A stretch of 38,746 nucleotides of DNA from the NCBI GenBank assembly GCA_021414115.1, contig JAIOPD010000048.1, positions 1 to 38,746 of the forward strand, read 5' to 3'. The notes under the pieces are model-generated. The model did not search any database and was not told the DNA's origin. It worked only from the letters and a program-made list of their open reading frames with translations. Source of the stretch: Planctomycetia bacterium. Its GTDB lineage: Bacteria; Planctomycetota; Planctomycetia; Pirellulales; UBA1268. A program made the translations under genes and the position numbers. Below are positions 1 through 38,746 of the stretch, piece after piece. Each line of letters begins with the position of its first letter. Positions within the stretch are counted from its first letter, which is position 1.

Positions 1-643
1 CGGGCGAGTCGCGCTCGGCCTGTGACCGGCACGGGTCGGGCCCGCCGCAGTACAAAGCAGTCGCTCGATCTCTTCGATGAAGACCCTCGTGAGGGCCGCG
101 ACCGCGCTTGGGCGGTCAGCGAGAAAGCAGCGCAATCGCTTCGGCACGGAGATCACCCACTGCCGCACGGGCACCGGGGGAATGACGCGGTCGACGAGAT
201 GCGCAGCTGCCTGCGCCATTCGGCGGCCATTGCAAGACGGACAGACACCCCTGCCCTTGCGGCCAGCTATAGGCAGGGCGGGCCATCCATGGCCCCGTCC
301 TGCCTGGCAGCCGATGGGAACGCCAAGGGTTCCCATGGCTGCCGAGCCCGGCTCAGCCGGGAGGCCACGAAAAACCCTGCCCGCACGACGTACAGCGTGC
401 CCTGCCGAATCCGAAGCAGAGGATGCCACAGGTAAGGTATGACCGCAGCTCCCGTTCGATGTGCGCCGAAACGGGATGCTCAGCGACCGCCCGATTCTCG
501 AGCCAGCCTTCGAGGTGCTCTGAGACGATCTTGTAGAGCGGCGTCTTCTCCGGTCGGCGTCGCTCGTAACGGCGGGAACTTGTCGTGCCGCAGTGTGGGC
601 GGACTTTGGACCGCGTCGGCGACGCAGTCAGCACGGCGACCAT
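1..643 (-). pseudogene. IS91-family transposase remnant, disrupted
   Basis: Two reading frames on the minus strand together resemble the N-terminal half of an IS91/IS801-type (HUH, rolling-circle) transposase. The first piece (643 down to about 356) has the motif RRPEKTPLYKIVSEHLE, then HIERELRSYL and the zinc-finger start RCTSCGQGF. The second piece (about 267 down to 1) resumes in another frame with KGRGVCPSCNGRRMA and VPVRQWVISVPKRLR, which are the usual continuation of this family. Between them lies about 90 bp of hairpin-forming DNA that breaks the frame. The window edge cuts off the catalytic part, so its state is unknown. The family match comes from remembered motifs, not a search. The fragment suggests past mobile-element activity beside the serine recombinase. 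Confidence 0.75.
272..361. repeat. Three tandem hairpins inserted in the transposase remnant
   Basis: Three adjacent inverted repeats fill the gap between the two transposase pieces. Hairpin 1 spans 272-304 (imperfect, GGCAGG...CCTGCC ends). Hairpin 2 spans 306-343 (about 15 paired bases with one bulge, GGCAGCC...GGCTGCC ends, inner arms ATGGGAAC/GTTCCCAT). Hairpin 3 spans 347-361 (CCCGGC/GCCGGG with a 3-nt loop). The insertion changes the reading frame. The arrangement resembles small REP- or MITE-like palindromic elements. No second copy was seen in the window. Confidence 0.6.
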
Positions 644-776
644 GGGCGCACCGGGGCATGGATGAGGGAAGTGTGCGCACGTACACTAGTGCTGCGACAA
701 GGCCGATGCGAGCGACTCTCACCAGAGCCGCCTGCTCAACTGCTGCCTCAATCCACGTGACGTCTCGGTTCGGGAG

Positions 777-810
777 GCCTGTGGCGCACGCCCCTGCGGG
801 CGCCACAGGC
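777..810 (-). terminator. Strong inverted repeat just past the recombinase stop
   Basis: A perfect 11-bp stem (GCCTGTGGCGC at 777-787, GCGCCACAGGC at 800-810) encloses a 12-nt loop. Pairing continues beyond a bulge (773-775 with 811-813). It lies 12 bp downstream of the minus-strand serine recombinase stop codon, where a transcription terminator would be expected. There is no U-tract, so intrinsic termination is only a guess. A recombination-site role is also possible because it sits next to a site-specific recombinase. Confidence 0.4.
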
Positions 811-821
811 TCCAACTGCAG

Positions 822-3335
822 TCACGCCCCCCGCGACTTGCGCTTTGCGGCCCGGGATTCATCGCTCCACTTGTAGGGAGGACGCGTCGGCTTTCGGCCC
901 TCGCGGGCTGCGGCGGCGGGCTCGTCGCGGTTCGCGAAATCGTAGGCCCGCAAGACTGTGCCGCGGCTGACCTTCATCTCGCGAGCCAGCCGATCGAACC
1001 CCTCCCCTGCCTTTCTGCGGCGATCCACCTCCACCGCGATTTGCCGATACTTCGGCTCGAACGGCTGGCCGGACTGGCGACGTTGGCGGCGACGGCCATC
1101 GACCCGGCCGGGCGGTCGCTGCCCTGTTTCGTGCAGGTGGAGCGCGTCCCGCACGACCTCCGCCCCGATGCCCAGTGCCCGGGAGATCAGGTCGATGCCA
1201 GCTCCGGCCTCCGCCATCTCGACGATCTGTGGCAGCATCGCCTCATATTTCGGCGTCCGGCGCAGCGGAACCACGACGTCGCGGCGGCCGCGAGGCGCCG
1301 TTCCGAGCATTATCCAACGGTCGGTATTCAGGAACTCCCACATGCCGACCGTTGGATCATCGTCCCCGGCCGCCTTGCCGCGGTCGAGCGCGGCAAGGGC
1401 TGGGATTCCGTCGATCGTGAACTTGGCGACCATCTCCGGCCGCTTTCGTCCCTCGACCTGCCGAGACTCGATCACCACGTCGCCCACGAGGGCTTGCAGC
1501 ACCGGGGCCGCCCGGCCCACGTCCGATAGGAGAACTTCCCGGAGCTGGGTGAGGGCCACCACGACGTCCTGCTCCTTGACGCTCGTGACCGACGGCCGCC
1601 GATTGCGCCGCTGCTCCTCCTTGAGTTCCGCCCGCTTGGCCTCCAGCTGCCGGTTCAACTCCGCCACCTTATTAAAGATGGTGTCGAGTCCACCGGCGTC
1701 TTGGACCTTTTCAAGCCGCTCCGTCAGCCGGCCGACCTGCCGCTGCCGGCTGGCGATCTCCTGCTCGAGCTTCTTTGCGGTGTCCTGCGGCCGCCGGGCG
1801 GCCTCCGCCAGCCGGATATTCACCTCGGCTGTCAGGTCCGTGATGAAGCCTTCGTCGAGGATCTGGGCTGATACGACCTTGAGGACGGCCTCGTCGATGA
1901 TCCGCGCCGACTTGTTGCCCTTGTTGCGGCACCCATGCCCGCCGTGGATCGAGTTGAGGCAGACGAAGCTCTTGTACTTGCCGGTCGATCGGCTCAGAGC
2001 CATCGGCTTGCCGCAACCACCGCACACGGGACGCACGAGCACGGTCGGGTAGACATCCACCCGCCGCCCCGGGTCTTTCCCATCACGACGGAGTTCGGCC
2101 GCGTTCTTCCCGAACCGCATGCTGCCCAAGTTGAGCTTCGCCTTCACGGCGTCGGCCAACTCGTCGGAGAGGATCCGCATCTCCGGGCATTCGCGGGTCA
2201 TCCACGCCTCGCGATCTTTTTGCACAACGTCCACATGGCCGGTGTCGCGGTCGCGGACTTGCATGGTCCTGCGAAAGACCTCCACGCCAACAAGCCGCTC
2301 GCGGGCGTAGAGCTTGCGGATACGGTTGCTTGACCACGTGCGGGCACCGCCGACGTTGTTGTCGTTGAACACCACCGCGACCGCACCGGGACTGCGGTTG
2401 TCGCGGACGATCATCTCGGCGCCGCGGACGATCCACTCGGCCGCCTCGGGATCGATCTCCACCCGCTTCTTGATCGTGTTCTTGCGGGTGAGCTCGGGCT
2501 TGCCTTCGGGCGTCAATACGTCCACCAGTCGATAGCCGAAGCCGGGATGTTGGACGATCTCGCCCCGATTGAAGGCGTCGGTCTGTCCGCGGTGCACCTT
2601 CGCCTTCAGCTGGTCGATGAAGACCTCGTTGAACGAACTCATCATCGCCAGCATGATCTTCGACTGCTGGTTGCTGCTGTCGAAACCGTCGCTGGCACCG
2701 ATGAGCCGCACCTGGGTCGCCTCGACCAGTTCGCCGAGCCGCAGCGACTCGAGAGCATTACGGTTCATCCGACCGAGGTCGTCGATGATGAACCAGGCGA
2801 CGCCAGTATCCGACCGCCGTTCCACCAGCATCTTGGCCACGATGTAGCCGCGGCGGCACGCGAGCGTACCGCTCACGGCGTAGTCGGCGCAGACGTAGTG
2901 CCACGGGATGAAGACGCCGTCGCGGCGGGCCCGCTGCAGCACGTTCATCAGCTGCTGATCGAGCGACCGGGGATTCGACCCTTCGTCGCTGAACCGGACG
3001 TAGCCGAGGCCGATGGCATCCCATACCCGCCGCAGGCCGGCCGGATCAAAGATGTCCATCGACTGGGTGCGGAACCGACGCTCGAAGTCGTCGGCCATCG
3101 CCTCCACGACCGCGTCAGTGACGTTCGGCACCGCGGGCGTGCCGGCCAGTTCCGGCCAGAGCCGGGTCTGGGTCTCGAGATAGGTGCGGGCCAGCGCCAG
3201 CAGGCTGGGCCGCGCGGTCAAACCAAAGTCATCGCCGCGGAGCCGGCCGCGGCCGTGTCGATATCCATTCGAATTGTCAGAGGAACCAAACGAGCCATGC
3301 CCGGCGTCGCCGGGACCTGAAGTAATGTCAAACAT
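822..3335 (-). CDS. Large serine recombinase (resolvase/integrase type)
   Basis: Predicted site-specific DNA recombinase of 837 residues. In order it has an N-terminal extension of about 105 residues without a recognised domain; a resolvase-type catalytic domain with YVRFS (likely nucleophile Ser116), SLDQQ and DLGRMNR (Arg189/Arg192); a recombinase domain; a zinc ribbon with Cys438, Cys441, Cys459 and Cys469; a coiled coil at about 518-578; and two helix-turn-helix-like stretches near the C-terminus. The ATG at 3335 was chosen because GAGGA lies 8 nt before it; a GTG at 3371 and ATGs at 3360 and 3351 are in-frame alternatives. Size and domain order match large serine integrases of mobile elements. 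The N-terminal extension and extra C-terminal HTH region are unusual. It probably mobilised or still mobilises this accessory stretch, but no attachment pair was defined. Confidence 0.9.
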   Translation of the reverse strand: MFDITSGPGDAGHGSFGSSDNSNGYRHGRGRLRGDDFGLTARPSLLALARTYLETQTRLWPELAGTPAVPNVTDAVVEAMADDFERRFRTQSMDIFDPAGLRRVWDAIGLGYVRFSDEGSNPRSLDQQLMNVLQRARRDGVFIPWHYVCADYAVSGTLACRRGYIVAKMLVERRSDTGVAWFIIDDLGRMNRNALESLRLGELVEATQVRLIGASDGFDSSNQQSKIMLAMMSSFNEVFIDQLKAKVHRGQTDAFNRGEIVQHPGFGYRLVDVLTPEGKPELTRKNTIKKRVEIDPEAAEWIVRGAEMIVRDNRSPGAVAVVFNDNNVGGARTWSSNRIRKLYARERLVGVEVFRRTMQVRDRDTGHVDVVQKDREAWMTRECPEMRILSDELADAVKAKLNLGSMRFGKNAAELRRDGKDPGRRVDVYPTVLVRPVCGGCGKPMALSRSTGKYKSFVCLNSIHGGHGCRNKGNKSARIIDEAVLKVVSAQILDEGFITDLTAEVNIRLAEAARRPQDTAKKLEQEIASRQRQVGRLTERLEKVQDAGGLDTIFNKVAELNRQLEAKRAELKEEQRRNRRPSVTSVKEQDVVVALTQLREVLLSDVGRAAPVLQALVGDVVIESRQVEGRKRPEMVAKFTIDGIPALAALDRGKAAGDDDPTVGMWEFLNTDRWIMLGTAPRGRRDVVVPLRRTPKYEAMLPQIVEMAEAGAGIDLISRALGIGAEVVRDALHLHETGQRPPGRVDGRRRQRRQSGQPFEPKYRQIAVEVDRRRKAGEGFDRLAREMKVSRGTVLRAYDFANRDEPAAAAREGRKPTRPPYKWSDESRAAKRKSRGA

Positions 3336-3657
3336 TGGAGAAATCCTCATGGCGACCATGAAAGTGGTCACCGAGGGGTTCCTCCGTCATCCGCCTGCCG
3401 GTCAGAGCCCGATGGGCCCGAACGCCAGCCGGATGGCCGCCGCTTGATCGCGAACCGCCCCAGCTCGGCCGCCGTGAAATGCACGTACGGCCCGAGAATC
3501 AGGGCGATTTTCGACAAATGGTACGGCCTCGTGCACAATACTGAGCAGCCGGCCGCTGCTACTTGGAGCGGTCCATCGCCACGTTGTGACAGCCGATTTC
3601 ACTGCTGTTTTCGAATCGGCAGAGATGGCGACATGCTGGCCCTCCGGGAGAGCAGCG
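3336..3657. other. Gap between recombinase and toxin-antitoxin genes
   Basis: No convincing gene is visible. Short open frames on both strands lack recognisable motifs and ribosome binding sites. The position directly upstream of a large serine recombinase is where an attachment site could lie, but no clear core or flanking inverted repeats could be picked out by eye. Confidence 0.4.
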
Positions 3658-3936
3658 ATGAATGCCGCCGGCGAGCAGATTTTGATGTCGAAAATCCGCA
3701 CGCTGTCACCGCAGCAGGTGTCCGAGGTTGAAGATTTCGTGGAGTTCCTCACCGCCAAGGCGAGGAAGCGGACCGCGTTGGATCGGCTGCTGGCCATCGC
3801 GCCTGCACTCGAAGCGGCCGGCGTGGCACCGATGAGCGAAGATGAGATCGCCGCTGAGATCAAGGCTGCGCGGGCAGAACGCCGGGCGCGGCCCCCCTCT
3901 TCCATCAGCAAAGGATCGGATGCGGATCGTTCTTGA
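3658..3936 (+). CDS. Antitoxin of PIN-type toxin-antitoxin pair
   Basis: A 92-residue protein directly upstream of a PIN toxin and overlapping it by 17 bp, the usual order for an antitoxin. The ATG at 3658 is preceded by GGGAG at a suitable distance. The middle part (LSPQQVSEVEDFVEFLTAKARKR) resembles the short DUF2281/VapB-like antitoxin helix that begins with a phrase such as 'LPPEKLAEVEDFVEFL'. The C-terminal part is charged and Ala/Arg-rich, as expected for the toxin-binding tail. Its inferred job is to neutralise the PIN nuclease and repress the pair's own promoter. Assignment rests on gene context plus this weak motif. Confidence 0.7.
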   Translation: MNAAGEQILMSKIRTLSPQQVSEVEDFVEFLTAKARKRTALDRLLAIAPALEAAGVAPMSEDEIAAEIKAARAERRARPPSSISKGSDADRS

Positions 3937-4339
3937 CACCAATGTGGTTCTATCGGCCCTGCTGTGGCGCGGCGCACCGCACGAGTTGCTGGTCACCATC
4001 GGCCAGCGATCCAACATTCACCTCTACAGCAGTTCGGCGCTGCTCGAAGAACTGGCCGATGTGCTCGCGCGGCCATCAGCGAGCAAGCGGCTGGCTTTGA
4101 TCAACCGATCAGCTCACGATGTGCTGGCTGATTATGTCGAGTTGGTCGAGATGACCAGCGTACCGCGGGTGGTTGGAGGCGATATCGATGACGATCAGGT
4201 CATTGCCGCTGCTGTCGCGGCCCGCGCCGATCTTCTTGTCTCGGGGGATCGCAAGCATCTCCTTCCCCTGAACAACCATCAGGGCATCGATATCGTCGAT
4301 GCGGTTGAGTCACTTCGACGAATCACAGCGGGCACATGA
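3920..4339 (+). CDS. PIN-domain toxin (putative endoribonuclease)
   Basis: A 139-residue single-domain PIN protein of the 'putative toxin component, PIN family' (COG1569-like) group. The start MRIVLDTNVVLSALLW carries the first acidic residue (Asp6). The other acidic positions expected for the Mg2+ site are visible: Glu43/Glu44, Asp90-Asp92 in GDIDDDQVIAAA, and Asp110 in VSGDRKHLL. PIN toxins typically cleave RNA and stop translation when the antitoxin is degraded. Start ATG 3920 lies inside the end of the antitoxin gene, so the two are probably translationally coupled. All key residues appear intact, so the pair is likely functional. Confidence 0.88.
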   Translation: MRIVLDTNVVLSALLWRGAPHELLVTIGQRSNIHLYSSSALLEELADVLARPSASKRLALINRSAHDVLADYVELVEMTSVPRVVGGDIDDDQVIAAAVAARADLLVSGDRKHLLPLNNHQGIDIVDAVESLRRITAGT

Positions 4340-4380
4340 CCAAATTCCCGCTCGAGTCGCGCACCGTACCCGATAGGCAT

Positions 4381-4456
4381 GGTTCGCGAGGCGAACCGTC
4401 AAAACATGAGCGTGCCTGCCCGCATTGCCGGAACGGCGAAGCCGCGACGGTTTTTT
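4381..4456 (+). terminator. Hairpin region ending in T6, possible terminator
   Basis: After the PIN toxin gene, GGTTCGC/GCGAACC (4381-4387/4391-4397) forms a perfect 7-bp hairpin. A second pairing, AACCGTC (4395-4401) with GACGGTT (4446-4452), overlaps its right arm and is followed by a run of T ending at 4456. Inside it is a small CGGC-GAA-GCCG hairpin. The T-run after a stem is compatible with rho-independent termination of the toxin-antitoxin operon. The two stems cannot form fully together. Confidence 0.35.
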
Positions 4457-4472
4457 GATGAATGCGACTGTG

Positions 4473-4527
4473 CCGATCACACTCATCGGCGGACAGGGTG
4501 GCACCGGTTCAAGTCCGGTCGCTGCTA
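4473..4527 (+). other. tRNA-3'-end-like sequence, possible attachment remnant
   Basis: 4503-4519 reads as a perfect T-arm: ACCGG, loop TTCAAGT, CCGGT, followed by CGCTGCT, as for the 3' strand of an acceptor stem. Upstream, CCGAT (4473-4477) and ATCGG (4485-4489) enclose a 7-nt loop like an anticodon arm, but loop position 33 is A rather than T. The 5' acceptor strand (AGCAGCG) and a D-arm are not found in place. It is therefore not an intact tRNA. Integrating elements often carry or duplicate tRNA 3' ends, so this may be an old attachment boundary. Confidence 0.45.
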
Positions 4528-4549
4528 GTAAAAACATCTGGGACCCGAC

Positions 4550-4768
4550 GTGAAAGCCGAGTTCACCGCAATCATCGAGGCAGCACCGGAAGGTGGCTAC
4601 TGGGCGATGTGCCCCGAGATTCTCGGCGCAAACGGTCAGGGAGAGACCGTCGACGAGGCCAAGGAGAGCCTCAAGGCAGCGATCGAGTTCATCCTCGAGG
4701 ACCGCCGCGAGGATGTGCTTCGCGGCCTCCCCGCAGACGCCATCCAAGCGACGGTCTCCGTTGGATGA
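4550..4768 (+). CDS. hicB: HicB-type antitoxin
   Basis: A 72-residue protein with the short HicB fold: a start like MKAEFTAIIEAAPEGGYWAMCPEILG and the core GETVDEAKESLKAAIEFIL, typical of the partial RNase-H-like antitoxin domain. HicB binds and inhibits the HicA mRNA interferase. It overlaps the following HicA-like frame by four bases (ATGA), implying translational coupling in hicB-hicA order. It lacks a long C-terminal DNA-binding extension, as in the short members of the family. Confidence 0.85.
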   Translation: MKAEFTAIIEAAPEGGYWAMCPEILGANGQGETVDEAKESLKAAIEFILEDRREDVLRGLPADAIQATVSVG

Positions 4769-4962
4769 AGCGGCGTGACCTGGAGCGCCGCCTGCGAATC
4801 GCCGGCTGCTACCTCAAGCGAGAGGGCAGTGCTCACTCCCTGCAGATGAACCCGAGAACAGGGGTCATGGATACTCCACGTGGTGACAGCCGCGAGGGTA
4901 TCATCCGCCGACCCGGCCCCATGGATGGGACCAGAAATCTCTGTGGTAGCTGTGCCTTTTAG
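4765..4962 (+). pseudogene. hicA: HicA-type toxin, C-terminus lost
   Basis: The first 35 residues (MKRRDLERRLRIAGC, then REGSAHSLQMNPRTG) match the HicA mRNA-interferase fold, including the catalytic His in the GSAHSL segment, where the family has G-x-S-H-x-x-W/Y. After TGVMD the usual tail (a phrase like 'VPRHTEV...LAKKILRGL') is replaced by an unrelated sequence, and the frame stops exactly where a run of 13 G begins. Toxin activity is probably lost, leaving an orphan HicB. A sequencing or assembly fault at the G-run could explain the end but not the earlier divergence. Confidence 0.7.
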
Positions 4963-4974
4963 GGGGGGGGGGGG
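4962..4974. repeat. Run of 13 G
   Basis: An uninterrupted homopolymer of 13 G overlaps the last base of the truncated HicA frame. Such runs are rare even at this GC content. It marks either a slippage-prone spot or an unreliable assembly joint, since the gene content changes character on either side. Confidence 0.8.
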
Positions 4975-5014
4975 CAGATCTCTCGATGAAACGGCGTCGA
5001 GCGGCCCCGACCGC

Positions 5015-5488
5015 TCATGCTGCAGCGACACAATCCCGCGTCATGTCCGCGACCACGAGATTCACGGCGTCGACGACCGGCATGCATGGAAAATACAGGT
5101 CGACACCGAGTTGCCGGGCCCACCGTTCCTCGGCACCGGTGTCGTCGCCGCCGCATACGACCAACAGGCACGCGCACCGGCCGGCATGGCGAGCGACGAG
5201 CCTCATGGCGTCGCGCAGAACCGCACCGAACAGGTACCGAAGGTCGACCAACACCAGGTGATGATCGTCGGCGACCGCCGATGAGGGGGCGTCGCACCAG
5301 TCCCGGGCGTCGCAGCGGAAGTGCCGGTCTTGAGCGGAGGCCAGCCGGAGTTGGCCGCGCGCACGGCCGTCGCCCGTGATGACCAGACAGTTCAGCGGCG
5401 GCACCGGTTGAGGGAATCTCCTCGGCACCGACGTGCTGCGCCGCGGCCGCACTTCTTCGGACGTGAGCCCCACTGCTTTGACGATCAC
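5015..5488 (-). CDS. Receiver-like hypothetical protein
   Basis: A 157-residue protein. The GTG at 5488 was chosen because a GAGG-type site lies upstream; GTG 5518 is an alternative. The segment LVITGDGRARGQL...HLVLVDLRYL...LLVVCGGDD...WARQLGVDLYFP has the alternating hydrophobic strands and helices of a response-regulator receiver, with the DLR aspartate roughly where a phospho-acceptor would sit. Other conserved acidic and Lys positions are not evident, so it may be a degenerate receiver. No kinase or DNA-binding domain is attached. A structured repeat element lies 129 nt upstream of the start. Function is not known; the fold assignment is tentative. Confidence 0.55.
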   Translation of the reverse strand: MIVKAVGLTSEEVRPRRSTSVPRRFPQPVPPLNCLVITGDGRARGQLRLASAQDRHFRCDARDWCDAPSSAVADDHHLVLVDLRYLFGAVLRDAMRLVARHAGRCACLLVVCGGDDTGAEERWARQLGVDLYFPCMPVVDAVNLVVADMTRDCVAAA

Positions 5489-5616
5489 GATGGCACCTCG
5501 CCTCGCGCAGGGCTGCACGCTGATGCGGGCTGCACCCCGTATGGATACCCGCCGGCATCATGCGCGGCGCACCAGGAAAGGCCATTCATCAGCGGGAGGG
5601 CGGCTTCACCCACTCG

Positions 5617-5680
5617 CGGCGGCCTACGCGGTGCCGGAACTCTGGAAAGAGCCAGAGGGACCAGCAACTCGTCTTCCGGC
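5617..5680 (-). repeat. Structured 64-nt repeat, copy A
   Basis: Read on the minus strand this begins gccggaagacgagttgctgg and ends in gcgtaggccg plus three bases. An outer helix GCCGG/CCGGC encloses an inner hairpin CTCTGG-CTCTTT-CCAGAG (minus strand; 5645-5640 with 5657-5652 on the plus scale). Copy B at 6087-6150 has the same length and the same fold. It lies 129 nt upstream of the GTG of the receiver-like gene, in the same orientation. Confidence 0.75.
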
Positions 5681-6086
5681 GTCGTCAGCCCACGTGCCCG
5701 TGCAACGAATCCGAGCGCACGCTCACGTCGGCCAACAGAACCTTCTGCGTCGCTGCCCGCGAAGGCAAGGGAGGCCCGGTTCACCGCCGCCGTGGCCTCA
5801 GCGCCGGCGGTGAGCGTCCCGGTGGACACCGTCGTATTCCTCCGGCTGCGCGTGTTTGCCGCGAACAGGCCGGCGTTCAGCCCGACGTGACGCCGATCCA
5901 TGCGGCACGACACGGCACGCATGACGTCGCAGATCAGGTGTCCGGATGGCCATGCGCGGCACAACGCCGGGAGTAAAGGCTTCATCTTCGGGTCGCGATT
6001 GCCCGCCGCGGTCCGCCGCGACATGGTTCAGCAAGCCGAGGCGGTCATGAGAGCCACAAGCTCGCATGCACGTCATGGTCTTGCAT
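5681..6086. other. No gene recognised between the two repeat copies
   Basis: This stretch separates the divergently pointing repeat copies. A long open frame exists on the minus strand (to about 6024), but its translation is compositionally odd, has no motif and runs straight through copy A, so it is not accepted as a gene. No promoter could be assigned with confidence. Confidence 0.4.
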
Positions 6087-6150
6087 GCCGGAAGACGAGT
6101 TGCTGGGTTCTTCGCCTCTCTGCGAAGCCCCGGCGCAGCGTAGGCCGACG
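6087..6150 (+). repeat. Structured 64-nt repeat, copy B
   Basis: Begins with the same 20 bases as copy A and ends at gcgtaggccgacg. The inner hairpin is CTTCGC (6110-6115), loop CTCTCT (6116-6121), GCGAAG (6122-6127). Compared with copy A, three base pairs of this stem differ on both arms so that pairing is kept, while the outer GCCGG/CCGGC helix is unchanged. It lies 120 nt upstream of the ATG of the PEP-CTERM gene at 6271, in the same orientation. Confidence 0.75.
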
Positions 6151-6270
6151 TGGGTGGACACGGAAGCGTTTCCCCACTGCGGTTTTGTGACTGCGCCGGA
6201 ATGCACGTCGGCGCACCTGTGGGTGCAGTGGATGCCGCCTCTGACCTCCCGAAAAAGAGGATTGGCTACG

Positions 6271-7734
6271 ATGCGCAGCATTCGACTTGCCTGGACGGGC
6301 GTCGCCGCGATTACGGTCGCTGTCACGCTCGGCCGGTGCGTGCAGGCCGGGAACGTACTCTCCAATTTCAATGTGAGCGACGAGGGTTGGACGGTTACCA
6401 GCGACGTGCTGGTCGCCCCCCAGGTGCCGTGGACGTGGACTCCCGGACCGAGCGTCAACCAAGGGGGCTGGCAGGCGTGGCGAGGCAACGACGCGACCGG
6501 CTCGGGCACACATTTGGTGAGCCCGTGCCTCGAGGTCGACAACGTCGATGGCAGCTCTGTCCGAATGGACATCCGCCACCGGTTTGATTTCAGCGGTACG
6601 GCCAGCAACCCGCTGCTCGCGCTCGGGCAGGTGCAGGACAGCATCAACGATGGCCCCTGGCAGGGGATTCGCACGAGGGGGTTCCTGGCGACATCGGAGA
6701 AGATTCCGCCGCTGGCTACGAATCCCCCTACGCCGTTTCCTGCGACGACCAACGTGCCGGCCGGCATCGCTCTGGCCGGCATCGCCACGGTGGTTGGGGT
6801 CGGCTGGTGTGCGCGGCGGCGACGTCAGGTTGTACGACTTGCCGCCCGATCGTTCGCCTGCACGGCGGTGGTCGCCGGCCTCGTCGTGGGCCTCGCCCTT
6901 GCCCTGGCTGGCCGGGAGGCAAGGGCGGAACCCATCCAGACGATCACCTGGGATTTCAATGTCGAGTCGCAGGCGACCCAATGGACGGCGATCAACACCT
7001 ACGCCACGAGTCCTGTGCCGCAAAATCCGAAATGGACCTGGACTGCCGGCTCGGGTTCCGTGCCGGGCACATGGCAGGTCGACTCGCTCGGGGTCACGAG
7101 TCCGAACTCGAAGTTTGGCAACTTTCTCACGAGCCAGTTGATTCAGCTGAGTCCCGACCTGCCGGCCGACAAATTCACGTTCAACATCGCGCACCGATTC
7201 CGGATGCCGACCGATGGCCTGATCGTGAACGGCGTGCAACTGCCTGTCGTCGCCGGGCAGTTCGAGTACAGCCTCGATGGCGCGTCGTATTTGCCGGTCT
7301 TCAAGCCCGATTGGATCGCTTCGGGCACGATTTCTCCGATCCTCGCGCCCTACGTGCAGTCGTCGACGTGGGCGGTTCCGCAGTTCGTGCCCGGGGTCGC
7401 CCCAGTGGTGAGCCTGCCTCCGCTGGTCGACGGCGGTGCCTCATTCACGGGTGTTTCGCAGGGCCGGAACTCGGGCTGGTTCGTCGCCAGCCAGGCCTTC
7501 GAAGTGGATATTCCTGGCTTGACCACGACGATCCAGTTCCGGTTTACGAAAATGGACCTGGCGACCAACTGCGGCCTCGACGCCGGCTGGGACCTCCGAT
7601 TCGCTCAGGTCGATCTCATCCTGGCCCCGGAGCCGAGCAGCGTCACGATCGCCGCAGCAGGCGGCGTGATGGCGGCCGCCGCCATGCTGCGGTACCGCTA
7701 CCAGCGGCTTTCGAGGCCGAGTGTCAGGCCGTGA
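6271..7734 (+). CDS. Double PEP-CTERM-type exported protein, two units in one frame
   Basis: A 487-residue protein made of two similar precursor-like units. Unit 1: signal peptide (1 to about 27), a domain beginning NFNVSDEGWT with WTWTPG, then at about 160-185 a VPAG start, hydrophobic stretch and RRRR, which looks like a degenerate sorting anchor. Unit 2: at about 189-220 a second hydrophobic signal-like segment ending AGREARA, a domain beginning DFNVESQATQWT with WTWTAG, and a terminal PEP-CTERM anchor (PEPSS, hydrophobic helix, Arg-rich end). PEP-CTERM tails are recognised by exosortase, which is not encoded here. ATG 6271 is preceded by AGAGG. No start codon with a ribosome site separates the units. 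The 3' end overlaps the convergent BBP7 gene by 37 bp. Confidence 0.8.
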   Translation: MRSIRLAWTGVAAITVAVTLGRCVQAGNVLSNFNVSDEGWTVTSDVLVAPQVPWTWTPGPSVNQGGWQAWRGNDATGSGTHLVSPCLEVDNVDGSSVRMDIRHRFDFSGTASNPLLALGQVQDSINDGPWQGIRTRGFLATSEKIPPLATNPPTPFPATTNVPAGIALAGIATVVGVGWCARRRRQVVRLAARSFACTAVVAGLVVGLALALAGREARAEPIQTITWDFNVESQATQWTAINTYATSPVPQNPKWTWTAGSGSVPGTWQVDSLGVTSPNSKFGNFLTSQLIQLSPDLPADKFTFNIAHRFRMPTDGLIVNGVQLPVVAGQFEYSLDGASYLPVFKPDWIASGTISPILAPYVQSSTWAVPQFVPGVAPVVSLPPLVDGGASFTGVSQGRNSGWFVASQAFEVDIPGLTTTIQFRFTKMDLATNCGLDAGWDLRFAQVDLILAPEPSSVTIAAAGGVMAAAAMLRYRYQRLSRPSVRP

Positions 7735-8882
7735 ACGAACACGCTGCCGCCGGTATCGGTGACTGCGCGGATCGGATCCAGGGGGCACAGGCACTGATCG
7801 TCGAACTGGTTGCTGCCCAGCGCCAGGCCGCCGAGCCAAAAAGCGGCGTAGCCAGCCCGAACCGTCAGCCAGTTGGTGATGTCGTAGACGGCCGTCGCCC
7901 CGATCTCACCGACGAACGCGGCCCGCTGGGTGTTCGAACGATTTGAGATCACGTACGGAGGCACGAAGGTGTCGCCCGAATATGTCTTCGACGACGCCTG
8001 GCCGGCCTGGTTGTAGAAGATGCCCGACTTGCCGATGCCCTCGATGCGGAACGGACCGCCGAGTCCGTAGAGGATCGAGTCGGCCCCGATCTGCAGGCCG
8101 TAGAGATCGTTGTTCGTGGCCGTGCGGTAGCCCTGGGTCGCATTGGGGAGCGCGGCATAGATGCCGTCGATTCCGATCCGCTCGTTCCACTGCACCCAGC
8201 GAAAGCCTGCCAGCCATTGCAGGCGGCCCTCCGTCGGCAAGCGTCGGTTCAGCTCAAAACTCTGGAACCCGCTCGACAGGTCGCCCGAGACGGAGTTGAA
8301 AGGGTCGATCGTCGGACAACAGAAGATGCCCTGATCGAGGTCGGCCAGCTGATAGCCTCCTTGAGTATCAGGCAGCGCGGTCTGAGCCTGGAAACTCTGC
8401 ACGCGAAAATAGTTGAACTCGATTGCGCCGTCGTCGCCCGTGTGGCGAAAGAGCGTGAACCGCGGGCCGGCCGCCATACCGCTCGCGAAGTCGGCCGCGT
8501 TGAGGGCCGGGCCCTGAGCCGTGCCGTTGAAGTTGTTGAAGAGAGGCAGGCCCTGCGGCGAACTTCGCCAGAGCAGCAGCGCTTCCGTGCGGCCGGTCCA
8601 GACGGGATCCTGCCCGAGTGGGTCGAGAACGTGGCAGAGCGGGCCGCAGCCCGACTGGCAGGCGGTGGGTGGGCAGTCGACCACCGCGTCGAGTTGGGGA
8701 AACGCGATGTCCTGTGACCGCGAGGCTGAGACGGTGACTGCCGCGAGCACCGCGACGGCGGCCGGAATCGCCAGATTCGTGCGCCACTTCCGCGGGGCGG
8801 AAAGAATGGGCCGCAACCCCGCCAGGAGTCTTGCTCCGCGACGAAACCGGATCACGAGCCAGATGACGCCAGCCGCAACCAT
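7698..8882 (-). CDS. BBP7-family outer-membrane beta-barrel protein
   Basis: A 394-residue protein resembling the planctomycete BBP7 family of outer-membrane barrels. Features: hydrophobic N-terminus (signal region to about 60), a Cys-rich segment CPPTACQSGCGPLC, then alternating aromatic strands (FNYFRVQSF, WLAGFRWVQWNE, VRAGYAAFWLGG) and the family's typical C-terminal end HGLTLGLESRW with a terminal aromatic residue for barrel insertion. ATG 8882 was chosen for GGAG 8 nt upstream. The N-terminus is odd, with two hydrophobic stretches, so the true start may be further in. A paralogue lies at 29768-30898 with the same ending. The gene is convergent with, and overlaps, the PEP-CTERM gene. Confidence 0.8.
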   Translation of the reverse strand: MVAAGVIWLVIRFRRGARLLAGLRPILSAPRKWRTNLAIPAAVAVLAAVTVSASRSQDIAFPQLDAVVDCPPTACQSGCGPLCHVLDPLGQDPVWTGRTEALLLWRSSPQGLPLFNNFNGTAQGPALNAADFASGMAAGPRFTLFRHTGDDGAIEFNYFRVQSFQAQTALPDTQGGYQLADLDQGIFCCPTIDPFNSVSGDLSSGFQSFELNRRLPTEGRLQWLAGFRWVQWNERIGIDGIYAALPNATQGYRTATNNDLYGLQIGADSILYGLGGPFRIEGIGKSGIFYNQAGQASSKTYSGDTFVPPYVISNRSNTQRAAFVGEIGATAVYDITNWLTVRAGYAAFWLGGLALGSNQFDDQCLCPLDPIRAVTDTGGSVFVHGLTLGLESRW

Positions 8883-9265
8883 GATGAACACTCCGGAATA
8901 CAACCCCAGTGCCGCGAGCCCACCGTAAGCGGAATCCACCCTTTGTGGGGGGCCTTCCTCTCCCGCAGAGGTTTCGGCGCGCAATACCCCCCGCCGGGAG
9001 GGTTTCGGGCAGAGGTCGGTTTCGGCGGTTCGGGCAGGCCTGCATGCCTGCGGCGACCTTGAGGGCGGCTCTCGCGGGCGGGCGCTCCTCACTGCCCCGC
9101 TTCGTAGCGGATCGCAGAGGATGAATCGTGTGTTTTGAGAAGCCGTGTTCGGGTGTCGAAGACACTTTTTCGGGCCGCTGGCGGCCCGAAATCGGAGCGT
9201 CCCCCTGCCGATTATCTCCGCGGCCTATACTTCACCGATTTCGAAGTTTCCTCCGGAGCTTTCCC
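8883..9265. other. Intergenic region upstream of BBP7 and small conserved gene
   Basis: A divergent spacer with no recognised gene. It holds the palindrome GCAGGCCTGCATGCCTGC-like sequence near 9039-9057, several G-rich runs, and a strong hairpin at 9168-9191. Promoters for the flanking genes should be here, but no clear -35/-10 pair was identified. Confidence 0.45.
9168..9191. terminator. Perfect GC-rich hairpin
   Basis: TTTCGGGCCG (9168-9177) pairs perfectly with CGGCCCGAAA (9182-9191) around the loop CTGG. It sits about 75 bp before the start of the gene at 9266. It has the strength of a terminator stem but lacks a following T-run on either strand; T's lie before it on the plus strand. 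Its role is uncertain: terminator, leader structure or boundary element. Confidence 0.35.
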
Positions 9266-9475
9266 GTGCCCGATAAACACACCGACACTTGGCCTGACCT
9301 GCTGATCGGCCTCTACGACAACCTCACCGGACGGCGGGCCGAGATCACCTACGAATTCGACGACATGCACATCAAGATTCCGAGCGGCACGGGGCCGGCG
9401 GCGGAGCATGCCGAGTGGATCCTGCACGGAACACTGAAGATCCGCACGCGGGACACGGGTTCGTCCCCAAACTGA
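9266..9475 (+). CDS. Small conserved planctomycete protein, unknown function
   Basis: A 69-residue soluble acidic protein starting at GTG 9266, with CGGAG 7 nt before it. It contains LLIGLYDNLTGRRAEITYEFDDMHIKIPSG and ends KIRTRDTGSSPN. I recognise similar short proteins as recurring hypotheticals in planctomycete genomes, but I know no function. The next frame starts two bases after its stop codon, suggesting an operon with the gene at 9478 and the membrane protein after it. Confidence 0.65.
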   Translation: MPDKHTDTWPDLLIGLYDNLTGRRAEITYEFDDMHIKIPSGTGPAAEHAEWILHGTLKIRTRDTGSSPN

Positions 9476-9477
9476 TT

Positions 9478-9744
9478 GTGGCCGGGCGACTCGCGGGAAG
9501 CGTGGACGGTCGCCCGGTCGTGATCGATGCCGATGAATCGGGGTTTCTGGTTTCATTCGCCATGATTCGCTCGGCTTGGGCGGCGCGGCGGTCGGTCGCG
9601 GCCCTGCTGCCGGTGCTCGCCGTCGCGAAACGCCATGGTGTCCCTGTGCGGTTGAAGGTGGCGGGGCTCGTGTCGCTGGAGGTGCTCCCCGTGCCGAGCA
9701 CCCTCATCCGCATCGTCGCGCCCCGCCTCGCGTCGCTGGCCTGA
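9478..9744 (+). CDS. Hypothetical protein
   Basis: An 88-residue frame beginning at GTG 9478, two bases after the previous stop; an in-frame ATG at 9415 would overlap the upstream gene. The translation is hydrophobic and valine-rich with a regular pattern (FLVSFAMIRSAW, SVAALLPVLAVAKRHGVPVRLKVAGLVSLEVLP). Codon third positions are GC-rich, as in neighbouring genes, which supports real coding. No family is recognised. No strong ribosome site precedes 9478, so translation may depend on coupling to the upstream gene. Confidence 0.5.
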   Translation: MAGRLAGSVDGRPVVIDADESGFLVSFAMIRSAWAARRSVAALLPVLAVAKRHGVPVRLKVAGLVSLEVLPVPSTLIRIVAPRLASLA

Positions 9745-9775
9745 CGGCAACGGGGTGTCGACCCCGACGGTTCGA

Positions 9776-9806
9776 CCATCCTCGGAGCCATCCTCGGAGC
9801 CATCCT
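9776..9806 (+). repeat. 12-bp tandem repeat carrying a ribosome-site core
   Basis: The unit CCATCCTCGGAG occurs at 9776-9787 and 9788-9799, followed by a partial unit CCATCCT to 9806, immediately before the GTG start at 9807. Each unit contains GGAG, so the second copy provides the likely ribosome binding site 7 nt before the start. A change in unit number would change the leader length without shifting the coding frame. Confidence 0.6.
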
Positions 9807-10351
9807 GTGGTGGGTCCGCTCCGCCGTTTCCTCGCCGTTTTCGCCCTCACCGCCTCGCACACTGGCGAGATTGCCAAGCAGTATCAGATCGTCTCGCTGA
9901 TCGTCGTCCGCCGGGTCTTCAAGGACATCGGCAGCTTCAGCGAACTGGAAAACTGGCTGGCCGGACCCGATGCGGTCAGGGCCGTGCTCATCGACATGGC
10001 CGGCGCCGTGCTGATGTTTCTGATCGTCACGGCCTGCCCGCGGCGATGGCGCCGCCGCCGGCCGACGTCGATCTCTTCTTCTTTCCACGGTTTTTTGAAT
10101 TCATGATTTTCACCGACGTCTTCCTGTTGATCGTCTCGTTGGCCTACTACGATCGCTATGAATACGTGTTTCGCAACGCCGGATTCGTGATCTCCACGGT
10201 TCTCCTGCGGGTGTCGCTCTCGACCCCTAAGCCCTACGATCTTCTGCTGGCGCTCACCGCGATGCTCTACGGGCTCGCTGTGCTCGGCGTGTTCGCCTGT
10301 TTCTCGGCGATCGAACACGGCTCAGTCGAGCGGCAGAAAAGCCCAGAGTGA
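9807..10351 (+). pseudogene. Membrane protein, frameshifted (PsiE-like)
   Basis: Two overlapping frames encode parts of one small membrane protein. The first (GTG 9807 to TGA 10106) has ASHTGEIAKQYQIVSLIVVRRVFKDIGSFSELENWLAG and a transmembrane segment VLIDMAGAVLMFLIVTA. The second, in the -1 frame, continues with FFEFMIFTDVFLLIVSLAYYDRYEYVFRNAGFVIS and another helix (LALTAMLYGLAVLGVFACF) to 10351. The whole resembles small multi-helix PsiE-like membrane proteins, a weak assignment. The frames overlap around 10020-10105, and the slippery heptamer T-TTT-TTG (10091-10097) lies in the first frame just before its stop. This could be a mutation, a sequencing error or programmed -1 frameshifting. 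The 3' end overlaps the convergent SDR gene by 30 bp. Confidence 0.6.
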
Positions 10352-13006
10352 GGGGCGGCCGCAATTACAGTGCACCGCCCGGCCCAAGAGCCCGAGCCCG
10401 GCGGCGCTCACGTACACGGCGGTCCGCGCGGCATCCCAGCAGCCCGTGACGCCGGTGGCCCGCGGGCCGCGCAGCCGCGACTGCACGCTCGGCACGGGAT
10501 GGAAGATCGTCTCGACGAGCGAGCTTCGCTCCCGCTCGCGATCCTGGAGGTCGTCGAGTAGTCCGATCGTGCGGGCGAGCACCGCACGCCGGCAGCTGGC
10601 TGCGAGCAGGCGCTGATCGACCTCCGCCACGCCGCGGCGGCTGGGCGTGGGGAGCGTCAGCAGTCCGAAAAACGACCAGATCGTGAACACGAGGCTGAAG
10701 GTGACGATGCCCTCGGCGGTGGCCAGCCGCCGATCCCCGACGATGGCCGCCGCCAGTGCGATGCCGAGGAGCGTGAAGCCGATCGCGAGCATCCGGCCCC
10801 GCCACCAGGCACCGCTCTGCACGGCCATCTGCCGCCGCTGCACCGCCGTGGCGAAGGCTTCCGCATCGAGCACTTCACGCCAGCGCAGCGGCAGCAGGTG
10901 GAGCCGGGGCCGCACCACGCCCACCACCGCCCCGGTGAAGCCCTCGTCGTCCGACTCGCCCATGAAGGTCGGCAGCATCGGCGCCGCCTGTTCGCCCCCG
11001 ACCGGCTCGTCGTTCCCGCTCGGCAGGCTCGGCGTGAGCTCGAGCGGCGCGAGCGCCGCGGCCACGGCGATCCGCAGGCCAAGCAACGCCAGCACGAGAG
11101 CCCCTCCGGCCGCGAACACCCCGAGTGATCCTCCCGCCCGGCCCACGAGGAGCAGCGTGAACGCCGCCGTGAACAACAGCATCGAGTGCACACCCACTCC
11201 GCGGGCCAGCCCGATCCAGAAGCGGCCGAGCGGCGGATGCCGCCGCCCGTAGCAGCGCGGCAAGAGATAGCCGCCGAACAGGTCGAAGGGCACATGCAGG
11301 CCGGCGTATGCGAGCACGAAGCCGGCCAGACCGAACATCTCGTCGCGGAGCGATCCTCCCGCCGGAGGCAGGAGCCGGGCGGGCAGTCCGAGCACGAGCC
11401 CTGCGATCGAGAGCACGACGATCGTGCCCACGCCGCTCATGCCCAGCCATAGCCGGGCACGTCCATAGCCGGGCGCCGCGTCCGGAGACGGGGGCTCGCC
11501 ACCAGGCAGCGCTTTCGATCGCGCGAGCGCCTCGGCCGTCTTCTGAATGCCGCGGAGCATGCCGCCGAAGACCAGCTCGTGCAGCGGCACGACGGCATAC
11601 CAATACGACAGCCCGCACAGGCCGCTGGGGCGGAAGCGGGCAGTCATCACGAGCCGGTGCAGGGGCGGCTGGGCGTGGGCATCGATCTCCTCGATCGCGA
11701 AGTCGAGTTGGGCTTCGCCCGGCAACTTCATCTCGGCGCGGAGCGAGAGCGACCGGTCGCGGTCGATGCCCACCACGCGCCAGAAGTCGAGCGCTTCGCC
11801 GAACTCGACCGTCTCAGGATGCCGCCTGCCCCGGCGCAGCCCCGGGCCGCCCACGAGCTTGTCCATCCAGCCGCGCAGCTGCCAGAGCACATCGCCGGCA
11901 TACCAGCCGTTGCCCCCGCCGATCCGGCAGACCGCGGCATAAATGCTCGCGGCATCGGCTTCGATATCGACGACCCGCCGGTCGGTAAACACCGTGCCGC
12001 CCGCCCAGGCCGGGTCGCCCGGCACCGGCCCCGCCACACTCCAGTGGGTTTCCACGGCCCGCTGATCGATCTTCACCTTGGCCCGGTGGATCGCCTCACG
12101 CACGCCCAGGGCCCGGTGGGGCATCAGCCGCTGCGTGGTGTCGTCGGTCACGACCACGCGATTCTTCAGACCCTCGGCCAGCGGCCGGGCGATCCGGTAG
12201 GACACCGGCGTGACGAGATTGATCCACAGCGAGCTCAGCCGCGGCGTCAGCACCGGCACCGGCAGGATGATCCGCCGGCGCAGGCCGAGCTCTTCGGCCA
12301 TCACCCGCATCAACTCCCGGTAGGGCATCACGTCGGGACCGCCGATCTCGAGCGTCTTCCCGGCCGTCTCGGGCACCTCGAGGCAGCGGACGAGCCAGTG
12401 CAGTACGTCGGCGATCGCCACCGGCTGGCACTCCGTGGTCACCCATTTGGGCGTCACCATGATCGGGAGCCGCTCGACGAGATACCGGAGAATTTCATAC
12501 GACGCCGAACCCGAACCGATGATCATCGCCGCCCGGAAGGTGGTGACCGGCACACCGCACGACGCGAGCTCCTCTTCGACCTGCCGCCGTGAGCGGAGGT
12601 GCTCGCTCAGATCCGGTCCCATCTCGCCGAGGCCGCCGAGATAGATGATGCGGCCCACGCCCGCATCCCGTGCCGCCCGGGCGAAGCCGGCGGCGAGCTC
12701 CCGATCATGATCCGCGTAGGCGCCGCCGGTGGCGACCATCGAATGCACGAGATAGTAGGCGGCGCGGCAGCCCCGCAGGGCTGCGGCCACCGCCACGCTG
12801 TCGCCGAGGTCGTTCGTCAGCACCTCGACGTGCGGATGATTCCGCCACGGTCGGGCGTCGAGCTTGCGCGGTTCACGCACGAGGCAACGCACCCGATAGC
12901 CGGCTTCGAGCAGGGCGGGCACGAGGCGGCCGCCGACGTAGCCGGTCGCCCCCGTCACGGCGATCGTGTCGCCTGCGGCGATCACAGGGCTCGGTTGGTC
13001 ATTCAT
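10322..13006 (-). CDS. SDR oxidoreductase-DUF2867 protein fused to membrane domain
   Basis: An 894-residue multidomain protein. Residues about 12-310 form an atypical/extended SDR (NAD(P)-binding) domain with TGATGYVGGRL near the start, YLVHSM and a downstream YREL segment. Residues about 335-505 match the DUF2867 domain that follows such SDRs (WYAGDVLWQLRGWMDKLVGG, GLCGLSYWYAVVPLHELVF). From about 520 to the end come several transmembrane helices plus a region WSFFGLLTLPTPSRRGVAEVD and VETIFHPVPSV, reminiscent of membrane proteins related to M48 peptidases but without a visible HExxH motif. The substrate is not known. ATG 13006 overlaps the stop of a 53-residue upstream frame (ATGA). SDR-DUF2867 proteins normally stop near 500 residues, so the fusion is notable. 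Confidence 0.8.
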   Translation of the reverse strand: MNDQPSPVIAAGDTIAVTGATGYVGGRLVPALLEAGYRVRCLVREPRKLDARPWRNHPHVEVLTNDLGDSVAVAAALRGCRAAYYLVHSMVATGGAYADHDRELAAGFARAARDAGVGRIIYLGGLGEMGPDLSEHLRSRRQVEEELASCGVPVTTFRAAMIIGSGSASYEILRYLVERLPIMVTPKWVTTECQPVAIADVLHWLVRCLEVPETAGKTLEIGGPDVMPYRELMRVMAEELGLRRRIILPVPVLTPRLSSLWINLVTPVSYRIARPLAEGLKNRVVVTDDTTQRLMPHRALGVREAIHRAKVKIDQRAVETHWSVAGPVPGDPAWAGGTVFTDRRVVDIEADAASIYAAVCRIGGGNGWYAGDVLWQLRGWMDKLVGGPGLRRGRRHPETVEFGEALDFWRVVGIDRDRSLSLRAEMKLPGEAQLDFAIEEIDAHAQPPLHRLVMTARFRPSGLCGLSYWYAVVPLHELVFGGMLRGIQKTAEALARSKALPGGEPPSPDAAPGYGRARLWLGMSGVGTIVVLSIAGLVLGLPARLLPPAGGSLRDEMFGLAGFVLAYAGLHVPFDLFGGYLLPRCYGRRHPPLGRFWIGLARGVGVHSMLLFTAAFTLLLVGRAGGSLGVFAAGGALVLALLGLRIAVAAALAPLELTPSLPSGNDEPVGGEQAAPMLPTFMGESDDEGFTGAVVGVVRPRLHLLPLRWREVLDAEAFATAVQRRQMAVQSGAWWRGRMLAIGFTLLGIALAAAIVGDRRLATAEGIVTFSLVFTIWSFFGLLTLPTPSRRGVAEVDQRLLAASCRRAVLARTIGLLDDLQDRERERSSLVETIFHPVPSVQSRLRGPRATGVTGCWDAARTAVYVSAAGLGLLGRAVHCNCGRPSLWAFLPLD

Positions 13007-13164
13007 AGAAGCAATGCCGGGGAACGGTGGACGCCGAGGCACAGGATCACGTCGGCATCATAGAGTGTTGAGACGATCGCGCGCACGAGGTCGAGCGACT
13101 CGGGATGATCCTCGGCTGTCAGTTGTGCTGTGTACGGATTGCTCGTCACGATCCCGGTAGACAT
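13003..13164 (-). CDS. Small coupled ORF upstream of the SDR fusion gene
   Basis: A 53-residue frame (MSTGIVTSNPYTAQLTAED..., ending HRSPALLL) preceded by AGAGG 8 nt before ATG 13164; a second ATG at 13170 is in frame. Its stop TGA overlaps the ATG of the SDR gene, so translation is probably coupled. There is no recognised domain. It could be a small structural protein or a leader ORF controlling the large gene. The clear ribosome site and overlap are the main support. Confidence 0.5.
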   Translation of the reverse strand: MSTGIVTSNPYTAQLTAEDHPESLDLVRAIVSTLYDADVILCLGVHRSPALLL

Positions 13165-13271
13165 GTTCATCACCTCTCGTCCCCTTTTGCCAGGGCAGTC
13201 GTGAGCAACGGCCACAGGTGCTGGATCCGTCGACCCCGATGGGAGGGCGACCGCGGTCCGCGTCGCGACCG

Positions 13272-15866
13272 TCAGTCGATCCAACCGCTCCCCACGAGCC
13301 ACCGCTTCACTCCATAGACGACGGCCGCGTAGGCCGCCACCGTCGCCAGCAGGATCGGCCAATAAGCGCCGGGCAGCGGCGCGAACCCGAACATCGGCCC
13401 CAGCGGCGATCCCGGGAGCCAGATGCCGACGAGCACCATTGCCGCCGTCGTCGCGACGAGGGCGAGACTCGCATGGCTCTGGAGAAAGGGAATCCGATCG
13501 GTGCGGATCACGTGGATGATGAAGGTCTGGGTGACGAGCGACTCCACGAACCAGCCCGTCCGAAACAGCGCCGCCTTCTCGGGATCGGTGCAGCCGAACA
13601 CGAACAGCATCACGGCGAAGGTCGTGAAGTCGAAGATCGAACTGCAGGGCCCGACGAGCAGGATGTATCGGGCGATCTGCCGCAGCGACCACGGCGTCGG
13701 CCGGGCCACGAGCTCGGGGTCGACGCGATCCCCCGGGATCGGCACCTGCGAACAGTCGTAGAGCAGGTTGTTGACGAGGATCTGCAGCGGCGTCATCGGC
13801 ACGAACGGCAACAGGAAACTCGCGCCGACCACGCTCAGCATGTTGCCGAAGTTGGAGCTGGCCCCCATGCGGACGTACTTGACCACGTTGACGAAGACCT
13901 GCCGCCCCTCGTGGATACCGTCGAGGAGGACTCGCAGGTCCTTGTCGAGCAGGATGCAGTCGGCGTTTTCCCTCGCGATGTCCACCGCCGACTCCACGGA
14001 AATCCCGACGTCGGAGGTCCTCAGGGCGAGGGCGTCGTTCACGCCGTCGCCGAGGAATCCGACGACGTGCCCGGCCTTCCGCAAGAGGCCGACGACCCGC
14101 TGCTTGTGCCCCGGATTCAGCCGGGCGAGCAGCGTCACCCGTTCGAGCGCGGCCGAGAGCTCGCCGTCGTTCATCCGCTCGACGTCGTCCCCGAGCAGGA
14201 CATGCGTGGTGTCGATCCCGACCTCGAGGCAGATCTTTCGGCTCACGAGCTCGTTGTCGCCCGTCAGCACCTTGACCCCCACGCCCGCGGCGGCGATCGC
14301 CGCGAGCGCCTCCCGGGCGGAATCCTTCGGCGGATCAAGAAAGGCGACGTAGCCCTGCAGCACGAGATCGCGCTCGTCGCGCCTCGTGTAGCCTGGCTGC
14401 GGCTCTACGTCGCGGCTGGCCACCGCCAGCACGCGGAAGCCCTCGGCGGCCAATCGGTCGCATTCGCGGGCGAGCCGCCGCGGCGCGTCATGATCGATCG
14501 GATGTAGCTCGCCGTCGAGCATGAAGGAGACGCATCGGGGATAGACCGATTCCGGAGCCCCCTTGCAGATCAGCATCCGCCCGCCAGTCGGGGTCGACAC
14601 GACGACCGACATCACCCGGCGGGAAAAATCGAAGGGAATCTCGTCGAGTTTCGCGTATCCCTCGTGCGGCGTCTGCCCGCGCATCCGCTCGTGCTCGAGG
14701 ATGGCCCGGTCGAGCAGGTTTCTCAGGCCCGACTGGAAGTGGCTGTTGAGCCAGGCCAGCGCGAGCACCGACTCGCTCTCCTTGAGCATCACGTCGCAGT
14801 GCCGCTCGAGAATGATCCGGTCGAGCGTGAGCGTGCCCGTCTTGTCGGTGCAGAGCACGTCCATCGCGCCGAGGTTCTGGATCGAGTCGAGATGCTTGAC
14901 GATCACTCGTTTCTGCGACATGCCGATCGCCCCCCGGGACAGGCTGACGGCGACGATCATCGGCAGCATTTCGGGCGTCAGGCCGACCGCCACGGCCAGC
15001 GAAAAGAAGAAAGCCTCGCTCCACGAGCCCTTGAGGAGTCCGTTCACGAGAAACACCACCGGCACCATCACCGCGGCAAATCCGATCATCATCCAGGTGA
15101 ACCGCTGCATGCCGATGTCGAAGGCCGTCGGCACCTCCGGCATCTCCAGGGTTTCCGACACGCTCCCCAGCAGCGTGTCTCGCCCCACCGCGACCACGAC
15201 CGCGTGGGCCGTGCCGCTCTCGACGCTCGTGCCGAGGTAGCACACGCCCTGGAGGGCCAGGGGATCGCGGTCTCCCGTGGTGTCCGCTGCCGCGAACTTC
15301 TCGATCGGAAACGATTCGCCCGTGAGCACCGCCTGGGAAATGAAAAGATCCTTGCAGGAGAGCAGTCGCACGTCGGCCGGCACCATGTCGCCCGCCGCCA
15401 ACTGCACGACCTCTCCCGGAACGAGCCGGGCGATGGGCACCTCCACGGGCTCCCCGTCGCGGAGGACGGTCGCATGCACCTGGATCATCGCCCTGAGTCC
15501 TGCGGCCGCGAGGTCGGCCCGGGTCTCCTGCACGAACCGCAGCCCCACGCCGATCGACAACAGGACGAGCATCAGCAGTCCCGAGGCCGCGTCGCCGCCG
15601 ACGAACGACGTGGCCGACAGCATCGCCAGCAGCAGCACGAGCGGATTGACGATCGCCCGCACGAGCGTCCGCACGCGCGGCCAACGGTCCTGCCTGCCGA
15701 GCACGGCCGGCCCCTGCTCGTCGAGACGCCGCGACGCCTCCTCCTCCGTCAGTCCGCGCGGACTCGCGTCGAGCCGCTGCAGCACGACCGCGCCGTCGAG
15801 ACGCGCGGCTTCGAGCAGCTTCGCCGAGACGTGGGCATACGGGTTTGTGGCGGGTGATGGATGCAT
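13272..15866 (-). CDS. mgtA: Magnesium-translocating P-type ATPase
   Basis: An 864-residue P-type (P3B-like) ATPase that imports Mg2+ across the inner membrane using ATP. Motifs in order: N-terminal cation-ATPase region (GLTEEEASRRL), TGES at about residue 180, phosphorylation site DKTGTLT with Asp at about 341, nucleotide-binding KGAPESV, hinge GDGVNDALALR at about 605, and the MgtA-characteristic transmembrane stretch ASSNFGNMLSVVGA followed by LLYDCSQVPIPGDRVD. ATG 15866 was chosen from the usual N-terminal start (MHPSPATNPYAH). No strong ribosome site is visible. Length is close to the family norm. The small ORF and SDR gene follow on the same strand after a gap of about 107 bp. No Mg2+-sensing leader could be identified in the 237-bp divergent upstream spacer. 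Confidence 0.93.
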   Translation of the reverse strand: MHPSPATNPYAHVSAKLLEAARLDGAVVLQRLDASPRGLTEEEASRRLDEQGPAVLGRQDRWPRVRTLVRAIVNPLVLLLAMLSATSFVGGDAASGLLMLVLLSIGVGLRFVQETRADLAAAGLRAMIQVHATVLRDGEPVEVPIARLVPGEVVQLAAGDMVPADVRLLSCKDLFISQAVLTGESFPIEKFAAADTTGDRDPLALQGVCYLGTSVESGTAHAVVVAVGRDTLLGSVSETLEMPEVPTAFDIGMQRFTWMMIGFAAVMVPVVFLVNGLLKGSWSEAFFFSLAVAVGLTPEMLPMIVAVSLSRGAIGMSQKRVIVKHLDSIQNLGAMDVLCTDKTGTLTLDRIILERHCDVMLKESESVLALAWLNSHFQSGLRNLLDRAILEHERMRGQTPHEGYAKLDEIPFDFSRRVMSVVVSTPTGGRMLICKGAPESVYPRCVSFMLDGELHPIDHDAPRRLARECDRLAAEGFRVLAVASRDVEPQPGYTRRDERDLVLQGYVAFLDPPKDSAREALAAIAAAGVGVKVLTGDNELVSRKICLEVGIDTTHVLLGDDVERMNDGELSAALERVTLLARLNPGHKQRVVGLLRKAGHVVGFLGDGVNDALALRTSDVGISVESAVDIARENADCILLDKDLRVLLDGIHEGRQVFVNVVKYVRMGASSNFGNMLSVVGASFLLPFVPMTPLQILVNNLLYDCSQVPIPGDRVDPELVARPTPWSLRQIARYILLVGPCSSIFDFTTFAVMLFVFGCTDPEKAALFRTGWFVESLVTQTFIIHVIRTDRIPFLQSHASLALVATTAAMVLVGIWLPGSPLGPMFGFAPLPGAYWPILLATVAAYAAVVYGVKRWLVGSGWID

Positions 15867-16103
15867 CGCACGATCGAAGTGTGTGCTCCGCCACTCACTC
15901 TCGTGACGACGGGGGGGGCGGCGCATCCGGAGGCGTCGTCACCATTTATCTTACGGCGGCTCGCCGCATGGGGACGGCACACACCCCAGGAGTCGCAGCA
16001 GACAGAAGCGGCGTGGTAAACTCTTTCTTCGACTCTGTCACGGTTTCTGCCGTCGCTGTCATCCCACATCTGGTTCTGGCCATCCTCCGGAGAGTCTCCG
16101 CCC

Positions 16104-17585
16104 ATGCCACTGTCGCGCCGCAGTTTTGTCGAGTCTGCCTTCACGCTCGCAGCCGCCTCGCTGGCCGGCATGCCCCCGAACGTGGCCGGGGCCGCCGAGC
16201 CCCAGGCGATACCGCCCACCAGGGGGTCGGCTGGCAGCCGCGAGAAAATCCGCGTGGCGACGATCGGGGTGAACAACCAGGGGGCGGCGCATGTCGGCGA
16301 GTGGATCGCCAATCCCGACGTCGATTTCGTCGCGGTCTGCGACGTCGATCCTTCCGCCTACGTGCGACTGTGCGAGAAACACTTCAAGGGCGCGGTGCAT
16401 CCTCCCGCCTACCTCCAGGACGTTCGGCGGCTGCTCGACCGCAAGGACATCGACGCGGTCTCGATCGCTACGCCGAACCATTGGCATGCCCTGATGGCGA
16501 TCTGGGCGATGCAGTCGGGCAAGGATGTCTATGTCGAAAAGCCCTGCAGCCACAACGTGGAGGAGGGCCGGGTCATGACGCAGTGGGCCCGGAAGCTTGG
16601 CCGCATGTGCCAGATGGGCGTACAGAGCCGCAGCAGCACCGGCATGCGGCAGACGCTCGACTTCGTGAAGAGCGGCGGGATCGGCGATGTGAAGGTCGCC
16701 CATGCTCTGTGCTACAAGCGCCGACCGAGCATCGGTCTGGTCGAGACGCCCGCACCACTGCCGGCAGGGCTCGACTTCGACCTCTGGGCCGGCCCGGCTC
16801 CGGCCGTGGTGCCCACCCGGAAAAAGCTCCACTACGACTGGCACTGGAACCATCTCACCGGCAACGGGGATCTTGGCAATCAGAATCCGCACGAACTCGA
16901 CAAGGCCCGCTGGGGCCTCGGCAAGCAGGAACTGCCGAAGCGGGTCGTCAGCCTCGGCGGTCGGCTCGGCTACGTCGACAATGGCGATGTCGCCAACAGC
17001 CAGATCACGATCTTTCAGTGGGACGACGCCCTGTTGATTTCGGATGTGCGAGGGTTGGAAATCAAGACTCCAGTGACCTACGGCCTGAAATTCGGGCCGC
17101 TGGCCGTCGGCAACATCTGGTATGGCACAAAGGGCTATGTCGTGGCGCCCAACTACGTCTCCGGCGTCGCCTTCGACTACGACGGCAACGAACTGGGCAA
17201 GTGGTCGGGCGGAACCTACCAGCAGCACTTCGCCAACTTCGTCAAGGCTGTCAAGAGCCGCAACCATGAGGATCTGCATCTCGATATCGAGGACGGCCAC
17301 CTGTCCAGCGCCCTGGCCCATCTGGGAAACGTCTCGTGGACGCTCGGCAAGGAGGTGCCCTTGCGAACCCGGCCGACGCTTGCCGCGAGCGACAAGCATG
17401 TGATCGACACGCTCGACAGCTTCGAGTCCCATCTCCAGGACAACAACGTCGACTTCGCGGTGACGAAACTCGCCCTCGGCCGGGAACTCACGATCGATCC
17501 GAAGACCGAACGGTCAACCGACGACGAGGCCAACCGCCTCTTCACCCGGGACTATCGCCAGGGCTACGAGCTGCCACGAGTATGA
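16104..17585 (+). CDS. Tat-exported Gfo/Idh/MocA-family oxidoreductase
   Basis: A 493-residue NAD(P)-dependent oxidoreductase. The N-terminus has a twin-arginine signal (SRRSF at about 4-8, then a hydrophobic stretch to AGAAEP), so it is probably exported folded. A Rossmann start follows (VATIGVNNQGAAHVGEW, about residue 50) with VCDVD, and the family's EKP motif lies at about residue 145 (VEKPCSHN). The C-terminal half matches the planctomycete-expanded secreted branch, which includes a WHWNHLTGNGD segment. The substrate is probably a sugar or sugar derivative but is not identifiable. ATG 16104 is preceded by GGAGAG about 9 nt upstream. The gene is divergent from mgtA. The next gene starts 49 bp downstream and may be cotranscribed. 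Confidence 0.9.
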   Translation: MPLSRRSFVESAFTLAAASLAGMPPNVAGAAEPQAIPPTRGSAGSREKIRVATIGVNNQGAAHVGEWIANPDVDFVAVCDVDPSAYVRLCEKHFKGAVHPPAYLQDVRRLLDRKDIDAVSIATPNHWHALMAIWAMQSGKDVYVEKPCSHNVEEGRVMTQWARKLGRMCQMGVQSRSSTGMRQTLDFVKSGGIGDVKVAHALCYKRRPSIGLVETPAPLPAGLDFDLWAGPAPAVVPTRKKLHYDWHWNHLTGNGDLGNQNPHELDKARWGLGKQELPKRVVSLGGRLGYVDNGDVANSQITIFQWDDALLISDVRGLEIKTPVTYGLKFGPLAVGNIWYGTKGYVVAPNYVSGVAFDYDGNELGKWSGGTYQQHFANFVKAVKSRNHEDLHLDIEDGHLSSALAHLGNVSWTLGKEVPLRTRPTLAASDKHVIDTLDSFESHLQDNNVDFAVTKLALGRELTIDPKTERSTDDEANRLFTRDYRQGYELPRV

Positions 17586-17634
17586 GTGGCAGCCGTAGAC
17601 CTCTTCGCCACAACCTTTCCCATAAGGTCGAGAC

Positions 17635-19236
17635 ATGAAGCTCCGCGCCGATGCTCAGACGGTTCGCCGACGTGACCACGCCTCGCCACCCTCCTCCGGC
17701 CTGACGGCTGCAGCTCCGGTTCGCTGGCTCCTGTGCGTGATCTGCTTTCTTAGTGGAGCCTTGACGCTCGTGCTGGAGATCGCGGGCAACCGGTTGCTCT
17801 CACCACTCTTTGGAAACAGCCTCTCCACCTGGACGGCGCTCATCGGCGTGGTGCTCGTGGCCATCAGTATCGGCGACTATGTCGGGGGCGCACTCGTGGA
17901 TCGTGCTCCCCGGATGCCCTTGCTGGGATACCTCATGCTCGCCGCTTCCGCGTGGACGCTCATCGTTCCTGTGCTGCACGGCTGGCTTCGGGACTCGACA
18001 GCGCACGCGGGGCTGATCTCGGGCCCTCTCCTGTTCTCCATCGTCCTGTTCGCGATTCCGGCGTGCCTGCTGGCAGCCGTCGGTCCTTTTGTCGTCCGGC
18101 TGTTGAGCCGCACTCGTGAAGACCACCAGATCGGCCTCTCCGCGGGGTTGGTGGGCATGCTCACGACCTTGGGGAGCTTCACCGGGACGCTGCTCACCGG
18201 TTTTGTTCTGATCCCGCAACTGGGCGTGAGGACGATCTTTCTCGTGACAGGGATTGTCGCCGGGGTCCTGGGACTCGTCGTGCTTCTCTGGTGCCGGACA
18301 GAGCGCACTCGTTCCCTGGCCATGGCGGCTGGCGTGTTGGCAATGACCACGGCCACCAACATCCTCGGCACACCCGGGCCGCCGCCGGGTGTCGTGTACG
18401 AGAAAGACACCTTCTACCACGACCTCCGTGTTGAGGAGTCGAAAACGGAGCTGGGCGAGCCGATCCGTTCACTCCGACTCGACACCACGCTCGAGGGCGG
18501 TCAGTACGTCGAGACGGGAGGCATCTACATCACGTGCAACCTGTACTGGCGGCTCGCCGAGGTGTATTGCCCACGACTCGAGCGCGGCTTGTTTCTTGGG
18601 GGTGGTGGGTTCGCGATGCCCGGGGATTTTGCCAGACGTCATCCGAATGCCCGAAGCGAGGTCTGCGAGATCGACCCGGCCGTGATCGAAACGGGGCGAC
18701 GCTACTTTCGCCTGAACGACTACCCCACGGTGACGCCCATCGCCGACGACGCCCGCCGGTTCCTCGCCAACTGCCAGGTGAAATACGACTTCATCTTTGG
18801 TGATGCGTATCAGGGTGTGCGGCACATCCCGCCGCACTTGATCACGCGGGAGTTCTTCGCGTTGGTGAAATCACGGCTGACAGATGACGGCATCTTCTTC
18901 ATGAACATCATCAGCCCGGCTCGCGGCGAGCATGCGAAGCTCTTTCGCTCGATTCTCCAGACGCTCCGCACGGAGTTCCCGTTCACGCAGGCCTACAGCG
19001 TGAATCCCGCCCTCGCCGACCAACCACAAAACGTGATCGTGATGGGGGCCGCCAAGGAGCCTCGTGTCCAAGAAAGACCTGCCGCCAGCGAAGAAGTGAC
19101 CAAGGTTCTGCTGACGACCCGCCTCCCCGACGAACTCGACGCCACCAGTGGTGCCATCGTCCTCACGGATGATTACAACCCGGCTGAGTGGCTGATCGCC
19201 GAGCAGCTGATGTTCCATCCGCCTTCCGTTCAGTAA
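17635..19236 (+). CDS. Membrane-fused spermidine-synthase-like protein
   Basis: A 533-residue protein. The first ~245 residues contain about seven or eight transmembrane helices of the type found in fused MFS/spermidine-synthase proteins (FLSGALTLVLEIAGNRLLSPLFGNSLSTWTALIG at the start). Residues about 265-510 form a methyltransferase-like aminopropyltransferase domain: LFLGGGGFAMPGDF binding loop, CEIDPAVIETGRRYF, and DFIFGDAYQG in place of the usual 'D-x-x-x-x-D-A'. Polyamine synthesis is the family prototype. Membrane-fused members often have unknown substrates, so spermidine synthase activity is not certain. ATG 17635 was chosen, with AAGGTCGAG just upstream. Confidence 0.85.
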   Translation: MKLRADAQTVRRRDHASPPSSGLTAAAPVRWLLCVICFLSGALTLVLEIAGNRLLSPLFGNSLSTWTALIGVVLVAISIGDYVGGALVDRAPRMPLLGYLMLAASAWTLIVPVLHGWLRDSTAHAGLISGPLLFSIVLFAIPACLLAAVGPFVVRLLSRTREDHQIGLSAGLVGMLTTLGSFTGTLLTGFVLIPQLGVRTIFLVTGIVAGVLGLVVLLWCRTERTRSLAMAAGVLAMTTATNILGTPGPPPGVVYEKDTFYHDLRVEESKTELGEPIRSLRLDTTLEGGQYVETGGIYITCNLYWRLAEVYCPRLERGLFLGGGGFAMPGDFARRHPNARSEVCEIDPAVIETGRRYFRLNDYPTVTPIADDARRFLANCQVKYDFIFGDAYQGVRHIPPHLITREFFALVKSRLTDDGIFFMNIISPARGEHAKLFRSILQTLRTEFPFTQAYSVNPALADQPQNVIVMGAAKEPRVQERPAASEEVTKVLLTTRLPDELDATSGAIVLTDDYNPAEWLIAEQLMFHPPSVQ

Positions 19237-19266
19237 ACGCTGCTTCAAGCCAGGCCGCCGGTGCTC

Positions 19267-19374
19267 GGGAAGCCCGGAGCGCGAGCGACGGGTAGACGGG
19301 TGGCCGCTTTGTCGGTAGTGGGGAGCGGGGTGAGGTGAGGAACGTATTCCCCGCGCTCGCGCTTGGGGCTTCCC
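19267..19374. repeat. 108-bp inverted-repeat element, copy 1
   Basis: An element with imperfect ~21-bp terminal inverted repeats: GGGAAGCCC...GCGAGCG at 19267-19287 and CGCTCGC...GGGCTTCCC at 19354-19374, differing at two positions. The interior includes GACGGGTAGACGGGTGG and GAGGTGAGGAACG. Copy 2 (19421-19528) is nearly identical. There is no coding capacity of its own. It behaves like a MITE- or REP-type dispersed repeat. I associate the sequence, which translates in one frame to 'NPKRERG', with recurring planctomycete intergenic repeats; this is recollection only. Confidence 0.75.
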
Positions 19375-19420
19375 GAAGGCAGATCTGTGACGGGCCGGGA
19401 GGGCGTGCCATCCGATGCTC

Positions 19421-19528
19421 TGGAAGCCCGGAGCGCGAGCGACGGGTAGACGGGTGGCCGCTTCGTCGGTAGTGGGGAGCGGGGTGAGGTGAGGAACGTA
19501 TTCCCCGCGCTCGCGCTTGGGGTTTCCC
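19421..19528. repeat. 108-bp inverted-repeat element, copy 2
   Basis: The second copy in the same orientation, 46 bp after copy 1, differing at only about three positions (for example TTTGTCGG against TTCGTCGG, and GGCTTCCC against GGTTTCCC). Near-identity suggests recent tandem duplication or conversion. Both copies lie between the stop of the spermidine-synthase-like gene and the regulatory region of the PEP-CTERM gene. Confidence 0.75.
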
Positions 19529-19571
19529 GACGGGCGGCCGCGACGCGGCCCCCCGCCCCAACGGTTTCGCC

Positions 19572-19628
19572 GTTTCTGCGAAACACTTTCGTCGCATCTG
19601 CGAAACAGAATCACTGCTCCGGTGATTC
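19572..19628 (+). promoter_or_regulatory. Inverted repeats, candidate activator-binding sites
   Basis: Two palindromes lie 110-170 bp before the sigma-54 promoter at 19741. One is GTTTC-TGC-GAAAC at 19572-19584; the other is GAATCAC (19608-19614) with GTGATTC (19622-19628) around a 7-nt spacer. TCTGCGAAACA also occurs twice as a direct repeat (about 19576-19586 and 19597-19607). Distance and symmetry suit upstream activating sequences for a dimeric Fis-type HTH enhancer-binding protein, and such a gene lies at 21956-23041. The functional link is inferred. Confidence 0.5.
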
Positions 19629-19740
19629 GCGGGAGGGATCCGGCTTCAACTCCGCAGAGTTTTGCGACGCCAGCGATGCGCGTTTCACATCGAGAAAATG
19701 ATGCTTTTGGGGGGGGAGCGTCTCGCCGGCACCTGGTGAC

Positions 19741-19754
19741 GGCACGGCATTTGC
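19741..19754 (+). promoter_or_regulatory. Sigma-54 (-24/-12) promoter
   Basis: GGCACG (19741-19746), GCAT spacer, TTGC (19751-19754), followed by TTTT. The invariant GG and GC are separated by exactly 10 bases, as required, and the only deviation from TGGCACG-N4-TTGC is C for the first T. Transcription would start near 19766, leaving a leader of about 65 nt before the GTG at 19832 of the PEP-CTERM gene. This is the best promoter match in the window. Confidence 0.75.
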
Positions 19755-19831
19755 TTTTAAGTCTTTCAAGGGCTTTGTCTCTTCTTGCTCCGTTTTCTGC
19801 CTGCTGCCCTCCCCTCCAGGAATCCCCTCCC

Positions 19832-21940
19832 GTGGCCAGTTGCCTCCGATGTGCGGCTCTTTTGCTCGTGCTTGCTGCTCCGGCCGTCATGGCGTCGACC
19901 GCCTCCGCGATAGATACGCAATGGACCGGGGCCACCGACGGCCTGTGGACGACCGCGGGCAACTGGGATCAGGGCGTGCCGACGTCGACTGACAACGCAT
20001 TTCTCCCTGCCCCGGTGACGACCAACGCCACGATCACGCTTCCGGGAGCGGCGGTGGCGAATCGGCTCACGGTGAGCGGCAGCGGCTACTCGCTGACCAC
20101 GGGCACCCTCACGCTCTCCGACAATTTCTACGTCGATTCCACCTCGGCAGCGGTCGACATCTCGAGCGGAGCGCTGGTGACGTCACCGAACGCGACGATC
20201 GGCATCTCGAGCGGCAACATCGGCAACTCACTGTCGGTGGGCTCGCGCCTGTCCGTGCCGGGCACGCTCAACGTCGGTTATGACGGCACCGGCAACAGCC
20301 TTGCCGTGCTCGCCAGTGGCAGCGTGTCGGCCGGCGGCCTGTGGATCGGTGGCGTGGCCAGCTCCGCCAGCAACACCGTGACGGTGGCGTCGGGAGGCTC
20401 GATCACGACCACGAGTTCACTTCTGGTCGGCTACGGCGGTGATTCAAACGAGATTCAGGTGTCCGGTCGCGTCTCCTCCTCCCAGACCGTCCTCGGCTAC
20501 GATACCGGCAGCGATGGCAACATCGCGACCGTCGCGGCCGGTGGTCGGTGGACGAACGCCGGCGCTCTGACCGTCGGTCGATCGTCAAACGGCAACTCGT
20601 TTCGCGTGACCAGCGGCACGCTGACGGTGACCGGCACGGCCAACGACGTGGTCGTCGGCGACGGAGCGGCGGCGGGCGGCAACAGCATCGTGGTGACCGG
20701 CGGCACGTTCTCCAGCCAGGCGGCACTTGTCATCGGGAAGAGCGGCACGGGCAACTCCTTCTCCGCCACCGCCGGCGCGAAGGTCTCGAGCGCCAACGTC
20801 CGCTTCGGCCTCAACGCCGGTTCGACCGGCAACACCGGCACCGTGGACGGCGCCGGCACGGTCTGGACGATCACCAACAAGCTCCGCGTCGGTTCCGACG
20901 GGAATGACAACACGCTCTCGATCACGAATGGTGGCGTCGTCAACGTCGCCAGCGACGTGTTCGTGGGCGGCACGTCGAATGGCAGCACCGTGAGCGGCAA
21001 CTCGATCACCGTGAGCGGCAGCGGCTCGAAACTCGCGATCCTGTCGGGCACCGCCGACCTCGTGATCTCCTACGGCACCGGCACCGCCAACATCGTCACC
21101 GTGGCCGACAGCGGCACGCTCGCGGTCTCGTCCGTGAAGATCGGCCCGTCAGGCACCCTCAAGATCGGCACCGGTGCCGCACCGGGCTCGGTCACGCCGT
21201 CGGCCACGATCGACTCGCCCCTCGGCGGCGGTGATCTGGTGCTCGACCACAACTCGTCCTCCTACACCTTCGCCAACCCGATCACCGGTTCGGTCCGCGT
21301 GACACAGCGGGGTGCCGGCAAGACGATTCTCTCCGGCTCGAACAGCTACTCGGGCGCGACCATCGTCGCCGGTGGCACCCTGGCCCTCTCGGCAGCGACC
21401 AGCAACATCGCCTCCAGCGCGTCGATCGATGTCGCCGCGGGATCCATTCTCGACGTCGCCGGAGTGACAGGCGGCTTCGAACTTGCCTCGAGTCAGACCC
21501 TTTCCGGTGAGGGCGGGATCATCGGCGGCGTCAAGGCAAATGCCGGATCGACCATCGCTCCGGCCGGCTCGGGTATCGGTGCCCTGTCATTCAGCTCGAC
21601 CCTGAGCCTCAGCGGCACGCTCGGCATCGGCCTCAGCGGCACCACGACCGACCTCGCATCGATCGCGGGCACGCTCACGCTCGATCCCGCATCGACCGTG
21701 ATTTTCTCGGTCGGTTCCCCGCTCAACGAACCGTTTTACGTGTTCGCCACGTACGGGTCGCTCGCCGGCACGTTCGGCACCGTCAGCGGACTGCCGACCG
21801 GATACACGCTCGACTACAACTACCTCGCCGGCAACCAAATCGCCCTGGTGGCGGTGCCGGAGCCGAGCACGCTCGCCCTGGCCGCCGCCGGCTGCCTGAC
21901 GGCCCTCGCGATCGCCCGTCGGACGAGGCGGCGCGGCTGA
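19832..21940 (+). CDS. PEP-CTERM protein with autotransporter-type repeats
   Basis: A 702-residue secreted protein. A signal peptide (LLLVLAAPAVMASTASA) is followed by the TQWTGATDGLWTTAGNWDQGVP opening common in planctomycete beta-helix proteins. Many Ser/Gly/Thr-rich repeats follow, with a recurring phrase like G-GNS-V-SGG and spacing near 30-40 residues. One clear autotransporter-associated beta-strand repeat (GAGKTILSGSNSYSGAT) sits at about 493-519. The C-terminal anchor VPEPSTLALAAAG, hydrophobic helix, RRTRRRG lies at about 673-702. It is expected to fold as a right-handed beta-helix and be sorted by exosortase. GTG 19832 was chosen, with AGGA upstream and directly before the signal peptide. 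It is driven by a sigma-54 promoter and convergent with the sigma-54 activator 15 bp downstream. Confidence 0.88.
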   Translation: MASCLRCAALLLVLAAPAVMASTASAIDTQWTGATDGLWTTAGNWDQGVPTSTDNAFLPAPVTTNATITLPGAAVANRLTVSGSGYSLTTGTLTLSDNFYVDSTSAAVDISSGALVTSPNATIGISSGNIGNSLSVGSRLSVPGTLNVGYDGTGNSLAVLASGSVSAGGLWIGGVASSASNTVTVASGGSITTTSSLLVGYGGDSNEIQVSGRVSSSQTVLGYDTGSDGNIATVAAGGRWTNAGALTVGRSSNGNSFRVTSGTLTVTGTANDVVVGDGAAAGGNSIVVTGGTFSSQAALVIGKSGTGNSFSATAGAKVSSANVRFGLNAGSTGNTGTVDGAGTVWTITNKLRVGSDGNDNTLSITNGGVVNVASDVFVGGTSNGSTVSGNSITVSGSGSKLAILSGTADLVISYGTGTANIVTVADSGTLAVSSVKIGPSGTLKIGTGAAPGSVTPSATIDSPLGGGDLVLDHNSSSYTFANPITGSVRVTQRGAGKTILSGSNSYSGATIVAGGTLALSAATSNIASSASIDVAAGSILDVAGVTGGFELASSQTLSGEGGIIGGVKANAGSTIAPAGSGIGALSFSSTLSLSGTLGIGLSGTTTDLASIAGTLTLDPASTVIFSVGSPLNEPFYVFATYGSLAGTFGTVSGLPTGYTLDYNYLAGNQIALVAVPEPSTLALAAAGCLTALAIARRTRRRG

Positions 21941-21955
21941 CGAACCCACGAGGTG

Positions 21956-23041
21956 TCAGCGCGGAAGTGGTGGACGAACGGCACGCTTTCGCCCTGACTT
22001 CGCCGGCAACTCGGGGCACGATTCGGCGACGAGTCGCGTCATCGTGTTGAGCGACACGCCGAGCAACGCCGCCGCCTTTCCCCGATGGCCCTTCGTAAAA
22101 TCGAGGGCCTGTCGGACGGCCAACCGCCGAAGCTGCTCGAGGTTGAACATCGGGACCTTTGGCTCCGCGAGATCCGGCGGATTTCCGGCGGCCGGGACCG
22201 GTGCCGCTGCGGAGCCGAACACCTCGGCCAGGACCGTGTCGATGCGGTCGTCGAAGACGTAGAGCCGCTGCACCGTCTGGGCGAGCTGCCGCACGTTGCC
22301 AGGCCAGGAGTGCCGCATGAACAGCCCCAGCATCCGATCGTCGGGTTGCCACTGCTGCCTGCCATACTGACGGGCGAAGTGGGCCGAGAAATGCTCGAGA
22401 AACCGCGGGATGTCTTCCTGTCGGGAGCGGAGCGGGGGGACCTTGAGGTGGATCGTGTTCAGGCGGTAAAAGAGATCCTCGCGGAAGTCCCCTTCGGCCA
22501 CCTCCGCCTCGAGATCCCTGTTGGTCGCCGCGATGACCTGCACGTCGATTGGGTGCGTCTCGCTGGAGCCGACAGGCGTGACTTCCCACCGCTGCAGAAC
22601 CCGGAGCAACTTCGGCTGCAGGTCGATCGGGAGTTCGCCTATTTCATCGAGAAAAATGATGCCTCCCTCGGCCGCACGGAAGGCGCCTCGCGAGGCCCCA
22701 AAAGCGTTGGTGAACGCCCCTTTCTCGTGGCCGAAGAGCTGGCTCTCGGCGAGATCAGCGACGAGCCCGCCGCAGTTGATCGCCACGAACGGCTTGTCGC
22801 AGCGTGGCCCTGCGGCATGGATGGCGCGGGCCACCTCCTCCTTGCCGCAGCCGGTTTCACCGGTGATAAGCACCGAGCAATCGAACGTCGCCACCCGGGC
22901 GATGTTCTCCTCGAGCCTCCGAACCGCATCGGAGACTCCTTGGAGACGAGGCCAACTCCTGTCCGCCCGACCGCCAAGGCGACCCTGACGACAAAAGGGG
23001 GATGGGAGCGATTTCTGCTCGAGCTGCTGCGTATCCATCAT
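21956..23041 (-). CDS. Orphan sigma-54-dependent transcriptional activator
   Basis: A 361-residue bacterial enhancer-binding protein without a receiver or other sensory domain; only about 35 residues precede the AAA+ domain. Walker A GETGCGKE is at 61-68. The sigma-54-contacting loop reads GAFTNA (108-113) instead of GAFTGA. Walker B is IIFLDE at about 128-133. RxDLFYRLN and WPGNVRQL (246-253) follow. A Fis-type HTH lies near 320-345 (GHRGKAAALLGVSLNTMTRLV). It hydrolyses ATP to open sigma-54 holoenzyme at its target promoters. With no regulatory domain, control is presumably by expression or by a partner protein. Convergent to the PEP-CTERM gene, which has a sigma-54 promoter, it is the obvious candidate regulator. 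Confidence 0.9.
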   Translation of the reverse strand: MMDTQQLEQKSLPSPFCRQGRLGGRADRSWPRLQGVSDAVRRLEENIARVATFDCSVLITGETGCGKEEVARAIHAAGPRCDKPFVAINCGGLVADLAESQLFGHEKGAFTNAFGASRGAFRAAEGGIIFLDEIGELPIDLQPKLLRVLQRWEVTPVGSSETHPIDVQVIAATNRDLEAEVAEGDFREDLFYRLNTIHLKVPPLRSRQEDIPRFLEHFSAHFARQYGRQQWQPDDRMLGLFMRHSWPGNVRQLAQTVQRLYVFDDRIDTVLAEVFGSAAAPVPAAGNPPDLAEPKVPMFNLEQLRRLAVRQALDFTKGHRGKAAALLGVSLNTMTRLVAESCPELPAKSGRKRAVRPPLPR

Positions 23042-23279
23042 CTCGCCGACGACCCGCGGGCATCAGTGGCTGAGTCCCCCCAGTCCGGATTGGAAGGTGG
23101 TCCGGATCGTAACCGCTTTCACCAGAAATGCGAATCGATTTCCCCTTTTTTGCGACTCGGAGTGCGGAGGTCGCTTTCTCGCGCCTCCAGCGTGAGAGGC
23201 CGGCCCCCCCGGTAAAGGAGCCCGAAGCCTATGATGAGACTCTTCGTGGTCCGGCCGGGGCCGACACGCGAGACCCCTC

Positions 23280-24464
23280 ATGCTCCTTGTACCGTCGCCT
23301 CCGCAGCACCGCCGCACGAATCGCCACGTCAGTGTGGGTGATGTGCTCGTGCGCTATGGCCTGCCCTTGATCGCGTTGTCGCTTCTCGGATTCACGCTCT
23401 GGTACGTGCGGCACACACGCTTCGTCACGAGGGAGACTCTTCCGCCGATCATGCCGGCGACGAGCCCGTTCTCGAACACGCTGGCTGCGTCGGGAATCGT
23501 CGAGGCGCAGGGCGACAACATCTTCATCGGCACTCCGATGAACGGAATCGTCGTCGAGGTGTTCGTTCGCCAGGGCGACGACGTCGGCCTGGGAGATCCG
23601 CTCTTTCGGCTCGATGACCGCGAGTTCCGGAGCGAACTGGCCCAGGCACGGGCCTCGCTCTTGCGGTCCCGTGCGGAACTCGTCCGCCAGGAGGCCGAGC
23701 CCCGCAAGGAAAAACTACCGGCCGCCCTTGCCGAGGTGAGCGCGGCGAAGGCCAGCCTGGATTCAGCGGCCGATGTCGCGCGACGTGCCGAGCAGACGTT
23801 CGCCAGCAAGAGCACGACCGAGGCGGAACTCATCGAGAAACGCGACCTCCTGAAGACCGCGAAGGCCAAATACGACAAGGCGGAGGCGGATTACAAACTG
23901 CTCGCCGCCGGTTCCTGGGAATATGACCGTGACGTCACGAAGGTGCAGATCACGGAGGCCGAGGCGGCAGTTGCGAAGATCGAGACCGACATCGAGCGGC
24001 TGACCGTTCGGGCCTTGGTGCAGGGCAAGGTGCTCCAGACAGACGTGCACCCCGGGGAGTTCGTGAGCAACGCCCAGGGAAAGACACTCGTGACGCTGGG
24101 CAACGTGGACCGGCTGCACGTTCGGGTTGACATCGATGAATACGACATCTCCCGCTTCCGGGAGGATGCCGCGGCCTATGCGGTGCCCCGGGGAAATCTC
24201 CAGCAACGATATCCGCTGCAGTTCGTTCGGGTGGAGCCGTTCGTCGTCCCCAAGAAATCGCTGACGGGCGACAACACCGAGCGTGTCGACACCCGTGTCC
24301 TCCAGGTGATCTACGAGTTCGACCCTCGTGGCCGGCCGCGGCTGTTCGTCGGGCAGCAGGTCGAGGTCTTCATCGAGGCCCTCACCGAAAATCAACAGGA
24401 ACCCGACGCCTCTTCGCAGGCAGACGCCGACCTTCGCCGGAAGGACACTGCGGACTTCAGGTGA
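23280..24464 (+). CDS. HlyD-type membrane-fusion (periplasmic adaptor) protein
   Basis: A 394-residue adaptor of the HlyD/DevB type. A transmembrane helix lies near residues 25-42 (LIALSLLGFTLWYV). A first lipoyl half follows (ASGIVEAQGDNIFIGTPMNGIVVEVFVRQGDDVGLGDPLFRLD), then a coiled-coil hairpin at about 115-215, a second lipoyl half (TVRALVQGKVLQTDVHPGEFV) and a beta-barrel end. Such proteins link an inner-membrane ABC or RND pump to an outer-membrane channel. No pump or TolC-like gene is adjacent, so the partners must be elsewhere. The ATG at 23280 lacks a clear ribosome site; a GTG in the VSVGDVLVRY segment is an alternative start. Confidence 0.85.
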   Translation: MLLVPSPPQHRRTNRHVSVGDVLVRYGLPLIALSLLGFTLWYVRHTRFVTRETLPPIMPATSPFSNTLAASGIVEAQGDNIFIGTPMNGIVVEVFVRQGDDVGLGDPLFRLDDREFRSELAQARASLLRSRAELVRQEAEPRKEKLPAALAEVSAAKASLDSAADVARRAEQTFASKSTTEAELIEKRDLLKTAKAKYDKAEADYKLLAAGSWEYDRDVTKVQITEAEAAVAKIETDIERLTVRALVQGKVLQTDVHPGEFVSNAQGKTLVTLGNVDRLHVRVDIDEYDISRFREDAAAYAVPRGNLQQRYPLQFVRVEPFVVPKKSLTGDNTERVDTRVLQVIYEFDPRGRPRLFVGQQVEVFIEALTENQQEPDASSQADADLRRKDTADFR

Positions 24465-24636
24465 GGCGGACGGCTCGCCGACAAATGTTTCAAGGAAGGG
24501 GCCCCGCACAACCGTTCCCATCATGAGAGTCGACGTTGGCCCGCCGACCATCCCGCACGATTTCAGGGGGAATGCGGGGCCTGCGTGAGGCGGGTCGGGC
24601 GTAATGATCGGGGGGCGACTCATCGGAGTCACATGC

Positions 24637-25335
24637 ATGCTCTACAGTTCAACCTATCGCATCGCCTTCGCCCACTATCCAAAGACGGCCGGCACGTCGA
24701 TCAGCGAGTGGTTCAGGCAGGCGTTCCCCGACGCAATTCCGGTCAGTCGGCGCAACCCGCACTGCTGCGTGCGGAAGTCGCTCGCCCGGCTCTCCACCCG
24801 GTGGATGATGGCGCGATGGCGGCAAGCGTCGCTCGCAATGCTGCCCTTCGCCAACCACTCAGCGGGCCATCGGAAGCCGAATCCGGTCGATGACATTCGT
24901 ATCGTGGGCGTGGTCCGGCCGCCGTTCCAGATGCTGGTGTCGCTGTACGAGTATTGGCGGCGGCTCGACACCTGCCCGGATCCCGGCAACCCATGGATGT
25001 CGGCAGCTCGCGAGCGGCCGTTCCGCGAGTTTCTCCGCCTGGCCGTCCGCGGCGCCAGGGCGATGCCGTACGAGCATTTTTTCGACGTTGGCGGGCCGGC
25101 CTGGCCACGGACAAGACTCGTGCAGTTCGATCAGTTAGAGCGTGGCCTGCAGGAGGTGCTCGACGGGTTCGGGCTCGATGTGCCCGTCGCCCTTCCCTCC
25201 TCCAACCGCGCACCAAGCCGCGGTCGCCCTCTCGCCGACTACGAGGCGGAGGCGGGCCCCTTGCTTGCCGAGGTCAGGCGTCGCTTCCGCTGGTATGACG
25301 ACAACCGCGACGTGTTCGCGGGTGCCTACGCGTAG
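24637..25335 (+). CDS. Sulfotransferase-family protein
   Basis: A 232-residue soluble protein with the PAPS-binding loop YPKTAGTSIS near residue 15 and the second cofactor motif VRPPFQMLVSLYEYW at about residue 92, as in sulfotransferases that modify carbohydrates or proteins. ATG 24637 was chosen because GGAG lies 8 nt before it and the PAPS loop falls close to the N-terminus, as is usual. The upstream spacer holds GGCCCCGC/GCGGGGCC arms (24498-24505/24574-24581). A sulfated surface polymer is a plausible target in planctomycetes, but nothing nearby identifies it. Confidence 0.75.
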   Translation: MLYSSTYRIAFAHYPKTAGTSISEWFRQAFPDAIPVSRRNPHCCVRKSLARLSTRWMMARWRQASLAMLPFANHSAGHRKPNPVDDIRIVGVVRPPFQMLVSLYEYWRRLDTCPDPGNPWMSAARERPFREFLRLAVRGARAMPYEHFFDVGGPAWPRTRLVQFDQLERGLQEVLDGFGLDVPVALPSSNRAPSRGRPLADYEAEAGPLLAEVRRRFRWYDDNRDVFAGAYA

Positions 25336-25390
25336 AAACACCGTCTTCCTCCGTTCTCCGCGAGCCGGCGCTCGCCGAGACGGAGGTGGG

Positions 25391-25730
25391 GTCGTACCGA
25401 TCGTGCCCGGCAGCCCAGAAGCCAGCGCGAGCATCGCGCGGATCTTCGACGACGAGAATCCGACGCCGCCGACATCGGTGCACAAGCCCCTTACGGCGCG
25501 GCAGAAGGAACTGCTGACAGGCTGGGTGGCCGTAGGCGCTGGCCATCGATCCGTCCAACTGTCTGCTTGCCTCGCAGAACCCGCGTCGTCTGGAGGCCGA
25601 GTTCGTCCGCGACAACGCCCTCGTAATCGGCCTGGCGGCCCACCCTTCCCTGGATTCGATCGAATGTGCGATCTGGACCCAGGTCGCCCGCGTTCTCCTC
25701 AACACCCAGGAGGTCATCACGCGGTATTGA
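25391..25730 (+). pseudogene. PSCyt1-DUF1553 protein, mostly deleted
   Basis: Two fragments of one planctomycete gene type remain. 25391 to about 25545 encodes VPGSPEASASIARIF...PPTSVHKPLTARQKELLTGWV, which matches the end of the planctomycete cytochrome c (PSCyt1) domain. About 25566-25730, in another frame, encodes QNPRRLEAEFVRDNALVIG and WTQVARVLLNTQEVITRY with a stop, which matches the DUF1553 C-terminus. Intact members are around 800-1,100 residues, so the central DUF1549 and most of DUF1553 are gone. A second deletion after VIG seems likely. It precedes a similarly decayed DUF1501 gene, the usual partner. Confidence 0.75.
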
Positions 25731-25771
25731 TCCGCCGCGTGACGCCGCTCCTTTCACGAGTGGCACCCACC

Positions 25772-26430
25772 ATGCACCACCTCGATCCATTCGCCAGCGG
25801 CCGCCGCAGCTTCATCACTGGAAGCCGGCCCTCAAGGCACTCGATGGCCAGCCCTTTCCCGAGTCGTTCACGAAGGGGCAGCAGCTCGCGCAGTTGCACA
25901 ACGCGGTGCTCGAGGCGCGGGATTCGTTCGTCGGTTTCCGGAAGCATGGGGCTTCGGGGATCGAGATCAGCGACCTGTTTCCCCACATCGCCCGGCAGGC
26001 CGACCGGCTGTGCGTGCTCCCCGGCCGGTTTCAGGGGATCCTCTTCCAGTCGAAGGGAGACGCCGTCCACTACATCGGCAATCCCGAGGACGTCTGCCAG
26101 AGCACCCAGCGGCAGGTGGTCGACGAAGTTCGCCGGCTGAACGGCTTTCTCGGCGAGGAGCAAAACGACCCCGACATCGCGACCCGCATCGCGCAGTACG
26201 AAATAGCCTTCTGCATGCAGGCCAGTGTCCCGGAACTCACCGACTTCAGCGGCGAGACCCGTGAGACCCTCGATCTCTACGGCGTCAAGGAACCCGGAGA
26301 AGGCTCGTTCGCGTCAAACTGCCTCCTCGCCACCGTGCTGGCGCTGCTCGGGATCGACCACCACCGTCTGACCACCACGTTTCAGGGACTCGACGTGCGG
26401 CTCACCGGCATCGCCGGGAAGGTGGTCTAG
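25772..26430 (+). pseudogene. DUF1501-family protein with internal deletions
   Basis: ATG 25772 begins MHHLDPFASGRRSFI, like the Tat-type start of DUF1501 (sulfatase-like) proteins. The frame then changes and resumes with HWKPALKALDGQPFP, FRKHGASGIEISDLFPHIA and RLCVL, then skips to ARIAQYEIAFCMQASVPELTDF, ETLDLYGV and SFASNCLLA, and finally jumps to LALLGIDHHRLT and GLDVRLTGIAGKVV. The order matches the family, but large parts between these blocks are missing, including the segment usually containing WDAH and GRDHN. At least three deletions are implied. Intact proteins are about 450-490 residues. Confidence 0.75.
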
Positions 26431-26506
26431 GGCATCCTCGCGTAATCCGCAGCGGTCCCTGAAAAAAGTGTCCTGCCGCGTGACGCTGCCGACCGGCTGC
26501 GGCAAG

Positions 26507-26536
26507 TTGTCTTCTTGGCAGCGCGACTCCTATGAA
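26507..26536 (+). promoter_or_regulatory. Possible sigma-70-type promoter
   Basis: TTGTCT (26507-26512) and TATGAA (26531-26536) with an 18-bp spacer resemble -35 and -10 boxes, about 70 bp before ATG 26605 of the surface-protein gene. The match is moderate and chance occurrence is possible. Confidence 0.25.
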
Positions 26537-26604
26537 TAACCCGCAGGGCAGCGTCCATTCACGAAGTCATGGCATTCGGACGCCGGCGCGGAGCCCGTCA
26601 TGCC

Positions 26605-29600
26605 ATGAGCGTTTTCGACACCCTGTTCCCGCCGCAGTCCCGAGCCCGGCGGCACACCTCGCGAGCCAGCCGCGGCCGCCACTCGAGTTGGTCGCGGCGA
26701 CCGCGAAATCGCCTGGCGACCCTCGCGGATGGTGAGTCGCTCGAGCGCCGCGAACTCCTCGCGGTCGACATCGTGAGAACGAGCGCGAACCTGCGGTTCA
26801 GCGTCGATCTCAAACCGAACGAGTTGGCGTACGGCGAATATCAGGCATTCGAGGTCACCAACGACGGCTCGCTGCTCACCGACGTGTGGGTCCGGGCGAC
26901 GAACTTCAGCCCGACCCAAAGGGTGCAGTTGGGGCCTGGAGAGGACGGTCTCTTCTCTCTCGGGGATCTCGGTCCCGGCGCGGCAAATGCCGAAACTGCG
27001 TTCATCTACATGGTGTCGGAGACGATCACGGATCCCGTGGCGATCGACCTGCAGCCCTTCACGGTCGAGGTCTGGCAGGGGATTCCGGGAGCCGGCGGAT
27101 CGACCCTGCTGACGTCGCTGAACGACCAGTTCGAGTGGGTTGGCGAGGCGAACAAGGAAAACTCGTCGAGTGTCACGACCTCGGTCACGGTCGGCTACGA
27201 ATACGGGGGGGCTGCGACGGCCGTGCCGGTCGTTGGCGGCACGATGACGATGACCGTGACCGGCGACGTGAAGAACAAGCCCGACCGGATTCTCTTCTCT
27301 CCCGCGACCACGCTCGACTGGCCGGCCGATGCGTTCGTGCTGGAGCAGGCCGTCATCACCTACTCGAAGGATCCGCAACTGCCGCCTGACATCATCTTCG
27401 AGAAGCCGATCCCTCCGGCATCGACGCCAAAGGATTTCACGGCCGTGTACACCTTCCAGATCGCGGCGACGACGCCCACGCCGACGCCTGTCACGCCGAT
27501 GCAGTACACGGCCAACGGCATCCAGGATCCGACCAACCGGAAGTTCGAACACTCGCCCCTGCTCGAAGGCATTGCCGACATTCCAGCGGCCGTGGAGGCG
27601 ACCGCCCTGGTCATCACGAAGAGCGGCACAACCACCGCGGTAGCCGGTTCGGCCACGGTCTCGAGTTACACGATCACCGTGACGAGCACCGGCGAGTTCG
27701 CATCGCAGGGCGTGACGGTCACCGACACGTGGCCGGCCGGATTCACGAAGCTACCGATCGTGCCGCCGCCAGGCACGTCGATCACCGGTGAGACAGCCAC
27801 TGGCTTCATCTGGAACATCGGCACGCTGGCGGCCGGCACGTCGAAGTCACTGACCGTGAGTTTCACCGTGCCCGCCACGACGACTCCGGGCCCTTACGTC
27901 AACACGGCCGTCGTCACCAGCACGACACCCAATCCAAACCCGAACACGGCGACCGCCACCACGACAGTCGTCAACGCGCCGCTCACGATCACGAAGGGGC
28001 CGAACGTGACCGTGGTGGCCGGCACGAGTGCGGTGCAGGGCTACTCGATCGTGGTCACCAATACGAGCGGCTTCACCGCCGAGGGTGTGACGGTAGTGGA
28101 TGCGTGGCCCTCGGCGCTGGCCCGGCAGTCCATCACTCCCCCGGGCACGACGACCATCACCGCCTCGACCCCGACCGGCTTCACGTGGAACATCGGCACG
28201 ATGACGCCGGGGCAGTCGTACACGCTGACGGTGAACTACACGGTGCCCAAGGCGACGGCGGTGGGGGCCTACACGAACACGGCCACGCTCTCGAGCACGA
28301 CGACCGATCCGGGGCCTCTCACCTCGTCCGCCATCACCACGGTGGTGGCCGTCGATCTCGCGATCACGAAGGTCGGCGACTCGGCCACGGTGACGGTCGG
28401 CACGAGCGGCCACTGGTACCGGATCACCGTCACAAACACGAACACGCTATTCGCCGCTGAGAACGTGACGGTGGTCGACACCTGGCCCGCGGAGTTCCCG
28501 AAGTCGCCCATCGTTCCGCCAGCTGGCACGTCGATCACCGGTGAGACGGCGACCGGGTTCACCTGGAACATCAACACGCTCCTCCCCGGAGCCACCGTCC
28601 AGTTGCAGGTGGGCTTCTCGGTGCCGCTCGGCACGCCGCTCAAGAGCTACACCAACACTGCGGTCGTCAGCAGCACCACCCAGGATCCGGGCGAAAAGAC
28701 CGCCATCGCCACGACGCTCGTCGATCCAGCGACCACCCCTGGCCTGATCGTTTCCAGTGACGACGGCTGCAACCGGGCCTTCGTCCAGCTGATGTCCGCC
28801 ACGGGAGCACCACTCGGCGCGGAACTGCGGCCCTACGGGAACGTGTGTGGCGGGATCCGCACCACCGCCGCCGACATCAACGGCGACGGTGTCGACGAGC
28901 TGATCGTGGCGCCGGGCCGCGGCATCGCCGGACCGGTCAAGGCGTACACGCTCAACGGCGTTCCGCTGCCGGCCTATACGTTCTATCCCTACGGACCGAA
29001 TTACCGCGGGGGCATCGAACTGGCCGCCGCCGACGTCAACAACAATGGCCGCAAGGACATCATCACGGGCATGTCGCTCGGCATCGGTACGGTGAACGTC
29101 TACACCGTCATCGGCGGCGTCAGCCTCTACCGCACGTTCCGCGGGACGCCGGCGGGCTACGCCGGCGGCGTGCGGATCGCCGCGGCCGACTTCGGCACTT
29201 ACGACAACGGCGTGCTCGTGAGCCCCGCGCTCGACGGCAAGGCGGAAGTCGTCGTCGGCCCCAACGCGGGCACACAGGCGCGGGTGGCCGTCTACGACAT
29301 GTCGCCGCTCACGCCCGTCGTCGCCCGCACGATCCTTCCCTTCGGCCCTGGATACCGGGGAGGCGTCACGCTGACGACTGGCAACTACGACGGCGACGCC
29401 ACCAACGTCGCCGACATCCTCGTCGGCGCCGGGATCGGTGGCCAATCAGTCGTGAATGTCTTCAACGCTCAGACGGGCGGGCAGATCGGCGGCACACTCA
29501 CCTACTTCTCCTCGTTCGGCAAGCCGAATGCGGCGGTCAATCTGGCCGCGCTCGACCTCGACGGCGACGGGACGATCGACAACCTGTATGGCGTCCAGGG

Positions 29601-29757
29601 CTTGAGCGGCGGTGGGGGCACCACCGGCGTGCGCAGGGTGCAGTTGGGCGTGACGCCGCAGATAACGACGCTGGGAGCCTACGTCCCGCCACTGCGAATC
29701 AGGCCGATCAATCTGCAGACGTTTCAGCCGCTGAAGGTGATGCAGCGGCTGCGGTGA
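26605..29757 (+). CDS. Surface protein with DUF11 and FG-GAP-like repeats
   Basis: A large secreted protein of 1,050 residues. The N-terminal Arg-rich leader ends in ESLERRELLAVD (about residues 45-56), the planctomycete 'LExRxLLA' N-terminal motif of exported giant proteins. An adhesin-like region follows. Three DUF11-type (conserved repeat) domains lie at about 333-458, 459-578 and 579-702, each with phrases like VTVVDTWPAEF and GFTWNIGTL. A beta-propeller-like FG-GAP/VCBS region runs to the end (DINGDGVDELIVAPG, DVNNNGRKDIITG, DLDGDGTIDNLYG), with Ca2+-binding Asp/Asn loops. The role is probably adhesion or cell-surface structure. ATG 26569 is an in-frame alternative. It is tail-to-tail with a BBP7 gene only 10 bp away. 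Confidence 0.82.
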   Translation: MSVFDTLFPPQSRARRHTSRASRGRHSSWSRRPRNRLATLADGESLERRELLAVDIVRTSANLRFSVDLKPNELAYGEYQAFEVTNDGSLLTDVWVRATNFSPTQRVQLGPGEDGLFSLGDLGPGAANAETAFIYMVSETITDPVAIDLQPFTVEVWQGIPGAGGSTLLTSLNDQFEWVGEANKENSSSVTTSVTVGYEYGGAATAVPVVGGTMTMTVTGDVKNKPDRILFSPATTLDWPADAFVLEQAVITYSKDPQLPPDIIFEKPIPPASTPKDFTAVYTFQIAATTPTPTPVTPMQYTANGIQDPTNRKFEHSPLLEGIADIPAAVEATALVITKSGTTTAVAGSATVSSYTITVTSTGEFASQGVTVTDTWPAGFTKLPIVPPPGTSITGETATGFIWNIGTLAAGTSKSLTVSFTVPATTTPGPYVNTAVVTSTTPNPNPNTATATTTVVNAPLTITKGPNVTVVAGTSAVQGYSIVVTNTSGFTAEGVTVVDAWPSALARQSITPPGTTTITASTPTGFTWNIGTMTPGQSYTLTVNYTVPKATAVGAYTNTATLSSTTTDPGPLTSSAITTVVAVDLAITKVGDSATVTVGTSGHWYRITVTNTNTLFAAENVTVVDTWPAEFPKSPIVPPAGTSITGETATGFTWNINTLLPGATVQLQVGFSVPLGTPLKSYTNTAVVSSTTQDPGEKTAIATTLVDPATTPGLIVSSDDGCNRAFVQLMSATGAPLGAELRPYGNVCGGIRTTAADINGDGVDELIVAPGRGIAGPVKAYTLNGVPLPAYTFYPYGPNYRGGIELAAADVNNNGRKDIITGMSLGIGTVNVYTVIGGVSLYRTFRGTPAGYAGGVRIAAADFGTYDNGVLVSPALDGKAEVVVGPNAGTQARVAVYDMSPLTPVVARTILPFGPGYRGGVTLTTGNYDGDATNVADILVGAGIGGQSVVNVFNAQTGGQIGGTLTYFSSFGKPNAAVNLAALDLDGDGTIDNLYGVQGLSGGGGTTGVRRVQLGVTPQITTLGAYVPPLRIRPINLQTFQPLKVMQRLR

Positions 29758-29767
29758 TGCCCATCGG

Positions 29768-30898
29768 CTACCAGCGGGCCTCGAGACCGAGGTTCGCACC
29801 GTGGAGGAACATCCCGCCGGACGGGTCGAGCCGCCCGCCCGCGGCCTCGTCGAGCGTGAAGTCGAACTGGTTGGGGGCCAGCGCCACTCCCGAGATCCAA
29901 ACCGTGTTGTAGCCGGCGCGGATGCCCCAGACGTCGGTCAGCCGGTAGACGAGCGAGAGGTTGATGTCGCCGATGAAGCCCACCTCGCTGCCAGTGGCGG
30001 ATCGGATGCGATCAAGGGGGGCACCCGAGGACGTGACGAGCGGAGACTGGATTTCCTTTTGAGCGTTGCCGAGTAGGCCGGCTTTCGCCCAGCCTTCGAC
30101 CGCCCAGTTCCGCCAGGTCATCCGTCCCCGGGTGCCGAGCTGTCCGCCGAACATGTTGTTGCGGCTCCGTACGCGGTAGGCGACACGGTCGGCGCAGTCG
30201 GGGTCGCCGGCGCAGGCGTCGATGGCGATTGAAGACTGCTCCTCGACGCCCACGTAGCGGAAGCCCGCCAGCCAGTCGACGGTGAGCCACCCGCCGCACC
30301 GGTCTCGCCAGTCCGTCGCGGTACTGAACACGTTGGCCTCGGCACTGTTGACGAGCGAACTGTATTTCACGGTGGCGGCATCCGCCTCCGACGTGAACAC
30401 GCCGCCCAGCGGTTCGGGCAGTTGCAGAAAGTCACCCGCCGGCGAGGCCACGGTCCGGGATGCCGATTGGCCATACACGCCGAAGTAGCCGATCTCCCAG
30501 CCACCGGCGTCGGGATTCCGCTGCCCGTAGAACGACCGCACGCCCTCGCTGAACGGAAACTGGAGGTCCGAGGCCGAGAGCAGTGGCGTCTCATCACCGA
30601 CGGTGACGAGGAGCGGCCGGTGGCCGGCCTGATTGTCGCGGCCCCAGAAGAGTGCGTCGGTGAGCGCGTAGGCCGTCCATGCCGGAAACGGCACCGCATT
30701 GCGGAAGGCCACGTCCGTGATCGATGCGGCATCGCTCAGGTCGGCAAACGCCGGCATGGCCGGCAGCGGTTCCGCCCGGACGGCTACCGCGGAAGGCGTG
30801 AGCGCGATCACGGCCACGATCAACCAGCCGAGAGCCGGACCAGGCACATAGCAACCGGAACCCGGCTGCCTCAGCCGACTCGATCGATGACCTCTCAT
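29768..30898 (-). CDS. BBP7-family outer-membrane beta-barrel protein
   Basis: A 376-residue paralogue of the barrel at 7698-8882. A signal peptide (WLIVAVIALTPSAVAVRA) is followed by the family pattern WTAYALTDALFWGRDNQ, WLTVDWLAGFRYVGVEEQSS, VYRLTDVWGIRAGYNTVW and the typical ending FLHGANLGLEARW. ATG 30898 follows GGAAGGGGG, a strong ribosome site. It is predicted to sit in the outer membrane as a pore or surface barrel; the family's molecular function is not established. It is convergent with the DUF11/FG-GAP surface protein, mirroring the pairing at 6271-8882. Confidence 0.82.
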   Translation of the reverse strand: MRGHRSSRLRQPGSGCYVPGPALGWLIVAVIALTPSAVAVRAEPLPAMPAFADLSDAASITDVAFRNAVPFPAWTAYALTDALFWGRDNQAGHRPLLVTVGDETPLLSASDLQFPFSEGVRSFYGQRNPDAGGWEIGYFGVYGQSASRTVASPAGDFLQLPEPLGGVFTSEADAATVKYSSLVNSAEANVFSTATDWRDRCGGWLTVDWLAGFRYVGVEEQSSIAIDACAGDPDCADRVAYRVRSRNNMFGGQLGTRGRMTWRNWAVEGWAKAGLLGNAQKEIQSPLVTSSGAPLDRIRSATGSEVGFIGDINLSLVYRLTDVWGIRAGYNTVWISGVALAPNQFDFTLDEAAGGRLDPSGGMFLHGANLGLEARW

Positions 30899-31034
30899 AA
30901 TGCCAGCCCCCTTCCGTGCATCACCCAGCACCCCTCCTGGTGGGGGTATTCCCTGCAGGGAGATCGGTGGCCACGGCACCGGGCATGAGCAGGCACCGCC
31001 GGGTTCCATCTGCGGCGACGGGGCAAGATCTGCG

Positions 31035-31054
31035 GCCGCCGGGACCCCGGCGGC
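31035..31054 (-). terminator. Hairpin directly after the MFS gene
   Basis: GCCGCCGGG pairs perfectly with CCCGGCGGC. The stem starts at the base following the minus-strand stop codon of the MFS gene, the last gene of the operon. It is GC-only and lacks a U-tract. It probably marks the operon end or protects the 3' end. Confidence 0.5.
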
Positions 31055-32368
31055 TCAGGTAATCGCCTGGGGTTCGGTCTCGAGGTCGTCTTCAGTTTCC
31101 GCCGCGGTGGCCAGCGATTTCGGCGGCCAGAAGGCGATCGCCAACGCCACCGCGGCGGCAATCGCCATGAACGTCGGCACCAGGAACAGCCTCTTGTAAT
31201 CGACGACGTCGTCCGCGGTGAGCCTTCCCTGGAGCGGGATGAAAAGCCACTTCGCGGCCAGATCCCCCAGGCCCAGCACGAGCAGATTGAACAGACTCTG
31301 CGCACTCGACCGAACGTCCTTGGGGAAGGCCGCGTCAATGAAGATGTAGAGCGTGGCGAAGAAGAACGCATAGCAGATGCCATGGAGCACCTGCACGGCG
31401 ATGATGACCCACTGGTTCTGCGGGAAGAAGGCGAAGACCGCGAATCTGGCCGCATGACCGAGGATCCCGAGAATCATGGTGGTCTTCCAGCCGAGTTTCG
31501 CGAGCACGGTCCCGAGCACGGCCATCGTCGCGATCTCGGCGACCTGCCCGATGCTCATCACCGGCATGATCCACTCCGGCTTGATACCGACCGTCTTGCT
31601 CTTGAGAAAGTCGCCCGCCATCACGAAATAGCCGTTGTGGATCACGGCGTCGATGAACGTCACGATGAACAGCACCAGCAGAAACGGATGCGCGAGGAAT
31701 TTCGCCGCTTTCAGCCAGGCGAGGCCGTCTCCGGCCGCCGCCCGCTTGGGAGGCGTATGCGGCAGCACGAGGCTGTAGGCCGCCAGGGCGAGCGAGGTGA
31801 CGCCGGCGACGAGGAAGATGTTGCGGCTCGCCGCGACCGCTTCCGCCCCTTCCTTACCCTGAAGCACGAAGTACAGCGGCCAGGCCGCCAGGATCCAGCC
31901 GATCGTGCCGCCCATGCGCACGAGGCCGAACTCCTTCTGGGCGTTTTTCATGTGCGTGAAGGCGATCGAGTTGGAGACCGAAATCGTGGGCACGTAAAGG
32001 AGCGAGTGGAGGAGCATCAGCCCGAAGAAGACGGGAAACACGCCCAGCCCTGTGGCGGCGGCGATGTCTTTCGCCCAGTACATCCCGAGGATCGCCAGCC
32101 CGCCCACGAGATGACTGAAGGCCATGAACTTCTCGGCCGCGAACGTCCGATCGGCGAACTGGCTCGAAAAAAAGATGCCGACGATCGAGGCGATCGCGAA
32201 CGCGCTGCCGACCCAGGCGGTCTGCGCTTCGGTGAAGGCCAGGCCATCCTTGCCCATGTAGCCCCAGATCAAGGGCAGCCATGCGCCCCAGATCGCAAAC
32301 TCGAGCACCATCATCAGCCACAGGCGAAACGTCGGGGCCTGCTGGGAGGCGGCATCGTGGCGGCTCAT
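31055..32368 (-). CDS. MFS permease, nucleoside:H+ symporter-like
   Basis: A 437-residue integral membrane protein with about 12 helices. The N-terminal half (LWLMMVLEFAIWGAWLPLIWGYMG, SIVGIFFSSQFADR, FMAFSHLVGGLAILGMYWA) resembles the NupG/XapB-like branch of the major facilitator superfamily. In planctomycetes such proteins occur in carbohydrate clusters, so the real substrate may be a sugar rather than a nucleoside. The ATG overlaps the stop of the upstream DUF1080 gene (ATGA), so the two are coupled. It is the last gene of the minus-strand operon and is followed by a GC-rich hairpin. Confidence 0.85.
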   Translation of the reverse strand: MSRHDAASQQAPTFRLWLMMVLEFAIWGAWLPLIWGYMGKDGLAFTEAQTAWVGSAFAIASIVGIFFSSQFADRTFAAEKFMAFSHLVGGLAILGMYWAKDIAAATGLGVFPVFFGLMLLHSLLYVPTISVSNSIAFTHMKNAQKEFGLVRMGGTIGWILAAWPLYFVLQGKEGAEAVAASRNIFLVAGVTSLALAAYSLVLPHTPPKRAAAGDGLAWLKAAKFLAHPFLLVLFIVTFIDAVIHNGYFVMAGDFLKSKTVGIKPEWIMPVMSIGQVAEIATMAVLGTVLAKLGWKTTMILGILGHAARFAVFAFFPQNQWVIIAVQVLHGICYAFFFATLYIFIDAAFPKDVRSSAQSLFNLLVLGLGDLAAKWLFIPLQGRLTADDVVDYKRLFLVPTFMAIAAAVALAIAFWPPKSLATAAETEDDLETEPQAIT

Positions 32369-34101
32369 TTCAACTCCTGAAGGCGAATGTTACGGAAGTG
32401 AACCTCGTCGCCGTGGCCGAGAAAGCCGATCCGGCCCGTCGTGCGGGAAAGCCCGGGATGCGACTTGCCGTCCGGGGTGGGGGCGCCGTCGCGAAACGCC
32501 GCGGTATCGGCGTCGATGATCGTCTTCCCATTCACGACGACCTTCACAAGCGACCCGCGCACGGTGACCTCCTCGGAGTTCCACTCGCCCACCGGCTTCA
32601 GGCAGCCCCGCTCGGCCGCGGCCACGCCGTAGATCGACCCGTGCACCTGCCAGGGCTGCAGGCTCGCATACTTTGGATGCCCGTCGTCGAGGATCTGGAT
32701 CTCCATGCCCGCGAAGGCGGCGTCGCCGGTCGTGGGCGCCCGGATGCCGAGCCCGTTATTGGCGCCCGGCGTGAGCTTGAAGTCGAACCGCAGCACAAAG
32801 TCGCCGTAATCCTTCGTCGTCAGCAGGTTGCCGCCGACACCCGGCTTGGAGCGAATCTCCCCGTCAACCACCTGGTGACCGTCGACGGCTCCCTGCCAGC
32901 CGTCGAGCGTCTTCCCGTCGAACAACGGCGTGAAGCCCTCCTCGGCACCGCCTGCCGGAGCGGCCGCGGTGACATCGGCGGCGGTGATCTCCCTGATCTT
33001 CATCCGACGAAACTCCACCGGGGCCCCTTCTGATTCGAGACAAAGATACCCGGTCGCCGGCTTGCAGTCGGAGCCCCCCGAGACCTCGTGGCCGTTCACC
33101 CAGAGCCGGACCTCGCCATCAACGGCCCGGATGAAGTAGTGATTCCAAGCGGGCGTGCCACGGGAATGCTTCGTCTTGGGGAAGCTCCGCTGGCCGTTCG
33201 GGGCGACGGGCGGGAACGGCTTCATCGTGGACGAGCCGACTGGAAACACGTCCCCGTCCGTCGTGAACCAGTCGGCCTTCTTGCCCGTCGACTTCTCGTA
33301 CTGCGCCGTGTAGCCGTGGTCGAGCACCTGCACCTCGATGCCGCCGGGGGGCAACTGGCCCGGCTTGATCGATTCGAGCACCTGGAGCGGCGCCCAGAGA
33401 AACACGCCCGAGTTGCCTCCATCCGTAAGGTGACGCCATTCGAGGGCCATCTCGAAGTTGGTCAAGGGCTGTTTGGTACGGATCACGCCCACCGGCTGCC
33501 CCGTGCACCGCACGCCGTCCGCCGTCCATGTCCACGTGTCGGCCGCGCAGTTGACGTTCGTGAAATCCTGCTCGCCGAGATCCCGCCAGCCAGCCGTCGA
33601 GAGATCGAACGTGCCCAGATCCCGCACGAAGACGTTGCGGACGTGCATCGGCGCCCCGTGCGTCTGAAGCTGGATCGGCCCGGTCGCCGGCAGCGGCTGG
33701 CCCTTGGCGAAGAAGTTGGCCAGCGGCTGATCCTCGACGACGGTCTTCCCGTTGAGCACGACCGTGACACGGTCACCCTGCATGCGGATGCGGGTGGCGT
33801 TCCACTCGCCGATGGGCTTGTCCGCCTTCACGAGCGGAAAACGGCCCGGCGAATCGGCGGGGTTGTTCCACAGACCTCCCGACCCCTTCTCGCAGCCGTG
33901 CTTGAAGTCGCGGTCGCAGGCCGGGTCCCAGATCTGTACCTGCGGATGGCCGCGAAGGTAGACGCCGCTGTCGGCACACGGCTCCGGCAGCATCCATTCG
34001 AGCAGGAGTTCGAAGTCGCCGAAGTCGCGATCGGTGGTGAGAAACACGCCCTGGCCGTCGCTGACGATCACGCCGTCCGCCACCTTCCAGTGGGCAGCCA
34101 T
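32365..34101 (-). CDS. Triple DUF1080 (3-keto-glycoside hydrolase-like) protein
   Basis: From ATG 34101 the frame gives 578 residues with three concanavalin-like DUF1080 domains at about 1-165, 175-370 and 385-578; the last opens with EEGFTPLFDGKTLDGWQG. DUF1080 members cleave 3-keto-glycosides made by Gfo/Idh/MocA oxidoreductases. The first domain really begins upstream: in the same frame 34230-34102 encodes GFTPLFNGRDLAGWRG and on to HFDPAKEGEG. That frame has no usable start codon. An ATG with AGGGGG (34267) lies in another frame, so a one-base gain or two-base loss separates them. No signal peptide is present in the intact part. The 3' end overlaps the MFS start. It may still be translated from 34101. 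Confidence 0.8.
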   Translation of the reverse strand: MAAHWKVADGVIVSDGQGVFLTTDRDFGDFELLLEWMLPEPCADSGVYLRGHPQVQIWDPACDRDFKHGCEKGSGGLWNNPADSPGRFPLVKADKPIGEWNATRIRMQGDRVTVVLNGKTVVEDQPLANFFAKGQPLPATGPIQLQTHGAPMHVRNVFVRDLGTFDLSTAGWRDLGEQDFTNVNCAADTWTWTADGVRCTGQPVGVIRTKQPLTNFEMALEWRHLTDGGNSGVFLWAPLQVLESIKPGQLPPGGIEVQVLDHGYTAQYEKSTGKKADWFTTDGDVFPVGSSTMKPFPPVAPNGQRSFPKTKHSRGTPAWNHYFIRAVDGEVRLWVNGHEVSGGSDCKPATGYLCLESEGAPVEFRRMKIREITAADVTAAAPAGGAEEGFTPLFDGKTLDGWQGAVDGHQVVDGEIRSKPGVGGNLLTTKDYGDFVLRFDFKLTPGANNGLGIRAPTTGDAAFAGMEIQILDDGHPKYASLQPWQVHGSIYGVAAAERGCLKPVGEWNSEEVTVRGSLVKVVVNGKTIIDADTAAFRDGAPTPDGKSHPGLSRTTGRIGFLGHGDEVHFRNIRLQELK

Positions 34102-34311
34102 GTCGGCATTCCATTCCGCCTGTCGCTTCGTCCGCTCCTCGGCCGTGCCCTCGCCCTCCTTCGCGGGATCGAAGTGCGGACGTCCCCTCCAGCCCGCGAG
34201 ATCGCGGCCGTTGAAGAGCGGCGTGAATCCTGCCGGCCAGAAATCGACGCAGCAGCCATTCAGCCATGGTGATCCCCCTGGAGAAAAAAGAACCCTTCGC
34301 GATGCGAATAC

Positions 34312-35340
34312 TCACCCCAGCCGGACCGGCTGACCGCCCTGCGCGGCGCTCTTGTCGGCGGCGAAGATCACGTCGAACGTCTTCTTCGCCTCCTTGAAGC
34401 TCGTCAGCGGCATGTCGCGGCCCGCGTCGAGGGCGTCGAAGAAGGCCTGGAACTGCGCCTGATACGGGTGATCGCTCACGTCGCCCGAATCAAGCATCTT
34501 CATCGAGAGCGTGCTCCAGTGCCCCTTGTCGGCCTTGAGCTTCGCGGAGTGAAACTTGTCGTCGAGCAGGCTGCCCTCGCTGCCGACCAGATGCGTGTGG
34601 AAGTAGTAGGGCTGGAGGCAGTCGACGATCGCCGCGGTCTTGCCCACCGCCCCGTTCTTGAAGTGGAGAATCGTCACACTCGACGTGTCGTATTCGTAGG
34701 GCGTGAAGACCTCGTTCGACGACTTCGTGCTCAGGCTCGACACCGTCTCGACGTCGGCGCCCATGAGCATCAGGAGCGCGTCGAGGGCGTGGCACCCGGC
34801 GGTGAGCAGGGCGCTGCCCCCCTCCTTCTTCCCGGTGTTCCAGCGGTATTGGCCATACCAGGGGCCGATACCGTGGTAGTAGTCGACCTCGCCGTAGTGC
34901 AGTCTGCCGAGGAGCCCCTCGTCGATCAGTGCCTTGGTCACCTGAAACTGGTTCGAGTAGCGGCACTCGAAGCAGATGCAGCCCTTGACGCCGTTGGCCT
35001 CCGCCGCGGCGAGGATCTCGCGAACCTCCTCCGGCGTATTGGCCATCGGTTTCTCGAGGATCACGTGCTTCTTCGCATTGGCCGCGGCCACCGCCTGATC
35101 GCGATGCTGGCTCGGGTAGCTCGTGATGTCGACAACGTGCAGATCGGGATCGGCGAGCATCGCGTCGAGGCTCTGGTAGGCCTTGATCGTGCCGCCGTGC
35201 TTCGCCGAGAGTTCGGCCGAATCGAGCGGCCGCGACGAGTAGACGGCCGAGACCCGCCCCTGCGTGGTGGCGTTGATGGCGGCGATATGAGCGGTCGCCG
35301 CCCAGCCGTAGCCGATGATTCCGACGTTGTAGTGCTTCAT
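34312..35340 (-). CDS. Gfo/Idh/MocA-family oxidoreductase
   Basis: A 342-residue cytoplasmic NAD(P)-dependent oxidoreductase. The Rossmann motif VGIIGYGWAATAHIAAI is at the N-terminus, EKP lies at about residue 96 (VILEKPMANTPEEV), and a substrate-side segment GGSALLTAGCHALDALL carries the family's H-x-x-D pair. AAGGA lies just before ATG 35340. It follows the NagB-PIG-L gene by 25 bp. In this operon it may oxidise a sugar at C3 ahead of DUF1080 action, or act on an amino-sugar product; the sequence does not say which. Confidence 0.9.
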   Translation of the reverse strand: MKHYNVGIIGYGWAATAHIAAINATTQGRVSAVYSSRPLDSAELSAKHGGTIKAYQSLDAMLADPDLHVVDITSYPSQHRDQAVAAANAKKHVILEKPMANTPEEVREILAAAEANGVKGCICFECRYSNQFQVTKALIDEGLLGRLHYGEVDYYHGIGPWYGQYRWNTGKKEGGSALLTAGCHALDALLMLMGADVETVSSLSTKSSNEVFTPYEYDTSSVTILHFKNGAVGKTAAIVDCLQPYYFHTHLVGSEGSLLDDKFHSAKLKADKGHWSTLSMKMLDSGDVSDHPYQAQFQAFFDALDAGRDMPLTSFKEAKKTFDVIFAADKSAAQGGQPVRLG

Positions 35341-35365
35341 GGTTCCTTCCGGTGCGTGATCCCGG

Positions 35366-37347
35366 TCATGCCTTGTACCGCACGAACCCCTCGATGGCCT
35401 CGTATTCCGGCAGACCGAGCCGGTCATAGAGCCGCGCCGTGTCGCGGTTGCGATCCTCGGCACGCTGCCAGAACTCCCGCGGGTCGGTCGGCCCCGGGAA
35501 GAGGGCGCGGTCCTTCTGACTCTCGTGCTTGAAGATGGCCATCCGCTTCCGCTCGACCTCGTCGGGCGCGAGGGGCACCGCCATCTCGATCTCGTGGGGC
35601 TCCCACTCCTGCCACGCCCCGCGGTAGAGCCAGAGTTGACACTCCTTCGCCCACGCACGGTCCTTGGCGGACTCGAGCCCGCCCAGCACCGCGGCGAGGC
35701 AGACGCGATGGGTGCCGTGCGGATCGGAGAGATCGCCGGCCGCGTAGACCTGATGCGGCCGTACCTCGTCGAGCAGCTTCACCGTGATCGCGATGTCGTC
35801 GGGGCCGATCGGTTTCTTGCGGACACGGCCCGTCTCGTAGAAGGGCAGGTCGAGGAAGTGAATGTGCTCGGGCTTCACGCCCGAATACCTGGCGCCGGCC
35901 CTGGCTTCCGTCCGCCGGATCAGCCCCTTCACAGCCTGAAGCTCGGGAATGTCGACCGCCCCCGGAGGCTTCTCCCTGAGAAACCGGCGAATCCTGTCGG
36001 CGATTTCGCGAGCACGGCCGCCTGACGTCGCCGCGCCCACGTCGAAGGCCTTGCAGAACTCCTCGACGAAGTCGACGTGCCGATCGGCCGACTCGTCCCA
36101 GACGGCGATGTTGCCGCTCGTCTGGTAGGCCACGTGCACTTCGTGCCCCTGCTCGCAGAGCCGGATGAAGGTGCCGCCCATGCTGATCACGTCGTCGTCG
36201 GGATGCGGGCTGAAGATCACGACCCGCTTGGGAAAGGCGTCGGAGCCCCCGTGCGGCCGCCGCGCCGCACCCGGCTTGCCCCCCGGCCAACCCGTGATCG
36301 TGTCCTGCATCGAGCGGAAGACCTCGATGTTGATGTCGTAGGCCCGGCCGCGACAGGAGAGCAGGTCCTGCAGGGCGTGCTCGTTGTAGTCCTCGTCGGT
36401 GAGCTTGAGGATCGGCTTGCCGAGCTTCAGCGACAGCCAGATCACCGCCTTCTTGGTGAGTTGATCGGTCCATTCGAGGCCCATCGAATCGAGCGGCCCG
36501 ACCACCCACGGCGACTCGAACCGCGAGAGCCGGGCGGCCGCCGCCCGATCCAAGACAAACCTCGCATCCGCGTGCTGTTGAAGCGCGCTGGCCGAAACAT
36601 GACTACACGGCGGTTCCTCAACCGCCTTGCGGACGATCGGGGCCTTGTGCTCACCGAAGGCGAGGAGCACCACCCGGCGGGCGGCGAGAATGGAGCCCAC
36701 TCCCATCGTGATCGCCTGCCGCGGCACGTTCCATTCGCCGAAGAAATCACTGGCGGCATCGGATCGCGTCACGCTGTCGAGCGTGATGAGCCGCGTGCGG
36801 CTTTCGACCGCGCTGCCCGGCTCATTGAAGCCGATGTGGCCTGTCCTGCCGATGCCGAGCAACTGCAGGTCGATGCCACCCGCGTCACGGATCATCTGCT
36901 CATACCGGGCGCAGGCATCAGCGACCTTCTCGCGAGGCAGCAGGCCATCCGGAATGTGGATCGCGTCTGCCGGAATGTCGATGTGATCGAAGAGATGCTC
37001 CCGCGCATGAAGCGGTGGTAGCTCTGCAGGGCGTCCGGCTGCATCGGCCAATATTCGTCGAGGTTGAACGTGACGACCGTCTTGAACGACACCCCCTCCT
37101 CGCGATGCAGGCGGATCAATTCGTCGTAGACACCGACGGGCGTCGAGCCGGTCGCGAGGCCTAGCACCGTCTGCTTGCCGGCCGCCGCCCGCGACTGCAC
37201 GAGATCGGCGATCTCGCGGGCCACGGCCTTGCTGGCGTCGAGCGGTTGGTCATAGACCGTGACGGGGATCCGCTCGACCGCGTGTACATGCGGAAGAGGG
37301 CCGCGGTAGATCGGTGCGGAAGAAACAAGGTTTGGGGGGCTGCTCAT
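35366..37347 (-). pseudogene. nagB: Glucosamine-6-P deaminase-PIG-L fusion, frameshifted
   Basis: The first frame (ATG 37347) gives the NagB N-terminus: [21 protein letters not shown], phosphate loop [14 protein letters not shown], and FNLDEYWPM with the catalytic Asp. At 37000-37005 the frame changes and the rest continues in another frame: [35 protein letters not shown] and, after a linker, a PIG-L/LmbE deacetylase domain with SPHPDDDVISMGG and SDPHGTHR (zinc ligands). The break is a net loss of one base or gain of two. NagB converts glucosamine-6-P to fructose-6-P and ammonia. The fused two-domain form of about 660 residues is known from Bacteroidetes and planctomycetes. The clean continuation suggests a sequencing error or very recent mutation. 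Confidence 0.8.
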
Positions 37348-37397
37348 CGGATTTTCAATCGGGTCCTAGGCCAGTATGTAGAGGCAGGAGGCAAAGA

Positions 37398-38693
37398 TTA
37401 AATCAGTTTCGTCTTGCCGGGAATGGCGTGCTGCGACGCGGGCAGGGCGGCATCCCACGTGAGATCCTTCGGGAACAGGTCGAGCTTCGAATGGTTCGTC
37501 AGAAAATCCCACGAGACCCGCTGGCCGGTGTAGGCCGCAACCCGTCCAAGCACCGCCGTCAGCGAGCTGTCAGCCGTCTGCCGCAGTTCGACGATCGGCT
37601 TGCCCGCGCGGATCGAGTCGATCAGATCCTTGTGCTCCTGCTTGTACGCGTCGGCGATGCTGCCCGGCATCTCCCAGGTCATCGTTCCGGAGCGGTCGAA
37701 AATGCTGGAACCGCTGCTCATGGAGCCGATGCGGCAGGTGCCTGCTGATCCGTAGATCACGGTGCTATTGTCGGCAGCCGTGCCCGGAATCTGCCGGCAC
37801 ATGAACGATACGATGCGATTGTCGGGATACTCGAAATCGATGTTCATGCTGTCCCACATTTCGCTGTCTGCCGGCCGCGTAAACCGGCCGCCGGAACCGA
37901 AGGCCGAGACGGGAGTGGCGTCCATGACCCAGTTGATGGTGTCGATGTTGTGGACCGCCTGCTCGCAGATCTGGTCTCCGCTGAGCCAGATGAAGTGCAT
38001 CCAGTTGCTCATCTGGTACTCCGCGTCGCTCATGCCTTCCTTGCGACCGCGATACCAGATGCTCGACGAGCAATAACGTGTCGTCGCGCCGACGATGTGG
38101 CCGATCGCCCCCTTGCGAATCTGCTCGACCGCTCCGATGTAGCTCGCCTGCCGGCGATACTGCGTGCCGGTGACGATGGCGGTGCCCGCGGCCACCGCCT
38201 TGTCATGCGCTTCCAGGCAGATCCGGTACCCGGCCGGATCGACACAGGCCGGCTTCTCGGCGAAGACGTGTTTGCCGGCCGCGACCGCCTCGCGGACATA
38301 GGCGGGGCGGAATCCGGGAGATGTGGCCAGCAGCACGACATCGACGTTCGGATCGTCGAGCACCCGCTTGTAGCCGTCCAGGCCGCCATGCATGCTGGCG
38401 TCGGCGAGCGACACCTTGTCTTCGTGGGCGGCCGTCAAGGCCTGGCGGAGCGCGGCGCACTTCGACACGTACAGATCGGCGGCCGCCACGAGCTTCACTC
38501 GCGAGTTGATCGTCAGCGAGTCATTGACCGCGCCGGCACCACGGCCGCCACAGCCCACGATCCCCAGCCGCAACTCTCGCGGTTCTTCCGCGGCAGCCAC
38601 CGATGAATGAACCATCAGGGCCGCCGACGCCGTCGCGCCGGCACCTAGAAAACCGCGCCGATTTTTCAGTCGGCTCTCCGCTGTCGTGGGCAT
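37398..38693 (-). CDS. Tat-exported Gfo/Idh/MocA-family oxidoreductase
   Basis: A 431-residue oxidoreductase, first gene of the operon. Its N-terminus carries a twin-arginine signal (NRRGFLGAGATASAAL) ending near VAAAEEP. The Rossmann motif LGIVGCGGRGAGAV is near residue 44, FAEKPACVDP holds the EKP motif, and the C-terminal half has the family pattern WMHFIWLSGDQICEQAVHNIDTINW. GGAG lies 7 nt before ATG 38693. Export implies action on a substrate in the periplasm-like space, before uptake by the MFS protein. Three direct repeats lie 20-50 bp upstream of the start. Confidence 0.9.
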   Translation of the reverse strand: MPTTAESRLKNRRGFLGAGATASAALMVHSSVAAAEEPRELRLGIVGCGGRGAGAVNDSLTINSRVKLVAAADLYVSKCAALRQALTAAHEDKVSLADASMHGGLDGYKRVLDDPNVDVVLLATSPGFRPAYVREAVAAGKHVFAEKPACVDPAGYRICLEAHDKAVAAGTAIVTGTQYRRQASYIGAVEQIRKGAIGHIVGATTRYCSSSIWYRGRKEGMSDAEYQMSNWMHFIWLSGDQICEQAVHNIDTINWVMDATPVSAFGSGGRFTRPADSEMWDSMNIDFEYPDNRIVSFMCRQIPGTAADNSTVIYGSAGTCRIGSMSSGSSIFDRSGTMTWEMPGSIADAYKQEHKDLIDSIRAGKPIVELRQTADSSLTAVLGRVAAYTGQRVSWDFLTNHSKLDLFPKDLTWDAALPASQHAIPGKTKLI

Positions 38694-38712
38694 GAAAAGT
38701 CTCCGCGGTACC

Positions 38713-38742
38713 TGATTTCTGATTGATTTCTACTTGATTTCT
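38713..38742 (-). promoter_or_regulatory. Three AGAAATCA repeats at 11-bp period
   Basis: Read toward the operon, AGAAATCA occurs three times, at 38742-38735, 38731-38724 and 38720-38713, each start 11 bp from the next. This places the same bases on nearly the same face of the DNA helix, 20-50 bp before the start codon of the first gene. It looks like a binding site for a cooperatively bound regulator. The window ends just beyond, so the full site may be longer. Confidence 0.5.
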
Positions 38743-38746
38743 AGCC

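Follow-up and report, generated by a model that had tools for sequence, protein, structure and literature searches.

A covarying hairpin element before planctomycete genes, probably the sensor of a riboswitch-like attenuation leader

Introduction

The window analysed here, a 38,746-nucleotide stretch of planctomycete DNA (contig JAIOPD010000048.1), holds two similar structured stretches that diverge from each other, each pointing toward a gene, and it raises the question of whether these are leader RNAs that regulate the genes behind them or copies of a repeat. A first-pass annotation, made from the window alone, had proposed an undescribed cis-regulatory RNA or a REP-like element under structural selection.

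Results

The conserved rod of copy a lies at 6088..6150 on the plus strand (71.4 bits with covariance model R3) and that of copy b, divergent to it, at 5617..5679 on the minus strand (59.6 bits). As an inverted pair, 5610-5680 and 6087-6157 (71 nt) align without gaps and are 76% complementary; with the rods in register, 6088-6150 (+) and 5617-5679 (-) are identical at 48 of 63 positions. The description of two ungapped copies with a common first 20 bases is thereby borne out, these bases beginning at 6087 in copy a and at 5680 in copy b, as is that of compensatory changes in the inner 6-bp stem, where three of the six pairs are altered on both arms and pairing stays intact. The outer helix had been misassigned as GCCGG/CCGGC: in the family the partner of CCGGC is GCTGG (columns 15-19), and it is the terminal CCG that faces the CGG of the 5' end. 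An overlapping second hairpin beside the rod had also been missed. Because each window copy folded singly does no better than its shuffles (z -0.12 and -0.58), evidence for structure beyond chance has to come from comparison across a family.

The likely start codons stand 120 nt past rod a (ATG 6271) and 128 nt past rod b (GTG 5488, minus strand), in agreement with the 120-129 nt, in gene orientation, given by the first-pass annotation. The gene behind copy a (6271..7734, plus strand) encodes an exported protein with the end APEPSS...RYRYQRLSRPS, which we read by eye as PEP-CTERM type; at E<=0.1 neither Pfam nor NCBIfam has a match to it. By eye, this ORF also looks like two PEP-CTERM-type proteins fused in frame: an inner hydrophobic stretch ends in ARRRR, and another signal-like stretch comes after it. 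Behind copy b, a small protein with a GTG start (5015..5488, minus strand) likewise lacks a Pfam or NCBIfam match, and its homologue (32% identity) sits behind an element in another genome, so that both window copies are in leader position. Elsewhere in the window, a large serine recombinase with Resolvase, Recombinase and zinc-ribbon domains (822-3371, minus strand) suggests a mobile element at the left, and a DUF2281 protein and, directly behind it in order, a PIN-domain protein (3586-4339, plus strand) are possibly a VapBC-like toxin-antitoxin pair.

A search of the window's own genome gave two further clear copies, and models were built from these four (R1), from 60 sequences (R2) and from 120 sequences (R3). 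With the own genome included in each count, R1 has matches (E<=0.1) in 34 of 79 genomes, R2 in 43 of 72 genomes of the same family and in 76 of 396 sampled genomes of the order, and R3 in 13 of 392 sampled genomes of the phylum; the matches of the order and phylum searches span several families. The window pair are thus members of a planctomycete RNA family. Outside the phylum, R3 has no match in 398 sampled genomes of the phylum of a Colwellia genome under strict filters and without a positive control there, and of two non-planctomycete genomes tried, Halorubrum gave one weak match (E 7.5e-4). An exact pattern in named genomes occurs in 39 stretches, 36 with planctomycete titles and one each from a 'bacterium', Halorubrum and Colwellia; the last two are probably chance.

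We analysed 147 elements: 63 from the R1 set (matches down to E 2.4e-5, weaker ones left out), 60 from the R2 family and order searches, among the matches listed, and 24 from the R3 phylum set, which leaves out one weak match (G733). A sequence rule divides them into class I (GACG with GTAGGCC; 35 elements, both window copies included), class II (other GACG; 40) and class III (the rest; 72), the last mostly from families other than that of the window genome. At L156/L183/L191, L192, L179 and L238, elements stand in groups of three, each confined to about 2-11 kb of a single contig.

The rod consists, in order, of P1 (CGG/CCG), a 3x3 loop (ANG/ARG), P2 (ACG/CGT or ACT/AGT), a second loop, P3 (GCTGG/CCGGC in copy a) and a variable P4 with a variable loop. 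Covariation in the family is strong. In 110 distinct sequences, pairing holds in 90.2% of cells, and two-sided changes affect 310 cells where shuffles give 100.9. The covariation score of 0.440 compares with 0.181 for shuffles and with no more than 0.121 once the pairing is slid; 4 of 500 shuffles attained the observed number of pairs with two-sided changes. The last pair of P2 switches between G-C (54 sequences) and U-A (53). Two of the drawn pairs are poor, columns 17-68 being unpaired in 71 of 110 sequences and 25-57 in 60. Both alignments (A5 and A8) were made by fitting to the model, and because the sequences are related, neither covariation nor element counts are independent events. When the 60 distinct early elements were aligned with MAFFT, the RNAalifold consensus contained P1 and P2 and a portion of P3, and lacked P4.

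P1 itself is near-invariant: none of its three pairs has a two-sided change among the 110 sequences, and an earlier alignment had one such pair, in one sequence. Since its pairs hardly vary, the case for P1 rests on conservation and on overlap with a terminator. The unpaired bases between P1 and P2 are the most conserved (A5 in 103, G7 in 108, A78 in 107 and G80 in 106 of 110), and the terminal loop (columns 33-39) has no conserved sequence in these sequences. Class I elements carry a GG-N10-GC spacing (GGAAGACGAGTTGC) reminiscent of a sigma-54 promoter; we rejected this candidate, since class II has GGAAGACGAGTCGA and the stems covary.

Under a stricter rule applied to the 145 elements with sufficient sequence, 110 have an intrinsic terminator whose 5' arm lies in the last strand of the rod, against about 2.2 expected with shuffled downstream DNA and none in control DNA 150 nt further on (141 elements with >300 nt downstream). 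This rule superseded a first, looser one, by which 36 of 63 elements had terminators and 32 of these overlapped the rod (4.7 and 2.3 in shuffles). The T-tract begins 32-41 nt past the element in 109 of the 110 and at 26 nt in the other, with 105 falling at 34-41 nt. Folded alone, the rod forms P1 in 143 of 143 elements (147 minus two with short downstream DNA and two with incompletely pairing P1 bases); once the downstream hairpin is included, imposing P1 carries a mean penalty of 3, 7 and 8 kcal/mol in classes I, II and III. A predicted expression platform mutually exclusive with the sensor is present in 110 of 145 elements and, by that rule, at neither window copy. In copy a, the second hairpin (6142..6186, plus strand) excludes P1, as its 5' arm begins inside the 3' strand of the rod (AGGCCG), and it ends in TTTT at 6183-6186, a weak, terminator-like feature that meets the looser rule and fails the stricter one. 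That of copy b (5579..5625, minus strand) overlaps the 3' strand of P1, is followed by only TTT and counts as a terminator under neither rule.

The overlap differs by class, with 9 of 35 elements in class I, 32 of 40 in class II and 69 of 70 in class III. In class I the U-tract is mostly lost and the second hairpin kept, so that control may be weaker there or of another kind. One reading, to which we give somewhat less than an even chance, is that the class I element is a relic, or acts on translation or mRNA stability instead of termination; the low count under the stricter rule fits it, as does a further GC-rich hairpin in many class I leaders. Yet both structures persist in this class, with mean z -2.28 for the rod and -2.87 for the second hairpin, 28 of 34 second hairpins lie below z -1.5 against 4 in the control, and nine copies retain the full terminator. 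Second hairpins in classes II and III have mean z -4.94 and -7.13, the control lying at -0.21 to -0.01. Many class I leaders have a third hairpin, GCGCCG...CGGCGC, after the second (in the window at about 6190-6240), and many have a GTGCAGCGGATGCCGC-like stretch there as well.

Upstream, a -10-like box within one mismatch of TATAAT occurs at -85..-40 in 50 of 146 elements, where shuffles give 7.8 and a far-upstream control 2 of 141; by the same rule it was not found there in the other 96. The boxes cluster 50-80 nt upstream of the rod, and their positions place the probable transcript start tens of bases 5' of it. The 55 nt upstream of the rod have folds that are modestly more stable than those of shuffles (mean z -2.44, -1.27 and -1.29 in classes I, II and III).

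Downstream ORFs called by a simple rule gave 117 distinct proteins, six elements having no ORF; 105 of the 117 were scanned, plus 22 more, 21 of them from the phylum set and one repeated. The genes are mostly MpsC/DUF2294, csrA and PEP-CTERM-type. Pfam MpsC (DUF2294) was matched by 18 of 59, 14 of 46 and 4 of 22 proteins in three scan sets; in 59 scanned proteins, Pfam PEP-CTERM had 12 matches and the NCBIfam XDD4 exosortase-dependent model 11, with other PEP-CTERM models besides. BON/OsmY, response regulators, Hsp20, YflT, KaiC, a sigma factor, transglycosylase-associated proteins, DUF892 and CsrA occur one to three times each, some of which we call stress-type as a reading of family names, and many of the scanned proteins have no family match.

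Placement relative to these genes is not random. In the span -1500..+3000 around each of the 147 elements, 41 have a csrA-like ORF (one gene may count for neighbouring elements), which is downstream on the same strand in every case. MpsC-like matches downstream are on the same strand in 75 cases and on the other in 6, and upstream on the other strand in 48 and on the same in 9; inspection of 25 rows showed the other-strand matches to be real MpsC-like genes, which mostly lie upstream in divergent orientation. Forty MpsC domain matches start 72-258 nt downstream of elements. An MpsC domain follows within 400 nt in 41 elements, a divergent one precedes within 900 nt in 44 and 27 have both; with divergent MpsC in 44 of 147 loci (e.g. 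L151 and L162), the leader often stands between two MpsC-family genes. As judged from sequence, the elements lie in the 5' leaders of genes, on the same strand.

This placement bears on two other readings. A gene for a short trans-acting RNA that merely sits before other genes is improbable: promoter-like box, hairpins and terminator do form one unit, but the csrA-like matches are always downstream on the same strand, and with T-tracts mostly 34-41 nt past the element and MpsC domains starting from 72 nt, little room is left for a second promoter. The REP-like or other mobile repeat is contradicted as it stands, and we consider it very improbable. Genomes do carry several copies, and REPs are reported in Planctomycetes (PMC3733652); like the REP/GTAG palindromes described there, the element is a short GC-rich hairpin in several copies, from which it differs in low copy number, leader position and RNA covariation. 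In the own genome of 4.35 Mb, R3 finds eight places, 150 having been scored out of 7516 first-look candidates; the elements keep a fixed side and strand in front of genes, and elements with covarying stems and a terminator partner recur in several families of the phylum. Genome copies placed at random and a stem without covariation had been named as what would speak against a selected leader, and neither was found. The cis-regulatory leader RNA under structural selection is instead upheld by covariation, same-strand placement before genes, the -10-like box and the overlapping terminator.

Discussion

Our results, namely the conserved rod, the covariation, the terminator overlap and the placement seen in the sequence, point to a model whereby the element is, with good probability, the sensor part of a riboswitch-like transcription-attenuation leader. 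We infer the switching, its direction and the existence of a signal as follows. Transcription would start about 40-70 nt before the rod, as the -10-like boxes suggest, and the rod would fold first. Its last strand, (A/G)AGCCG or (A/G)GGCCG, could then either pair with the 5' CGG to close P1 or form the opening arm of the terminator, never both. Unaided, the terminator would win and the gene would be off; a putative small molecule or protein binding the conserved loop beside P1 would hold P1, the terminator could not form and the gene would be on.

CsrA usually binds in a terminal loop. A protein signal is possible if rather doubtful: an antiterminator might hold the rod, or CsrA might bind to GGA at the rod foot and so favour termination, in a feedback on csrA. 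The GGA at columns 3-5 (103 of 110 sequences; GGATG in 36), together with the csrA-like ORFs downstream of 41 of 147 elements, makes CsrA one candidate signal; however, two of the three GGA bases lie inside P1 and not in a terminal loop, and the terminal loops vary.

Compared with known systems, the attenuation leader proposed here most resembles riboswitches with an intrinsic-terminator platform, in being a conserved structured leader whose P1 3' strand is shared with the terminator; unlike them, it is one rod with small internal loops, no junction and no Rfam match in the sources scanned. The RAT of BglG/LicT and the ANTAR targets are hairpins that exclude an overlapping terminator in a protein-dependent manner and have conserved terminal-loop sequence. 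The element likewise excludes an overlapping terminator, but its terminal loop is variable, and its rod is about twice as long as the RAT. No Rfam 15 covariance model matches an element in the 16 sources, which were scanned at E<=5 for the window (5000-7000) and at E<=1 for 15 further loci; the window scan gave two weak sub-threshold matches, at 6427-6511 and 6064-6088, the latter (minus strand) to asX4 at 12 bits and touching the first base of copy a. Integron attC, c-di-GMP aptamers and T-box were considered and set aside; the elements have no Rfam match in these scans. The nearest candidate in print, compared by its table entry, is the Rhodopirellula-1 motif (Weinberg et al. 2010), which Table 1 of PMC2864571 lists as RNA '?', cis-regulatory 'y' and switch '?', in Proteobacteria and Planctomycetes, with no Rfam accession. 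That entry includes Proteobacteria, whereas R3 has no match in the 398 genomes of Colwellia's phylum, a weak negative.

We speculate, with less than even confidence, that the elements form a new riboswitch class in several planctomycete families, through which one putative signal acts by antitermination on MpsC/DUF2294, CsrA, stress-type and exosortase-dependent surface-protein genes jointly. The strong terminators of class III offer a ready read-through assay for a ligand or protein. If the proposal is true, a phylum with little-known gene regulation would have an orphan class of riboswitch or attenuator that links csrA, MpsC, stress-type and surface-protein genes.
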